Positions 1-51,514 of a DNA stretch of 51,514 nt are shown piece by piece (the stretch's first letter is position 1; each line of letters begins with the position of its first letter). The notes under the pieces were generated by a model, which was given only the letters and a program-made list of their open reading frames with translations, did not search any database and was not told the DNA's origin. The stretch comes from a virus, in IMG/VR virus record IMGVR_UViG_3300025655_000052, positions 1 through 51,514 of that record; one strand, given 5' to 3'. The translations under genes and the position numbers were made by a program.

Positions 1-67
1 CATGGCTTGAATCCACATCATACAGGCTCTCGTAAATGCTTATCTCTCTTTCAAACAGTTTCTTCAT
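1..67 (-). CDS. 5' end of a leftward gene, cut by the window edge
   Basis: The ATG at 67-65 overlaps the TGA stop of the DnaD-like gene as ATGA, the usual sign of translational coupling in this block. Only about 22 codons are visible, beginning MKKLFEREISIYESLYDV, and they stay open to the window edge. The sequence is helical and charged. Position directly behind a replication initiator suggests a replication gene such as a helicase or its loader, but that is inference from position only. Confidence 0.6.
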   Translation of the reverse strand, partial: MKKLFEREISIYESLYDVDSSH

Positions 68-906
68 GTGGTCTTTCTGTATTTCCATCCTTCACCTACA
101 TTGTGGTAAGATGGGTTTCTGTTCATCATCTCCCTTACGAAATCATCTCCTGCACCAATCTTCACTTGCTCGGACAAACTTACATTATTTTGATCACGTA
201 CAATATCATAAGCCTCAGACAGTCCAACATACTTCCAACCAGGCTCTAACGGTGGGGCTTTGACAACTGACTTCTTCTTATTCTTGAACCAAGTGTTGTT
301 CATAAGAGCCTTCCAATTATCAACCTTAGAACCATCCTTTACAACCCACCCTCTTACAGTGTAGTGTGCGTGGAATTTCTCTGCAATGGATTGAGGATAC
401 CCACATTCTACAACATACTCAATCACCTCGTTTATGCTTGGAGCATTTATGTTATTTGTTTCTTTTTTTCCTTCTTTTCTTTCTTCCTTTCTTCTTATGT
501 CACCCCCTTGCGTATCCACTTGCGTATCCACTTGCGTGGTACTTACTGTTGTCTCTTGCGTTTCCTTTGTGTTTCCTGAGTGGTCGTAACTATCGTATTT
601 ACAGACAGTTACGAGTGTTGTTGAGTGTTTCCCATTTCCTATTGTTTCCTTCGTTATCAAACCCTCTTTCTCAAGCATATCCAAGAACCTTACAACTGAC
701 TTCGTTCCTGTCTTAAAAATGCTTGCCCAAGTCCTTATACTGTTAGGTGATTGACCACGTTTTATCTCATAGGTATTGTACCCAAGTGCCATCTTCCTGT
801 CCGAGTAATTCACATCAAGAAGTATGGTCAACCACCACTTCAGTTTCTTCTCGTCAGTCCACAACCAATGCTCAGTTATGTTCCTGTCAATCTTAATCCA
901 CCCCAT
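64..906 (-). CDS. DnaD-like replication initiation protein
   Basis: A 280-residue protein. Residues about 50-100 form a winged-helix region in which an arginine/tryptophan segment (SIRTWASIF) precedes SVVRFLDMLEKEGLI, the layout of phage replication proteins that bind the origin. A Thr/Gln/Lys-rich linker (about 110-145) joins it to a C-terminal part containing GWVVKDGSKVDNWKALMNNTW, which resembles the DnaD-type C-terminal motif that contacts single-stranded DNA or helicase loaders. The start ATG at 906-904 is followed by MGWIKIDRNI, a common N-terminus in this family. The gene ends in an ATGA overlap with the next leftward gene. It probably melts or marks the phage origin and recruits the helicase. 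Family assignment is from motif resemblance. Confidence 0.7.
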   Translation of the reverse strand: MGWIKIDRNITEHWLWTDEKKLKWWLTILLDVNYSDRKMALGYNTYEIKRGQSPNSIRTWASIFKTGTKSVVRFLDMLEKEGLITKETIGNGKHSTTLVTVCKYDSYDHSGNTKETQETTVSTTQVDTQVDTQGGDIRRKEERKEGKKETNNINAPSINEVIEYVVECGYPQSIAEKFHAHYTVRGWVVKDGSKVDNWKALMNNTWFKNKKKSVVKAPPLEPGWKYVGLSEAYDIVRDQNNVSLSEQVKIGAGDDFVREMMNRNPSYHNVGEGWKYRKTT

Positions 907-912
907 TACGAA

Positions 913-1263
913 TTATTTAAATAGGTCGTTTATCTGATTCTGTATGTCAATCTCTTTCAAAAGCCTGGAAGATTGAATAACAGACTCCAATGCTTCAAGT
1001 AGGTCAACTGACGATCTAGCCATATCGTTATCAATATCATCTTGATTTACACCTCCAGTGCATAATAGTGCTGTAGATAATCCTAAGAATATCATATTTA
1101 ATGGTGTTCCTTCAAGATATTCCCCACCGTATGTTCCAAGTTCAGCCATAGACTTAACTATCTCTGATAATTTCTTGTTTGCTTCTTCTTCTGTCATTGT
1201 TCCTGTCTTTAAATTGTCATTGAATAAATTAATCCTATAGTAACTAAGTTCATCATAAACCAC
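913..1263 (-). CDS. hypothetical protein, 116 aa
   Basis: An acidic, helical protein with no recognised family. The only full-length start is GTG at 1263; the first in-frame ATG (1197) would shorten it to 94 residues, but the residues before it read like a continuous helix-turn (NDNLKTGTMTEEEANKKL), so the longer form is preferred. The middle has a small hydrophobic stretch (MIFLGLSTALLCTGG, about residues 58-72) that could be a buried helix or one weak membrane segment. It lies 6 bp upstream of the DnaD-like gene and is probably cotranscribed with it. Confidence 0.6.
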   Translation of the reverse strand: MVYDELSYYRINLFNDNLKTGTMTEEEANKKLSEIVKSMAELGTYGGEYLEGTPLNMIFLGLSTALLCTGGVNQDDIDNDMARSSVDLLEALESVIQSSRLLKEIDIQNQINDLFK

Positions 1264-1335
1264 AGTGGGTATGCAAACTTCTTAAATTGTAGCGTGTTGC
1301 GCTTATCCCAGCGTCTTACTTGATAGCGTTTCATC

Positions 1336-1623
1336 TTAGTACTTTTCCTTTGGTAATTCCGAACCCTCATTTTCTTTGGTATCAAGGCTTTCAGAATGTT
1401 TTTCGTTTGTCAATTCCGTAGCTGGTTCAACGCACAAGCCGCATTTGGTTTGGTTCTGTTGGGCTAGTTCGTATCCTTTGATGAAGGCTTCTCTTTTACA
1501 TCCACCCGAATAAATAACTTCACTATCATCGGTGTAATTACCATTTTTATCAGCCCTTAATCCTACGGGTTCTTTAGGATAAAACTCCAAAGCGATCGCC
1601 TCTATTTCATCTCGTGTTTTCAT
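1336..1623 (-). CDS. hypothetical protein, 95 aa
   Basis: Starts with ATG at 1623. It has MKTRDEIEAIALEFYP at the N-terminus and a REAFIKGYELAQ helix at about residues 44-55, a combination seen in short hypothetical proteins of Bacteroidetes phages. A CGLC pair follows (about 61-64) and the last 30 residues are highly charged and probably disordered. No function can be assigned. Confidence 0.65.
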   Translation of the reverse strand: MKTRDEIEAIALEFYPKEPVGLRADKNGNYTDDSEVIYSGGCKREAFIKGYELAQQNQTKCGLCVEPATELTNEKHSESLDTKENEGSELPKEKY

Positions 1624-1640
1624 TTCTCCCCATTATGTCG

Positions 1641-1817
1641 TTAGAATATTATTAGCAATACTAGTACAATCAGGAAAATAGAAATTGAAGCGTCACTTAT
1701 ACCTTTAGGCGTATATCGTTCACCGTTATTTTTAGCAACGTATGAATCGCTTACTTTTCCTACTTCTACGGCTATCGAATATCCTATTATCCAAATCACT
1801 ATATCCAAGTGTTCCAT
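1641..1817 (-). CDS. small membrane protein, 58 aa
   Basis: Reading from ATG 1817 gives 58 residues ending in TAA 1643-1641. The C-terminus SISIFLIVLVLLIIF is a clear transmembrane helix, and residues 5-18 (DIVIWIIGYSIAVE) form a second, shorter hydrophobic segment. The next upstream leftward gene stops only 1 bp before this ATG, which supports a real operon member. Function unknown. Confidence 0.55.
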   Translation of the reverse strand: MEHLDIVIWIIGYSIAVEVGKVSDSYVAKNNGERYTPKGISDASISIFLIVLVLLIIF

Positions 1818-1818
1818 C

Positions 1819-1998
1819 TCAATCAGTTTTAGTTAGTTCATCCTTGCCTGTACTATGAAGCTTGGCTATACTTAATGCTTGCTTTGCTTTTTCAGAATAC
1901 CATTCATCAAATGTCAATCCGTATGTTGGTCTTCCAGTTCCCATTGCATGTCCAAAGTCTCTTCCTGCTTGGAATGCCTGTTTTAGTAAGTCTTTCAT
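1819..1998 (-). CDS. small hypothetical protein, 59 aa
   Basis: ATG 1998 to TGA 1821-1819. The protein begins MKDLLKQAFQAGRDFGHAMG and contains TFDEWYSEKA. This 'QAFxAGxxFG...FxEWY' pattern is typical of short helical proteins in Bacteroidetes phage and prophage early regions. It is flanked by leftward genes 1 bp and 45 bp away. Function unknown. Confidence 0.6.
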   Translation of the reverse strand: MKDLLKQAFQAGRDFGHAMGTGRPTYGLTFDEWYSEKAKQALSIAKLHSTGKDELTKTD

Positions 1999-2043
1999 TC
2001 TAATGTTTCATTTGGAAACGGAGTAAATTGACTGCATACCCAT

Positions 2044-2199
2044 TTAGTTTTCAAGTGTCCAATTGTAGATTTTCTCAATCTCACTTCCTGTTAGCGATTT
2101 GTGACTACGCTTATCAGAAATTACCATCCTAGTTGCGTCTGCCTTATCGCTATCGGACAGTGTATTCCACCATGCAATTGCTTTTTCTCTTGATTTCAT
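2044..2199 (-). CDS. small hypothetical protein, 51 aa
   Basis: ATG 2199 to TAA 2046-2044. The sequence has an AIAWWNTLSDSDKAD segment and ends HKSLTGSEIEKIYN. The pairing of a 'W-N-x-L-S-D' helix with 'SLTGxEIExIY' is a pattern recalled from short proteins of Bacteroidetes phages. Function unknown; possibly a small DNA- or protein-binding helix pair. Confidence 0.6.
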   Translation of the reverse strand: MKSREKAIAWWNTLSDSDKADATRMVISDKRSHKSLTGSEIEKIYNWTLEN

Positions 2200-2215
2200 G
2201 TTTTCTCTGTTTTGG

Positions 2216-2632
2216 TTAAATTAACTCGTTAACATACCTTACGAACATAGGGTCTTTTACATCAATAAGGTCATCTGACTTATTCCTCCAATAAATCAAT
2301 GTGGTTCTATCCTTGTCGAAGAACTCTTTAACCGCACACTCCATGCTTGAAGTTCTACCATACTTTATCTCAGAAGCCTTGTAGATTGCCATCCTCTTGG
2401 TGGTGTTATCAATCCCACGAACTTTGTTCTGCTTGATATCATACTTTATCTGACTGCACATCTCAGCAATGTCCGCCTTGATGACATCTACCTCTTGTAT
2501 GTCTATCGGCTCTGGAATGTATATCTGATTAACTCTGTCTATCAATATGTCAACGCTCCTGCCATCAACTCCTATCATATCCCTCCACTTAGTGAGTATA
2601 TCAATGATTGCTTGTTTCTCTTCTTTCTTCAT
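2216..2632 (-). CDS. DnaA domain IV-like helix-turn-helix protein, 138 aa
   Basis: The C-terminal half (about residues 75-125) has KRMAIYKASEIKYGRTS followed by a helix and DRTTLIYWRNK. This resembles DnaA domain IV, where an arginine helix is followed by a signature DHxTV-type motif that recognises DnaA boxes; here the motif reads DRTTLIYW. The N-terminal half is helical and acidic. The start ATG (2632-2630) overlaps the upstream stop as ATGA. A role in origin recognition or in mimicking host DnaA fits the nearby DnaD-like gene. Similarity is judged by eye and moderate. Confidence 0.5.
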   Translation of the reverse strand: MKKEEKQAIIDILTKWRDMIGVDGRSVDILIDRVNQIYIPEPIDIQEVDVIKADIAEMCSQIKYDIKQNKVRGIDNTTKRMAIYKASEIKYGRTSSMECAVKEFFDKDRTTLIYWRNKSDDLIDVKDPMFVRYVNELI

Positions 2633-2847
2633 CTGTCTATCTCTATTAGTATTCCATTATTGAAGAACATCAAGTCTCCGTACTCAAACTTTTTTGAGTC
2701 TCGCAAGTTAAGCATTGTCATTGAAAACTCATAAGCATGATCGTAACTCTCTGCCTTTAGCACAATCTTATTCCCAAGACATTTGAATGTCTCAGCGTCA
2801 GGGTGTTCTGCCGCAACCCTTACTATTACTTTAACCTTTCCTTTCAT
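2629..2847 (-). CDS. hypothetical protein, 72 aa
   Basis: Starts at ATG 2847, inside the last 17 nt of the upstream gene, and ends in an ATGA overlap with the DnaA-IV-like gene, so it is embedded in a coupled operon. It has an alternating beta pattern (KVKVIVRVAAEHP, ILIEIDR) and reads like a small alpha/beta fold. No family recognised. Confidence 0.6.
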   Translation of the reverse strand: MKGKVKVIVRVAAEHPDAETFKCLGNKIVLKAESYDHAYEFSMTMLNLRDSKKFEYGDLMFFNNGILIEIDR

Positions 2848-3058
2848 CTATCAGTTGTTTTAGTTGTTCTACTGTTCTTACTCTTATTGACTTGTCATAT
2901 GGGAATGATGCATGGTCATCGATATGTCTATCATCTATCATGTAATAGACATCGAGCCTGTCATCATCATCATATGCATAAAGCGTAATGTCTCCCATTC
3001 TGTACAGAGGGTATTCCCTACTGAATCCAATCTCTATTAAGTCTCTTTCTCTTACCAT
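2831..3058 (-). CDS. hypothetical protein, 75 aa
   Basis: Starts at ATG 3058, overlapping the upstream membrane-protein gene by 7 nt. It begins MVRERDLIEIGF, contains an acidic run (YAYDDDDRLDVYYM) and ends VRTVEQLKQLIDERKG. This 'L-x-x-I/L-G-F ... T-x-x-x-L-x-x-L-I' frame is common in short phage and Bacteroidetes proteins of unknown role. Confidence 0.65.
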   Translation of the reverse strand: MVRERDLIEIGFSREYPLYRMGDITLYAYDDDDRLDVYYMIDDRHIDDHASFPYDKSIRVRTVEQLKQLIDERKG

Positions 3059-3267
3059 GTCATTGCTATTGTTATGTATGTTCCTACTATTAAAATTATC
3101 AATAAGTTAAATAAAACCCTGTCCAATATCCTACATCTTCTGTCCATCCACCTGTACCTGAAGCGTATGGAAACCACCCTTGAGATAGTCTTTATGTTCC
3201 TGTCGTATCCGTGAAGCAAGTAACAGGACAGAGCCACAATTATTGTAATCAAAAATATCCATATCAT
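3052..3267 (-). CDS. two-helix membrane protein, 71 aa
   Basis: The first ATG (3267) overlaps the end of the recombinase gene. Two hydrophobic stretches are seen: IWIFLITIIVALSCYLLHG (residues 2-20) and VLFNLLIILIVGTYITIAM (about 51-69). They are separated by a strongly basic loop (RYRWMDRRCRILDR), so the loop is probably cytoplasmic. Size and topology are compatible with a small holin or a superinfection protein, but nothing specific is recognised. Confidence 0.6.
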   Translation of the reverse strand: MIWIFLITIIVALSCYLLHGYDRNIKTISRVVSIRFRYRWMDRRCRILDRVLFNLLIILIVGTYITIAMTW

Positions 3268-3959
3268 TACTTTATCAGTTTATGTACACTGTACTTATTG
3301 TATTGTCTGCCAGTAGCCGTGATGAAGCCGTTACTATTTAGCTTTTCAGCTATCTCTTTAAGCTCCAGACCTCTGCCTCTCAGCTCCATTGCGTATGGCC
3401 GTGCCATCCTCGTGTTTCGATTGTTCTTGAACCTCTGACTGATAACTTCTCCACCTTTCCTCCTGTGTTCATCCGTCAGGTTCTCAGGTGTTCCAAGAGA
3501 TGTTATCTTTCGACCAGACCTCGAAACGTAGCTACCCTCCTTATTTATTCTCTCCTTGATTGAGCCAAGACCAGCCTTTGTTCTTGAAGATATAGCCTCA
3601 GCCTCACTCTCTGCAACAGACGCTAAGAGATTGATAGTCAGCTTGTTAGCATTAGGATTATCGCAACAGACGAAGTCAACACCCGTTCTACTCAGGCTCG
3701 ATATGAAGTGTACGTCCCTCGCAAGTCTGTCTAACTTGGCTATCAGTAGCTTGGCTCCTGTCTCCTTGCACATCTCGATAGCCTCAGCGAGTATAGGTCG
3801 TTCACGTTTCGATGTTCCTGTCTCCTTCTCTGTGAACTCCTTGATGATGACACCGTTCCTGACGTATCCATGTACCATTCTGACCTGAGCCTCAAGACCA
3901 AGACCTGACTCTCCCTGTCTCTTAGTGGAAACCCTATAGTATGCTACGTATCTATCCAT
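3267..3959 (-). CDS. serine recombinase / resolvase
   Basis: A 230-residue small serine recombinase. The catalytic serine is Ser11 in YYRVSTKRQ, followed by SGLGLEAQ, and the conserved AKLDRLARD motif lies at residues 75-82, where the arginines help the serine attack the phosphodiester. An N-terminal catalytic domain (1-140) and a long helix lead to a C-terminal region (about 165-230) with GLELKEIAEKLNSNGF, a helix-turn-helix that would bind the crossover site. Length matches resolvases and invertases rather than the 450-600 residue large serine integrases. It may resolve genome multimers, invert a segment or serve a mobile module. No att or res site was identified. Confidence 0.9.
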   Translation of the reverse strand: MDRYVAYYRVSTKRQGESGLGLEAQVRMVHGYVRNGVIIKEFTEKETGTSKRERPILAEAIEMCKETGAKLLIAKLDRLARDVHFISSLSRTGVDFVCCDNPNANKLTINLLASVAESEAEAISSRTKAGLGSIKERINKEGSYVSRSGRKITSLGTPENLTDEHRRKGGEVISQRFKNNRNTRMARPYAMELRGRGLELKEIAEKLNSNGFITATGRQYNKYSVHKLIK

Positions 3960-4143
3960 ATTTGTTTTGTTTATCGTAGTTACCGTCTATTCCATTGTAT
4001 CCGTCCAACCAATTCACGTCTATTCTGTAGCCTCTCTTCATCATTAGCATTCTCCACTCAAGGAAATGCTCCTTGCTCTTGAACTCTGCCATACCGTACT
4101 CCTTTCTATCGTTCTTGGTCAGGTTGAATGTTGCTCTTCTCAT
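3952..4143 (-). CDS. small hypothetical protein, 63 aa
   Basis: ATG 4143-4141 overlaps the TGA of the upstream micropeptide as ATGA, so this start is preferred over an in-frame ATG 33 nt earlier at 4176. It begins MRRATFNLTKNDRKEYG and contains FKSKEHFLEWRMLMMKRGY, a likely amphipathic helix. It overlaps the start of the recombinase gene by 8 nt. Function unknown. Confidence 0.55.
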   Translation of the reverse strand: MRRATFNLTKNDRKEYGMAEFKSKEHFLEWRMLMMKRGYRIDVNWLDGYNGIDGNYDKQNKYG

Positions 4144-4220
4144 CTCGAATATCTTATTAAGATTATGGTCAGGCATATCGCCATCACGAATATGTTTGCT
4201 ATCAGTCTAAGGTATTTCAT
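4140..4220 (-). CDS. single-span membrane micropeptide, 26 aa
   Basis: ATG 4220-4218 sits in an ATGA overlap with the stop of the upstream gene, and its TGA (4142-4140) sits in a second ATGA overlap with the start of the downstream gene. The residues RLIANIFVMAICLTIILIR form one transmembrane helix with basic residues at both ends. The two stop-start overlaps are the main argument that this very short frame is translated. Possible roles are a membrane toxin, a regulator of a host membrane protein, or superinfection exclusion; none can be chosen. Confidence 0.5.
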   Translation of the reverse strand: MKYLRLIANIFVMAICLTIILIRYSR

Positions 4221-4522
4221 GTCAGGAATCTTACTTTTTGTTTCTGAAGGAAGTAATCTACATTATCTGTAGTGAAGTATGAGTGCAATCTTTTTACCAG
4301 TGCAATCTCTCTAGGCTCCTCCCTACTGTAGTCTACTGTAATTCCTACGCACCTACAAAAGCAGTATTCATCATTTCCACCCTCTATTCCTTTTTTCCTT
4401 CTCATAATTGCTTCTGCCTCTGATATTAGATATACCTTTATGAGGCTACCTTTGAATGGTCTGCTGATAAATTCAGTTACTGCTTTATCTTCTGTTTCAA
4501 TTGACAATCGTAGTTGTTCCAT
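4217..4522 (-). CDS. hypothetical protein, 101 aa
   Basis: Starts at ATG 4522. The N-terminal half looks beta-rich (GSLIKVYLISEAEAIM). A Cys pair (CFCRC, about residues 54-58) lies in the middle and the end is basic. No family recognised. It is coupled to the micropeptide downstream by ATGA. Confidence 0.55.
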   Translation of the reverse strand: MEQLRLSIETEDKAVTEFISRPFKGSLIKVYLISEAEAIMRRKKGIEGGNDEYCFCRCVGITVDYSREEPREIALVKRLHSYFTTDNVDYFLQKQKVRFLT

Positions 4523-4626
4523 TTTTCTGTTACTTTTCTTTGTTTGTATTCTCCTATCTTATCTACCACTCTGAACGCTATTACGTAGAGTGCGAGTGTT
4601 ATGTATTCAATTGGTTTTAATCGCAT
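4477..4626 (-). CDS. possible small amphipathic/membrane peptide, 49 aa
   Basis: ATG 4626 to TAA 4479-4477 fills the otherwise empty 84 bp between two leftward genes. It overlaps the end of one by 20 nt and the start of the other by 46 nt. Residues 7-20 (EYITLALYVIAFRV) are hydrophobic and the C-terminus is basic. The overlaps are longer than usual here, so it may be a chance frame. Confidence 0.3.
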   Translation of the reverse strand: MRLKPIEYITLALYVIAFRVVDKIGEYKQRKVTEKWNNYDCQLKQKIKQ

Positions 4627-4816
4627 CGCTAAGTATCTCTGTAGTTAGGTCTTGCCAAGCTTCTACCCTGACTATATGCTCCAGACTCTCGTCCAAGTAG
4701 TTGTCTATGGCTAAGGTGTTTGTGGTTACGGTAGATAGCATCTCGCCATTTACCTCGTAGGATATTTGAAAGTGTCCGTGTCCTACTTTCTTGATATAAA
4801 TCTTCTGTTTTTCCAT
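4607..4816 (-). CDS. hypothetical protein, 69 aa
   Basis: Starts at ATG 4816. It has a short beta-hairpin-like N-terminus (KIYIKKVGHGHFQISYEVNG), then a Thr-rich turn and a helix to the C-terminus. The 'GHGHFxI...NG' core suggests a small beta-sheet protein. The leader contains one copy of the recurring CAGGAAC element at about 4831. Function unknown. Confidence 0.6.
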   Translation of the reverse strand: MEKQKIYIKKVGHGHFQISYEVNGEMLSTVTTNTLAIDNYLDESLEHIVRVEAWQDLTTEILSDAIKTN

Positions 4817-4850
4817 TGCTTTATTCTTTTAGTGTTAATGTTCCTGACTG

Positions 4851-5033
4851 TTAAAAGTAAACCTTACGGTAGCATCTTACTCCTTCCTTCTCATATACAG
4901 TACATAGGTCTGTAATGGTAGCTACCTTGTGGCTCCACCCGTCCTTGCAGTACCTACGTACCACCTCGTAAACGGTCTTACCCTTGTGCTTCAACTCTGT
5001 CTTGCGTTCTGAAATAAGTTCTGTCGTTTGCAT
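4851..5033 (-). CDS. hypothetical protein, 60 aa
   Basis: ATG 5033, ending 34 bp before the next gene. A short basic protein with alternating beta strands (KTVYEVVRRY, KVATITDLCTVYE, RCYRKVYF). No family recognised. Its operon position and A-rich leader match its neighbours. Confidence 0.55.
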   Translation of the reverse strand: MQTTELISERKTELKHKGKTVYEVVRRYCKDGWSHKVATITDLCTVYEKEGVRCYRKVYF

Positions 5034-5065
5034 TGTCTTTTTGTTTTAGTTGTTATTATTTTCTT

Positions 5066-5257
5066 TTAGTCTTGCTCTTCCCATTCTGTCCAATAGCACA
5101 CATCGTCATCGTATGCTTCATCGATACTATCGTATCCGAGTTCCTTGCATCTCTTTAGTGCCAACTCCTCAGTAGAGTAATATTCTTCTCCATCATAAAT
5201 TACCCATCCTGAGTTCATCCCGATGTTTGTTGCTGTACATTGTCTTGCGTATTCCAT
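5066..5257 (-). CDS. hypothetical acidic protein, 63 aa
   Basis: ATG 5257. The pattern GWVIYDGEEYYSTEELALKRCKELGY is a small alpha/beta motif often seen in early phage genes of Bacteroidetes, and the tail is very acidic (EAYDDDVCYWTEWEEQD). It is the first gene downstream of the palindromic promoter-like element at 5294-5328. Acidic proteins of this size include many host-inhibitor and DNA-mimic proteins, but nothing here shows that directly. Confidence 0.6.
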   Translation of the reverse strand: MEYARQCTATNIGMNSGWVIYDGEEYYSTEELALKRCKELGYDSIDEAYDDDVCYWTEWEEQD

Positions 5258-5293
5258 TGTCTGTTTTTTTAATTCGTTAGCTAAAGTAGTTGT

Positions 5294-5328
5294 GTTCCTG
5301 TCACTAAAATGTCATCTACCTGACAAAT
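5294..5328 (-). promoter_or_regulatory. palindromic promoter/operator element, copy 1
   Basis: The palindrome TGTCATCTACCTGACA lies at 5310-5325. Read on the leftward strand, TTTGTC is followed by the palindrome, then TTTTA and CAGGAAC. The same arrangement recurs at 6771, 8153, 9241 and 9388, always in a gap upstream of leftward genes. It is most simply read as an early promoter whose -35-like TTG overlaps an operator. Which protein binds it is unknown. Confidence 0.55.
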
Positions 5329-5331
5329 ACG

Positions 5332-5634
5332 TTAATAAGCACTTATTGGTAAATTCTGATTCTGCTCGAAGGACGTTCCTTCAACACTATCATCAGGGTT
5401 TGTTAAACCGTGGAAGTATTGGCGCAGTTCGTATGCAATCTCCACAAGTTCATCGTTCTCCTTCCAATTCTCGATATTGCAATCACTGGCTACCCTTCCG
5501 AGCATACCACCTCCCAAGTAGTTTTGGTATGCGGTCATCCTACCGTTGTGTCCGAACTCTTGAAGGTCAATTTCAATACCGCCTCCACGGGAGGTAATCC
5601 TCTGTCTGATTATCTTGTCTTTGAATGTTCTCAT
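5332..5634 (-). CDS. hypothetical protein, 100 aa
   Basis: ATG 5634 overlaps the TAA of the upstream 40-residue gene by one base. The protein begins MRTFKDKIIRQRITSRGGG, has a Gly-rich turn (NYLGGGMLGRV, about residues 38-48) and a helix with EIAYELRQYFHGL. Its last codons run up to the promoter-like element at 5294-5328. No family recognised; the N-terminal style is common in Bacteroidetes phage early proteins. Confidence 0.65.
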   Translation of the reverse strand: MRTFKDKIIRQRITSRGGGIEIDLQEFGHNGRMTAYQNYLGGGMLGRVASDCNIENWKENDELVEIAYELRQYFHGLTNPDDSVEGTSFEQNQNLPISAY

Positions 5635-5756
5635 TACTTTTTGTGTTTTTGTTTACGTGTGTATTTGCTTTTGTCCTTGTACGTACGCTCGGTCATCCGT
5701 TTCTGAACCTCAGAGAAGTTCCTACCTTCCTCCTTTGTACGTTTGTCTCGTTTCAT
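5634..5756 (-). CDS. small basic protein, 40 aa
   Basis: ATG 5756 to TAA 5636-5634. It begins MKRDKRTKEEGRNFSEVQ and ends KYTRKQKHKK. The stop overlaps the next start (TAATG). The composition, about 40% Lys/Arg with a short helix, and the N-terminal sequence match a recurrent family of tiny basic proteins in Bacteroidetes phages as I recall them. Probably binds nucleic acid; role unknown. Confidence 0.6.
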   Translation of the reverse strand: MKRDKRTKEEGRNFSEVQKRMTERTYKDKSKYTRKQKHKK

Positions 5757-5760
5757 TTCG

Positions 5761-5952
5761 TCAATACCTTTCAACTTCAAGTCCTAACTTTTCAGAGTAT
5801 GTTTGGTAATAGATAACGGCCATCTGTAAAACCTCATCCACCTGTGTTTCCACGTAGTCCCAACCGTCATTTTCAAGTTTGAACTTTTTCTTCTCAGCAC
5901 GTTCAATACTCTTAACGTCCTGAAGGTCTACTGTTATTGATGCTATTCTCAT
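5761..5952 (-). CDS. hypothetical protein, 63 aa
   Basis: ATG 5952 overlaps the upstream stop by 4 nt. The N-terminal strand MRIASITVDLQDV is followed by a lysine-rich helix and a long amphipathic helix ending at EVERY. Function unknown. Confidence 0.6.
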   Translation of the reverse strand: MRIASITVDLQDVKSIERAEKKKFKLENDGWDYVETQVDEVLQMAVIYYQTYSEKLGLEVERY

Positions 5953-6185
5953 TTCAGTTCTTCTGTTATGAATTGTAAATGTTCTGTTAGATACTGCACC
6001 ATGCAGTCGTATTCACTGTACTCAGGGTCGTTATACTCTGAGCGTATGTAGTCCTCCAATCTTGCCACCAATATCGGATAGCTTAGGTCGTATTCAAGTT
6101 TCAGTTTCACCTCTTCCACCTCGTTAAGTAGAAGGTAGAATATTTGGCTGAATATTAGGAATTGGTATTCTTTATAAATTCTCAT
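5949..6185 (-). CDS. hypothetical protein, 78 aa
   Basis: ATG 6185. A helical protein beginning MRIYKEYQFLIFSQIFYLLLNEVEE; the first 25 residues are hydrophobic enough for a membrane-associated helix, and the rest is acidic (SEYNDPEYSEYDC). It is coupled to the next gene by a 4-nt overlap. Function unknown. Confidence 0.55.
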   Translation of the reverse strand: MRIYKEYQFLIFSQIFYLLLNEVEEVKLKLEYDLSYPILVARLEDYIRSEYNDPEYSEYDCMVQYLTEHLQFITEELK

Positions 6186-6195
6186 CTTTTATTAA

Positions 6196-6519
6196 TTATT
6201 GAACTTCGTATAACTGTGCCTCAATCTGAACTGAAGAGTCCCACTTGTTTTCAGCGTAGAACCATACCCCACCGTACTGATATATTTTCAGATACGTTAC
6301 ATCTGCTCTCCATTCGGTAAAAGGCTGATTATCCTCGTCAAGAAATTCGTAACTGTAGAATGGTACGCAAACAGATACCCCGTTCTCTTTTGCATATTCT
6401 GAGTGCTTCTTGATAATAGCTTCGTTCTCTTCTGTAAGTCTTACCTTTATAAAAGCAGGTTCGCAGATAGAATCGTTACTGCTCCATTCTACTTCTAATA
6501 ATTGCTCTGTTACTTTCAT
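6196..6519 (-). CDS. hypothetical protein, 107 aa
   Basis: ATG 6519 within the leader AAGGAACAATG. A beta-rich acidic protein (KVRLTEENEAIIKKHSEYAK, then VCVPFYSYEFLDEDNQPF). No family recognised. The gap upstream contains AACTATTAAAA, a leader sequence repeated before other leftward genes. Confidence 0.65.
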   Translation of the reverse strand: MKVTEQLLEVEWSSNDSICEPAFIKVRLTEENEAIIKKHSEYAKENGVSVCVPFYSYEFLDEDNQPFTEWRADVTYLKIYQYGGVWFYAENKWDSSVQIEAQLYEVQ

Positions 6520-6531
6520 TGTTCCTTAATT

Positions 6532-6735
6532 TTAATAGTTAATGCTTAAATTACTTAGGTATTCCACCAATACCCTATGGCTACAGAACTTGAACTCCTT
6601 GTTCAATTCCTTTCTAATCTTGCTGAAACTGATATGTTCACAATCAAGTTCATCCACTAGTACCAATACTGGTGCCTCTTCGAGGTCAACTTCCCCTGAG
6701 AAGCTACGTCCTTTTTCAATTGTCTCGTAAATCAT
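6532..6735 (-). CDS. hypothetical protein, 67 aa
   Basis: ATG 6735 (MIYETIEKGRSFSGE) is preferred. A longer in-frame reading from a TTG at 6804 would translate straight through the palindromic promoter-like element at 6771-6808, so that extension is most likely untranslated leader. The protein has an acidic strand-helix layout (VDLEEAPVLVLVDELDCEH). Function unknown. Confidence 0.6.
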   Translation of the reverse strand: MIYETIEKGRSFSGEVDLEEAPVLVLVDELDCEHISFSKIRKELNKEFKFCSHRVLVEYLSNLSINY

Positions 6736-6770
6736 TTTGTTTTGTTTTTTTGTTTGTTCAAATGTCTGTG

Positions 6771-6808
6771 TTCCTGTCGTATTAAAATGTCTCTCAAATG
6801 ACAATTAC
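6771..6808 (-). promoter_or_regulatory. palindromic promoter/operator element, copy 2
   Basis: The palindrome TGTCTCTCAAATGACA lies at 6788-6803. Leftward it reads TTGTC, palindrome, TTTTA, then ATACGACAGGAAC. The distance to the ATG of the 67-residue gene at 6735 leaves a leader of about 35-40 nt. The upstream gene's stop codon (6807-6805) is just outside the element. Confidence 0.55.
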
Positions 6809-6960
6809 TTTATTTCCCTTTCGCCAATTATCTTGTGTCCATACTTCTGTTCCATTGCATTGCACCAATTTTCGTAGTGACGCTCCCCGCTGAAGGTAAT
6901 CTTGTACGTCCTGTAACTACCTCTACGTGTCTTCACATCTATTTCGTAATTCAATTCCAT
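6805..6960 (-). CDS. small hypothetical protein, 51 aa
   Basis: ATG 6960 to TAA 6807-6805. It contains TRRGSYRTYKITFSGERHYENW, a beta-hairpin-like core, followed by a short helix. It fills the gap between the two neighbouring leftward genes, and its stop directly abuts promoter element 2. Function unknown. Confidence 0.55.
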   Translation of the reverse strand: MELNYEIDVKTRRGSYRTYKITFSGERHYENWCNAMEQKYGHKIIGEREIK

Positions 6961-6965
6961 TGCTA

Positions 6966-7055
6966 TTAAAATTTTATCGTTAGTGTTACTATCGCTATCA
7001 ATACCACCGTTAGAATGGCGTAGATTGTGTCTGAATGTCTCGTTATCGTTTTCAT
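6966..7055 (-). CDS. single-span membrane micropeptide, 29 aa
   Basis: ATG 7055-7053 overlaps the TGA of the upstream gene (ATGA) and the frame ends at TAA 6968-6966, 5 bp before the next ATG. Residues 11-28 (IYAILTVVLIAIVTLTIK) are a clear transmembrane helix after a short polar N-terminus with Lys, Arg and His. It is a second micropeptide of the same kind as that at 4140-4220. Function unknown. Confidence 0.55.
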   Translation of the reverse strand: MKTITRHSDTIYAILTVVLIAIVTLTIKF

Positions 7056-7231
7056 TTCGTTTTTGGTTTTACGCCAAACGCAATGGCTTTGACTTGTTCT
7101 TCATTTAGTCTATCGTGTAAAGACTTCCACAGTTTTGTTCGTGTTGGCTCCTTACATTCTTGTTCGAAGTAGGTTCTGCTTCCGTCTTTCAGTTCGAAGT
7201 AGAACTCCCAATTTTTTACTGGCTTACTCAT
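7052..7231 (-). CDS. hypothetical protein, 59 aa
   Basis: ATG 7231 (MSKPVKNWEFYFELKDG) is chosen because the reading frame upstream of it passes through a stable UUCG hairpin (7247-7268) and overlaps the upstream gene. An in-frame ATG at 7276 is the alternative. The protein has a strand pair (WEFYFELKDGSRTYFEQE) and a helix, and ends in an ATGA overlap with the micropeptide. Function unknown. Confidence 0.6.
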   Translation of the reverse strand: MSKPVKNWEFYFELKDGSRTYFEQECKEPTRTKLWKSLHDRLNEEQVKAIAFGVKPKTK

Positions 7232-7246
7232 TTCGTTTTGTTTTGT

Positions 7247-7268
7247 GGGTAGAGCCGAAGCCCTACCC
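7247..7268 (-). other. RNA hairpin with UUCG tetraloop in a 5' leader
   Basis: On the leftward strand the two 9-nt arms GGGTAGGGC and GCTCTACCC pair completely (one G-U) around a TTCG loop. There is no U-run after it, so it is not a simple terminator. It lies between one stop (7280-7278) and the next start (7231), where it could act as an RNA stability, processing or translation-control element. Confidence 0.6.
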
Positions 7269-7277
7269 TTGTTCATA

Positions 7278-7643
7278 CTATTTGCACTTAATTTCCTTGC
7301 CTTCCTGAAGGTCGAATATTGCAATCTGTTCACGTTCCTGACCTACCTTAATTGCATCCGCCTCTGAATACTCATCCTTCGGTAGTAGTTGAGCCACATC
7401 CAAGTAATACTTTCCTTCGTGTTCCCAACCTCCCAAGATGAAATCTTCCTTGGCAAGTAGAGTAATATGTTTGTTCACGTACTCTTGGTAATCGGCCTCT
7501 GTAGGTAGCTTATCAAATACGTTCTCCGTTGCCTTGTGGAAGGCTACCGAATAGTTATCTGAGCCGAATACGTTACCGAAAGTTAGCGAATAAGAGAAGC
7601 CTCCGTTCTCAAGTAATTCTGTGTTAAGTGTTCTTAAGTTCAT
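7278..7643 (-). CDS. hypothetical protein, 121 aa
   Basis: ATG 7643 in MNLRTLNTELLENGGFSYSL. A Gly/Ser turn, then FGNVFGSDNYSVAFHKATENVF and a helix-strand pattern up to YLDVAQLLPKDEY. It resembles a recurring early protein of Bacteroidetes phages that starts MNLxTLNxxLLENGG. No biochemical role is known to me. Confidence 0.65.
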   Translation of the reverse strand: MNLRTLNTELLENGGFSYSLTFGNVFGSDNYSVAFHKATENVFDKLPTEADYQEYVNKHITLLAKEDFILGGWEHEGKYYLDVAQLLPKDEYSEADAIKVGQEREQIAIFDLQEGKEIKCK

Positions 7644-7661
7644 GATGTTTGTGTTTAATAG

Positions 7662-7877
7662 TTAGTCTTCTAATTCAGGTACGAAAAAGTAATAGTCTGC
7701 CCGCCATTGGTAATATATTTTAATACCGTTAACCGTATCAATGAAGATAAAGTAGTATTTGTGCCTTGTCGTTACTTCTTCGGTCTCAGATTCTGAAAAG
7801 TCGAAGCATCGTGCGAATTCTATTGCGTATTCTTCTGTTGCTTCCTCTCCTTGTAAAATTGTGCTGAATGACTTCAT
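7662..7877 (-). CDS. hypothetical protein, 71 aa
   Basis: ATG 7877. An acidic N-terminal helix (EEATEEYAIEFARCFDFSESETEEV) precedes a strand-rich, aromatic C-terminus (YYFIFIDTVNGIKIYYQWR). The leader is the recurring TAACTATTAAAA sequence. Function unknown. Confidence 0.6.
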   Translation of the reverse strand: MKSFSTILQGEEATEEYAIEFARCFDFSESETEEVTTRHKYYFIFIDTVNGIKIYYQWRADYYFFVPELED

Positions 7878-7906
7878 GATTATTGTTTTTAATAGTTAGT
7901 TACTTG

Positions 7907-8116
7907 TTATGCTCTTGAAAGTAATACGTCTTCAATTGTTTCTAAAATTTGGCTACGTGTCCAACCGCTTGCTATCGATTCAGGTGCTATAGCTTTTGCA
8001 AGGAGGTAAAGGTCTTTATCGTTCTCTACCCTTTCCAATGCCTCCGCCATTTCATATGCCTTACTTAGGTTGTCCATATCAGCTAAAATTCTGTTGATTG
8101 TTTCTTGCTTTTTCAT
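7907..8116 (-). CDS. hypothetical helical protein, 69 aa
   Basis: ATG 8116. Almost entirely helical, with repeated acidic heptad-like residues (NLSKAYEMAEALERVENDKDLYLLAKAI) and a final GWTRSQILETIEDVLLS helix. It is the first gene behind promoter element 3. Function unknown. Confidence 0.6.
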   Translation of the reverse strand: MKKQETINRILADMDNLSKAYEMAEALERVENDKDLYLLAKAIAPESIASGWTRSQILETIEDVLLSRA

Positions 8117-8152
8117 TTTTCTGTTTTTTTAATTCGACTGCAATGTAGTTAC

Positions 8153-8186
8153 GTTCCTGATACTAAAATGTAATGTAGATGACAAT
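8153..8186 (-). promoter_or_regulatory. palindromic promoter/operator element, copy 3
   Basis: TGTAATGTAGATGACA lies at 8169-8184; it is the least symmetric copy (TGTA in place of TGTC). Leftward it is followed by TTTTAGTATCAGGAAC. It sits in a 77-bp gap just upstream of the 69-residue gene. See copy 1 for the interpretation. Confidence 0.5.
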
Positions 8187-8193
8187 TACCGTT

Positions 8194-8397
8194 TTATTGT
8201 TCAGTGCCTATGGTCAAACCGTAGGATACAAATACCACTGCCGTAATGAACCCGTTGATTATAATCGTAAATTCACTTCTGAGTGCCTCGACCAAGTCAA
8301 ACCCTCCAACACTTACCAACCAAAAGAATGTAATGAATGTTGGAATAATTAACCCCGTAATGACCGTTACTGTAATTGTTTTGATGAATGCTTTCAT
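8194..8397 (-). CDS. two-helix membrane protein, 67 aa
   Basis: ATG 8397 (MKAFIKTITVTVITG) within the leader CAAAAGCAAAATGAAAGC. That leader is nearly identical to the leader of the next upstream gene. Two transmembrane helices are seen: ITVTVITGLIIPTFITFFW (about 8-26) and IIINGFITAVVFVSYGLTI (about 45-63). Together with the adjacent 55-residue membrane gene it looks like a duplicated or paired membrane module; a pair of small membrane proteins could act in lysis, exclusion or membrane remodelling. Confidence 0.6.
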   Translation of the reverse strand: MKAFIKTITVTVITGLIIPTFITFFWLVSVGGFDLVEALRSEFTIIINGFITAVVFVSYGLTIGTEQ

Positions 8398-8410
8398 TTT
8401 GCTTTTGTGT

Positions 8411-8578
8411 TTAAAGTTTACCGTTCTCAATTCCATCAAGTAGAATGGCTCCAATGAATGATGCCAAACAACCAAGTCCAAGTAGCCCAAAGGCAAGTTC
8501 GTTTATGAATATCAGCGAAGCTACTGATGATACTGATAAGACAATGCTCGTTAATGCGAATAGTGTTGATGCTTTCAT
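8411..8578 (-). CDS. two-helix membrane protein, 55 aa
   Basis: ATG 8578 to TAA 8413-8411. Two hydrophobic segments are seen, TLFALTSIVLSVSSVASLIF and AFGLLGLGCLASFIGAILL, with a short polar turn between them. The leader AAAGCAAAATGAAAGC matches that of the downstream 67-residue gene. The gene is in a different frame from a longer shadow reading that has no membrane character. Confidence 0.6.
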   Translation of the reverse strand: MKASTLFALTSIVLSVSSVASLIFINELAFGLLGLGCLASFIGAILLDGIENGKL

Positions 8579-8623
8579 TTTGCTTTTGTTTTAGTGGAAG
8601 GAGGTCGAGCCTCCCCGTGTTAA

Positions 8624-8878
8624 TCACTTCGTTAATCTGTTATTGATAAACCAATATGCCTCTTGGATGCCGTTATCGTCAAGATTGACCGAACACTTCT
8701 CGAACCGACCTCCAGATGACCAACCACTTGGAAAGTATTGGATGTCCAACACGTTAACGTGTCCTGAGTAGTTGATGAACCATTTACCTCTGTAACTTTC
8801 AAGTTCTAATTGTCTAAGTACTGCATCGCTCTTTGCGGCCAATGCTACCAATTCAAATAATTCTGTTATTGTTTTCAT
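8624..8878 (-). CDS. hypothetical protein, 84 aa
   Basis: ATG 8878. An N-terminal helix (ELFELVALAAKSDAVLRQLELE) is followed by a strand-rich aromatic part (GKWFINYSGHVNVLDIQYF) and a GWSSGG turn. It is a typical small early phage protein with no recognised family. Confidence 0.65.
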   Translation of the reverse strand: MKTITELFELVALAAKSDAVLRQLELESYRGKWFINYSGHVNVLDIQYFPSGWSSGGRFEKCSVNLDDNGIQEAYWFINNRLTK

Positions 8879-8926
8879 TTTGTTTTTTTTATTGTGCGTT
8901 ACGGATGCGCACCCCCCATTTCAATA

Positions 8927-9178
8927 TTACTTTCCTGTTATTCTAACTATTTTTACGCTATCCTCTATTGATGAAGCCAAGCAATCGCCACCTGTGTATA
9001 TATCCTCAGAACCTCGTTCGGTAATGAATGTGGCAAATGTCAACTTGTTATTCTCATCAACACCATACTTGTAAACAGATAACGGTGCGCCCGTTACAAA
9101 TGTCTTGCTGTTCTTTTTAGCCCAAGCAATTAGCTTCTCACTTCTCTTGGTGCTTTCTTTTTCAATGTAAGTTTTCAT
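8927..9178 (-). CDS. hypothetical protein, 83 aa
   Basis: ATG 9178 (MKTYIEKESTKRSEKLIAWAKKNSK). A basic N-terminal helix precedes a beta-rich C-terminal part (PLSVYKYGVDENNKLTFATFI). It is the first gene of the whole leftward block, downstream of the elements at 9241 and 9388, so it should be among the earliest and most highly expressed. Function unknown. Confidence 0.65.
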   Translation of the reverse strand: MKTYIEKESTKRSEKLIAWAKKNSKTFVTGAPLSVYKYGVDENNKLTFATFITERGSEDIYTGGDCLASSIEDSVKIVRITGK

Positions 9179-9240
9179 CTTGTTGAGTTTTTAGTGGGTC
9201 ACCCCGTTTGTTTCTGAGGGTAAAAGTATATCGGGGGTTT

Positions 9241-9268
9241 GACGTAAAATGTCAGCCAGATGACAAAA
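9241..9268 (-). promoter_or_regulatory. palindromic promoter/operator element, copy 4
   Basis: TGTCAGCCAGATGACA at 9250-9265, followed leftward by TTTTACGTC. It is the only copy not followed by CAGGAAC. It lies about 70 bp upstream of the first gene of the leftward block. Confidence 0.55.
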
Positions 9269-9387
9269 GTGAAAATAGCCTTGTAAGTTGCTGATTATCA
9301 ACACGTTAGAAATAGACCAAGCTAAATTGCTACGTGTGTACGTTGTTGCCTATTATAGTAATAAGGTATCACGGGCGTAAGATAATG

Positions 9388-9432
9388 TTCCTGACGTATA
9401 ATGCAAATAGCAAATGTCATATAGAAGACAAA
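9388..9432 (-). promoter_or_regulatory. palindromic promoter/operator element, copy 5
   Basis: TGTCATATAGAAGACA at 9415-9430, preceded leftward by TTTGTC. In this copy the TTTTA is replaced by TTTGCTATTTGC before ATACGTCAGGAAC. It is a second upstream element for the leftward block. Confidence 0.45.
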
Positions 9433-9884
9433 CACATAGAATCACTATACGTGTACACATTGCCCTGAACTTAATTTCAAATAAAAAAAAGTTTTGATAC
9501 CTACATACCAAAGAGAAGAGAAAACCCTTTAGATACAATGTTATTGGCATTTAAAGGCATATGGGCTAGAAACATAAAGGAACGCTGAAACATAAGATAC
9601 TTAGGCATTGGGAGAAAGGAAGGGAAAGTACCTTGTAATGCATAGTATTAACCTTTTACGTGCAACGTCAACGGCCAACAGAAACATCATTGCAACGGCC
9701 AGCATCTACAGGTAGATAGGCATGAGCGGCTCCAAGGTTAAGGTTTGTTAACGCTTGCCACGGCACGAACGAACATTTGACCCATGGCAACCGAACTCAG
9801 TAGAAGGTAGTGCATCGGGTAGCTACATATGAAATGATGTATGATGATGCGGGAGGCTCAGGTTCGGGTTTTGTTTGGAATTTG

Positions 9885-9912
9885 ACCCCCCACCCCATGC
9901 GACACGGGGGGT
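9885..9912. repeat. inverted repeat with C6/G6 arms
   Basis: ACCCCCC at 9885-9891 is complementary to GGGGGGT at 9906-9912, with a 14-nt loop. The stem is strong on either strand and is not followed by a T-run, so it may be an attenuating or processing structure for leftward transcripts from the gene at 10034-10288. Confidence 0.5.
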
Positions 9913-9959
9913 GATTTTGACACGATTTGGAATCCGATTCACTATGTATATACTACCCC

Positions 9960-9985
9960 CATGTACACAACTCATGTACACAACT
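9960..9985. repeat. 13-bp perfect tandem repeat, two copies
   Basis: CATGTACACAACT occurs twice in direct succession and a third CAT follows. Each unit contains the palindrome TGTACA. This is a possible protein-binding pair in the intergenic control region. Confidence 0.6.
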
Positions 9986-9994
9986 CATACCCCA

Positions 9995-10022
9995 CCCCAT
10001 TTCACCCTGGGGGCTTTTTTTT
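9995..10022 (+). terminator. terminator-like hairpin (rightward)
   Basis: CCCCA pairs with TGGGG around an 8-nt loop, followed by GGC and a run of eight Ts. The stem is short. No rightward gene precedes it, so it would end a non-coding rightward transcript or block read-in. Confidence 0.4.
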
Positions 10023-10033
10023 CAGGAACGCTG

Positions 10034-10288
10034 TCAGATGAATCCCTTTTCTTTTAGGGTCTTATAGTATTTACGTTCTGCCTCTGCTGTCTGTTGTTTC
10101 TGGTGTTCCTTTGCAGCGGACCTTATTTCTTTCAGGTCTTTGTTCATGGTTTGAATTATCCATGCCTGTTTACTGTTTCTTTCTTTGAGCATTCTTATGT
10201 TGAATGCTTCGTCTTTCAGCTTTTTCGTCAGGCTCGTTATCTCCTCATGCTTTGATGGGAAGAGTATTTTGAATAGTTTATCTTTCAT
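10034..10288 (-). CDS. coiled-coil hypothetical protein, 84 aa
   Basis: ATG 10288. Nearly the whole length is a charged helix with heptad character (HEEITSLTKKLKDEAFNIRML ... KDLKEIRSAAKEHQKQQ). This suggests a dimeric coiled coil such as a small scaffold, a regulator or a spanin-like part without a membrane helix. It is divergently oriented to the 186-residue gene, with 36 bp between the two start codons. Confidence 0.6.
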   Translation of the reverse strand: MKDKLFKILFPSKHEEITSLTKKLKDEAFNIRMLKERNSKQAWIIQTMNKDLKEIRSAAKEHQKQQTAEAERKYYKTLKEKGFI

Positions 10289-10312
10289 AACAACGAATTT
10301 ATGGGTTTTTAT

Positions 10313-10320
10313 TAAATTAG
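10313..10320 (+). promoter_or_regulatory. -7 box, near-leaderless promoter
   Basis: TAAATTAG, a variant of the Bacteroidetes -7 box TAnnTTTG, ends 4 nt before the ATG at 10325. No good -33 TTTG is seen at the expected distance. Confidence 0.4.
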
Positions 10321-10324
10321 CTGC

Positions 10325-10885
10325 ATGAAAAAACTTAATAATACGGTGATCAAGAACCTATCTCCTAAGATGGGTAAGAGGATAATTGAGAAGTACCAGT
10401 CTGACGGATGGGATACTGGAGAGAATACTGGCAATAATTATTACGGTATGGATACTGATTTTTTTTGGGAAGGATTTTACTATTATGGTGTCATAGATGG
10501 TGAGTTCGGTGGCTATCGTGCTGATTGGATTGAAAGTGATCGGAATAATTATGTATCTATCATAGAGCTTGACGAGTGGAGGCTTAATGGGATTTCAGAC
10601 ATAGGTGTATGTCAGGCTAATGGATTGAGTGAGGAGGATCGAATAGCCGTCAGGTCGGTTGTACTTGCACAGGCACTTGTGAATGAGCTTGATATGATGT
10701 CAGGAACGTCACCAAACAGGGACGTATTGAAGATCATTGGAAATACCTTTATTTCTGAGCTTGATGGTTTCCTTGACAATGTTTACGGTGAACACACGGA
10801 CTCATCGATCTGTTATCTTGTAGATAGGTGTCAGTCTTCATTGAATGATGTATTTGACGCTTTAATAAAAAGCGATACATTGTAA
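10325..10885 (+). CDS. hypothetical protein, 186 aa
   Basis: The N-terminal part has MKKLNNTVIKNLSPKMGKRIIEKY, then a Gly/Tyr/aromatic segment (NNYYGMDTDFFWEGFYYYGV) and an acidic helical C-terminal half with SEEDRIAVRSVVLAQAL. No family recognised. The first rightward gene after the intergenic region, with its own -7 box 4 nt before the ATG. Aspartate and glutamate dominate throughout, so a regulator or host-binding protein is possible. Confidence 0.65.
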   Translation: MKKLNNTVIKNLSPKMGKRIIEKYQSDGWDTGENTGNNYYGMDTDFFWEGFYYYGVIDGEFGGYRADWIESDRNNYVSIIELDEWRLNGISDIGVCQANGLSEEDRIAVRSVVLAQALVNELDMMSGTSPNRDVLKIIGNTFISELDGFLDNVYGEHTDSSICYLVDRCQSSLNDVFDALIKSDTL

Positions 10886-10909
10886 TTTGAAAAATAATCA
10901 TTTACTTAG
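10880..10909 (+). promoter_or_regulatory. Bacteroidetes-type promoter
   Basis: TTG at 10880-10882, a 19-nt spacer and TTACTTAG at 10902-10909, followed by CGG. The spacing is exact and the -7 box is a variant of TAnnTTTG. The leader to the ATG at 10931 is about 15 nt. Confidence 0.5.
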
Positions 10910-10930
10910 CGGTCATAAAACTCAAAACAA

Positions 10931-11155
10931 ATGACACCACAAGAGAGGACTATTTACAATTCCTTATTAATGATTCTTCATACCACGCCATACAGCATAG
11001 CTTTGCAGTTGATGACTGAAGACTTGCCTCCATCTTCAAAAACACAGTACAAGAAGAAGATAAACTCGGTTTATGATAAGTACATAGACGGAAAGGTAGA
11101 GTACAAGGCTAAAGAGTTGGAAGAGTTAATGAAAACCATAGGTTGGGAAGTGTAA
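10931..11155 (+). CDS. small hypothetical protein, 74 aa
   Basis: Begins MTPQERTIYNSLLMILHTTP. The N-terminal MTPQ start is shared with the gene at 11594. The helices carry YKKKINSVYDKYIDG and EYKAKELEELMKTIGWEV. The stop overlaps the next start as TAATG, so it is coupled to the zincin gene. Function unknown. Confidence 0.65.
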   Translation: MTPQERTIYNSLLMILHTTPYSIALQLMTEDLPPSSKTQYKKKINSVYDKYIDGKVEYKAKELEELMKTIGWEV

Positions 11156-11457
11156 TGAAACCACTTATAGATTCCTGGGTACGTAGGCTTGGTCTTGATG
11201 ATTGGAGTGTCCGTACAGAACGTATAGACCCAAAGCAAGTGGAGTACAATGGTGAGGATTACTTTGTAGGGATAGAGAGGGACTTTAATGGCAGGAGTGC
11301 TGTCATTTACCACGACATACCTTTGGACGAGGAGAGTATAGTGCATGAGTTGTTGCATATATGTTTTCCACAGGCTGATGATGAGAGTTATGAGGAGTAT
11401 GAGGATTTTATAGCGAAGGCTACCAAGGATACGATATTGCTGTATGAAATGAATTAG
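11155..11457 (+). CDS. SprT-like zincin metalloprotease-like protein
   Basis: A 100-residue protein started at ATG 11155 by TAATG coupling; an in-frame ATG 12 nt upstream is the alternative. The motif SIVHELLHICFP carries a HExxH zinc site (His64, Glu65, His68), with an acidic helix after it. The first half has the strand-rich, tryptophan-containing pattern (DSWVRRLGLDDWSVR) seen before the active helix in minimal SprT/WSS1-like domains found in phages. It may cleave a DNA-bound or host protein. A third zinc ligand cannot be assigned confidently, so a non-catalytic member is possible. Confidence 0.65.
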   Translation: MKPLIDSWVRRLGLDDWSVRTERIDPKQVEYNGEDYFVGIERDFNGRSAVIYHDIPLDEESIVHELLHICFPQADDESYEEYEDFIAKATKDTILLYEMN

Positions 11458-11506
11458 GATAATAATCTGCTGTACATATCTTTTGCGTTTTGATTCATTC
11501 TTTGTT

Positions 11507-11537
11507 CCCCGCCCTGGCAGATGGCGGGGTTTTTTTA
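11507..11537 (+). terminator. rho-independent terminator
   Basis: CCCCGCC (11507-11513) pairs with GGCGGGG (11523-11529) around a 9-nt loop and is followed by seven Ts. It closes the two-gene unit 10931-11457. Confidence 0.85.
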
Positions 11538-11547
11538 TTTGAAAAAG

Positions 11548-11578
11548 TTGCGTGGTATTGGAATATTTATTTACTTGC
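11548..11578 (+). promoter_or_regulatory. Bacteroidetes-type promoter
   Basis: TTG at 11548-11550, a 20-nt spacer and TTACTTGC at 11571-11578. It starts immediately after the terminator and drives the gene at 11594. Confidence 0.45.
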
Positions 11579-11593
11579 GCTAAAATTAAAAAC

Positions 11594-11803
11594 ATGACAC
11601 CACAACTGCACGTAGAGAGAGTATTGATAAGATGCTTTGAGGTTTACCCTCCCAATGGAAAGGAGCATCGTAAGTTTTTCAAGAACCTTGTCAAGCAGGG
11701 TAGTATGCATGAGAACATGGCGAGTATTATCGTCAGTATCATTGAGGATCCCAACTGTGTGTACATAGTGAAGTCTGACGGAACGCTAAAGATATTGGGA
11801 TGA
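11594..11803 (+). CDS. small hypothetical protein, 69 aa
   Basis: ATG 11594 (MTPQLHVERVLIRCFEVYPP) follows the promoter and terminator, so the longer in-frame reading from 11552 is rejected. It is a mixed alpha/beta protein ending CVYIVKSDGTLKILG. It ends in an ATGA overlap with the nuclease-like gene. Function unknown. Confidence 0.65.
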   Translation: MTPQLHVERVLIRCFEVYPPNGKEHRKFFKNLVKQGSMHENMASIIVSIIEDPNCVYIVKSDGTLKILG

Positions 11804-12258
11804 AAGTAACGCTAAGACCTGACGAAATCACAGTTTGTGAGATGATAGGAAGAATGAGAACATTGATAGCGAGAAACGCTGGTGTAAAAGATGCTAAAAT
11901 AGGAAGCCATGATGGTATGGCTGCTGATGTTGATGGGGTAATTGCTGAGTATGCCTTTGCTAAAAAATTCAATGTATTCCCAGATATAGGTTTATCTCCG
12001 AGAAGCGGAAGTTGCGATGGTGTATATAAGAATTACAGGTACGATATAAAGTCTACGAGGTACAAAACTGGAAAGTTACTGTCCACGATGAAGGTTAATC
12101 CAGATGTCGATATGTATATACTCGCTATAATTGAAGATAATACGGTAACATTTGCTGGGTGGTCTTTAAAGGATGAACTCATACAAGAGTCCAACATCAA
12201 AGATTTAGGTCACGGAAAAGGTTATTGCTTATCCCAAAATCAATTAAGACCACTATAA
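11800..12258 (+). CDS. PD-(D/E)XK nuclease-like protein, 152 aa
   Basis: Candidate catalytic residues form the PD-(D/E)XK pattern: Glu50 in GVIAEYAFAK, Asp73 in SCDGVYKN and Asp82-x-Lys84 in YDIKSTRY. The helix-strand-strand order matches this fold, and the rest (DMYILAIIEDNTVTFAGW) resembles the later strands of such enzymes. Proteins with this layout are common in phages and may act as Holliday-junction, recombination or nicking nucleases. Coupled by ATGA to the gene upstream. Substrate unknown. Confidence 0.6.
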   Translation: MKVTLRPDEITVCEMIGRMRTLIARNAGVKDAKIGSHDGMAADVDGVIAEYAFAKKFNVFPDIGLSPRSGSCDGVYKNYRYDIKSTRYKTGKLLSTMKVNPDVDMYILAIIEDNTVTFAGWSLKDELIQESNIKDLGHGKGYCLSQNQLRPL

Positions 12259-12267
12259 ACAAATAAG

Positions 12268-12459
12268 ATGAGCGATACTGAAGAAGCATACTACAACGCC
12301 TATCAGTTATTGATAGGTGATACAGACTACGACAAGCTTGCAGAGCAGGAGGTGTTCTACCTGCCTGAGAATCACGAAGACCCAGATGTGGTACTGAAGT
12401 ATTACGAGTCCATTGAGGACTACGAGAAGTGTAAGAAGATAATAGAGCGAAACTCTTGA
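12268..12459 (+). CDS. small acidic hypothetical protein, 63 aa
   Basis: Begins MSDTEEAYYNAYQLLIGDTD and has the C-terminal motif DPDVVLKYYESIEDYEKCKKI. The core 'P-D-x-V-x-x-Y-x-x-x-E-x-Y-E-x-C' is recognisable in short Bacteroidetes phage proteins. The A-rich leader ends AAATAAGATGAG, similar to that of the genes at 12553 and 12807. Function unknown. Confidence 0.6.
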   Translation: MSDTEEAYYNAYQLLIGDTDYDKLAEQEVFYLPENHEDPDVVLKYYESIEDYEKCKKIIERNS

Positions 12460-12552
12460 TCAGAGTAGAAACAACCGTAAATTCCATGGGTCAGCTCGGT
12501 GATAATGGTGGTAACATATGCCCACTCGCTCTTAATTTAAACCAAAACAAAG

Positions 12553-12687
12553 ATGAGTAAAGAAGAACTTATAGAAGAAATACTGGATATAATAAATTCA
12601 GAAAATAGTGGATTAAGTCATCAACAAAGACTTAATGAAATTGAAGGTTTATTAAACCAAAACAAGGATGAGAAAGGACGAACTTAA
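12553..12687 (+). CDS. small helical protein, 44 aa
   Basis: ATG 12553 to TAA 12685-12687. The helix MSKEELIEEILDIINSENSG is followed by a second helix ending LNQNKDEKGRT. Its start context AAACAAAGATGAGTAAAGAA is repeated at the gene at 12807. It overlaps the next frame by 20 nt. It may be a coding gene or a leader peptide. Confidence 0.45.
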   Translation: MSKEELIEEILDIINSENSGLSHQQRLNEIEGLLNQNKDEKGRT

Positions 12688-12796
12688 ATGGGTCTTGCAC
12701 GAGGCTATTTGTTTTTCGATACACATTTTACTGTGGATTGTTACAATATTAATGTTCGTGTTTCCACTACTAATGATTATAGGACTAAGTTATTAA
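12668..12796 (+). CDS. small membrane protein, 42 aa
   Basis: ATG 12668 to TAA 12794-12796, with the leader AAAACAAGGATG. Residues 13-41 hold two closely spaced hydrophobic segments (AICFSIHILLWIVTILMF and VFPLLMIIGLS) after a charged N-terminus, so it is a short hairpin or one long membrane helix. It lies between two cytosolic genes of the same operon. Function unknown; a lysis or exclusion peptide is possible. Confidence 0.5.
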   Translation: MRKDELKWVLHEAICFSIHILLWIVTILMFVFPLLMIIGLSY

Positions 12797-12806
12797 CAGA
12801 ACAAAG

Positions 12807-13193
12807 ATGAGTAAAGAAAAATGCCCTGTCTGCCACAAGGTAGGCTTCCATAAGATGAGCTGCCCAACGCAGAAGGTGACGGTGTTCCTGTCAGATGTGA
12901 AAGTTGAGGGAGTAACTGCTGAAAGTGATGGAGTAAGCGGCAAACATGAGGGAGCAAAGGAAAGTGGTATGTCGGAATTTCCGACACACCATGCGATTCC
13001 AACACTTGAAGGAGCCGAAGCAGAAGAGTTCATCCGTAAGGCAGAATCAGCAGAACGTGGAACTGTTGACTGGAGCAGACAGATGAAACAGATGGAACGT
13101 ATATTAGAGAAATCGCGAATCGCGAATCGCAAATTGAAGTACGGAAAAGGTGAAGCACCTAAAGTGAAACGAAGTAAAGACTTAGAACCTTAG
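12807..13193 (+). CDS. zinc-ribbon-like hypothetical protein, 128 aa
   Basis: The N-terminus MSKEKCPVCHKVGFHKMSC has Cys6, Cys9, His15 and Cys19, enough for one zinc site. The middle is low-complexity and polar, and the C-terminal third is a basic helix (RQMKQMERILEKSRIANRKLK) likely to touch nucleic acid. It sits directly upstream of the RuvC-like resolvase. A DNA-binding accessory role is plausible but inferred. Confidence 0.6.
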   Translation: MSKEKCPVCHKVGFHKMSCPTQKVTVFLSDVKVEGVTAESDGVSGKHEGAKESGMSEFPTHHAIPTLEGAEAEEFIRKAESAERGTVDWSRQMKQMERILEKSRIANRKLKYGKGEAPKVKRSKDLEP

Positions 13194-13235
13194 ACTGACG
13201 AAACCGAGCAAAAAGTCAACTAATAACCTTACGAA

Positions 13236-13766
13236 ATGAAAGCAGTAGCAATAGATCCAAGTCTAAGTAATACGTGTCTTACGGCTTTTGATATTTCTGG
13301 TGACAGGATCATTGTCATTGACTCGGTGACCATAACAACCGAAAAGAACCCTAACAAGAAGATACGTGCATCCTCAGACCTTATTGAGAGATGTGTGGAC
13401 CTGTACAGGGGTTCAAAGCAGTTCATAGAGCGTTACGTTCCTGACATCATATTTGCAGAGACACCGAGTGGTAGTCAGAGTGCAAGCGGGATGAAGAACT
13501 ACGGTGTCAGTTGTTTTCTGCTTGCGTCATTACCTGACAGATGTTTGGAAGTGACACCACAGGAGGTAAAGATGGCAAGTGTAGGCAAGAAGAACGCCAG
13601 TAAGAAGGAGATGATAGAATGGGCTTATGAAAAGCACCCAGAGGCTCCGTGGCTTATCAGGAACGGTTTCCCACTGATGAAACAGGAACACATGGCTGAT
13701 TCGATAGCAGTAATGTATGCAGGAATGCGAACAAAGGAATTTGAATGGTTAAACAAAGTAAGATGA
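13236..13766 (+). CDS. RuvC-like Holliday junction resolvase
   Basis: A 176-residue RNase H-fold nuclease. The acidic residues are placed as in RuvC: Asp7 in AIDPSLSNT at the end of the first strand, Glu75 in IIFAETPSG after a helix, and His152 and Asp155 in EHMADSIAVM at the last helix. The length and the strand order match phage RuvC homologues. It would cut branched DNA made by replication or recombination before packaging. Its stop overlaps the next start as ATGA. Confidence 0.85.
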   Translation: MKAVAIDPSLSNTCLTAFDISGDRIIVIDSVTITTEKNPNKKIRASSDLIERCVDLYRGSKQFIERYVPDIIFAETPSGSQSASGMKNYGVSCFLLASLPDRCLEVTPQEVKMASVGKKNASKKEMIEWAYEKHPEAPWLIRNGFPLMKQEHMADSIAVMYAGMRTKEFEWLNKVR

Positions 13767-13963
13767 AAAAGAAACAACGGATGCACTACTATGGCGTATT
13801 GGCCACGTACAACCCATATGACGATACATGGTATGCCTTTTACAAGGATGAGGCTCTTCTTTATTTTATAGACAGGGACTCTGTAACTTCAGGAAAAGGA
13901 AAGGATGCGCTTTCAGCAATGAACGACTACCTGTCCAAGAAAATCACTTCCGCCCTTTCTTAA
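13763..13963 (+). CDS. small hypothetical protein, 66 aa
   Basis: ATG 13763 overlaps the RuvC-like gene's TGA, so the longer frame from 13745 is unlikely. It has a beta-hairpin-like stretch (HYYGVLATYNPYDDTWYAFYK) and a C-terminal helix. Its last codons overlap the 3' end of the convergent gene by 4 nt. Function unknown. Confidence 0.6.
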   Translation: MKKKQRMHYYGVLATYNPYDDTWYAFYKDEALLYFIDRDSVTSGKGKDALSAMNDYLSKKITSALS

Positions 13964-14349
13964 AGTTCTCCGCTATAGTAGCTATTGTTCTTTCTGTAAA
14001 AGTCTCTACCATCCGCAGACTTTGTTTTTTCTATAACCATTCTTTTTTCTTCGTTTCTTTTCTTTATGTCACTTGGTTTATAGTTCTTGGCAGCTGTAGC
14101 GAACTTTTTTCTATAAAGTTTATTATCTACGAATCTTTGGTCAGAATGAGGGTATGTTAACTTTCCATTAACCTCCCACACTCTTATTTTATCACCATCT
14201 CCAACATCAATAACGAAGCTTTTATCCCACTTTGCATTTGAGCTACCACCTGGATTAGGACCATCAGCATTAAGTATTTTATCGTAAATCTCTTTTTCTT
14301 GTTCATCAGAATACTTAGTATAGTATTTTCGTTTTTTTTGACTTTTCAT
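13960..14349 (-). CDS. basic hypothetical protein, 129 aa
   Basis: ATG 14349 in MKSQKKRKYYTKYSDEQEKEI. More A/T-rich than its neighbours and Lys/Asn-rich, with a beta patch (KSFVIDVGDGDKIRVWEVNGK, trimmed) in the middle and basic tails. No family recognised. It converges on the 66-residue gene with a 4-nt overlap. The different base use suggests a separate origin from the flanking genes. Confidence 0.6.
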   Translation of the reverse strand: MKSQKKRKYYTKYSDEQEKEIYDKILNADGPNPGGSSNAKWDKSFVIDVGDGDKIRVWEVNGKLTYPHSDQRFVDNKLYRKKFATAAKNYKPSDIKKRNEEKRMVIEKTKSADGRDFYRKNNSYYSGEL

Positions 14350-14368
14350 TTTTGTATTATATAAGATA

Positions 14369-14635
14369 TTATTTTTTCTTAGGTTGACGTTTCTTCTGAC
14401 CCTTCCCCCTGGCTCTGCGATCGCCAGGCATGTCGGATGAAGACCCCCTGTTGACAGAACGCTTCTTTTTTACGGTACCATTCTTTGTGTGTGACATATC
14501 GTAGCCATCACCTTTCTTTACGGTTCCGTTCTTCATGGCTTTACGTCTTGCCTTGTTCCGACCTGCACGTTTTTTCTTCTGCTCCTCAGATGATTGGAAC
14601 TTTTTGTACTCAGATCTGTAATCTCGCTTTGCCAT
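14369..14635 (-). CDS. basic HNH-like DNA-binding protein, 88 aa
   Basis: ATG 14635 (MAKRDYRSEYKKFQSSEEQ) lies 4 nt after a TATCTTTG box on this strand. It resembles a widespread family of tiny phage proteins that start MxKRxYxxEYxxxQxxxxQxKxRAxRNxARR and carry a degenerate HNH-like GD-x-x-H-x-x-G core. Here the core reads KKGDGYDMSHTKNG and the tail is a Lys/Arg/Gly-rich, disordered stretch. It probably binds DNA; nuclease activity is doubtful with a single histidine. Confidence 0.65.
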   Translation of the reverse strand: MAKRDYRSEYKKFQSSEEQKKKRAGRNKARRKAMKNGTVKKGDGYDMSHTKNGTVKKKRSVNRGSSSDMPGDRRARGKGQKKRQPKKK

Positions 14636-14658
14636 ATAACAAAGATACGGTATATTTG
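14628..14658 (+). promoter_or_regulatory. Bacteroidetes-type promoter, perfect match
   Basis: TTTG at 14628-14631, a 19-nt spacer and TATATTTG at 14651-14658. The ATG at 14663 begins 4 nt later, so the transcript should be leaderless or nearly so. It overlaps the leftward -7 box at 14640-14647. Confidence 0.75.
14640..14647 (-). promoter_or_regulatory. -7 box of divergent leftward promoter
   Basis: TATCTTTG on the leftward strand, ending 4 nt before the ATG at 14635. Only 3 bp separate it from the opposing -7 box at 14651-14658, so the two promoters must compete for polymerase. No exact -33 match is seen. Confidence 0.55.
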
Positions 14659-14662
14659 GAGA

Positions 14663-15034
14663 ATGGAGAGCAACACAACGAGAAGGATACATGAGGACCT
14701 GATAGCCTCAGACATCAAAGGAGCGAACGAATACGGAGTAACAGTAGACCGACAGGATTATAGCCACAAGGATTGGTTACAGGAGGCTTATGAAGAAGTC
14801 CTTGATACCGCCAAATATCTTAAAAGGGCTATAGATACGTCAGGAACGTCATCACCGCACAAGGCTGCTGTAGACATCCTACTTGAAGTAGATGCTGGGC
14901 TGAACACTGAGATAGGGATTGAGACAACACCTGCTGAGAGAATGGCGTTCAAGAAAGTATCCGTACTGATACTTGAAAGATGTAAGAGGATAGACCCTGA
15001 TAGATTCGCTATTCCCAGCCAGCCTCAAGGATAG
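14663..15034 (+). CDS. MazG-like nucleotide pyrophosphohydrolase-like protein, 123 aa
   Basis: ATG 14663 is fixed by the promoter 4 nt upstream. Residues about 33-57 read HKDWLQEAYEEVLDTAKYLKRAI. The WLQEAYEEVLDTAxYL helix has the ExxE...D arrangement used by MazG-like all-alpha NTP pyrophosphatases to hold magnesium, and phage dATP/dGTP hydrolase-like proteins carry a closely similar helix. A second acidic helix motif is less clear. It may trim nucleotide or ppGpp pools. The 3' end overlaps a convergent gene by 26 nt. Confidence 0.5.
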   Translation: MESNTTRRIHEDLIASDIKGANEYGVTVDRQDYSHKDWLQEAYEEVLDTAKYLKRAIDTSGTSSPHKAAVDILLEVDAGLNTEIGIETTPAERMAFKKVSVLILERCKRIDPDRFAIPSQPQG

Positions 15035-15233
15035 TAAGTAGCATTACAAGCCTGTCGTAATACGGCATATAAACCCTATTCCCAGGGTTTGCCTCAAGTA
15101 TTTTAACGTGAGTACCTATCATGTGACCAACATTGGTTACAATAGACTCTTGGTTTAACCTTACCTGGTTATCCATATTGACAAATGGCTGAAGTCTCTT
15201 CTTCAGCTCCTTGAAGTTCTTTGGTTTATCCAT
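15009..15233 (-). CDS. hypothetical protein, 74 aa
   Basis: ATG 15233 overlaps the end of the acetyltransferase gene by 8 nt, and the 3' end overlaps the convergent gene by 26 nt. It is a helical, basic protein (FKELKKRLQPFVNMDNQVR) with an amphipathic last helix (RLVMLLTILEAG). Function unknown; likely cotranscribed with the acetyltransferase. Confidence 0.6.
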   Translation of the reverse strand: MDKPKNFKELKKRLQPFVNMDNQVRLNQESIVTNVGHMIGTHVKILEANPGNRVYMPYYDRLVMLLTILEAGWE

Positions 15234-15693
15234 TGTATGTAAATATCATTTTGTCCCTGAATCCTCTTCTTGTGTTTACAAACTTCGGTAGTGAGCATAC
15301 GAGCTTGAAGTTACACTTTGTAAGCAATCTTATGATAGGTTCATTATCGCTTACAACCTCGGCATACACATTTCTCCATCCTTGTTCAAGCAGAAAATAC
15401 TCCATAAGCTCCTTACCAGTACCGAAACGTCTGTAGTCTGGATGAACACACATCGATACCTCCATGTTGTGTAGGTTGCTGAACATGGTACCTTGCAATC
15501 CAAGGATGACACCTATGATTTCTCCATCAATAACGGCTACATATACATGGCAATTAGGTGATAGAACCGTCTTGGATATCGCACCATGTGCATCCACAGC
15601 GTCTATCATCATCATACCCGATTCTTCAGCACATATCTGCACCAAGGATTCTATCAGGTAGCCTTCGGTCATCTTGGCTTTTCTTATGTCCAT
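15226..15693 (-). CDS. GNAT-family N-acetyltransferase
   Basis: A 155-residue GNAT fold. Motif A, the acetyl-CoA pyrophosphate loop, is at residues 80-97: VSMCVHPDYRRFGTGKELM, with the R-x-x-G-x-G signature Arg88/Arg89-Phe-Gly91-Thr-Gly93. Strand beta4 before it (YVAVIDGEIIGVILGL) and the beta-bulge region after it (VYAEVVSDNEPIIRLLTKCNF) are in the usual order. Substrate unknown; phage GNATs have been found to act on host proteins or small molecules. The leftward -7-like box TAAATTAG is at 15719-15712. Confidence 0.8.
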   Translation of the reverse strand: MDIRKAKMTEGYLIESLVQICAEESGMMMIDAVDAHGAISKTVLSPNCHVYVAVIDGEIIGVILGLQGTMFSNLHNMEVSMCVHPDYRRFGTGKELMEYFLLEQGWRNVYAEVVSDNEPIIRLLTKCNFKLVCSLPKFVNTRRGFRDKMIFTYNG

Positions 15694-15745
15694 TTGATAA
15701 ATATTTGTTTGCTAATTTAGTAATAGTTTCTACATTGCGGCACAA

Positions 15746-15776
15746 TTTGAAAAACAATTATAAACCACTAACTTTA
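15746..15776 (+). promoter_or_regulatory. Bacteroidetes-type promoter
   Basis: TTTG at 15746-15749, a 19-nt spacer and TAACTTTA at 15769-15776, with the ATG at 15782. Another near-leaderless start. Confidence 0.65.
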
Positions 15777-15781
15777 GAAAA

Positions 15782-16024
15782 ATGGAAAAAGAGGGTGCAG
15801 TAAGAAATGAGGAGTTAAAAGAGCTTCGAAATAAGGCTCTTGAAGTGTCTGAGAAATACTCTCCAGACCTCAATGAACTACAGAGGGTTGTGATAGACAG
15901 GAACACTACTATTTACGTTAAGAGGGGTACTGATCCTGACGAAGCAAGAAAAAGGTTCATAGAAAAGATGCAGACAAGACAGTACGACATACGGTACAAG
16001 AACTACGATGTGAGTGATGAGTGA
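15782..16024 (+). CDS. hypothetical protein, 80 aa
   Basis: ATG 15782 follows the promoter by 5 nt. Charged helices (NEELKELRNKALEVSEKYSP) flank a strand segment (RNTTIYVKRG), and the end has DEARKRFIEKMQTRQYDI. It overlaps the next gene by 8 nt. Function unknown. Confidence 0.65.
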   Translation: MEKEGAVRNEELKELRNKALEVSEKYSPDLNELQRVVIDRNTTIYVKRGTDPDEARKRFIEKMQTRQYDIRYKNYDVSDE

Positions 16025-16226
16025 TGAATTGAAGATGATGCTGTTGAAGGAACTTATGTTCGGCAAGGATGTGTGGGATCACGAGCATCACGAAGAGATA
16101 ATGATACTTCACGACTTCGGATTCGTAAAACTGTACGATGACAATATGCAGTTTGTTGCAACAACCGAGCAAGGGATAGAGGAGCTTTCAAGATTGATCA
16201 AACTTTATTTTGTATTTCTGAATTGA
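16017..16226 (+). CDS. hypothetical protein with winged-helix-like pattern, 69 aa
   Basis: ATG 16017; a GTG at 16014 is possible. The order helix (ELKMMLLKELMFG), then HHEEIMILHDFGFVKLYDDNMQFVATTEQGIEELSRLI resembles the recognition helix and wing of small winged-helix proteins. It overlaps the previous stop and is followed by a strong terminator. A DNA-binding regulator is a reasonable guess but not proven. Confidence 0.5.
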   Translation: MSDELKMMLLKELMFGKDVWDHEHHEEIMILHDFGFVKLYDDNMQFVATTEQGIEELSRLIKLYFVFLN

Positions 16227-16284
16227 ATCCGTAAATTAGCATCTGTAATTGTTTTCATAGTCTGTTTTTTGATTGTAGTTAGAG

Positions 16285-16314
16285 AGCCTCCGCAAATGTG
16301 GGGGCTTTCTTTTT
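16285..16314 (+). terminator. rho-independent terminator
   Basis: AGCCTCCGC (16285-16293) and GTGGGGGCT (16298-16306) form a 9-bp stem, two pairs of which are G-U, with loop AAAT, followed by TTCTTTTT. It ends the 15782-16226 unit. Confidence 0.85.
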
Positions 16315-16315
16315 G

Positions 16316-16323
16316 TATATTTA
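16316..16323 (+). promoter_or_regulatory. -7 box, near-leaderless promoter
   Basis: TATATTTA starts just after the T-run of the terminator and ends 4 nt before the ATG at 16328. No -33 match is seen because the terminator occupies that position. Confidence 0.45.
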
Positions 16324-16327
16324 CTGC

Positions 16328-16735
16328 ATGATACCAAGAAAGAAAAAGACCTGTAAGGAATGCGGTAATGAAGACTACATCTGGAGTAAAGGAAGATGCA
16401 AACCATGTTCCTCAAAGTCATATAAGAAAATTGGACCATCCAAGAATGTAAAGGAAAAGATAGACCTCGACACCAGGTTCTACGAGGAGATATGGTCTGA
16501 ACGACCACATTACTGCGATGAGTGCGATAAAATGCTCGGAAACAAGTGGGAACGATATATGTTCTCCCATATCCTGTCAAAGGGTTCTCAACCGAAACTA
16601 CGGCACGTTAAAGCCAACATCAACATCCTTTGCCTAGAATGCCATCAGAAGTGGGAGTTTGGAGATAAAAAGAGCATGAACATATACCCAATAAACGAGC
16701 AGATAATAGATATACTAAAGCAGAGTCTTTTGTAA
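16328..16735 (+). CDS. HNH endonuclease with two zinc knuckles, 135 aa
   Basis: ATG 16328, chosen because the -7 box ends 4 nt upstream; a longer in-frame reading from 16298 would translate the terminator. Residues 9-27 hold a CxxC...CxxC zinc knuckle (Cys9, Cys12, Cys24, Cys27) and a second pair sits at Cys63 and Cys66. The catalytic helix region SHILSKG (Ser80-His81) and LCLECHQKW (Cys102, Cys105, His106) match an HNH/ninG-like finger with a CxxCH zinc site. It likely nicks DNA, for example in recombination or packaging. Domain type is confident; exact role is not. Confidence 0.7.
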   Translation: MIPRKKKTCKECGNEDYIWSKGRCKPCSSKSYKKIGPSKNVKEKIDLDTRFYEEIWSERPHYCDECDKMLGNKWERYMFSHILSKGSQPKLRHVKANINILCLECHQKWEFGDKKSMNIYPINEQIIDILKQSLL

Positions 16736-16758
16736 TTGCTTTATTTTCAGTAACTTAG
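16729..16758 (+). promoter_or_regulatory. Bacteroidetes-type promoter
   Basis: TTTG at 16729-16732, an 18-nt spacer and TAACTTAG at 16751-16758, with an 18-nt leader to the ATG at 16777. Confidence 0.5.
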
Positions 16759-16776
16759 CGGTGTAAATCACAAACC

Positions 16777-16983
16777 ATGAATAAGAAGTCCTGGAATATT
16801 GTGTTTTGGAACAGACCAGACGTACACAAAAACTGTGTGTGGAGTGACGGTAATCGTTACTTTGATGGGTTCTTAGGTGATGACAATTCAGTATATAGAA
16901 ATACATCAGGAATCCCAGTTAAGGAGCCTGACGCTATATATTGGGTTGAAAGACCTAAGACCTTGTCAGATGATGATGAATAG
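16777..16983 (+). CDS. small hypothetical protein, 68 aa
   Basis: Begins MNKKSWNIVFWNRPDVHKNC and contains YWVERPKTLSDDDE at the end. It is Trp-rich with beta character and ends in an acidic tail. It overlaps the 3' end of the convergent gene by 18 nt. No family recognised. Confidence 0.55.
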   Translation: MNKKSWNIVFWNRPDVHKNCVWSDGNRYFDGFLGDDNSVYRNTSGIPVKEPDAIYWVERPKTLSDDDE

Positions 16984-17184
16984 ATCCTGAGTCCAGCATA
17001 ATGGCTTGTAGCCATCCTCAAATTCTCCAAGTACAAATCCTTCGGAGAGCCAAAACTCATTCCCTTCACCATCAAGGTCCTCACACATGAAGATATTCAG
17101 ATCCTCATGCTCTTCGTGAGCCTTTAAATTAAATATCGTCCCTGGATTCATCCACAGGAAACTTTTTTGTAATATTGCAGTCAT
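16966..17184 (-). CDS. small hypothetical protein, 72 aa
   Basis: ATG 17184-17182 shares two bases with the ATG of the divergent gene (17183). Support for translation comes from the exact promoter 5 nt upstream at 17190-17219. The protein has FLWMNPGTIFNLKAHEEHED and aromatic-rich strands (EFWLSEGFVLGEFEDGYKPL). Function unknown. Confidence 0.55.
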   Translation of the reverse strand: MTAILQKSFLWMNPGTIFNLKAHEEHEDLNIFMCEDLDGEGNEFWLSEGFVLGEFEDGYKPLCWTQDLFIII

Positions 17185-17530
17185 GGATACAAATATAACA
17201 CAAGCTTTCTTTGAAGCAATAGATTACCCTCACATTAAACACATTATCAGGACCAATAAGAGTATAAAGTCTTACTGGGGAGGTAAAACGCCATCAATAG
17301 CAGACCTGAAACGTGTAATAACGAATATGTGGAAGAGGGTGTCAGAGCATTACGCAGCAGAGGACTGCGTAAACGGAATAGTGATGATAAAGAACGGTAA
17401 GAATGTTAGGATTGATTTTCTTTACATTTCTTACTCTTTGAAGATGTCCGAACAATCTTCATCAGATAATCAGGGAGATGTTCAGCAAGTGATTGAGCCT
17501 GAGAAAGAATCTTCTTTGACTCCTCCTTGA
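17183..17530 (+). CDS. hypothetical protein, 115 aa
   Basis: Begins MDTNITQAFFEAIDYPHIKH. A helical N-terminal half with KSYWGGKTPSIADLKRVI and a strand (GIVMIKNGKNVRIDFLYI) come before a disordered Ser/Gln/Glu/Pro-rich tail. The last 125 nt overlap antisense to the 17406-17582 gene. A TAATATTGC box 5 nt before the ATG may be its -7 element. Function unknown. Confidence 0.6.
   Translation: MDTNITQAFFEAIDYPHIKHIIRTNKSIKSYWGGKTPSIADLKRVITNMWKRVSEHYAAEDCVNGIVMIKNGKNVRIDFLYISYSLKMSEQSSSDNQGDVQQVIEPEKESSLTPP
17190..17219 (-). promoter_or_regulatory. Bacteroidetes-type promoter inside opposing gene
   Basis: On the leftward strand TTG (17219-17217), a 19-nt spacer and TATATTTG (17197-17190), then 5 nt to the ATG at 17184. 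The whole promoter lies within the first codons of the rightward gene at 17183. Confidence 0.7.
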
Positions 17531-17582
17531 TGTCGTAACTGATCACGATCTTCTTCTTTTTGGGGTTGATTTTTATTTCCAT
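17406..17582 (-). CDS. small hypothetical protein, 58 aa
   Basis: ATG 17582 (MEIKINPKKKKIVISYDIKEE). It has a strand pair followed by an amphipathic helix (KKILSQAQSLAEHLPDYLM) and a Lys/Ser-rich tail. It overlaps the opposite gene by 125 nt, so one of the two frames may not be used as drawn. The pair of inverted repeats just upstream (17619-17673) suggests it has its own control region. Confidence 0.45.
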   Translation of the reverse strand: MEIKINPKKKKIVISYDIKEESKKILSQAQSLAEHLPDYLMKIVRTSSKSKKCKENQS

Positions 17583-17618
17583 ATTATTCCTGCTGCATAA
17601 AGTGTTAATAGCCAAATA

Positions 17619-17673
17619 GTTACCAAACATTAAAATGATTTGGTAACAAGGGTTATAAATAATAAAACCCTTG
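17619..17673. repeat. two adjoining inverted repeats
   Basis: GTTACCAAA (17619-17627) mirrors TTTGGTAAC (17639-17647), and CAAGGGTT (17647-17654) mirrors AACCCTTG (17666-17673). The two palindromes share one base. They lie between two leftward genes, so they may be terminators, operators or both. Confidence 0.6.
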
Positions 17674-17694
17674 CCACCGCACCGTTAAGGTTTT

Positions 17695-17910
17695 CTATCT
17701 GAAACCTCCTTTCATGATGTTCATCAGAGTAGAAACATCACTTTTTGACTTGTCAAACCCTTTTGGTAGTTTAATTTTACCAGAGTTCACTCTGCTTTTA
17801 ACCTCTTGCATAACTAATGCAGTTTTAGGAGAATTTACCAGCTCTTTATTGCTGATTGTCTTTAGGTTTTTAGGGGTTTTCCTGCTCCCGCTTTGTTTAC
17901 CGTTAGGCAT
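17695..17910 (-). CDS. small basic hypothetical protein, 71 aa
   Basis: ATG 17910 (MPNGKQSGSRKTPKNLKTI). It is Lys/Ser-rich with two helices (VMQEVKSRVNSGKIKLPKGF and VSTLMNIMKGGF). A TATATTTG box lies about 34 nt upstream on the same strand. Function unknown; probably nucleic-acid-binding given its charge. Confidence 0.6.
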   Translation of the reverse strand: MPNGKQSGSRKTPKNLKTISNKELVNSPKTALVMQEVKSRVNSGKIKLPKGFDKSKSDVSTLMNIMKGGFR

Positions 17911-17995
17911 ATCGTAAGTATTTAATTGAGTGATGCAAATATAAGAATAAGGATTGCAATAACAGTCCTTATGGCTAATCGTGTTTCTTCAGACA

Positions 17996-19090
17996 TCATA
18001 GATTATGGGTTATCCTGGCTACCTGTCCGTGTTCCTTACTATGGACGAATGCCTCAACAGCCTTCTTAGCACCTATGTATCCATTTCTATGATGCCAGGA
18101 GTCTGATGCGCTTGGTGTTCTCAGATACTCCACCGTAACACCTATGAAATCCTTTCCAGACATGAACTTGTATGTCTGCTTGTGGTGTATGTGATGAAGG
18201 TAAACGTACCTCATAGGGCATTTAACCCAAAGCTCTGGTGCTTCCTGCGCCATTATCAATGGTAGATTATCCAGCTTTGCTCCATCACCATGGTTTGTTC
18301 CAATAAGGTTAACGCCATAGGAAGTGTATTTGCGGTGGGCTATACTTACATCGAATGTCACGTTAGGATGATTTCTGAAGTAAGCCTCTATCGTCTGAGC
18401 CAACATCCATCCTGACATATAATCGTGATTGGACGGATTGAATATAACGTGTACATCAGCCACTGGAAGCATTTTCTCAATAGCCCTTACGTACATCATC
18501 TTGGCCTCAATGAAAGCCTCGTGCCACATTCCACTTGTATCCTGTGGTGTTCCGCTTGTAGTTGTTCTTCTTGGTGTGTCTATATGGAGAACATCATTAC
18601 CGATCACAAAGAATATCTTATCGATACTGAATCCGATAGCCTTTGAAAGTATCCCATCAACAGCCCCATCTACTTGGCTGACTGCCTTCTGCATATCATA
18701 GGATTGCCCTGTCTCTCTCATGCTGGACAACTTACCTACGTGTATATCAGCTGGGTCTATAACCAAGCAATGAGGGTCTGCTAATGGTTTTCTTACTATG
18801 TGTTCAAACTTCGGTGACCATTCCTTTATGTCCTCAAGTATGTCACTGAATGTATCCTCAATTATTGATTGACTTACACCAGTATTCTCTTTTGTGACAA
18901 CGGAGAACCTGAACTCCCCACTTGCAGATTGCCAATGCTTGACAGATACAACATCTGACTTGTCTATTCCACGCTCCGCAAGGTGTAGGTCAAGTGCTGT
19001 GTTACCGTTAATGTTTGTAACAGATATTCCTCTGTGTTCATTTATCAGATCTACCTCCTCTGGAGAGAGTCTCATCCTTTTGTTTGTCAT
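17996..19090 (-). CDS. calcineurin-like metallophosphoesterase, 364 aa
   Basis: Residues 111-120 IDPADIHVGK give the D-x-H metal motif (Asp115, His117). GNDVLH (164-169) follows, then PSNHDYMSG with Asn221-His222-Asp223 matching the GNHE/D motif, NHGDG (266-270) and HHIHHK (299-304) for the final metal ligands. The order of motifs is that of SbcD/YfcE-type phosphoesterases acting on nucleic acids or small phosphates. Residues 1-100 form a separate N-terminal part with an LSPEEVDLINEHRG helix. The leftward start ATG 19090 lies a few bases after a TAATTTAGC box, right behind the terminator at 19117-19148. Its position upstream of terminase suggests a DNA-processing or anti-defence role, which is inference. 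Confidence 0.8.
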   Translation of the reverse strand: MTNKRMRLSPEEVDLINEHRGISVTNINGNTALDLHLAERGIDKSDVVSVKHWQSASGEFRFSVVTKENTGVSQSIIEDTFSDILEDIKEWSPKFEHIVRKPLADPHCLVIDPADIHVGKLSSMRETGQSYDMQKAVSQVDGAVDGILSKAIGFSIDKIFFVIGNDVLHIDTPRRTTTSGTPQDTSGMWHEAFIEAKMMYVRAIEKMLPVADVHVIFNPSNHDYMSGWMLAQTIEAYFRNHPNVTFDVSIAHRKYTSYGVNLIGTNHGDGAKLDNLPLIMAQEAPELWVKCPMRYVYLHHIHHKQTYKFMSGKDFIGVTVEYLRTPSASDSWHHRNGYIGAKKAVEAFVHSKEHGQVARITHNL

Positions 19091-19116
19091 GTCGCTAAAT
19101 TAGTGTTTTTTTAAAT

Positions 19117-19148
19117 AAAAAAGGGGCAGCACCCGAAAGTACCACCCC
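19117..19148 (-). terminator. rho-independent terminator (leftward)
   Basis: On the leftward strand GGGGTGGTAC and GTGCTGCCCC pair as 10 bp (three G-U) around a 6-nt loop and are followed by TTTTTT. It ends transcription of the zinc-ribbon gene at 19202-19369 before the phosphoesterase promoter. Confidence 0.8.
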
Positions 19149-19201
19149 AAGGAAGGAGAAAGGAAAGGAACGGTACAAAGATAGTAATAATAACAACAAA
19201 C

Positions 19202-19369
19202 CTACGTACCCTTCCTGCTACCAGTATTCGCTCCATGAATACCAAGTGGCATTCCGAAGAACTTCTTCATCTGTTTGCCGCAGCACATGAAAACAGGCTC
19301 TTCATTCATTCCGTGAACACGGTCTTGAACCATCTTACATTTTCCTTGGCACTTATAACTGTATGTCAT
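19202..19369 (-). CDS. compact FmdB-like zinc-ribbon protein, 55 aa
   Basis: ATG 19369 to TAG 19204-19202. The sequence MTYSYKCQGKCKMVQ with Cys7 and Cys11, then a loop and CCGKQMKKFFGMP with Cys29 and Cys30, reads like a shortened FmdB-type regulatory zinc ribbon (YxYKCxxCGxxFE...CPxCG). The C-terminus is GIHGANTGSRKGT. It has its own promoter and its own terminator, so it is an independent single-gene unit. Possible transcription or translation regulator. Confidence 0.6.
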   Translation of the reverse strand: MTYSYKCQGKCKMVQDRVHGMNEEPVFMCCGKQMKKFFGMPLGIHGANTGSRKGT

Positions 19370-19383
19370 GTTTTAAATTTTGT

Positions 19384-19414
19384 GCAATGTATAAAATCCT
19401 CATGTTAAATCAAA
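19384..19414 (-). promoter_or_regulatory. Bacteroidetes-type promoter (leftward)
   Basis: Leftward TTTG (19414-19411), a 19-nt spacer and TACATTGC (19391-19384). The -7 box is imperfect but the spacing is exact; the leader to the ATG at 19369 is about 14 nt. Confidence 0.5.
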
Positions 19415-19418
19415 TAAC

Positions 19419-19426
19419 TAATTTTG
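19419..19426 (+). promoter_or_regulatory. -7 box upstream of terminase
   Basis: TAATTTTG, a perfect TAnnTTTG match, 18 nt before the terminase ATG. The -33 position is not well matched. It lies back to back with the leftward promoter at 19384-19414. Confidence 0.5.
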
Positions 19427-19444
19427 TAACAAAGAACAAACTTG

Positions 19445-21379
19445 ATGTCAGAAAGGAAGGGACCAGAAATAATCATCAATGGAAATCCAAAGCCGCCAAA
19501 GTTCGTGTGGGAGGGTAAGCCTAAGATGACAAAGGCTGAAGAAGCCAAGTGGTGGTTAAAGGAACAGGAAAGATGGGTCGAAGGACACGCGGGTTTAAAG
19601 GGTCTTCATTACTTCTATCTCACTCAGATAAAGATAAAGCAACCGAGAGGTCAACTGATACACCCATGGTGGAGGGATGTTGATGAGTGGGTTATTGATG
19701 AATACTATGAAGCCACAAGACTCGGACAGGATCTATGCATCTATAAAAGACGGGGTATAGGTCTTTCGGCTCTTTTTGGGGCAGGAGTATCAATATGGAA
19801 GGCATTGACAAGCCCAGGTTCGACATCGCTCCTGACATCTAATAACAGAAGTAAAACAGAGAAACTCTTCAACGAAAAGGTAGCAGTAGCATACGAGAAA
19901 CTCGATGAATGGATAAGACCAGAGAAGAAGTCTCAAAGACTCACTGGTTACATGACAATTGACATCAAAGACCACGAGGGTATGACCACTGGAAACAACT
20001 CCAACATCCTTGCAAGGCAGACAAGTGACTCAAGAAAGGATGCTTCAAACTTCGAATCTGAACGTGCGGCACACGCATTCATCGATGAGTTGTTCCTGCA
20101 TGATTTCGCATCAGAGGTACGTCAATCGATACAGGCGTGTCTGATGGATGACTTTGAGAAGATAGCCCCTGTGGTATTCGGTGGAAGTGCTGGTATCGTA
20201 TCGGAAGAGGGCATCAAGGAGGCTGAGTTGATGTGGAAGGAGGCTGAGTCTTTAGGTGTCAGGACTGTTTTCATTCCTGGAACAATGGGTATCAGTAAAG
20301 CTCCTGAATATGACGAGAATGGAAATCAGACAGGTAGATTCTACGACTTCTGTCCGAACGGATGGTCTGATCAGGAAGGTGCAAAGGAATGGATAGAGAA
20401 GCGTAGAGCATACCTTGACAGGAGTGATGACAAGCGTGACTACATTGGTTTTGTGAAGTCTTACCCAATGGACATCAACGACATCTTCGAAATGAACAAT
20501 GTCGGTATCATTCCTGAAGACATACTACCGAAGATAAACGCTCAGAAAAAGGTCATCGTAGAGACTCCAAGACCAGTGAACACATACGACCTTGTTGAAC
20601 AAGGTGGAAGAGTTGTGGCTGTTGCGAACAACAAGGGTAATTATACCATCTTGGAACACCCTGTCAAAGGAGAAGAGTACAGAGCTGGAACTGACCCTAT
20701 CCCAATGGTTGATACGGACAGTATGGACACTAAGAAGGCGTTAAGTACAGGCAAGCGTTCTGTTCATTCAACAATCATCAAGCGACCAAGCACACAGGAG
20801 TATGTTGCATACTACCAAAGAAGAACCAACGACCCTGTCACAATATATCAGGAGACAATGCTCCTGCAACGCTATTACAACGACTGTAAGAACATGATCG
20901 AGCGTAACGAAGGAAGGGTATTGATGGATCAGTACAGACAGTTCGGTACATGGGCATACATAGCAAACCAACCGATAATAACAGGAGCCAAGTCATTTGA
21001 CAGAAAGGCCGCCAAAGGATTCCACAAGGATAAGTGGAACAGAGATACGATATACAACTTCTTCTTTGAATACCTGAGAAACCATTGTGATAGAATATGG
21101 TTCCTGGACATCATAAACCAATTACCAGAATTCCATGTAAGCAACACCGACCTTTTGGATGCGTTGGTTGCCTGTGAACTGTATGACAGGGATGAATATA
21201 AGAAATCAGAGAAGAGAGTATCGGTAAAATACAAGGAAGTAAGCTATGTAACTACCGATGAATCAGGTAGAAGGGTAACAAAGTGGCAGAAAATTCCGAT
21301 ATTTGAAGGAGGTGACGTAATTGCACCTCCAACTGGAGTAGGTATATGGAACACAAGAACGCCAAAGGAAGAAGTGTAA
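19445..21379 (+). CDS. terL: terminase large subunit (packaging ATPase/nuclease)
   Basis: A 644-residue DNA packaging motor. The P-loop position (residues 101-107, KRRGIGLS) has the basic residue early and lacks the usual GKS, as in the K-x-R-R-x-G-x-S type of deviant Walker A seen in some phage terminases. Walker B is FIDELF with Asp214-Glu215. The nuclease half begins with an acidic site in YRAGTDPIP (Asp417) and ends with DLLDAL (Asp569, Asp572), which coordinates metal for cutting concatemers. The start is ATG 19445, not the TTG three bases earlier. No small subunit was recognised next to it. It overlaps the following gene by 34 nt. Confidence 0.92.
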   Translation: MSERKGPEIIINGNPKPPKFVWEGKPKMTKAEEAKWWLKEQERWVEGHAGLKGLHYFYLTQIKIKQPRGQLIHPWWRDVDEWVIDEYYEATRLGQDLCIYKRRGIGLSALFGAGVSIWKALTSPGSTSLLTSNNRSKTEKLFNEKVAVAYEKLDEWIRPEKKSQRLTGYMTIDIKDHEGMTTGNNSNILARQTSDSRKDASNFESERAAHAFIDELFLHDFASEVRQSIQACLMDDFEKIAPVVFGGSAGIVSEEGIKEAELMWKEAESLGVRTVFIPGTMGISKAPEYDENGNQTGRFYDFCPNGWSDQEGAKEWIEKRRAYLDRSDDKRDYIGFVKSYPMDINDIFEMNNVGIIPEDILPKINAQKKVIVETPRPVNTYDLVEQGGRVVAVANNKGNYTILEHPVKGEEYRAGTDPIPMVDTDSMDTKKALSTGKRSVHSTIIKRPSTQEYVAYYQRRTNDPVTIYQETMLLQRYYNDCKNMIERNEGRVLMDQYRQFGTWAYIANQPIITGAKSFDRKAAKGFHKDKWNRDTIYNFFFEYLRNHCDRIWFLDIINQLPEFHVSNTDLLDALVACELYDRDEYKKSEKRVSVKYKEVSYVTTDESGRRVTKWQKIPIFEGGDVIAPPTGVGIWNTRTPKEEV

Positions 21380-21555
21380 GGTGGGTAGGTAGAGATGGGA
21401 ACAACAAAACAGGTGAGTTCCTTGCGGTAGGATACAAGGGTGATATAAACAATGGATTCAATACTTACGCAATAATAATAAGACACATCGATGGGAGGGT
21501 ATTTGAACTTCCATTCTCAGCTTTAAAATTCATAACGGATGATACTGGACAATAG
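21346..21555 (+). CDS. small hypothetical protein between terminase and portal, 69 aa
   Basis: ATG 21346 (MEHKNAKGRSVRWVGRDG) overlaps the terminase end and its stop overlaps the portal start by 17 nt, so it fills the gap between the two. It is beta-rich (GEFLAVGYKGDINNGFNTYAI, trimmed) with a HIDGRVFELPFSALKF ending and looks like a small SH3-like barrel. Function unknown. Confidence 0.65.
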   Translation: MEHKNAKGRSVRWVGRDGNNKTGEFLAVGYKGDINNGFNTYAIIIRHIDGRVFELPFSALKFITDDTGQ

Positions 21556-23827
21556 TCACGCAATTGAAATAGTTTACGATAGACCAGACAGCTATTTCGA
21601 TAAGAAAAAAATAGAAAAGGATTATGGGTCTATTGAGAACTGGTATGCTCAGAATGTAAGATACATAGCCACCCACTACAACATAGCATCCAATACGGAT
21701 GAAGTAAAAAGAGAGGGAAAGAGAAGTACCAAGCGTTGGTCTGAAGAGTCTCCAGTTGACCAGATCATAAACAACTACAGATATTTCATGGGTACGCAGG
21801 AGAACTTCAACTTCGCATACCTTACGGAGGATGAGAAAGGTGGGGAACTTCCAGCACCATACATCAAGGGTGAGCAGATATTTGAGTTGATAGAGTATAT
21901 GCGTGGCGGCATCAGAAAGGTGCTTAATTCTACAAAGGTCACCATCGAAAGCCTTGAGCCTTCCAAGATATCCAAGAAGATGCAGAGGATTCAGATGATA
22001 AAGTTGAAGAAAGACCTTGCAGAGTTCTTCAATCAGACACAGGAGAAGTACGGAATGGGATTCTTCCCTGAAGGAATAGGAAATAACATCGACCTTGACG
22101 AGGCGGTGGAGAAGGTGATGAAGTCACCTATAGATGAGATGGAGGAGTACGGTCTTGACCTAATTAACGATATCATCAACAGAAACAGGTTGAAGGATCA
22201 GATGATGAGAGCATTCACTGACTGCGCTGTTGGAAGATACTGTGGGGTGTATGTTGACGAGATGCATGGAAGACCATACACGGAAGTCATTCCACCATAC
22301 AATCTTATCGTAGACTTTAGCAATGACTCGGATTACAATGAAACTGCTGAGTTCGTTGGGTGGGTATCTTTCATGACACCTGAAGAAATCTACTACAGAT
22401 ACGACCTTACGGATGAGGAGCGTGATCTCGTGAAAGAAATGTCCGTAACTACACCTGGAATAGGTTTTGAACTATTGAATCACTACAACGGATCAAGTGG
22501 CTCTGACATTGGTTTCAATTGGTGGGGTGGTCCTGATGGTAGAAATTATCGACAGGTTGCTGTTGTTACTGGTTTTTGGATAACAGAGGTTCCAGAGACA
22601 AAGAAGTTGAAAAAGGAAAAAGGTGAGGGAAAGGACATCACGCCTATACATGGAAATGATTCAGAGAGATACTCCTATCTTAGAATAGATAAAGCCACAC
22701 TCATAGGAAACGCTATCCTTACAGATTACGGAAGGGATTATAACGTAGTCTACGACTCTATGAACCCAAGCAGACCAATGTTACCTGTACGGACATTCAT
22801 TCCTAACATGATGATGGGGATGAACCGTTCTGTGGTTGACAGAATGAAGAAGCTACAGGATGACATTGATGCCTACGAATACAAGATACGTCAGAACATC
22901 GGTAAAGACCTTGGTAATATACTGTTCGTAAACGGAATGAAGGTTGGTGCAGGTGACTCTGTAAGGGAGATCATAACCAACCTGAAGAAATATGCAATGC
23001 ACGTTACTGATGGATCAGATGGTGAAGACCCGAATGTACTTGATGGTCAAAGACTTGTAGAGAAATTGGATATGTCTCTTGGTGGTAATGTATCCATCTA
23101 TGTTTCGTTGATACAGGAAAAAGAACGAATGATGAAGGAGATCATCAACGCTTCAAAGGTTTCAATGGGGCAGTTGACGAGTTATGTCGGATATGGCTCA
23201 CAGCAACAGTCAATCAGTCAGAATCAGTTAGGCATGGCAACATACTACGATGGTTTCATGACATACTACACCTACCTATTGCAGTATATCCTCAACAAGG
23301 CAAAGATCATGTTGATGGATATGGATGGTGAAGAGGCGGCAGATGTAATGCTGTCTGAGGACGCTATCAAGTTCTTCAAGAACACCACGGAGTTCCAGTT
23401 GGAGGACATGATGGTAAAGGTTGATATCGAGGATATGATAGACGAGCAGTCAAGACAGAGACTATTGACAATCGCTCAAGCTATGGCTCAGAATGCAGAT
23501 AAGACAGGATTCGATTGGGATGACTACATCGAACTTGAGACTGCACGTACATATACTGAGCTGAAGGATAAGATGACCTTGAAGATCAAGAAGCGCAAGA
23601 TGCAGCAGGAGCAGCAGCAGCAGATGATGATGCTTCAACAACAGGCAGAGCAGGAGCGTCAGAGAATGTTCGCATTGCAGCAGCAGGAGATGGCAGAGTC
23701 TGGCAGAAACGCAAGAGAAGAAGCCAAACTTCGTCAAAAAACCATGCAGCCAGTTGCAGACAGAGAGGCGGAACTCGCATACGAACAGGAGCGTCAACAG
23801 ATGTCTCCAGGTGGTGAGGGTGCATAG
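21539..23827 (+). CDS. portal protein
   Basis: A 762-residue protein in the portal position after terminase, with the length of crAss-like podovirus portals. Residues 1-500 are a mixed alpha/beta body with the typical N-terminal 'NYRYFMGTQ' segment, VYVDEMHGRPYTEVIPPYN and a long mid helix. The last 100 residues are a Gln/Met-rich coiled coil (KMQQEQQQQMMMLQQQAEQ) ending SPGGEGA, as in the barrel or crown that reaches into the capsid in long portals. It would form the dodecameric DNA channel. The ATG overlaps the previous gene's stop. Confidence 0.85.
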   Translation: MILDNSHAIEIVYDRPDSYFDKKKIEKDYGSIENWYAQNVRYIATHYNIASNTDEVKREGKRSTKRWSEESPVDQIINNYRYFMGTQENFNFAYLTEDEKGGELPAPYIKGEQIFELIEYMRGGIRKVLNSTKVTIESLEPSKISKKMQRIQMIKLKKDLAEFFNQTQEKYGMGFFPEGIGNNIDLDEAVEKVMKSPIDEMEEYGLDLINDIINRNRLKDQMMRAFTDCAVGRYCGVYVDEMHGRPYTEVIPPYNLIVDFSNDSDYNETAEFVGWVSFMTPEEIYYRYDLTDEERDLVKEMSVTTPGIGFELLNHYNGSSGSDIGFNWWGGPDGRNYRQVAVVTGFWITEVPETKKLKKEKGEGKDITPIHGNDSERYSYLRIDKATLIGNAILTDYGRDYNVVYDSMNPSRPMLPVRTFIPNMMMGMNRSVVDRMKKLQDDIDAYEYKIRQNIGKDLGNILFVNGMKVGAGDSVREIITNLKKYAMHVTDGSDGEDPNVLDGQRLVEKLDMSLGGNVSIYVSLIQEKERMMKEIINASKVSMGQLTSYVGYGSQQQSISQNQLGMATYYDGFMTYYTYLLQYILNKAKIMLMDMDGEEAADVMLSEDAIKFFKNTTEFQLEDMMVKVDIEDMIDEQSRQRLLTIAQAMAQNADKTGFDWDDYIELETARTYTELKDKMTLKIKKRKMQQEQQQQMMMLQQQAEQERQRMFALQQQEMAESGRNAREEAKLRQKTMQPVADREAELAYEQERQQMSPGGEGA

Positions 23828-23829
23828 TG

Positions 23830-23859
23830 TTGTAAATCAATAAATTATATATAACTTTG
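23830..23859 (+). promoter_or_regulatory. Bacteroidetes-type promoter, perfect match
   Basis: TTG at 23830-23832, a 19-nt spacer and TAACTTTG at 23852-23859. The ATG at 23864 begins 4 nt later. It drives the scaffold and probably the capsid gene from a near-leaderless start. Confidence 0.8.
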
Positions 23860-23863
23860 TAAA

Positions 23864-25060
23864 ATGGAAGAAATTAAGGACGATGTTGTTTTGGAAGACA
23901 ACAATGTGAACACGGAAGAAGGACAGGAACAGGGTTCTTTGAATTATGATGTCGATGTATCTCTTGAGCAGGATGAGGAGCAATCCATTATCTCTAAACT
24001 CATGGAGGAGAATCCAGGCATGGAAGAGGAAGACCTTGCGGATCAGATCGAAGAAATGAAGTCAAAGGTGCTTGAAGATAAGAAGGCTCAAGCAGTTGAT
24101 GACCTGAAAAGAATCGATGCCGTGAAAGAACGTGAAGGTAACTCTGAACTCTCTGATGAAGAGGCTTGGGAGATCGTACTCCAAGAGGAAGAGGAGTCTA
24201 AGCAGGAGTCAATCCTGAAAGACCCGTTCTCATTTGATAGCACTCCTGACAAAAAGGTAGACACTAAAGTTGATGAAAGCCAAAAGCTTCAAGAGATGGA
24301 GCAGAAGGTTGCACAGGCTGAAGCTGTATTGAATGACCCTCTTATCGATGGGTACTTGAAGTTCAAGCAGTCTGGTAACGGTAGCTTCAGAGACTACATG
24401 AAGTCTTTTGAATTGGACAAGGATTACGATGCCATGTCTGACAAGGAGATCTACAAGATGAGTGTGAACGGTCTTGGTCTTACAGAGGAGGAGATTGAAT
24501 ACGAGATGGACAGATTCGATGACCTTTCTCCTGTTCAGAAGAAGCTTGAGACACGCAAGATGCGTGAAGACCTAAAGAAACAACAGGAGGAAAGAATCAA
24601 GAATGTTGCGTTTCAGACAAGTGAACAGTCTGTTGAGCAGCAGAAGAGAATGCAAGAGACACAAAAGAAAAATCACGAACAATTCGTTGGGCTTACAAGG
24701 TCAATGGTGAACAAGGGTTATTACGGTTTAAATCTTACCGAAGACATGACCAAAGCGATCCACGATCATGTGATCTCAGGAAAAATAGGTTTCATCAATG
24801 CAGATGGTACTGTGAATGTCAACAAGATGTTTGACTTTGCCGCATGGGATCTGTTCAAGAAGGATGTCCTTCAGAACAAGGTACAGCAGGGTAAGGTAAA
24901 AGGTCAGAAGGCAGAGTTCATCAAACGTGCTGCACCGAAGAGGACTGGTTTAAAAACCACAAAAGTAGGAGGCAGAACGAATGATTACAACGCATACCTG
25001 AAGGCAAGAGGCGATGCCGCAGGAAGAAGAGGGGTTAATGGAGGGAACATAACTCTTTAA
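23864..25060 (+). CDS. scaffold-like head assembly protein, 398 aa
   Basis: Located between portal and major capsid gene, as scaffolds are. It is very acidic in the first 130 residues (EEGQEQGSLNYDVDV, EENPGMEEEDLADQIEEMK), then heptad-rich (EMEQKVAQAEAVL), then basic at the end (KRAAPKRTGLKTTKVGGRT). An acidic-helical rod plus a basic capsid-binding tail is the standard scaffold design. No protease motif is seen. Function is inferred from position and composition. Confidence 0.65.
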   Translation: MEEIKDDVVLEDNNVNTEEGQEQGSLNYDVDVSLEQDEEQSIISKLMEENPGMEEEDLADQIEEMKSKVLEDKKAQAVDDLKRIDAVKEREGNSELSDEEAWEIVLQEEEESKQESILKDPFSFDSTPDKKVDTKVDESQKLQEMEQKVAQAEAVLNDPLIDGYLKFKQSGNGSFRDYMKSFELDKDYDAMSDKEIYKMSVNGLGLTEEEIEYEMDRFDDLSPVQKKLETRKMREDLKKQQEERIKNVAFQTSEQSVEQQKRMQETQKKNHEQFVGLTRSMVNKGYYGLNLTEDMTKAIHDHVISGKIGFINADGTVNVNKMFDFAAWDLFKKDVLQNKVQQGKVKGQKAEFIKRAAPKRTGLKTTKVGGRTNDYNAYLKARGDAAGRRGVNGGNITL

Positions 25061-25084
25061 AACAAAACTTAAAAGAAATCTAAA

Positions 25085-26452
25085 ATGGCACAAAATAGCC
25101 CTTTAAACGTAGCAGACAACCTAACGGTTCGTTCGTTGTCTGACCGTAACGATTTCCGTAACGTGTATGACCTTTCTGGAGGTTACAACAAGTTCGGAAT
25201 GATCGTTAACATCTTGAATATGCCTTTCGGAGGCGGTAAGCAGTTCGATACTGACAAGTACGAGAAATCAGTAATGGGTCGTGGACACGTTATTGCTCAA
25301 GTAGCTTCAGGCGCACAAGTAGGTAACACACTTGTACTTACACTTCAGCCACAGGGAACTCCTCCTGCACCAGTTGACACTTTCCGTGTTGGTGACGTTG
25401 TAGTTGCTGCTGATCACAGTGTATCTGGTAAGGTTATCGCAACCACTCCAGGTTCAATCACATTGGAGGCAACTGAGTCTACTCTTGCTGCAATGAACAC
25501 TGCGTTCTCTACTCTTGGTACTTATGTTAAGGTATTGGGAGACAGCTCTCCGAACTTCTACTCTGATGGAAAATCTCCACTATATGAGTTCCCTGAGTTG
25601 ATTTACAACTACTCTGCTGTTAAGCGTGATACTTACTTGGCTTCTCGTAGAGAGAACATCAAGTCTCGTATCTACTACAAGGACAAGTTCTGGGGAGATG
25701 CTCAGTTGGACTTGATGGTACAGCGATTCCTTCGTCAGATGGAGAAGCAGATGTTGTTCTCAAACCAAGCTCAGTGGACTTCTCAAGTAGGTGGTCTTTC
25801 TGACATGAACGGTGGTGTTCGTTGGTCTATCATCAACCGAGGTGGTGAGTACCTTCCACTTGCTTCTGCTTTGACTCAGGCTCAGTTCGACAACTTCCTT
25901 GCTAACGTATGGAGCCGTAAGGCAAGCCGAACTACTCCTATTACCTTGTTCATGGGTCGTGGAATGATGCAGCACATTCAGCGTAACTTCACTGATGGCT
26001 ACATTCTTAACGCTGGTTCAATGAACACTTTCGGTGGTTCTGAGGTAAAAGGTGTTGATGTACGTAAGTACACTATCGCTGGTGTTGAAGTTGCAATGGT
26101 TGAGCTTCCAGTTCTTAACGATACTGAGTTCTTCCCTGAGTTGACTTCAGTTGCTGGACTTAGCAACCCATACCGTCAGCAGCACACTTGCTTCGCACTT
26201 GACTTGGATCCTATCGAAGTTAAAGGTGGAGGTCTTGCTCCTGCTATCGAAAAAATCTACCGAGGACCATCTGAGTTCTACTGTGGTTACATCAAGGGTA
26301 TGGCTGATGCAGGTGTACCTACTGTTGATAACTTCGCAGATTACAGTGTGGATATCGTAAGTTCAGTAGATGCTCACAGATGTGACATCATGGCTGATAA
26401 CGGAATCGACATGATCGGTAAGTTCAGTGGATTGATTGAATTGGTAGCTTAA
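25085..26452 (+). CDS. major capsid protein
   Basis: A 455-residue protein between scaffold and further head genes. It starts MAQNSPLNVADNLTVRSLSDRNDF and has a beta-rich inserted module near residues 78-145 (repeated valine strands with VGDVVVAADHSVSG). A long spine helix region (GDAQLDLMVQRFLRQMEKQM) and the loop-rich C-terminal part follow the HK97-like order. Arginine is mostly CGT and threonine mostly ACT, unlike neighbours that use AGA, as expected for the most abundant virion protein. The leader is A-rich, without a Shine-Dalgarno site. Confidence 0.88.
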   Translation: MAQNSPLNVADNLTVRSLSDRNDFRNVYDLSGGYNKFGMIVNILNMPFGGGKQFDTDKYEKSVMGRGHVIAQVASGAQVGNTLVLTLQPQGTPPAPVDTFRVGDVVVAADHSVSGKVIATTPGSITLEATESTLAAMNTAFSTLGTYVKVLGDSSPNFYSDGKSPLYEFPELIYNYSAVKRDTYLASRRENIKSRIYYKDKFWGDAQLDLMVQRFLRQMEKQMLFSNQAQWTSQVGGLSDMNGGVRWSIINRGGEYLPLASALTQAQFDNFLANVWSRKASRTTPITLFMGRGMMQHIQRNFTDGYILNAGSMNTFGGSEVKGVDVRKYTIAGVEVAMVELPVLNDTEFFPELTSVAGLSNPYRQQHTCFALDLDPIEVKGGGLAPAIEKIYRGPSEFYCGYIKGMADAGVPTVDNFADYSVDIVSSVDAHRCDIMADNGIDMIGKFSGLIELVA

Positions 26453-26480
26453 TTTATAAACTCTTAAAAACTTAGAAAAA

Positions 26481-27251
26481 ATGAATAAGCCTATTAATTT
26501 TGTTTTACAAGTCGCTGATACTGTTACGGGTGCTGTACCTGCTTCTCAGGGACTTATCACTGTAAAAAAGAACGCTGCTGCTGATGCTGTTTTTTCCTTT
26601 CCATGGAAGAAGATTCAGAAGGTAGAGAGAACCGTAGGAGTAACTGAGGTCGCTGCTGCACCTACCGCTACTGCCGCTGTTACGATTGTAGCTGGAACAG
26701 AATACTCTTTCATACTCAGACAGATTGTTGGGGATGAAGTTGTTACTGAAAAGATATCATATACTGCTCAAGGAACTGATGGTATCAATGAAGTTTCTGC
26801 TGGATGGAGATCTGTGCTTGATGCATTGTCTGCTTCAGGTAGAATCAAAGCAACAATTACTTACGCTGCTCCTGCGGTAACTATTACTGCTGCGGCAGGT
26901 TCTCCTTTGCTAACACTTTCAAATCCATCTAATGCGACTAATGTTGTTTTGGGCGGAACTGCTGGAACAGCACCAGTTAATGTTGGTGCAGATTTGTTAG
27001 CTGCTGGTCTTGTAGATTCTTTTGATGGAGATCTTCCTGAATCGGGTAAGAAGTACACTCGTTACGAGTTTGATTTGATGCTTCCAAAAGGATACGGTGG
27101 TTTTAATCATCAAACAGACGATCAAGCTGTAAGTCTCAATATCTATATTGATGATAGTGCTGGGGCTGGATATACTGCTCTTGATGGTGAACTTACTGAT
27201 ATTCTTGACGGTACTTACACTGCTGCTGACCTTTTGGGTTCTAACGTGTAA
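26481..27251 (+). CDS. capsid-associated beta-rich protein, 256 aa
   Basis: Follows the capsid gene with a matching leader (CTTAGAAAAAATG). It is Ala/Thr/Val-rich with many short strands (TATAAVTIVAGTEYSF, TYAAPAVTITAAAGSP), a composition typical of decoration, head-fibre or cementing proteins. The C-terminus has KYTRYEFDLMLPKGYGGF. It is closed by a terminator. The exact role is inferred from position. Confidence 0.6.
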   Translation: MNKPINFVLQVADTVTGAVPASQGLITVKKNAAADAVFSFPWKKIQKVERTVGVTEVAAAPTATAAVTIVAGTEYSFILRQIVGDEVVTEKISYTAQGTDGINEVSAGWRSVLDALSASGRIKATITYAAPAVTITAAAGSPLLTLSNPSNATNVVLGGTAGTAPVNVGADLLAAGLVDSFDGDLPESGKKYTRYEFDLMLPKGYGGFNHQTDDQAVSLNIYIDDSAGAGYTALDGELTDILDGTYTAADLLGSNV

Positions 27252-27270
27252 CATCATCAATGTAATTTTA

Positions 27271-27305
27271 AAGAGAGGTGGCAGTTTTGTCACCTCTTTT
27301 TTTTA
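27271..27305 (+). terminator. rho-independent terminator
   Basis: AGAGGTG (27274-27280) pairs with CACCTCT (27291-27297), the loop is about 10 nt, and a run of seven to eight Ts follows. It ends the scaffold-capsid-decoration unit. Confidence 0.85.
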
Positions 27306-27337
27306 TCTTTATGCTGTTAATTAACTAATACTTAAAA

Positions 27338-28267
27338 ATGGAAAGAGAAATTGCAGTGATCAAGCCGAAGGGTGTAAATCACATTAAACAAGCTGTAACG
27401 CTTACTGCGACATACAACTTGAAGGGCAGAAACATCTCGCTGAATCAGTACGGAGAAGTTAAGCCAGGAAACCTTACCAAAAACCGAGGAGACATCCGAT
27501 TCGCAGGAGAACTTGCTACAGAAAGCAAAATCTTCGGTGACTCATTCGATGAGGTTGAGGATCAGGTCAATTTTTGGTTGAACCACCCAATGGTAGAGGA
27601 TGTGAACGGATCTGGAAAAGATGGTGCAAGATTCACAATTGAGATCATTGAGGCTACAAAACAGAAGAAGCGTTCTAAGACCGTTAATGTAAACCGTGTA
27701 GTATCAACAGTTTACGGAATGACAGAGGCTCAGAGAAAGGATGTAATGTACTTCTTCAAGCAGGATCCACGTAATGTAAGTGATGACGATATCACTTTGA
27801 CACTTGTTGATATTCAGGACGGTCTTCTTCTTAAAGAGCCTAACACATCAAGATTCCTTGAGACATTCGGATCACTTAACAAGCAGTCTGTTGCCAATAA
27901 AGTTGAGATGTTGGTGTATGTGAACAAGGGAATTGTATCTGGCTTTGTTACAGAAGATGCGGATAAGTTCTACATCGGTGATGTTCTCATTGGTAAGGAT
28001 GAGGATGACATTGCCCTGTTCTTCAAAGATAACCCACAGATGTATGATAACCTGAAGCGTTCACTTGCGAGTGATGGTGATGACACGGCATTCAATGACC
28101 TTAATGAGTCTGATGACGATGACTTCACTCCTGCCGAAAGAAGAGCGCACTTCATGGCACTTTACAAGAAGTACAAGTTGAAGGGTAAATTCCCAGCAGA
28201 TCTTGACAGTGCAATTGAGCGCATCCACAAGTATGAGGAGGAGAACGGTATCGAACTGAGTGAATAA
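27338..28267 (+). CDS. hypothetical virion-region protein, 309 aa
   Basis: A single gene between two terminators in the head module. The N-terminus MEREIAVIKPKGVNHIKQ precedes a beta segment and acidic helices. The middle has RDIxxTLVDIQDGLLLKEP-like strands and the C-terminus is acidic then helical (DDDDFTPAERRAHFMALYKK). It could be a capsid maturation, vertex or non-structural assembly protein. No family recognised. Confidence 0.6.
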   Translation: MEREIAVIKPKGVNHIKQAVTLTATYNLKGRNISLNQYGEVKPGNLTKNRGDIRFAGELATESKIFGDSFDEVEDQVNFWLNHPMVEDVNGSGKDGARFTIEIIEATKQKKRSKTVNVNRVVSTVYGMTEAQRKDVMYFFKQDPRNVSDDDITLTLVDIQDGLLLKEPNTSRFLETFGSLNKQSVANKVEMLVYVNKGIVSGFVTEDADKFYIGDVLIGKDEDDIALFFKDNPQMYDNLKRSLASDGDDTAFNDLNESDDDDFTPAERRAHFMALYKKYKLKGKFPADLDSAIERIHKYEEENGIELSE

Positions 28268-28293
28268 CCACTCTTCGGATAGTATCCGTTGAT

Positions 28294-28332
28294 AGACCCT
28301 GACCCCGTAAGGTCGGGGTCTCTTTTTTTTTT
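28294..28332 (+). terminator. rho-independent terminator
   Basis: AGACCCTGACC (28294-28304) and GGTCGGGGTCT (28311-28321) form an 11-bp stem (one G-U), with loop CCGTAA, followed by C and nine Ts. Confidence 0.9.
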
Positions 28333-28363
28333 GTATATTTACCGCCATAAACACAACGGTTCG

Positions 28364-28389
28364 GCTAAAAATAGCATAGCGTTTTTAGC
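28364..28389. repeat. inverted repeat between convergent genes
   Basis: GCTAAAAA (28364-28371) mirrors TTTTTAGC (28382-28389). It lies between the rightward unit ending at 28267 and the leftward unit ending at 28423 and could terminate the leftward pair; a CTTTTG/CAAAAG hairpin with a T-run follows on the rightward strand. Confidence 0.5.
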
Positions 28390-28422
28390 TTTTGTTGGCA
28401 AAAGTTTTTTGTTTTTTGATTT

Positions 28423-28611
28423 CTACTTGGTCTGATTGGGTTCAGGTGATTTTTGACCCTGTTGCTTTAGGAGAATTACTTTATCCTGTAATTCCGATAT
28501 GTCTTGTCTTAATGCTTCTAATTGTTCTTTTTCTTGCAGTTTCTTTGGTGTACGTATATATCCTAGCTCCGATACTCCACCGTATATCACTATGGCTGTT
28601 TTAAAACGCAT
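28423..28611 (-). CDS. coiled-coil protein, 62 aa
   Basis: ATG 28611 overlaps the end of the upstream leftward gene by one base. The N-terminus is MRFKTAIVIYGGVSELGYIR, followed by a charged heptad helix (KKLQEKEQLEALRQDISELQ). The pair with the membrane protein upstream suggests a small two-component unit. The opposite strand carries longer hydrophobic frames but these look like antisense shadows of the coiled coil. Confidence 0.55.
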   Translation of the reverse strand: MRFKTAIVIYGGVSELGYIRTPKKLQEKEQLEALRQDISELQDKVILLKQQGQKSPEPNQTK

Positions 28612-28910
28612 TAGTCATTTGGATTGGTTTCTTGGTCTTGATTTCCTTGTACAAGTTGAATTAGTAGCTTATCTAATTTCTCTTCTAACGCTTCTATGGT
28701 TTCCTCTTTTTTGTCTTTGGCACTTGATACTATGTCCCATATTTGAACCGATATATGTACTATTGCGAGTATTGATAGAACTATTGCAAGAGCTACTTGT
28801 GCGGCTTTGGAACCGTATTTAACAGCTTCTCTCCATTTGGTTTTTCTATAACCGATAAATACCTTTTTTGAATTTAGCTTTTTTTGTGTCTTTTTAAGTG
28901 TCCGTAACAT
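28611..28910 (-). CDS. membrane protein with coiled-coil tail, 99 aa (possible holin)
   Basis: A basic N-terminus (MLRTLKKTQKKLNSKK) leads to one transmembrane helix (AAQVALAIVLSILAIVHISV, about residues 35-54) and a charged coiled coil (KKEETIEALEEKLDKLLIQL) with a polar tail. One-span basic-plus-acidic proteins of this size include class III-like holins and spanin parts. No endolysin is in the window, so lysis function is inference from topology. Confidence 0.5.
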   Translation of the reverse strand: MLRTLKKTQKKLNSKKVFIGYRKTKWREAVKYGSKAAQVALAIVLSILAIVHISVQIWDIVSSAKDKKEETIEALEEKLDKLLIQLVQGNQDQETNPND

Positions 28911-28914
28911 TGCG

Positions 28915-28922
28915 TATCTTTG
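28915..28922 (+). promoter_or_regulatory. -7 box, near-leaderless promoter
   Basis: TATCTTTG ends 4 nt before the ATG at 28927. The expected -33 position reads TTTT. It lies in a 16-bp gap between divergent starts. Confidence 0.55.
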
Positions 28923-28926
28923 TTCT

Positions 28927-30063
28927 ATGGTAACAGGATTAGACCTTAAAAGATTATTCGAGGATAAGATAGATAACAGCTACTCGGATTACGTTAGCGA
29001 CCCTAAGATGCAGAGGGCGTTTGACAATGCGTTCCTACGTATCATAGAGAACAAGTACAGGGGTCTTGACACTCAGAAGGAGTTCGATGAACTGTCTGAG
29101 CTGATGGTTATTGATCAGGTAATGCTGATAAATAATAATAGATTCAGAACAGTAGCTGTTCCTATTTCATCTGTTTCAATTGGTCCTACGACTACATTTA
29201 ATTTTGCAGCAGAACATAATCTTGTAGAGGGAGATACGTTTGTTGTTTCTGATGTTGTAGGAACGCCGACAGGTGTTAACCAATCTCATACTGTAACAGC
29301 AGGATCCATCACATCTCCATTACAGATAACACTTCCAACAGCTTCTACTGGTACACCAACACCAAATACTGGTTCAGCAGTAACGTCAATAATAATAAAT
29401 AACGTTGAGTACAGGACAATGCTTGAAGATTATCTTCATGTATTGGCTATAGAGGCTTATATGTATGAGGAAGATGATGTTATTCCTGTCTATAGATCAT
29501 ACCCTGGAACTCCAGCCGCAATAGAGTTCTTCAGACCTACTAAATTAAGAGACAAAGACTTCATATTCGCATCTGTATTTCAAGGTAATAACCCAGCGAA
29601 CACAGGGTTTGCATTGGTAAAAAAGATAAGTGAGTTCAAGTATGAACTTTATCAAGTATCTACCAACCCAAACTTCAGCAATCCTATCACACTGAATCAG
29701 ACTCAGTTAGATCTTATTGATGATATTGCAGTAGTTGAGGCAAATTGGGCTAAATACCTACAGAGCGATAGAAGAATATCAAAGTCTGGAGAGCCAAGTA
29801 TTGATGAGCCAAGGTTCAATCAACATAAGAACTTCATACTCATGCACCCTCAAGGTGCTGTGTGTCGTTCTGTTCGTGTTGACTATATAAGAAAGCCTGA
29901 AGTAGTAATAGATGTTACCGACAATGTTCGTGACCTATCACTATTCTACAGCGAGACACTACTGAACAGACTTACAGATGAGGCAGTGAAGATGTTCTAC
30001 CAGGAGGTACGCGACCCTAATCAGTATCAGGTAGCGGACAGAGAGATGTTGGATAACCCATGA
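28927..30063 (+). CDS. head-tail connector / ring protein, 378 aa
   Basis: First gene of the neck block. The helical N-terminus (GLDLKRLFEDKIDNSYSDY) and the C-terminal part (RSVRVDYIRKPEVVIDVTDN, YSETLLNRLTDEAVKMFY) fit an adaptor-ring type of fold. An inserted beta module lies at about residues 79-158, with FNFAAEHNLVEGDTFVVSDV. The position after the capsid genes and before two further connectors and the muzzle resembles crAss-like ring proteins. Assignment is by context and order. Confidence 0.6.
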   Translation: MVTGLDLKRLFEDKIDNSYSDYVSDPKMQRAFDNAFLRIIENKYRGLDTQKEFDELSELMVIDQVMLINNNRFRTVAVPISSVSIGPTTTFNFAAEHNLVEGDTFVVSDVVGTPTGVNQSHTVTAGSITSPLQITLPTASTGTPTPNTGSAVTSIIINNVEYRTMLEDYLHVLAIEAYMYEEDDVIPVYRSYPGTPAAIEFFRPTKLRDKDFIFASVFQGNNPANTGFALVKKISEFKYELYQVSTNPNFSNPITLNQTQLDLIDDIAVVEANWAKYLQSDRRISKSGEPSIDEPRFNQHKNFILMHPQGAVCRSVRVDYIRKPEVVIDVTDNVRDLSLFYSETLLNRLTDEAVKMFYQEVRDPNQYQVADREMLDNP

Positions 30064-30161
30064 TGGATATATCAGGAGACATATTCATAGATTGGGAGGT
30101 AGATGTTACCTACGAAGAAATGTTTGAAGAACTAATATACGAGTACATTGAAGACGCTTGA
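30063..30161 (+). CDS. very small acidic protein, 32 aa
   Basis: ATG 30063 overlaps the previous stop (TGATG) and the frame ends at TGA 30159-30161. The residues are mostly Asp, Glu, Ile and Tyr (MDISGDIFIDWEVDVTYEE). The next gene's TTG start at 30148 lies inside it. It could be a real tiny protein or a coupling device that brings ribosomes to the TTG start. Confidence 0.4.
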   Translation: MDISGDIFIDWEVDVTYEEMFEELIYEYIEDA

Positions 30162-30807
30162 GTGCATAGAACTATTACAGATGGCTGATGAAGGTGGAAT
30201 CTTCACCGATGAGTCACGCTACGATGTAGGTACAATGCTTACAGTTTTGAACGCTGCGAGAGCATTTGCCATTACTGAGATGTACCGAAAGAATAATAGG
30301 GTTCATCCAAACTTTATCCAAAGGGTTTACCCTGAGTACAAGGAGGCTATTCAACAATCAGACTGTTATAATCTGTTTGAACTTCCACGTACAGTTGAGA
30401 TAAATGACAAGATGGATGGTCTGATGTATGTAGGAAGCATCAAGGGTAATGAGGCTTATTCAAAGATACGTACACGTATGCAGTTGAACTCACGAAGAAA
30501 TCAAAGGGTTCACAAACTGTACATGAACAAAAGGGTTCACTTCCTGTATGATCCCACGAGAGAGTATCTTGAGATTCACGACCCAAAGGTAAAATATCCA
30601 CTGGTAGAGGGTGTGTTTGAGGATCCAACAAGTGTTCCTCAGTTCAGTTTTGACCACGATGAGTATCCTATTACCAATGACGCAATGAAGCGTATTGAAG
30701 ACCTTGTGAGAAGGGGTACGATATTGGATTCTGTCAGGGTTCCTGTCAACAAAATATCCAACTCTCAGGATGATTCAAATGTACAACGTGACATTCAAAC
30801 GAAATGA
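30148..30807 (+). CDS. connector-region structural protein, 219 aa
   Basis: Starts with TTG at 30148 (reads MKTLECIELLQMADEGG); the first in-frame ATG at 30181 would remove a helix that looks integral. It has DVGTMLTVLNAARAFAITEM and a RNQRVHKLYMNKRVHFLYDP segment, a mixed helical and beta fold. It ends in an ATGA overlap with the next gene. The position between two ring-like genes suggests a neck component. Confidence 0.6.
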   Translation: MKTLECIELLQMADEGGIFTDESRYDVGTMLTVLNAARAFAITEMYRKNNRVHPNFIQRVYPEYKEAIQQSDCYNLFELPRTVEINDKMDGLMYVGSIKGNEAYSKIRTRMQLNSRRNQRVHKLYMNKRVHFLYDPTREYLEIHDPKVKYPLVEGVFEDPTSVPQFSFDHDEYPITNDAMKRIEDLVRRGTILDSVRVPVNKISNSQDDSNVQRDIQTK

Positions 30808-31490
30808 TAGAGGTAGGTAAATACAGCATTGTAAGTCTACAGGAGGCGGTAGAATCAGCAAAGGAAATGTTGAGGCTACAGGATACTACCGAGTTCGATG
30901 GATTCCTACTACGTAAGGCTGACGAGGCAATGCGTCATATCGGTGATGATACGACCTACGCAAAACGTGCCTGTACGCTTGATATCATAGATGGTCGTGC
31001 AAAGCTTCCAATGGGATTCATAAGACTGCTTGGCGCAAGAATGTCCGACTCCAACGGCAACTGCTTTGAGCAACCATACCTTGACCTTCCATACCTTACA
31101 GACTGTGGGTGTGAGAACATTGCAAACATCAATAACGGATTCAACAACCCATTCCAAATACAAGAGGGATATATCGTCTTCCACGCACCTTCAGACCTTG
31201 AAACGGACACCATCCGTATCGCATACATCTCAAGGAGCGTGGACGATGACGGGTTGATGCTTATGTCTGAGAGACATGAGAGAGCAATAGAGGCTTATCT
31301 GTGCTATCAGTTCACACTTAGTTTCTTTGAAAACTATCCTGTCAACATAAGACAGGAGTACAAGAACACTTGGAAGAATCAGAAGCAACAGTTGAAAGGC
31401 ATGAGCCAAAGAGAAAGATTTGAAGAGAACAAACGTGAGATAGCCGCCATTCTTAATGCGTGGATAACCTCGGATAGAAACGATAGATAA
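30804..31490 (+). CDS. ring / head-to-tail adaptor protein, 228 aa
   Basis: Coupled by ATGA at the start and TAATG at the end. The N-terminus is helical (EAVESAKEMLRLQDTTEFDG), followed by a beta core (DIIDGRAKLPMGFIRLLGAR) and C-terminal helices (NKREIAAILNAWI). The all-helix-with-central-sheet arrangement is that of podovirus gp4- or ring-type adaptors that bind below the portal. Assignment rests on fold pattern and synteny. Confidence 0.6.
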   Translation: MIEVGKYSIVSLQEAVESAKEMLRLQDTTEFDGFLLRKADEAMRHIGDDTTYAKRACTLDIIDGRAKLPMGFIRLLGARMSDSNGNCFEQPYLDLPYLTDCGCENIANINNGFNNPFQIQEGYIVFHAPSDLETDTIRIAYISRSVDDDGLMLMSERHERAIEAYLCYQFTLSFFENYPVNIRQEYKNTWKNQKQQLKGMSQRERFEENKREIAAILNAWITSDRNDR

Positions 31491-34400
31491 TGAGTGATCA
31501 GCCAGTAAGATTCAACCCTGTCGGAAACATGGACAAGGACAGTGATCCTCGCTATGTAAGACAGGGTAACTACATAGACGCAAAGAACATTCAGAAGCTA
31601 ACCGAAAAGGGAGGCACTGGAGGTTCTGTTATTCCTACAAAGGGTAATGAGTTTGCGTTCACGTTAGGCGAGGTACAGGCTCAGAATAAGAAGTACAGAA
31701 TAAAGGAGGGGGTAACAGTATCATACGAAATAGGAGAGGTATTGTACCTGAATAAATCAGGATTCCTTAGATTTCTATCTGTAACAATTCCAAATTTACC
31801 GTATGTCAATAATCTTGTTGTTGGCGGAACAATCATAATAGACGGAGCAACTCCATCTCAGCTAAATGGAACTTGGACGATATTAGCTATTAACGGAAAC
31901 ACTATTGATTTAGTTGTTCCTCCAAATACAATTTATGAAATTACTGCGACACCAAATGTAAGCGGTGCTACTGTTACATCTGGAAACTATGAGATAACAT
32001 TCCTGACGATGAATCAGAACCACGAGATACAAGTGGTTCAAACACCAGGTGATATTTCAAGCATATACAGCAACCTACAATCATCTCCATATGCTGCACA
32101 GTTCACATTCACGCTAGGACCTGATTACGTTGATGTTGAGCTTAACACTTACAACTACTACGATTACTACATCCAGTCTACAGGTGATGACAGGCTTGAT
32201 ATCTTCGCAACACAGGAGGCTATCCCAGTAAATCTTTCAGGTGGGCTTATAGCCAACGGAAGTTACGACATACTCGGACATCTTTTCATTACATCTACAA
32301 CTATTGAGAAAGAACCAGAGGAGCTTGATTTAAAGGTAATTGATGTTGGTCTTATAGTTGCAAATACAAACCCTCCTCCCACTCAGAGATATGATGCACC
32401 CACAAGGATTACTTTCTCATCAAATCACGACTTTCAAATAGGTGAGTGGGTTGGTATATCAGGATCAAATGCAAGTTGGTTGAACGGTACTTTTCTTGTG
32501 TCAGGAATACCAACACCAAACCAAATAGAAATCATTACAGATACATCTTTTGGTGGTATACACGAACCATTTACTGAAGGTGACGAGGTAATGCTTAGAA
32601 ACCCACAGTCTATAGGTGAGATAGGTGTTGCACTGTACGACTACGATGCTGACGCATGGTCTTACACAAGATTACTTAGAAGTATTCAGCTTAATTTCCT
32701 AACGAGTAAGGCTAACGATATTACAGGAAGAGATGATGTAAGAAGAAAGACGCTTTACTACACGGACGATTACAATAACAGAAGAGCATTCTATTACTAT
32801 GGTGAGTATATTCAGGATGGAGCTTTGGCTCATATCAATCCTAACAACTACTACACCTACGATAACATAGACGAACAGAACGAGGTTTCATCCAACTCTA
32901 TTGAAGCAACTGTGAGATTGTCTGAACAGGTTCAAGGCGGTGCTTTGAAGGCTGGAAATAAGAGATACTTCTGCTACTTGGTTGATTACTTTGGTAATAG
33001 AAGTGCGTACTCTGCAATTAGTAATGTTGTAAGTGCATATCAAGGAACACCTAGCGGAATAATATATGGCAATGAGCCTACCGTAAACACAGGCAAGGCA
33101 AATAGGCTTATAATCGAACAGATAGATACCCAAAAGTACGAGTACATAGCACTTGGGTTCATTGATTATGTAGGAGAGGTTGTTACAGCATCTACGCTTC
33201 CAGAGCGTCAGATTACAAGCAGAACTATGATTCTTGACCACTTTGGAACTGAGCCATCGTTCTCTGTAGACCTTGCCACAATAACTGTAAGCAACCTTAA
33301 TGTTCCTAAGAGAGCATTGAATGTAGACCTTATAGATAATAGACTTGTATTCTCAAATCTACAGGAAGACCCAAAGCTTGACCTAAGACCATGGAGTAAG
33401 ACATTCAAGCATAGAATAAAGCAGAAGTGGATATCAGAATCAACTAAGTTTCAGTTGGGAGAGTACCAAGATGTACAGGTTATACACGACAATCTTGGCT
33501 ATATGATGAACGAAACATACCGATTCGGTGTGCAGGTTTATTGGAAGAAGTCAGGAACGTGGTCAGAAGCGTCTTGGATTGATGACATCAGGGTAGACCC
33601 AAATTCAGACAATGTGGCGAATCCAGAGGGGGATGATAGAAGGGATCAGTCTGGAAACGATATACTTACTAATTATGACCTGAATGAAAGTATTGTTTCT
33701 GATGAGGATTTTTATCCTTTACTTCCAAGCGTAGACCCACCAGCTGACTACCCTAAGAAAAAAGTGTTTGGAAGGGTAAAAGTCCCTTACGTTGAGTTCT
33801 TTGGATTTGACCTGAACTTCGAGATAGACGGAACTCCAATCAGAAACCTTATCAGTAAGATAAAGATTGTTCGTGCTGAATGTATTCCAGAGGTAATAGC
33901 GAGTGGACCTGTGGTGATGTCTGTTGGGATGGGGTCAAGTAAGAGTAATGTTAATCAAATAACAATTGGAAATTATTTGGATTTGTCTGGTGTTACAAGT
34001 CCAATGGCAAATACCTATATAGGGACTACATTCGCTGCTAAAACAGAACTTAACAACCCTACATTTCCTTTGTCATATGGCAAAATGGATGGAGACATAT
34101 ACTATGCTATTGCCCCATCTATTTGTTTAGCAGAGAATGATAACGATCCATTTTTTAATTGGAGAGATTTTGAAGGAACTTTCCACGAGTATCCATTTGC
34201 GTGCGGATCGCCAATGCAAGGAGGTATAAGACCATTTGATGTTCGGACACAGATAGATATTAGCAATAACCCTGATAATAAGCTTGATTTTGCAAATGCA
34301 AATCAGTATCTGTATTACATTGATGCCGCTTATGAGTCTCAATACAACCTTGATATACAGTTCAATCTTCCGCAGATATCAAACAATATGAGAAGGGTTT

Positions 34401-37099
34401 TTTACTCTGATTCTGTTGGGGTTGGAAATGCTACTGGTGGTTTTTATTGGAATATAACAAATTACGGATACCCAGATTTTGAATTTAGAGGAAATGCTAT
34501 TCATCATTGGATAACCCCAATGTATCACTATGGAGAGGATGCTAATCCACAGGGGAATACTGGTGGTTTTTCTGGTAAGCACGGTCAACCTTTTGGAACA
34601 AAGATTAGAATAGCAAACAGTGCCGCTTCTCAGGATATCGACCAAATACTTAGCTTTTTTGGTGATTTACTTCAAATAGCAAGTTTTGCAACAGGAAGTG
34701 TATTGATAGCTGGGTCTGGGTACTTAACTGATGCGCTATTGAATGAGGTTGGCTGGAATTATGGGCAGGTTTTTGAAGGTAATATAAGAAGATACTACCC
34801 TTTTTGGGTAAACAGAAGAATCCTTACATTCTACGCTCCTGACCTATTATTCGATAATGAAGCTGTTCCTACCGCAGGAAAATTGAACGTATTTGGTGAG
34901 TATAGAATGGACAGAAGACACCATAACGATAAGGCTTGTGGATTGTTTACTACAACACTTCCATTATCTGGATACTCAGAGTACACTGTGGAGAACATGG
35001 GTACCACTTACGACCAGTACGAAATCAATGATATTTTCGACATAGGTGACGGTGGTGCTGCTGACATATACCCTAACGCAAAATTCAGAAAGGGATACTC
35101 CGCAAACACAAAGAATTGGGATGTTGCTGGTACTGGTGACTCCGCAATGAAAGCACCATACACCAAGCACAACAACCTGTGGATAAACCCACGCTCACTC
35201 GTTCTTCGTGTAGATGGAAATACAGATGCATCACTTAGAGATGGTCTTACAGGAGTTGAAGCCCCAAACAAGAACACAGACTATGGTGTTTACTACGTAC
35301 AGATGTATCAAGAGAACATAGGTAAATATGGTGGTACAGGAGACTCTAAATACATTGATACAGGATTCTCTATCAAGGTTGATGACCTTACCGACACAAA
35401 CGGTATAGTGAATAAGAACCAAATAAATGTATTCGGTGGTGATACATTCACACAGGCAACGTACCTAGCAACAAGAAGAATAAATCCAACGGAAATACCA
35501 GAGGAGGGACCTGGCAGTGAATATCAAGGCAGTTCTCCAGGATGGGGTGGTGGAATGAAGTTCTACTCTCAGAACAGACTGAACTCTCAATTGAGAACAG
35601 ATGACCAAACATCACTCCTATACCCTAAAGACCCCACTAATCAAACGGATTGGCTTGAGAACATGGATACTGGTTTCGGTAATAACTTCCGATACAACGA
35701 GTCGTACACCCCTGCAAGCGGAGTTCTTTCATACGCATCCATCAATGACAGGCTTATTGACCAACAGGTAGACCTACCATCACGTATAGACTACAGTGAG
35801 AAGTATGAGCAGAACACACTTGATGATAAGAACCAATCGTTCCTGCCACTTAACTTCAAAGACATAGACCAAGCATTCGGAGAGATAATCTCACACAAGA
35901 ATGTAAACGGTGAGCTGTTCACTCTACAACCAAGAAAGTTCCAAGCACAGTTCTTCAATGCGTCAGGAACGCTACAAACAGAATCTACAGAAGGTCTTAA
36001 CGTAGTTATCGGTGATGGGGCTGTACTTGCAAGGGATGGCAGAACACTATCATCATATGGAACAGAACACAAGTGGTCTGTAATAAAAGGCAAGAGTCCA
36101 GGCGGTAAGGATGTGCTTTACTGGTACAACCAAGAATCAAAACTTATTATGCGTTTCGGTGCAGACGGAACCGTTGTTCTTTCTGACGTACACGGTCTAC
36201 GTTCATTCCTTGAAAATGATGCAAGATGGACTCAGGGCAAGGATACACCTTATGCAGGTGACGGTGTAAGGGTTGTATGGGATGACGAGTACAAGGAGGC
36301 TATTTGGACATGGAGAGGTGTAAGGAGGTCAGAAGAGTGGAGGTCAGGAAGAGAGCCAGGCAGGGTTCCAGGAGTTCAAACACCTTCAGTTCCATACAGT
36401 GTAGGTGCGATTGTCAATAATCCTAACGCACCATCAGACACGTTCGACAACATTCCAAGATTGTACAGATGTACGGTAGCGCATAACAGTGTTCCTAACT
36501 ACGAACCTGGTGTAGGAACATTATGGGAGCAGGTATGGGAACAGATCGACTACAATGATGAAGAGTATTACACTTGGTTCACGCTTGCATTCAACGAGAT
36601 GACAAACGGATTCTCATCGTTCTACTCACACCATCCTAAGATTTACTTCCCTTGGAGAAACAAGTTCCTGTCTGCTCATCCTACTGAGGAGAATAAGATA
36701 TACGAACATAGAAGGGGCGAGTACACTACTTGGTACAAGACCGAGGCAGGAGAACTGTCTGAGGATGCATACATTGAGGGGGTTGTAAACTATATGCCTG
36801 AGTCAAGCAAGAAGTTTGTAGCCACTCAGGTTATCAGTGACAATGAGCCTGACAGAATGGAGTTTGAAACCAAACGTCATAAGAGCTATCTTGTTAAAGG
36901 TGAGTTCGATGATCACGATGACCATTGGAGAAGCCCGATCAAGAACGATACTACAAATGGTAACACTCCTGACGCAGACACAGAATCCCTTACAGGTGAT
37001 TACATCAAGGTCAAGTTCTTCATAACCAAGAAATTATATAACAGACTTTACAATTTCGTTATCAAGGTACGGGAAAGACTGCGTGTATACAGAAAGTGA
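31490..37099 (+). CDS. muzzle/tail stabilization protein, 1869 aa
   Basis: The N-terminus VGNMDKDSDPRYVRQGNYIDAK is the characteristic opening of crAss-like stabilization (muzzle) proteins. The region near residues 1500-1600 has YGTEHKWSVI ... LYWYNQESKLIMRF ... LSDVHGLRSFLEN, a second signature of that family. The protein is beta-rich, Asn/Tyr-rich and includes two copies of a small beta module (about residues 98-157 and 303-358) and a chitin-binding-like segment (about 1635-1688). It probably forms the lower neck and gate of the tail. Overlaps the ring gene by one base. Confidence 0.75.
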   Translation: MSDQPVRFNPVGNMDKDSDPRYVRQGNYIDAKNIQKLTEKGGTGGSVIPTKGNEFAFTLGEVQAQNKKYRIKEGVTVSYEIGEVLYLNKSGFLRFLSVTIPNLPYVNNLVVGGTIIIDGATPSQLNGTWTILAINGNTIDLVVPPNTIYEITATPNVSGATVTSGNYEITFLTMNQNHEIQVVQTPGDISSIYSNLQSSPYAAQFTFTLGPDYVDVELNTYNYYDYYIQSTGDDRLDIFATQEAIPVNLSGGLIANGSYDILGHLFITSTTIEKEPEELDLKVIDVGLIVANTNPPPTQRYDAPTRITFSSNHDFQIGEWVGISGSNASWLNGTFLVSGIPTPNQIEIITDTSFGGIHEPFTEGDEVMLRNPQSIGEIGVALYDYDADAWSYTRLLRSIQLNFLTSKANDITGRDDVRRKTLYYTDDYNNRRAFYYYGEYIQDGALAHINPNNYYTYDNIDEQNEVSSNSIEATVRLSEQVQGGALKAGNKRYFCYLVDYFGNRSAYSAISNVVSAYQGTPSGIIYGNEPTVNTGKANRLIIEQIDTQKYEYIALGFIDYVGEVVTASTLPERQITSRTMILDHFGTEPSFSVDLATITVSNLNVPKRALNVDLIDNRLVFSNLQEDPKLDLRPWSKTFKHRIKQKWISESTKFQLGEYQDVQVIHDNLGYMMNETYRFGVQVYWKKSGTWSEASWIDDIRVDPNSDNVANPEGDDRRDQSGNDILTNYDLNESIVSDEDFYPLLPSVDPPADYPKKKVFGRVKVPYVEFFGFDLNFEIDGTPIRNLISKIKIVRAECIPEVIASGPVVMSVGMGSSKSNVNQITIGNYLDLSGVTSPMANTYIGTTFAAKTELNNPTFPLSYGKMDGDIYYAIAPSICLAENDNDPFFNWRDFEGTFHEYPFACGSPMQGGIRPFDVRTQIDISNNPDNKLDFANANQYLYYIDAAYESQYNLDIQFNLPQISNNMRRVFYSDSVGVGNATGGFYWNITNYGYPDFEFRGNAIHHWITPMYHYGEDANPQGNTGGFSGKHGQPFGTKIRIANSAASQDIDQILSFFGDLLQIASFATGSVLIAGSGYLTDALLNEVGWNYGQVFEGNIRRYYPFWVNRRILTFYAPDLLFDNEAVPTAGKLNVFGEYRMDRRHHNDKACGLFTTTLPLSGYSEYTVENMGTTYDQYEINDIFDIGDGGAADIYPNAKFRKGYSANTKNWDVAGTGDSAMKAPYTKHNNLWINPRSLVLRVDGNTDASLRDGLTGVEAPNKNTDYGVYYVQMYQENIGKYGGTGDSKYIDTGFSIKVDDLTDTNGIVNKNQINVFGGDTFTQATYLATRRINPTEIPEEGPGSEYQGSSPGWGGGMKFYSQNRLNSQLRTDDQTSLLYPKDPTNQTDWLENMDTGFGNNFRYNESYTPASGVLSYASINDRLIDQQVDLPSRIDYSEKYEQNTLDDKNQSFLPLNFKDIDQAFGEIISHKNVNGELFTLQPRKFQAQFFNASGTLQTESTEGLNVVIGDGAVLARDGRTLSSYGTEHKWSVIKGKSPGGKDVLYWYNQESKLIMRFGADGTVVLSDVHGLRSFLENDARWTQGKDTPYAGDGVRVVWDDEYKEAIWTWRGVRRSEEWRSGREPGRVPGVQTPSVPYSVGAIVNNPNAPSDTFDNIPRLYRCTVAHNSVPNYEPGVGTLWEQVWEQIDYNDEEYYTWFTLAFNEMTNGFSSFYSHHPKIYFPWRNKFLSAHPTEENKIYEHRRGEYTTWYKTEAGELSEDAYIEGVVNYMPESSKKFVATQVISDNEPDRMEFETKRHKSYLVKGEFDDHDDHWRSPIKNDTTNGNTPDADTESLTGDYIKVKFFITKKLYNRLYNFVIKVRERLRVYRK

Positions 37100-37116
37100 T
37101 TGTACTTTGTTTTTCG

Positions 37117-37124
37117 TATCTTTG
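37117..37124 (+). promoter_or_regulatory. -7 box upstream of internal virion proteins
   Basis: TATCTTTG, a perfect TAnnTTTG match, 29 nt before the ATG at 37154. The -33 position is not a good match. Confidence 0.5.
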
Positions 37125-37153
37125 AAGTTAGTCTATAACTAAACTTTCAAAGC

Positions 37154-38002
37154 ATGGCTTGGATAGGCGCAATTATACAAGGTGTATCTGGTGGTATTCA
37201 AATGGGTGTTTCTATGGATCAGCTATCAAAGCTACCATCTGCAAAGACCTTCTCACCAGCCACAGACCTTGAGACAGCCACATCGATGGCACGTAGAGCA
37301 GCCCAACAGGGTATGACTCCACAGGAACGTGCTGCTGCTGAACAGGCGATAGGTACTGAACAGAGCAGAACACAGAGAGCCATGGAGCAGCGTGGTCTTG
37401 GAAACCTTGCCGCTGCTGTATCACAGATCAGAACCACTGAGGCTTTGAATCAGTTAGAGGCTCAGAATCAAGCTATTAAAAGGCAGAGTCTTGGGCAGTA
37501 TGCAAGCCTTGCTGGTCAAATGCAAGCTATTGAAAATCAGAACATTCAGTCTTTCAATCAGATGCTTTACCAACAGCAGGTTGCACTTGGTCAGGCTGCA
37601 CAGGCAGGGTTCAAGAACCTTGCTGGAACAGGAGCCACTATCGCAGAAGCTATTGAGGGGAAGGAGGGTCTTGATAAAGAAACATACACTCCAGAGCAAC
37701 TTGCTCAAATTGAAATGATGAAGCAGAATAGACCAATGGAAAGAACCCCTGGAACTGGTGAACTGGGTACTCAGATAGCTACAGAAACACCATCACTAGA
37801 CTGGGCTTCAATGTTTCAAACACAGGGTATTGCTGGAGATATTTATAGTCAGAATCAAGCGACTCAATCTCCAGAGTATAGTGCTGGGTTTATGCCTCAA
37901 TTGGATTTCAATACCAATAATTACTTTGGTAATTTCGATACAACATCCACAGGTTCTATGGTTCCAGGTGGCGTTGACTCAGGAACATATACATTTGAAT
38001 AA
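37154..38002 (+). CDS. internal virion/ejection protein, 282 aa
   Basis: Begins MAWIGAIIQGVSGGIQMGVS, a Gly-rich hydrophobic segment, then Ala/Gln-rich helices (ATSMARRAAQQGMTPQERAA, LNQLEAQNQAIKRQSLGQYA) and a polar, Asn/Ser/Gly tail. The composition and the place before two larger internal genes match podovirus internal core proteins (T7 gp14-type position) that are ejected with DNA. Only 2 bp separate it from the next gene. Confidence 0.6.
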   Translation: MAWIGAIIQGVSGGIQMGVSMDQLSKLPSAKTFSPATDLETATSMARRAAQQGMTPQERAAAEQAIGTEQSRTQRAMEQRGLGNLAAAVSQIRTTEALNQLEAQNQAIKRQSLGQYASLAGQMQAIENQNIQSFNQMLYQQQVALGQAAQAGFKNLAGTGATIAEAIEGKEGLDKETYTPEQLAQIEMMKQNRPMERTPGTGELGTQIATETPSLDWASMFQTQGIAGDIYSQNQATQSPEYSAGFMPQLDFNTNNYFGNFDTTSTGSMVPGGVDSGTYTFE

Positions 38003-38004
38003 AC

Positions 38005-39438
38005 ATGGCAAACGGACCATTCGGAAATCCTTTAAGTACAGGCATCGCTCTATCTTTCGAGGTAGACATGACACCTTACAGACAGATGCACGCCAGGAAG
38101 ATGGCAAACATAGAGGAGAAGAAACAACAAAGAGCAAAACAACAGAATGAGCTTCAGGACATTTTAAAGAATGTAACCGTAGACACAAGTAAGATACATG
38201 ACAGATATAAGGACGATGCAATGAACGAATATGCATCAACCATAAACGATATCATGTCCATGTACAAGGAGGGTAATGTTTCTGGCGTATATCAAAGAAT
38301 AAACAAGTTCAACAACGGCATCAATAGTTACGTAGATGCTACAGAAAATTTCAAGGCATACGTAAAGTCTGATGGTTCAAAGACCTTTAAGGATGAAAAC
38401 ATAATAAGAGCTTTTAATGATGTTGAAAATGTGTCTGAAAAAGAGTTTACTGAAATGGCACAAGCTGATGCTGACTACTCTAATGGCGTTTATAATTTCG
38501 TTGTTACAGACAGGGTAGACACTGATGCATTTGTTAATAAGCTAATTCAAGGTGTTGATAAGGATGTAATGTATGATCCTTCCACTGGACAGCCAGTAGT
38601 TGCTGGTAGGCTTGCTGAGACAGGAAGGGTGTCGTACAAAACTGGTGTTTCAAACGCTAAAGACATCGAAGATAGAACATTAGCATGGTTCATGTCTAAT
38701 GGCCAATCTGCCGTGAGAACATTGATGTCTGAGTACGGTCTTAAACCAGGCGATCTGGATAGCACGGACGAAAGCGGTCAGAATATGTTAGAAAAGTATG
38801 CGAGGGATTATGTTAGTAAGCGTGTAACCCCAAAGCTATACGGTCAGACTGAATATACGATTCCAAAAGAAAGCGGAGGCGGCTTCTCATTCAGCATGGG
38901 TAGCGGAAAATCTGAAGAATCAATATTCAATAAGTCTGGAGGTCGTGAACTGAAACTTGAGGGCGGTAACGTACTTAAAACAAAAGGTCAGTACGACATT
39001 ACTTTCACAAAGGGTGCTGGTAAGACAACAATGAGTGTAACAGACGGGTCATATGAAATTGATCAGAACACTGGTGAGTTTAAAAAGACAAACTACTCTG
39101 GATTATTGAGTGACGCTATACCAGTGGCTCCAATTGTTGATGAGAATGGTCAGGAATGGTATATGGCTATAAGCCAGGGGGATGTGGCTGATAAAGATGT
39201 GGATCTCGCAACTTTACTTCTTGCAATTAGACAGGATCCAGATGCTGATACACTTTCTCTTGTACAGAAGCAACTTGCAAAAGCAAAATACGGCAAGACA
39301 TATCTCATCAAGGGTAATGACTCTGTTAGAAACCACTTCTGGCAAAAGATCCTCGGACAGGATTACACTAAACAGAGGGCTGCTGATGCAATGAAAGAAT
39401 TAGGCAAATCAGAAGACAGACTCGGATTAGGCATATAA
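38005..39438 (+). CDS. internal virion protein, 477 aa
   Basis: The N-terminus MANGPFGNPLSTGIALSFEV is followed by a long charged helix (RKMANIEEKKQQRAKQQNEL) and more helical segments (YASTINDIMSMYKEGNVSG). The C-terminal half contains beta patches with Gly/Ser/Lys. No enzyme motif is visible. It sits 2 bp after the 282-residue gene and 2 bp before the giant gene, so the three are one operon and probably one cargo complex. Confidence 0.6.
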   Translation: MANGPFGNPLSTGIALSFEVDMTPYRQMHARKMANIEEKKQQRAKQQNELQDILKNVTVDTSKIHDRYKDDAMNEYASTINDIMSMYKEGNVSGVYQRINKFNNGINSYVDATENFKAYVKSDGSKTFKDENIIRAFNDVENVSEKEFTEMAQADADYSNGVYNFVVTDRVDTDAFVNKLIQGVDKDVMYDPSTGQPVVAGRLAETGRVSYKTGVSNAKDIEDRTLAWFMSNGQSAVRTLMSEYGLKPGDLDSTDESGQNMLEKYARDYVSKRVTPKLYGQTEYTIPKESGGGFSFSMGSGKSEESIFNKSGGRELKLEGGNVLKTKGQYDITFTKGAGKTTMSVTDGSYEIDQNTGEFKKTNYSGLLSDAIPVAPIVDENGQEWYMAISQGDVADKDVDLATLLLAIRQDPDADTLSLVQKQLAKAKYGKTYLIKGNDSVRNHFWQKILGQDYTKQRAADAMKELGKSEDRLGLGI

Positions 39439-39440
39439 AT

Positions 39441-42400
39441 ATGGAAGAAAAAGACACATTGCTTACGGTAGATGAATTTGCTACTAAGATCAAGGAAAAG
39501 TATCCTGAGTACAAAGATGTAGACAATCTTACACTCGCTAATAAGATAGTTGAGAAATACCCTGAATATAAAAGCAAGGTTTCATTTGAGGGAACTCCAG
39601 AAGTAAAAAAAAAAGATTCGACACAGCCAGTTCAGACACAACCAGTTCAGACTCAAGAGGCTCCAACTCAGGCAGCTCCTTTGCCTGGTCTTGGAGGTGT
39701 TTCGGAAAGACCTACACCATCTCCTTCAGTTGGTATAGGTAAGGGGGTATTCCCAGCCAAGTCTCCAGTTCAAGACCTAAAGGAATCACTTCAAGACCCT
39801 CTTCTAAAGGCTCAGGAAAGAGCTACAAGACAGCAGCTTGAGCCTACATCTTCACAGAATCTACTCAGAACAGAGGCTTTCACTCCATCAAATGAGATAG
39901 TAGAAGACGCTGATTATAAGGAGTGGAAGTCAAATCTACCAGAGAATCTTCAACAAGAGACAGATGGATATGACCTGTATGGTGCGTATAAGGCAGGAAT
40001 GGAGCCAATTGAAGTTGCTCCTGGCGAATACCATTTATCTTCAAGAGATCCAAAGACTGGTAGAATACTGAAGTCAGAGGATCATGATACCTTTTATAAT
40101 TCAGTAATAGAAGATGATAAGCTTGGATATGTTACATACAAATCAAAGGACGGCAACATATATTCTAAGAAGCAGTATGAAATAGATATTGCTGGAGATG
40201 CACAGGAGATATTCCGTGTTGATGATACTGGTACGGTAGTAAAGGAAGTAGTTGAAACTGGAGAGGTTTTAACTCCAGTGGAGTTAGATGCTAAGAGAAG
40301 AGCTGTAAAGTTAGCTGGAATACGTCAGGAACTTTATGAGGACATTGGCGATAAGCTGTTCGATGAGAATTATATGTCATCAAGCAATGTAATAGACAAG
40401 TACGCACCTAAAGACGTTAAGGTAAGGGAGGCTCAGGGAGATCCAAGAGATTTAAGATTTGTTGATGTAATGAAGAGGGATCAGGAAAAAGAGGATAGAT
40501 ATAACCTTGCCCTGAACGAGGCTAAGAAGTCTGTGTTGCAGGATAAGCTTTACGGACTTGCTGAAAGTGGTGACGCATACATTGATATTGCTGAAGCTGA
40601 TCTTGACAAGGTAATGCAATCTTATCTTGATATGTCTGAATATACAGATAAGAAAGAAGGACCTTCGATATTGTATGGTAAAAGGGTAAAAAAAGAGACT
40701 GGTAACATTTATGAGATGTTACTTCCTAATCACGTTGAAGGATCAGAGCTTAAACTTGACGAAACAATAAGTCAATGGGTTGATTCTAAGGCTGAAGATA
40801 TGGAACTTTCTGGTGAGGCTAAAAGAATGATGAAGTCTCAGATCAAGCAGAACTATAAAGAAAGAAAAAGACTAGAGGCAGCAGCAAATGAAGTATCTAA
40901 GGAAACTGGTTACAACTTAGATGAAGTAAGGGGTGATGTAGATAAAGTTGTAAATGAAATAAATAGTTACGAGAATGAACTTAAATCTATTTATACCCCA
41001 TATGACGTAAAGGCTAAGAAGGCTCAAGAAAGAATGACACTTGAGTTTGAGCAGATTCAGGATAGGGTTATAAATAGAGTTTCTAATTCACAGGAATATA
41101 AAGACCTGTTATCTGAATATCAAGCAAAGGTAAATTCTGGTGAAATTACGGTAGAAGAGGCTAATTCTGCTGTATCACAGAAAATAAACATAATGCTTTC
41201 ACAAAGCCCAGAGGCGGTTGAACTTCAAAGAAAGTATCAGGGGGTATTAAGCAGTTATGACTCTGAATTACGTAAAAGAACAGAGGCTATATACGGTGAG
41301 CTACAATCATCTTTGGATCAGTTAAAGGGTCTATCAAAACAAGATGAAGAGTACAGAAGAAAATTGTCTGACAAGGTTAGGCAAATGTACAAGGATGAGC
41401 AATCAGAGATAGATTCTGATTGGAAAAAGCTTGCATTTGGCGGTCTTATTACTACAGAAAAGGATACAAAACTTGGTAGGGGTATTCGTAGTGGAATGGG
41501 AGATTTAGCGGCTAGTATTGCTGGTGGTGTTGAATATCTTGTAGGAGAAAATACATTAAGTGAAAAACTTGCCTCAATAAACAATCAGATAAAATCTGAT
41601 AATCCAATGATAGATCTTGGAGAGTTCGGATTTGAAGAGTTTGCTGAGAACCCATTCAATGAAGACTGGTGGGCTACAAGGGTAGCCCCATCTGCTCCAT
41701 TGACGTTTTCTTTAATGGCACCAGGAATAGGTGTTGGAGCTGGAACTACAGCACTTGCAACAAGAGTTGGTCTTACTGGTCTTTCTCGTGCGCTTGTTAC
41801 TGGTACTGTTTCTGGTATCGGCATGAGGGCAATGGAGAGTTTTACCGAGGCTGGTCTTCAGTATTATGATCTGATAGAAAGGGGCGAATCTGTAGATTAT
41901 GCCTCAAAACAGGCTGCTAAAACATACTCTGAGAACATGGATCTTCTGGCACTTGATGTCGCAGAGATGACTACGTTCTTTTTACCAGCATCAAGTAGGC
42001 TTGCTACTATGGCAAAGTTTGTGGCTCAGGTCCCAATGAATGCGGCAGAAGAGCTTTTGCAGGAGAGATTACCAGCAGAAGAGCTGGCATACAATAGATA
42101 CTTAAAGGGAGAGCTTACCCAAAAGGAAATAGCAGAAGGAGTGTCTGAGTACGAAAAGGTATTCTCAGGAGGTAAGTTCAGCGATATATACAATTTCTTA
42201 CAAACAGATCAGGGGCAAGAAGTTGCTCTTATAGGTAGTATATATGGTGGTGCGTTTGGCGCAGCATCGGTCCCTGGTGATATAAGCAGAGCAAACTCAA
42301 CAAGAAGACTCAACAACTTCCTTAATGAGGAGATTGTAAAGTATTCAGCCACAGAAACCACAAAAACAATTGGTAACTACAGAATAAACCCAGAAACAAA

Positions 42401-45400
42401 CGAATTAGAACTTGTTCCTGAATCAAAACCACTTGAGTTCGGTAGGGGTGGAGTTGTAGCTGGTCCTGCTGAAACAATGCAAGAGGCTAAGAATAGGAGG
42501 ATATGGCAGCTTAAGTCTACTCTTGACGAGATGCAGATGAAGGGTCTTATCAATGAGGATGATGCTAAACTTGGTAAGAAGCAGATTGATTTTGCATTCG
42601 GTGTTGCTGACCAAATGCCTGTAAATCTACCACTTGTAACCCGTGGTCAACTACTCCAGAAACTTACAGAGATCAGGGATCTTGAGGAGGGGCTTGAGGG
42701 AATGACTAACGAAACTCTTATTGATGCTCAAAAGAAAAAGATAGCCAAGCTAAAGAAGGAGTCTGAGGATATAATCGGTGGAACAGCACAGGGATATTTT
42801 ATAAATAATGTAAGTGTAACAAAAGAACAGTTTGCTAAAATAGCTTCTAATTCAAAATTTGCTGAAGGAGTTATAAATGGAGAGATCGATGTAACCATAA
42901 TGAATGATGCAGATACTCAAAAAGGATTTGCAGAAGCAATAGAGGGATATAAGACTGACAAGGAGTCTTACGAATCCGCAATGGAGTCTCTTGGTGTAAC
43001 AAAAGCTGTACGTGACGAAGTTTCAGGTTACAACGAAAGTGTAACTAAAGAAGGCGGTATCGGTGCTAAGATAGCACCTATAATGACAAGGGTTGAAAAC
43101 TCAGAGCGTATTAATGAGAACGATATAAACGCTGCCATTGACGATATATTCGCAGAGATAGAGGCAGTTCAGAACTCAGACCTTAACGAGAAGACAAAAG
43201 AAATAATAACAAACACGCTGTACGACACAGCAGAGCAATTAGATAACTATGAATTTACAACAGAAACTCGCACTAAAACAGTTACCCAAAGCCGTACAGC
43301 TAAGAATCTTGGAGCGTTTGCAGAAAAAGTATCCGTTGAAAGCTTCTTCGACAACGCAGCTGGGACCATCGATGGAGAAGAAAATGTAAGGTTTACAACC
43401 GATAAAGGCGTAGTAAAAGCTACACGAGAAGACGGTACAGAATTTATACTTGACACCCCGTCTATGCGTATTGATGATGGGGACATAGTATTTGATGAAA
43501 ACGGTGTTCTGGAAAGTGTAACGGTAACGGACAGGAGTGGAACTAGGGTTACTTTCACTGGTGAAACAGCCATGGATCTTGCCATTCGTGATGGACAGAA
43601 TAAAGTCGGATCTGTTCCTGAAGCTGCGCTTCAGCAAATAATAACTGAGGAGGTTCAGGTAGAGGAAGAGGTATTAAAAAAACAACCTAAAACAAAGAAA
43701 GATGCCATTCAAGAGCAAGCAGCAGGTGAAGTACCTGTACAGCCAGAAGCCAAAGCTGGCGAAAAAGTGGAGGAAGGAGAACCCAAAGCAGAACCTGAAG
43801 TCACTACCCAAAAAGGTAAAGAAAAAGAAGTAGCCCCTGCCACTCAGGGTATTGTAAGTAAACTTCTTGAAAAGGTCAGTAATTCAAATGACGATGCTGT
43901 AACCAAGAAAAGAAAAAGAGCAGCACTTAGGGCTGTAGCAAACATTCTTAACTTCAAGTCCAACATCCTTCCTGACACAAAGGTAAAGGTGCATGAAACA
44001 GACGAATCATACAGGGCTGCAACTGGTGTTGATGGTCCTGGTGTTTACGATGCAACCAATGATACCATACATATAAACCTTGCACACGAAGAGGCTGGTG
44101 ACGAGACAGTGTATCACGAGATGATACACCCTATTATCTATAATGCTGTTAAGAACGAGACAGAGGCGCGTATCCTCACACAGAGAATGGTAGAAGGTGT
44201 TGTGCGCTCTTCTGGTGGCAATAAGGCAATCGTAGACAAACTGAAGGGATGGCTTGAGCAGTATGAGGCATCTGAGCGTCCAGAGGAAACCATAGCTGAG
44301 GTTGCTGGATTCCTTGCATCAGAGTTCAAGAACCTGACCCTAAGTGCTAAGAACATCATCAAAGACTACCTAAACAGGATGGCAAGGAGATTCGGTGGGA
44401 AGAATCTTTTCAGAGCAGTGTCAAAAGACGCTGATGTTGTCAAGGTTCTGAACAGACTGTCTGAGGCTATGAGAGCTGGAGAGGCTATTACCGCAGAGGA
44501 TCTAAGATCTGGAGAGTTTGAGATAAAGACTGGTGTTGAGAGAGAGGATTCAGTATCAATGAAACAAAGGCTTTCAAGTAAGGAAAGTATATCAGAAAAT
44601 GTTGGAGTATTAAATAACTCAATATCAAATGCAATAAAATTTGCGTCAGAATATTCATACGCAAATAATCTTGATTTTAAAAACGCTCTTCAAGAAAGAT
44701 TTAAAGAGGATCAAAAAGAAATAAAGAAGAAGTATGGGGTAAAATCATTTACGGAGATAAGCAGAATTGGTGAAAATAAACCATTGAAAGAATACCTTGT
44801 TGATGCTTACATAAATGAAACACTTATCGCATTACAAGCATACCCAGACGCTCTTGGATGGTACGATGCAAAAACAAAAGCGGCAATGTCTGTAATGTCG
44901 TTGATCCACCCAGAACTATCAACAAATAAAGACGCTGAATCTGCATTTAAAATAGTTCTTGCCATTACATCAAATGGTAACAAGGTGTTTGATAATTTCA
45001 AAGAGGCAAACAGGCAATATGAATACTTTAAAAAGAACGGAAAATTTGATGAGAAGAAATCTATTGGCACACAAAGTTCTGGAATAAAATCTTCTCTAAA
45101 ATTGGTGAATAATGTTCTTGACATAATTCCAATGTCTGATTTTTCAAGATTCTTAAATGAGAAATTTACCGTTTCAGATTTAAAATATAAGGACGAAAAA
45201 GGAAATACAAAAAATCTCTTATCTGGATTTCTTGCTAATACAGAGGTTTATGGTGCTTCAATTTTTGGGGCAAAAATCGGAAATGGATTCTATATGAACC
45301 TTAATGGCGTATTTGACCAACTTACAATGGATAGATGGTTCATGCGTCAATACGGTAGACTTACTGGTACACTTATAGATAGATCTACAGCTAAAGTAAA

Positions 45401-48400
45401 CAATGGTAAAATAAGACTTAAAGATTCTATTTCAAAATTATCAAACGAAGAGAAAAAGACACTAAGAAGTCTCATACCAGGGTATTCTTCAATGAATATG
45501 ATAGATCTTGCAAATTCAATTGAAAAAGTATCTGCAAAAACAGATAAAAGAAAAATCATATCTGAAGGAAATCTTAATGAACTGAGAAAGGCTGGTAATT
45601 CTCTTGCAAAAGACAATAGGGGTGAAATAGAGGCTCCAAAAGGAGGATCACAAAGAGCATTCATTATAGATGTTTTTAATTCTGTACAGGATAGGTTAAA
45701 AAATGATTTTGGAATTGACATAACAATTGCTGATCTTCAAGCTGTAAACTGGTATCCAGAGAAAGGTCTTTATAAAACCTTTCAAGAAGGAGCGCAAGAA
45801 TCATCTGGAAAAGAAGATGTAAGCGATAATGAGCAACCAGATTATGAAACAGCAGCAATAAGACTTGCTAAAGAACTTGGTGTAAAAGAATCTGAAATTA
45901 AAAAAGAATTAAATGAAACAAGACGAAGAGAATCCGATATCGAATCCGTTAGAGAATCTGTCAGATCAGGAGCTAAAGAGCTTGGCAGAACAGATAGCAA
46001 AGATGTCAAAAACGGGATCGAAGAAATAAAGCAATCAATACTTGATGTCAAATCTGGTAAAGCACAGCCAAAAGTAACTGGGAAACAACGTAAAGCCTCT
46101 CCAGAAAAATTTGTATCAGAACTTGAAAAAACAAAGGATTCTGATCCTACGCAGTATTGGAGCGTTGATTCTGTGAGTTTAAGTGCTGCAAAAAAGGGCA
46201 AGGTAATAAGCGTTGATGGCGGTTATGGATTCGTTTCAAATGACGGAGACATCAAGGGTGTATTCAAGCTACCTACGTCAAAGGCAAAAGGAGTTGCAGA
46301 CAATATCCTACAGGAGGCTGTAAACCAAGGAGGTACAAAGCTTGACAACTTTGACGGGTATCTTACAAAGATATACGAGAGAAACGGGTTCAGGATAGCC
46401 GCAAGGATTCCATTCAATGAAGAGTTTGCTCCTGACGGATGGAATAAGGAAAAGCATGGCACTCCAGATGTTGTTGCCATGGTGTATGATCCTAATAATG
46501 AACTCGGCATAAAGGAGAAGAAGTTTGATGACTACAATGCTGGTATAGAATACAGGGACTCGTTCTTAGAAGACAAAGCTCCTGCCGCTAAAAAACCTGG
46601 TGTTAAAGAAAGAAAAGCTGCTGCCCCAGACCAAAAGGTACGTGCAAGTATTGACTTCCAAAATAGATACGGAAAGTACTTCACAATAAGCAAGGAATTT
46701 AATAATCAGAAGCACCTTGACAATTACATCTCCTTCATGGAGCGTAAGGGTAATAAGGAGGTGGGAACAGAGACATTCCCTATCGGTCTTAAAGAAAGAA
46801 AACCATTAAAGTTTAGAAAACCAAGGATCAAAGACGGTCTTGAAGACTCAATAGATGATCAGAAGAAGGCTGGAATAATAAAGAGACTTGTTGACTCTCC
46901 TGGAAAAATAATAAAGGGTACAAACAAGCAGCTTTTTGATTTCAGGGGTGAACTGAAGGACTACATGAGAAATCAAGAAGAACTTGAATATGCATATTAT
47001 AGAACAATCAACGCACTCGGTTCAAATGGCGTTGCTAAACTTGCATTTGATAAGGCATACGAAAAGATCTACGATGGACTTGGACCAACAAAACGAGATG
47101 ACCTTGACAAGATAATCATCGCAAGGAGGATCATATCTATAAATCAGTCAAGGGCATTTAATAACCTTGACAAGATTGAGGATCTTTTCAACTCTCCGCC
47201 TAAGTTCTTCACTAAAAAGGGGGGAGAATATCTTGCATCATTTGAGCAGACAATGATTGATCTTATCGACACGGTAAGCAATTCTCCATTACTGAAGGAT
47301 ATGATCATTGAAGAGGCTGAAACGCTGATGTCAATGATGCCAGTAATGAACTCTATAGCCTCTAATCCAAACCTTACTGCAAAGGAGATATTGTCTGAGC
47401 AGAACAAGGTGATCAAGGAGCTTAAAAATGCGCTTGATAAAGTATTGAAGGCTGAAAACGTAACATTCACCAATAATAGAGGTGTAAAGAACGGTCTGAA
47501 TGAGGCTTATGAACTGCTTGACTCAAAGCGTAATGAAATAGGTGATAAGGTATTTGATGAGTTAAATGATCGTGCTGATAAATACTTTGCCAAGTTCCAG
47601 GAAATGCTTGATCAGGATCTTGCCGATGGTATAATATCTCAGGAGCAGTATGATGCAATGACTGGAATAGAGTATTCTCCAAGGGTGTTCATGCAGACGG
47701 TTTTAGACATAAATGACGATATAATCAATTCGAGAGAGGGTTCTGAATATATTGATAGGATGCTTGCCTCAAATTTCGGAATGAACAAGGATGCCATTAA
47801 GACCCTTAGAGATGGTATTGATGCAAAGGCAAAGCCAGATGCGACAGATAGATCTTTCTTTGAGATGATAACAAATTCCGAGGCACTGCTTGGAAACTAT
47901 ATCAACTCAAGGGAGCGTCTTAGAAAGATGAATGATCTAAGCCTATACATGGCAAATGAGATTTCTGCTCTTGAGACTAAATTCAATACTCTTTCAAATA
48001 AGGCAAGCCTTACAAAGGAAGAGCAGATGGAGCTTGAAACCATAAAGGAAACACTTGATGCATTCTCGACAAAGAAATCAACTGGATATCTACCTGTAAG
48101 ATACTATGAGAATGGTGTAAAAAAACAGTTCTATATCAGAGGAGATCTTTACAACCAGTGGTACAATATGAGGCCAGGTAGTCTTATCGGTGATTCAGCC
48201 GTTGGGAAGGTTGTTGATAAGATACTATCAAGTCCAGTTGCAGTTCTTAAAACATTTGCGACAGGAGCATTATCACCACTTTTCGGTATTACGGCTTCAG
48301 CTATTGACCTTCAACAATTGATGATATTCTCAGATGCCAAAGGGTTCAGTGAAATAATGCCATTTAAAGCTGCTCAAATAGCAAAAGACCTCGTTGGGGT

Positions 48401-50408
48401 TCCTTTCTATCAAAAGGGTGTAATAAGAAGTATCATAAGCGAAGACGAACTCTTTACGGAGGCTGTAAATGAGGGTATAATGATGGACTTCTTATATACA
48501 CAGGGTGGGATGGCCGATGCCGCTAAATTGATCAGAACTGGTCTTGAGTCCGCAATTGAGAAATCAGAACTTGGATATGCTGGATATGTGAGAACAAGAA
48601 AGGCTTTACTTAAAATAGCTGAAGCTACGCTCATACTGAACAAGGTTGCTGAAATAGCACCAAGACTTACAGCATATCAGAGAACAAGAGATTTCGAGTA
48701 TGCCAAGATAGACAAGATGGTACAGCAACAGGGTCTATCCAATGAAGAGGAGGAGAAAATGAGAAAGAACGCAAGGATCAAGGCTGCGGCAATTGCCAGA
48801 GAGCTTATGAACTTTTCGGAGGGTGGTGAATCTACGAAGCAGCTTGATAAATACTCAACATACCTGAATGCAGCAATGCAGGGTACGGTAACTTCTGCAA
48901 GGGAGTATAAGAAGAATCCTATCAGGACAACAAGCAGGATGGCTCAGTCAGCGGCCATGTTCTATGGTACGGTAATTGGCATGGCTACTTTCCTTGTTTG
49001 GTCACTTAAAGATGATGATGATGATAAGAAAGTAAATGATATCATTAAAGAGACAAGGGATAATGCGTCTGACTACGTAAAACAGAAATACTTCCTAATA
49101 CCAACTGGTAGAAAGGATAGGGATGGTAATTACACGAGCATAAGGTTGAAAAAACATCCTCAGTTAGTACCATTCTATGAGATGTTTGAAATAGGTTATG
49201 ACAATTTCCTTGCTGGTGATGATGCTGTTTCAATTGTAAGTAAGGAGAATGCACTTAGAATAAACCATGCGTTCTTCGATAACGCTTTACCAATGAACAT
49301 ATCTCCAATTGATAAGAATGGTAATATCAGAAGCGGTTGGGATGCTCCAAAAACACTCGCCCAGTCAAACCCACTTATTGGAGGTGGTATAGAGGCTATT
49401 ACTGGATATGACCTATATAGAAACAGAATGATAGAGCCACAAACATTCAACTCCGCTGGTACATCAGATGCCGTTAAGGGATTGTGGAATCCATACACGG
49501 AGGATTTCTATAAGTCATTTGCACTTGAAATGAAGGATGCAACTGGAACATCATTCTCACCAGCTCAGTACAAACATCTTGTAGAAAGAATGGTTACAAA
49601 CCCAAGAAACAACCTGTATGTTGCTGTGGGATATGCTGCATTGAACCAGTTTAACGACCTTGACATAACAGACAAGGAGCGTTCATTCTCTGAGGATCTT
49701 TATGACATGGTATCAAAAAAGGTAATACACTCATCGTCATCAAGAAAGGGAATGGACAAGGGTGGCGTAGATGAATTTCAAAAAGAACTTCAGGCACTTG
49801 ATGATAAGGAGTATCTTGTCAAAGAGGCGGCAAGAATGGCTATTAAAGACGCTAATGAAAAGGGTGGTTTTGGTAAATTGGTGAATGAGACTGAAACAAG
49901 AAAATACATAGTTGATGTACAGGATAGGTTCCTTGCCAATATGGAGGCGGTGTCAAAGAAGTACCCAGACATGAAATTTGATTCAAATGAGGCGTTATCG
50001 GACTACATTGAATTTATAGACAGGAATGCAGTCCTGTTTGTAAATCCAGTAGGTGATGAGTCAAGTAGGTATAAGTACAATGATATATTATCGGTAAAGC
50101 CTGGAAAAAACAAGTATAGGAAAATGGCTTTGTCAATGGCAAGCGCATTTAGAAACGAGGATATCATAAAGAAAGACCCATTGTCTCCAGAGGTTATCGA
50201 TAGGATGATAGATATTGTGATCACAGCAGAAAATTCAAAGAAAAAGGTTGGACCAGAGTTTGTCATTGAGTATGTAAAGCTATATAACGAAAAGAACAAC
50301 GTAAATCAAAGATCTGGTCCAGTTGTGGATGCTGTTAGAAGTGGTCTTAGGTCTGATTCAACGATTGTAAACCACCAAGGTATTCGTCAATCACTCATGA
50401 ACTGGTAA
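39441..50408 (+). CDS. giant internal virion polyprotein, 3655 aa
   Basis: One continuous frame of 10.97 kb. Residues 8-43 carry two YPEY motifs in a small helical domain common at the start of giant phage proteins. A Pro/Gln linker (about 52-100) and an alpha-rich part follow. Hydrophobic segments lie near 750-795 and 927-950 and another (FYGTVIGMATFLVW) near 3175-3190, followed by a poly-Asp run. A Lys/Glu-rich linker (about 1410-1470) leads to a zincin motif HEMIH (His1559, Glu1560, His1563). A domain ending LTMDRWFMRQYGRL (to about 1980) is like the LTMDRWW domain of phage polyproteins (DUF7178 from memory). A block at about 2254-2352 (GGYGFVSNDGDIKGVFK, then PDVVAMVYDP) is like a GNAT-fold piece. 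Probably packaged in the capsid and ejected; enzyme roles unproven. Confidence 0.7.
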   Translation: MEEKDTLLTVDEFATKIKEKYPEYKDVDNLTLANKIVEKYPEYKSKVSFEGTPEVKKKDSTQPVQTQPVQTQEAPTQAAPLPGLGGVSERPTPSPSVGIGKGVFPAKSPVQDLKESLQDPLLKAQERATRQQLEPTSSQNLLRTEAFTPSNEIVEDADYKEWKSNLPENLQQETDGYDLYGAYKAGMEPIEVAPGEYHLSSRDPKTGRILKSEDHDTFYNSVIEDDKLGYVTYKSKDGNIYSKKQYEIDIAGDAQEIFRVDDTGTVVKEVVETGEVLTPVELDAKRRAVKLAGIRQELYEDIGDKLFDENYMSSSNVIDKYAPKDVKVREAQGDPRDLRFVDVMKRDQEKEDRYNLALNEAKKSVLQDKLYGLAESGDAYIDIAEADLDKVMQSYLDMSEYTDKKEGPSILYGKRVKKETGNIYEMLLPNHVEGSELKLDETISQWVDSKAEDMELSGEAKRMMKSQIKQNYKERKRLEAAANEVSKETGYNLDEVRGDVDKVVNEINSYENELKSIYTPYDVKAKKAQERMTLEFEQIQDRVINRVSNSQEYKDLLSEYQAKVNSGEITVEEANSAVSQKINIMLSQSPEAVELQRKYQGVLSSYDSELRKRTEAIYGELQSSLDQLKGLSKQDEEYRRKLSDKVRQMYKDEQSEIDSDWKKLAFGGLITTEKDTKLGRGIRSGMGDLAASIAGGVEYLVGENTLSEKLASINNQIKSDNPMIDLGEFGFEEFAENPFNEDWWATRVAPSAPLTFSLMAPGIGVGAGTTALATRVGLTGLSRALVTGTVSGIGMRAMESFTEAGLQYYDLIERGESVDYASKQAAKTYSENMDLLALDVAEMTTFFLPASSRLATMAKFVAQVPMNAAEELLQERLPAEELAYNRYLKGELTQKEIAEGVSEYEKVFSGGKFSDIYNFLQTDQGQEVALIGSIYGGAFGAASVPGDISRANSTRRLNNFLNEEIVKYSATETTKTIGNYRINPETNELELVPESKPLEFGRGGVVAGPAETMQEAKNRRIWQLKSTLDEMQMKGLINEDDAKLGKKQIDFAFGVADQMPVNLPLVTRGQLLQKLTEIRDLEEGLEGMTNETLIDAQKKKIAKLKKESEDIIGGTAQGYFINNVSVTKEQFAKIASNSKFAEGVINGEIDVTIMNDADTQKGFAEAIEGYKTDKESYESAMESLGVTKAVRDEVSGYNESVTKEGGIGAKIAPIMTRVENSERINENDINAAIDDIFAEIEAVQNSDLNEKTKEIITNTLYDTAEQLDNYEFTTETRTKTVTQSRTAKNLGAFAEKVSVESFFDNAAGTIDGEENVRFTTDKGVVKATREDGTEFILDTPSMRIDDGDIVFDENGVLESVTVTDRSGTRVTFTGETAMDLAIRDGQNKVGSVPEAALQQIITEEVQVEEEVLKKQPKTKKDAIQEQAAGEVPVQPEAKAGEKVEEGEPKAEPEVTTQKGKEKEVAPATQGIVSKLLEKVSNSNDDAVTKKRKRAALRAVANILNFKSNILPDTKVKVHETDESYRAATGVDGPGVYDATNDTIHINLAHEEAGDETVYHEMIHPIIYNAVKNETEARILTQRMVEGVVRSSGGNKAIVDKLKGWLEQYEASERPEETIAEVAGFLASEFKNLTLSAKNIIKDYLNRMARRFGGKNLFRAVSKDADVVKVLNRLSEAMRAGEAITAEDLRSGEFEIKTGVEREDSVSMKQRLSSKESISENVGVLNNSISNAIKFASEYSYANNLDFKNALQERFKEDQKEIKKKYGVKSFTEISRIGENKPLKEYLVDAYINETLIALQAYPDALGWYDAKTKAAMSVMSLIHPELSTNKDAESAFKIVLAITSNGNKVFDNFKEANRQYEYFKKNGKFDEKKSIGTQSSGIKSSLKLVNNVLDIIPMSDFSRFLNEKFTVSDLKYKDEKGNTKNLLSGFLANTEVYGASIFGAKIGNGFYMNLNGVFDQLTMDRWFMRQYGRLTGTLIDRSTAKVNNGKIRLKDSISKLSNEEKKTLRSLIPGYSSMNMIDLANSIEKVSAKTDKRKIISEGNLNELRKAGNSLAKDNRGEIEAPKGGSQRAFIIDVFNSVQDRLKNDFGIDITIADLQAVNWYPEKGLYKTFQEGAQESSGKEDVSDNEQPDYETAAIRLAKELGVKESEIKKELNETRRRESDIESVRESVRSGAKELGRTDSKDVKNGIEEIKQSILDVKSGKAQPKVTGKQRKASPEKFVSELEKTKDSDPTQYWSVDSVSLSAAKKGKVISVDGGYGFVSNDGDIKGVFKLPTSKAKGVADNILQEAVNQGGTKLDNFDGYLTKIYERNGFRIAARIPFNEEFAPDGWNKEKHGTPDVVAMVYDPNNELGIKEKKFDDYNAGIEYRDSFLEDKAPAAKKPGVKERKAAAPDQKVRASIDFQNRYGKYFTISKEFNNQKHLDNYISFMERKGNKEVGTETFPIGLKERKPLKFRKPRIKDGLEDSIDDQKKAGIIKRLVDSPGKIIKGTNKQLFDFRGELKDYMRNQEELEYAYYRTINALGSNGVAKLAFDKAYEKIYDGLGPTKRDDLDKIIIARRIISINQSRAFNNLDKIEDLFNSPPKFFTKKGGEYLASFEQTMIDLIDTVSNSPLLKDMIIEEAETLMSMMPVMNSIASNPNLTAKEILSEQNKVIKELKNALDKVLKAENVTFTNNRGVKNGLNEAYELLDSKRNEIGDKVFDELNDRADKYFAKFQEMLDQDLADGIISQEQYDAMTGIEYSPRVFMQTVLDINDDIINSREGSEYIDRMLASNFGMNKDAIKTLRDGIDAKAKPDATDRSFFEMITNSEALLGNYINSRERLRKMNDLSLYMANEISALETKFNTLSNKASLTKEEQMELETIKETLDAFSTKKSTGYLPVRYYENGVKKQFYIRGDLYNQWYNMRPGSLIGDSAVGKVVDKILSSPVAVLKTFATGALSPLFGITASAIDLQQLMIFSDAKGFSEIMPFKAAQIAKDLVGVPFYQKGVIRSIISEDELFTEAVNEGIMMDFLYTQGGMADAAKLIRTGLESAIEKSELGYAGYVRTRKALLKIAEATLILNKVAEIAPRLTAYQRTRDFEYAKIDKMVQQQGLSNEEEEKMRKNARIKAAAIARELMNFSEGGESTKQLDKYSTYLNAAMQGTVTSAREYKKNPIRTTSRMAQSAAMFYGTVIGMATFLVWSLKDDDDDKKVNDIIKETRDNASDYVKQKYFLIPTGRKDRDGNYTSIRLKKHPQLVPFYEMFEIGYDNFLAGDDAVSIVSKENALRINHAFFDNALPMNISPIDKNGNIRSGWDAPKTLAQSNPLIGGGIEAITGYDLYRNRMIEPQTFNSAGTSDAVKGLWNPYTEDFYKSFALEMKDATGTSFSPAQYKHLVERMVTNPRNNLYVAVGYAALNQFNDLDITDKERSFSEDLYDMVSKKVIHSSSSRKGMDKGGVDEFQKELQALDDKEYLVKEAARMAIKDANEKGGFGKLVNETETRKYIVDVQDRFLANMEAVSKKYPDMKFDSNEALSDYIEFIDRNAVLFVNPVGDESSRYKYNDILSVKPGKNKYRKMALSMASAFRNEDIIKKDPLSPEVIDRMIDIVITAENSKKKVGPEFVIEYVKLYNEKNNVNQRSGPVVDAVRSGLRSDSTIVNHQGIRQSLMNW

Positions 50409-50447
50409 CGCTCCTGAACTATACAATGTTATATCCTCAAAATTCCG

Positions 50448-50455
50448 TACCTTTG
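50448..50455 (+). promoter_or_regulatory. -7 box, near-leaderless promoter
   Basis: TACCTTTG, a perfect TAnnTTTG, ends 4 nt before the ATG at 50460, with ATG at the -33 position in place of TTG. Confidence 0.55.
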
Positions 50456-50459
50456 AGTT

Positions 50460-50816
50460 ATGCCGAAGGATGCGTGTTATAGAAAAGTAAAGGCGAAGTA
50501 CAAAGTATTTCCGAGTGCAAGAGCATCACAAGCTATAGCAAAGTGCCGTAAGGCGAGTGGTACAGTAAAGAAGAGTAAGTCAGGAACGGAGCTAAAAAGG
50601 TGGGAAAAGGAAAAATGGGTTGATACCCGAACAGGTAAAGCCTGTGGTGCTGGTGGTAAGAACGAGTATTGCAGACCTACTAAGCGTGTTTCGAGCAAGA
50701 CACCTAAGACAAAGGGTGAAATGTCAGGTTCGGAACTCGCAAGAAAGAAGAGGGAGAAGAGTAAGATTGGAATGGGTAAACGAGTAAAAGCGGTTAAACG
50801 TGGCAGAAAAGGGTAA
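50460..50816 (+). CDS. basic DUF5872-like protein, 118 aa
   Basis: Begins MPKDACYRKVKAKYKVFPSA and has RASQAIAKCRK, KWVDTRTGKACG and KNEYCRPTKRVSS. This order (CYxKVKxxYxVxPSAxAS...KCRK...GKxCG...CRP) matches the DUF5872 family as I recall it, found in virion-packed basic proteins of phages and large DNA viruses. Lys/Arg richness indicates DNA binding in the capsid. The 3' end overlaps the next gene. Confidence 0.7.
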   Translation: MPKDACYRKVKAKYKVFPSARASQAIAKCRKASGTVKKSKSGTELKRWEKEKWVDTRTGKACGAGGKNEYCRPTKRVSSKTPKTKGEMSGSELARKKREKSKIGMGKRVKAVKRGRKG

Positions 50817-51096
50817 AAAATCTGGTATTCCAGAACGATACAAGAAAAAAGGCTTCACCAAGGTAGGTGCTAAGAAGAAATCCACACGACCTGGAAAGAA
50901 GTGGATGGTACTTGCCAAGAAGGGAGATAAATACAAGATCGTTCACGGAGGGGATAGTAAGATGAAAGACTTTTCCCAACACAAGAATAAGGAAAGAAAG
51001 GATAAGTTTTGGGATAGGATGGGAGGAAAGGATTCAGAGAAGGCGAATGATAAGTTCAGCCCTCTATATTGGCATAAGAAATTTAAAACATGGTAA
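50800..51096 (+). CDS. basic virion-associated protein (DUF5754-like), 98 aa
   Basis: Starts with GTG at 50800 inside the previous gene. The C-terminal half KKWMVLAKKGDKYKIVHGG ... KDFSQHKNKERKDKFWDRMG ... FSPLYWHKKFKTW matches a short family of phage proteins I recall as DUF5754. It is basic and partly beta. It often sits next to DUF5872-type genes. Likely a small DNA-binding or capsid-associated protein. Confidence 0.65.
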   Translation: MAEKGKKSGIPERYKKKGFTKVGAKKKSTRPGKKWMVLAKKGDKYKIVHGGDSKMKDFSQHKNKERKDKFWDRMGGKDSEKANDKFSPLYWHKKFKTW

Positions 51097-51098
51097 AA

Positions 51099-51200
51099 AT
51101 GGCTTACGGTAAAAAAATGTCTGGTAAGAAAATGTCTTCAGCAAAAGCTTGCGCTAAGTGCAAAAAGATGGGCAAGAAGTCTTGCAGTTGTAAAAAGTAA
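51099..51200 (+). CDS. Lys/Cys-rich micropeptide, 33 aa
   Basis: ATG 51099 to TAA 51198-51200. It contains KACAKCKKMGKKSCSCKK, four cysteines in two pairs and about one third lysine. It could bind zinc or DNA. It lies between two rightward genes with normal spacing, which supports translation. Confidence 0.5.
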   Translation: MAYGKKMSGKKMSSAKACAKCKKMGKKSCSCKK

Positions 51201-51206
51201 TAGGAG

Positions 51207-51514
51207 ATGGCGATAACGGCTATATCACATACGGTATGTCTTGACTGTAGTCAAAATGAGTTCACGGTAACTGGATCCATAACTGGAGAACCTACTGAAT
51301 CAGTAACAAACAGCCTGTCTGTAACAGATCCAAGTGGGAACACTGTCGTTTACGATAATGCAACGATAGGAAATGACCTTTACACAAGTCCATTTACATA
51401 CACTGTGTCTGCTGGTAGCACTATCATAACAGGCGGTGGATCGGTTAGTCAAGCGACATTGAACTGGACAACTGCTCCAAACACTACGTACTCATTTATA
51501 CTGAGAACAATGGT
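51207..51514 (+). CDS. beta-rich structural protein, 5' part, cut by window edge
   Basis: ATG 51207 follows TAGGAG, one of the few Shine-Dalgarno-like sites in the window. About 102 codons are seen, with Ser/Thr-rich strands (TVTGSITGEPTESVTNSLSV, TYTVSAGSTIITGGGSVS) and open to the edge. The pattern fits an Ig-like or fibre-like virion protein. Confidence 0.6.
   Translation, partial: MAITAISHTVCLDCSQNEFTVTGSITGEPTESVTNSLSVTDPSGNTVVYDNATIGNDLYTSPFTYTVSAGSTIITGGGSVSQATLNWTTAPNTTYSFILRTM

Follow-up and report, generated by a model that had tools for sequence, protein, structure and literature searches.

The window is the whole of a 51,514-bp virus contig from IMG/VR, and its last large gene is a giant open reading frame (ORF) that extends from 39441 to 50408 on the + strand, with an ATG start and 3,655 codons without interruption; the start lies 3 bases past the stop of the preceding ORF. 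A probable terminase precedes it, as do a portal (phrog_6547, 1e-26) and a large virion protein (phrog_28748, 8e-27), and the gene order of the window is large terminase, portal, one gene, major capsid/virion protein, giant ORF. An earlier note on this DNA had claimed a 3655-residue protein in one frame; the frame is indeed intact, and L087, a syntenic relative, retains it for 3,872 aa, most of which is 60-74% identical. The giant ORF is real, since the frame is too long for chance and L087 keeps it. Its features are as follows (aa, residues of the giant protein).

39441-50408 (+), giant ORF, a large polyvalent protein (LPVP) by its relatives; 3,655 aa, 10.97 kb
39480-39572 (+), N-terminal tag, tandem repeat ATKIKEKYPEYK / ANKIVEKYPEYK; aa 14-25 and 33-44; 0 of 100 shuffles reach this repeat
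39603-39860 (+), KKKD and, directly after it, a linker rich in S/T/P/Q; aa 55 to about 140
39603-42965 (+), N-terminal backbone; aa 55-1175, 74% identical in L087
43878-44540 (+), zincin-type metallopeptidase domain, related to the elemoA 'structural protein'; aa 1480-1700
44115-44129 (+), HEMIH motif; aa 1559-1563
44547-44588 (+), boundary motif 1, VSMKQRLSSKE; aa 1703-1716
44613-46061 (+), LTMDRW domain, an all-helical fold in the model; about aa 1725-2207
45321-45338 (+), LTMDRW signature; aa 1961-1966
46074-46157 (+), boundary 2, 27-aa joint TGKQRKASPEKFVSELEKTKDSDPTQY, identical in L087 with other modules on both sides
46158-46520 (+), GNAT-like acetyltransferase-fold domain; about aa 2240-2360; phrog_2563 2e-9
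46590-46622 (+), boundary 3, KKPGVKERKAA; aa 2384-2394
46779-46808 (+), boundary 4, PIGLKERKPL; aa 2447-2456
46968-49940 (+), C-terminal helical module, shared with Panino and phi46:3; about aa 2510-3500
48237-48293 (+), moderately hydrophobic stretch VAVLKTFATGALSPLFGIT; aa 2933-2951
48942-48998 (+), moderately hydrophobic stretch AQSAAMFYGTVIGMATFLV; aa 3168-3186
49365-49589 (+), LPD38-like segment; aa 3309-3383; E 1.3e-4, 17 bits, below the cut-off of 27

The gene order of the window recurs in Maribacter phage Panino, a podovirus by electron microscopy (PMC11590407), and matches that of podovirus phi46:3 as well. Judged by its sequence, the window phage is podovirus-like and syntenic with Flavobacteriia phages, and its relatives indicate that the host is probably a member of the Bacteroidota. 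Hardly any cultured phage has a relative of the window's terminase or portal, so the lineage appears to be undescribed; when further close relatives of it were looked for, the L087 contig alone was found. An ORF at 3267-3959 (-) resembles a serine recombinase/resolvase (VAYYRVSTKRQGESGLGLEAQ), which could point to a temperate life style, or else to a mobile passenger. After the giant ORF, at 50460-50816 (+), a small basic protein (beginning MPKDACYRKVKAKYKVFPSARASQAIAKCRKA) is encoded that adjoins a 98-aa basic ORF and is kept downstream of the giant ORF in L087.

The N-terminus, described earlier as a YPEY domain, is present in the form of a 12-residue tandem repeat within the first 45 residues. 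In L087 the first 54 residues are an unrelated, likewise duplicated tag, and homology between the two proteins starts exactly at KKKDSTQPVQTQ (aa 55). The low-complexity linkers that had been noted were located at aa 51-100 and aa 1401-1470. A significant tandem repeat within the first 100 residues is displayed by 37 of 79 non-redundant LPVPs compared to 39 of 300 other ORFs; furthermore, 29 of the 79 contain KKK at aa 25-95, mostly right behind the tag (background 2.9%, p 3e-24), as do 3 of the 300 other ORFs. By analogy with the head-targeting N-termini of other phages, loading of the protein into the particle is the probable role of the N-terminal tag. Very short N-terminal repeats also occur in LPVPs of other phages (L130, L131, L118, L128, L116, L076), and include SLTDQMF three times, SGLDLL three times, TSYVFKSVLKN twice and repeats of PDQWSPPEDEL.

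The zincin motif of the earlier note reads HEMIH (aa 1559), and some 60 aa downstream of it there is a conserved E..E; in Flavobacterium elemo phages a 'structural protein' matches aa 1499-1690 with 33% identity. The AlphaFold model places strands at model residues 35-39, 55-58 and 63-67 ahead of the motif helix (75-93); the region thus combines the HExxH and downstream Glu with the small sheet and flanking helices by which a zincin is recognised. HExxH is found in 71 of 97 representative giant ORFs compared to 0.8 in shuffled sequence. MPTase-PolyVal (PF18818) has no match in the window at E<=1; Iyer et al. describe 12 MPTase clades (PMC5512222), and the window zincin may therefore belong to another clade.

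The LTMDRW domain and the GNAT-like block, both proposed in the earlier note, follow the zincin. The LTMDRW signature is invariant or nearly so across 53 aligned relatives, and the domain is 60% identical in L001 and 31-38% identical in Limnohabitans phage DC33 and a freshwater podovirus. In IMG/VR it occupies at least 477 viral loci; it is present in a few bacterial genomes, and solo or partial versions are carried by alphaproteobacterial megaplasmids. A solo 533-aa LTMDRW protein is encoded on Bosea sp. RAC05 plasmid pBSY19_1 (L147, 11722-13323), with genes for an LPD1-domain protein and an ADP-ribosylglycohydrolase within a few kb, and a related sequence lies on the M. extorquens AM1 megaplasmid. 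DUF7178 matches the LTMDRW domain in four relatives, weakly and locally (E 0.004-0.015). Assignment as an HhH-GPD DNA glycosylase was considered, as the motif resembles VDTHxxR, and was rejected; the hhalign probability is 0.1-0.3%, equal to that of unrelated controls.

The GNAT-like block has a GNAT-like fold in the model, and Foldseek against the PDB returns GNAT proteins with a probability of 0.92-0.98 and target TM of 0.39-0.44, but with E 0.16-0.2 for this long query. Its acetyl-CoA loop is KAKGVA, which is non-canonical and does not have the usual first Q/R. The pair of LTMDRW and GNAT is also found in DC33 and many contigs. No PDB sequence match of substance was obtained for the central region. 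AlphaFold2 modeling of aa 1480-2380 from a 62-sequence alignment gave a mean pLDDT of 84, with the LTMDRW part mostly >90; a BFVD fold search with this folded centre matched predicted phage proteins annotated as LPVPs (best E 2.7e-34). Homology and the model, taken with the Foldseek and BFVD results, support zincin, LTMDRW and GNAT-like folds rather than the coiled coil alone that the earlier note had named as contradicting its own reading.

The C-terminal module is the part shared with described podoviruses; aa 2689-3473 have 25-28% identity to Panino and phi46:3, and the module was found at 54 viral loci, located in the C-terminal part of giant ORFs. The model of aa 2460-3655 consists almost entirely of helices (pLDDT 71), and no fold match for the module was found in the PDB. 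The window has a below-cut-off match to the second half of LPD38, which exceeds the curated cut-off in 12 of 31 searched records with the C-terminal module, with relatives reaching 3.7e-41. Hydrophobic segments had also been claimed; two such stretches exist, but they are moderate only, with a mean Kyte-Doolittle value of 1.34-1.37.

Based on its homologues and domains the giant ORF product is an LPVP, not a new class of protein. Single-sequence domain scans of the giant ORF gave almost nothing; the domains came from homology. Both DC33 and MW202640 share the central modules of the window and pass the Pfam cut-offs (LPD22 8e-23 and 5e-13, ART-PolyVal 8e-21 and 2e-22, respectively). One polypeptide contains several disparate domains (zincin, GNAT-like fold and the separate LTMDRW domain), and its phage neighbourhood contains structural genes, with the portal and virion protein upstream in a Panino-like order. 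The earlier reading of an LPVP in a podovirus-like phage is supported by the modules shared with Pfam-positive relatives, LPD38 in records with the same C-terminal module, the fold matches and the gene order; it needs the qualification that the domain combination is not unusual among LPVPs. From homologues and gene order the protein is most likely present in virions and ejected with the DNA; the labels 'virion' and 'polyprotein' in the earlier note are inferred. Pfam and NCBIfam scans did not find an N4-type single-subunit RNA polymerase domain, and a scan with a defence-system library had no match.

The LPVPs of Iyer et al. (2017, J Bacteriol, PMC5512222) resemble the window protein as giant phage ORFs in a structural block with zincin, GNAT-like and LPD38-like parts, and through the ART-PolyVal and LPD22 of its relatives; the window protein differs in the LTMDRW domain, which has no Pfam match above cut-off, in private repeated inter-module linkers, and in a duplicated, exchangeable N-terminal tag with KKK. 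In the virion RNA polymerase gp50 of phage N4, a large helical C-terminal domain that has no known fold relatives comes after an HExxH domain (PMC12633501); this arrangement, the length of about 3,500 residues and the podovirus setting are similar, however no RNA polymerase domain was found in the window, where the cargo is LTMDRW and GNAT. Giant structural proteins of Pachyviridae, Panino and Elemovirus (phi46:3 gp120-121, Panino PANI_CDS0069, elemoA gp21) have the same position after the terminase, portal and capsid genes; those of phi46:3 and Panino have the C-terminal module in common with the window, and that of elemoA the zincin. Their identity is only 25-33% and they carry other cargo, and the phi46:3 protein, unlike that of the window, is split into two ORFs. 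The Dar proteins of phage P1 are carried in the head and enter the host, and a head protease removes an N-terminal piece of DarA (PMC12810830); here the likeness is one of description, no sequence relation being apparent, and Dar consists of several separate proteins.

The LPVP of Panino (L003, 17061-22550) is apparently misnamed 'tRNA methyltransferase' and that of MW202640 (L006, 9276-17654) 'crystallin beta/gamma motif-containing protein'. LPVPs split into two ORFs are seen at L002 16161-22680 (phi46:3 gp120/gp121) and L079 3713-12145, and L079 encodes its GNAT module just downstream, as an independent ORF of 191 aa. Limnohabitans phage DC33 (PQ492659.1, L004) is filed by GenBank under Inoviridae, a taxonomy that looks wrong; its 39-kb genome encodes an LPVP and podovirus-like late genes.

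Comparison of the window protein with L087 separates conserved from exchanged parts. Protein identity is 74% in the N-terminal part, 67% in the zincin and 60% in the C-terminal part (77%, 87% and 69% for DNA); the tag and the central cargo are unrelated. The interval from zincin to C-terminal module holds LTMDRW and GNAT in the window and about 1,000 residues with about three other modules in L087, one of which has a weak ART-PolyVal match (4e-5, below cut-off). The DNA of boundary 2 (83 bp) is 93% identical between the two, and as the 27-aa joint differs at four synonymous sites, the two versions do not stem from a single copied read. Boundary 3 appears as a hybrid; its left half matches the L087 joint at aa 2338 and its right half that at aa 2628, with KKPGVKERKA-AAPDQKV of the window taking its left from L087 joint 2 (KKPGVKERKA-ISAH) and its right from L087 joint 3 (SGKQRKAS-APDQKV), as expected if recombination between joints lost or gained a module.

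Other pairs display related events. L009 has one extra module relative to L007, between two FSVDE copies, with flanks 87% and 99% identical; L074 and L079 differ by a module present or absent at QFMPAE, a less clean case with a second deletion away from the motif. By eye, the gained or lost module is ParB-like in L009 (aa 2027-2201) and ASCH-like in L074 (aa 2144-2272). Among 20 non-redundant module-scale indels of relatives, direct repeats were found at the breakpoints of 2 at p<=0.05 (Mann-Whitney p 0.36 against control positions), so the idea that all module indels occur at direct repeats is not supported; repeat-guided swapping is thus not universal and is supported only for linker-bearing proteins. 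Sequence comparison supports joints at repeated linkers for the window lineage and one or two other pairs.

The linkers share the motif [GM]xK[QE]R[KLI][ASGP] (x optional), which was defined after inspection and has four copies in the window (aa 1707, 2214, 2387 and 2449) and five in L087, compared to 0.02 in shuffled sequence and 0.02 per protein in other LPVPs. Private linkers are found elsewhere: AAEQR seven times with one APEQR in L014, FSRKQ five times in L069, QFMPAE four times in L074 and FSVDE three times in L009, the shorter FMPAE being found three to four times in other LPVPs; proteins with such repeats number 7 of 97, compared to 0.6 in shuffles. Identical residues of linker copies share a codon in 76% of comparisons compared to 42% expected, and conservation ends sharply beyond a 15-18 bp core; at the DNA level, the copies of the window motif have diverged further than those of L014 and are also shorter. 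The two linkers on either side of the LTMDRW domain are more alike within a protein than between proteins (0 of 10,000 permutations), also when set against random segments of the same proteins (Wilcoxon p 1.6e-4; 10 of 52 proteins individually). Exact in-frame 13-bp repeats with at least three copies at module boundaries are found in L014 and L074 alone; a third exact 13-bp family, in L095, looks like chance. An IMG/VR search with the L014 repeat pattern returned 68 stretches, 67 of them single-copy and presumably due to chance; no contig besides its own has multiple copies of the pattern. An R[FY]S linker motif common to all LPVPs was rejected for want of enrichment (60 observed, 59 expected). 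The repeat-linker rule holds for a subset of LPVPs that includes the window protein.

In Rhs/CDI polymorphic toxins, boundary motifs precede exchangeable C-termini, and a short conserved motif likewise marks the point of module exchange; in the window the motif recurs several times in one protein and differs between proteins. No reports of private repeated linkers or duplicated tags were found in open-licence literature; the protein itself is of a known kind, and its modular grammar is apparently unreported.

The explanation considered likely is that of an LPVP carried in the phage head and delivered along with the DNA, with an exchangeable tag for loading, cargo slots at repeated joints and release by the zincin. 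The layout would comprise the exchangeable duplicated tag, the KKK element, a disordered linker, the backbone, the zincin, the cargo slots and the LPD38-bearing helical C-terminal module; the slots would be filled by LTMDRW and the GNAT fold in the window phage and by about three other modules in L087, with the short linkers repeated within the protein as their edges. At these linkers, acting as joints, whole modules would be gained, lost or replaced by recombination, a step that the relatives support. Homologues and gene order suggest packaging in the head and ejection with the DNA; loading would probably be the role of the tag, and release of modules, perhaps at the linkers, would probably fall to the zincin, either ahead of injection or after it.

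A somewhat unlikely alternative is that the linkers are protease sites of a true polyprotein, in which its own zincin or a head protease cuts a protein-private motif to free the enzymes, and the shared codons come merely from linkers spreading along with their modules. The zincin does lie inside the protein, and the linkers are short, stand between modules, lack conservation outside the core and are private to each protein, AAEQR being multiple only in its own contig among the 68 stretches; furthermore, zincin processing of LPVPs in general was proposed by Iyer et al. (PMC5512222). The codon identity of 76% compared to 42%, however, exceeds what protein-level selection alone would need, and the N4 virion RNA polymerase has an HExxH domain (PMC12633501) yet is packaged unprocessed (PMC5512222). 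It is quite unlikely that the protein is mainly a structural ejection protein, a channel or core similar to T7 gp16 or N4 gp50 in which enzyme-like domains are decayed, inactive passengers; the helical C-terminal module is the part common to described podoviruses, annotated relatives are named virion structural proteins and the GNAT loop KAKGVA is non-canonical, but conservation of both HExxH and the LTMDRW signature is strict and the cargo modules are exchanged, not eroded. That the cargo difference between the window and L087 is an artefact of chimeric metagenome assembly is highly improbable, for although both are metagenomic contigs, every joint is in frame, the same kind of event occurred independently in L009/L007 and L074/L079, and the LTMDRW and GNAT pair recurs in DC33 and many contigs.

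Beyond the favoured explanation of exchangeable cargo at repeated joints, LPVPs may be self-processing cassette arrays, in which the private linker is both the recombination joint and the site of the protein's own protease, and the duplicated, interchangeable tag addresses the particle; this is considered rather unlikely, and if true, each newly gained cassette would be released automatically. LPVPs have so far been described as domain collections, which left open how modules are joined, exchanged and loaded. The LTMDRW domain adds a common module to this class, and the short private boundary repeats provide a concrete rule for acquiring new injected enzymes and show where modules end in proteins that are hard to annotate by domain; the duplicated exchangeable tag would account for how these giants reach the particle, provided that it serves as a packaging address.
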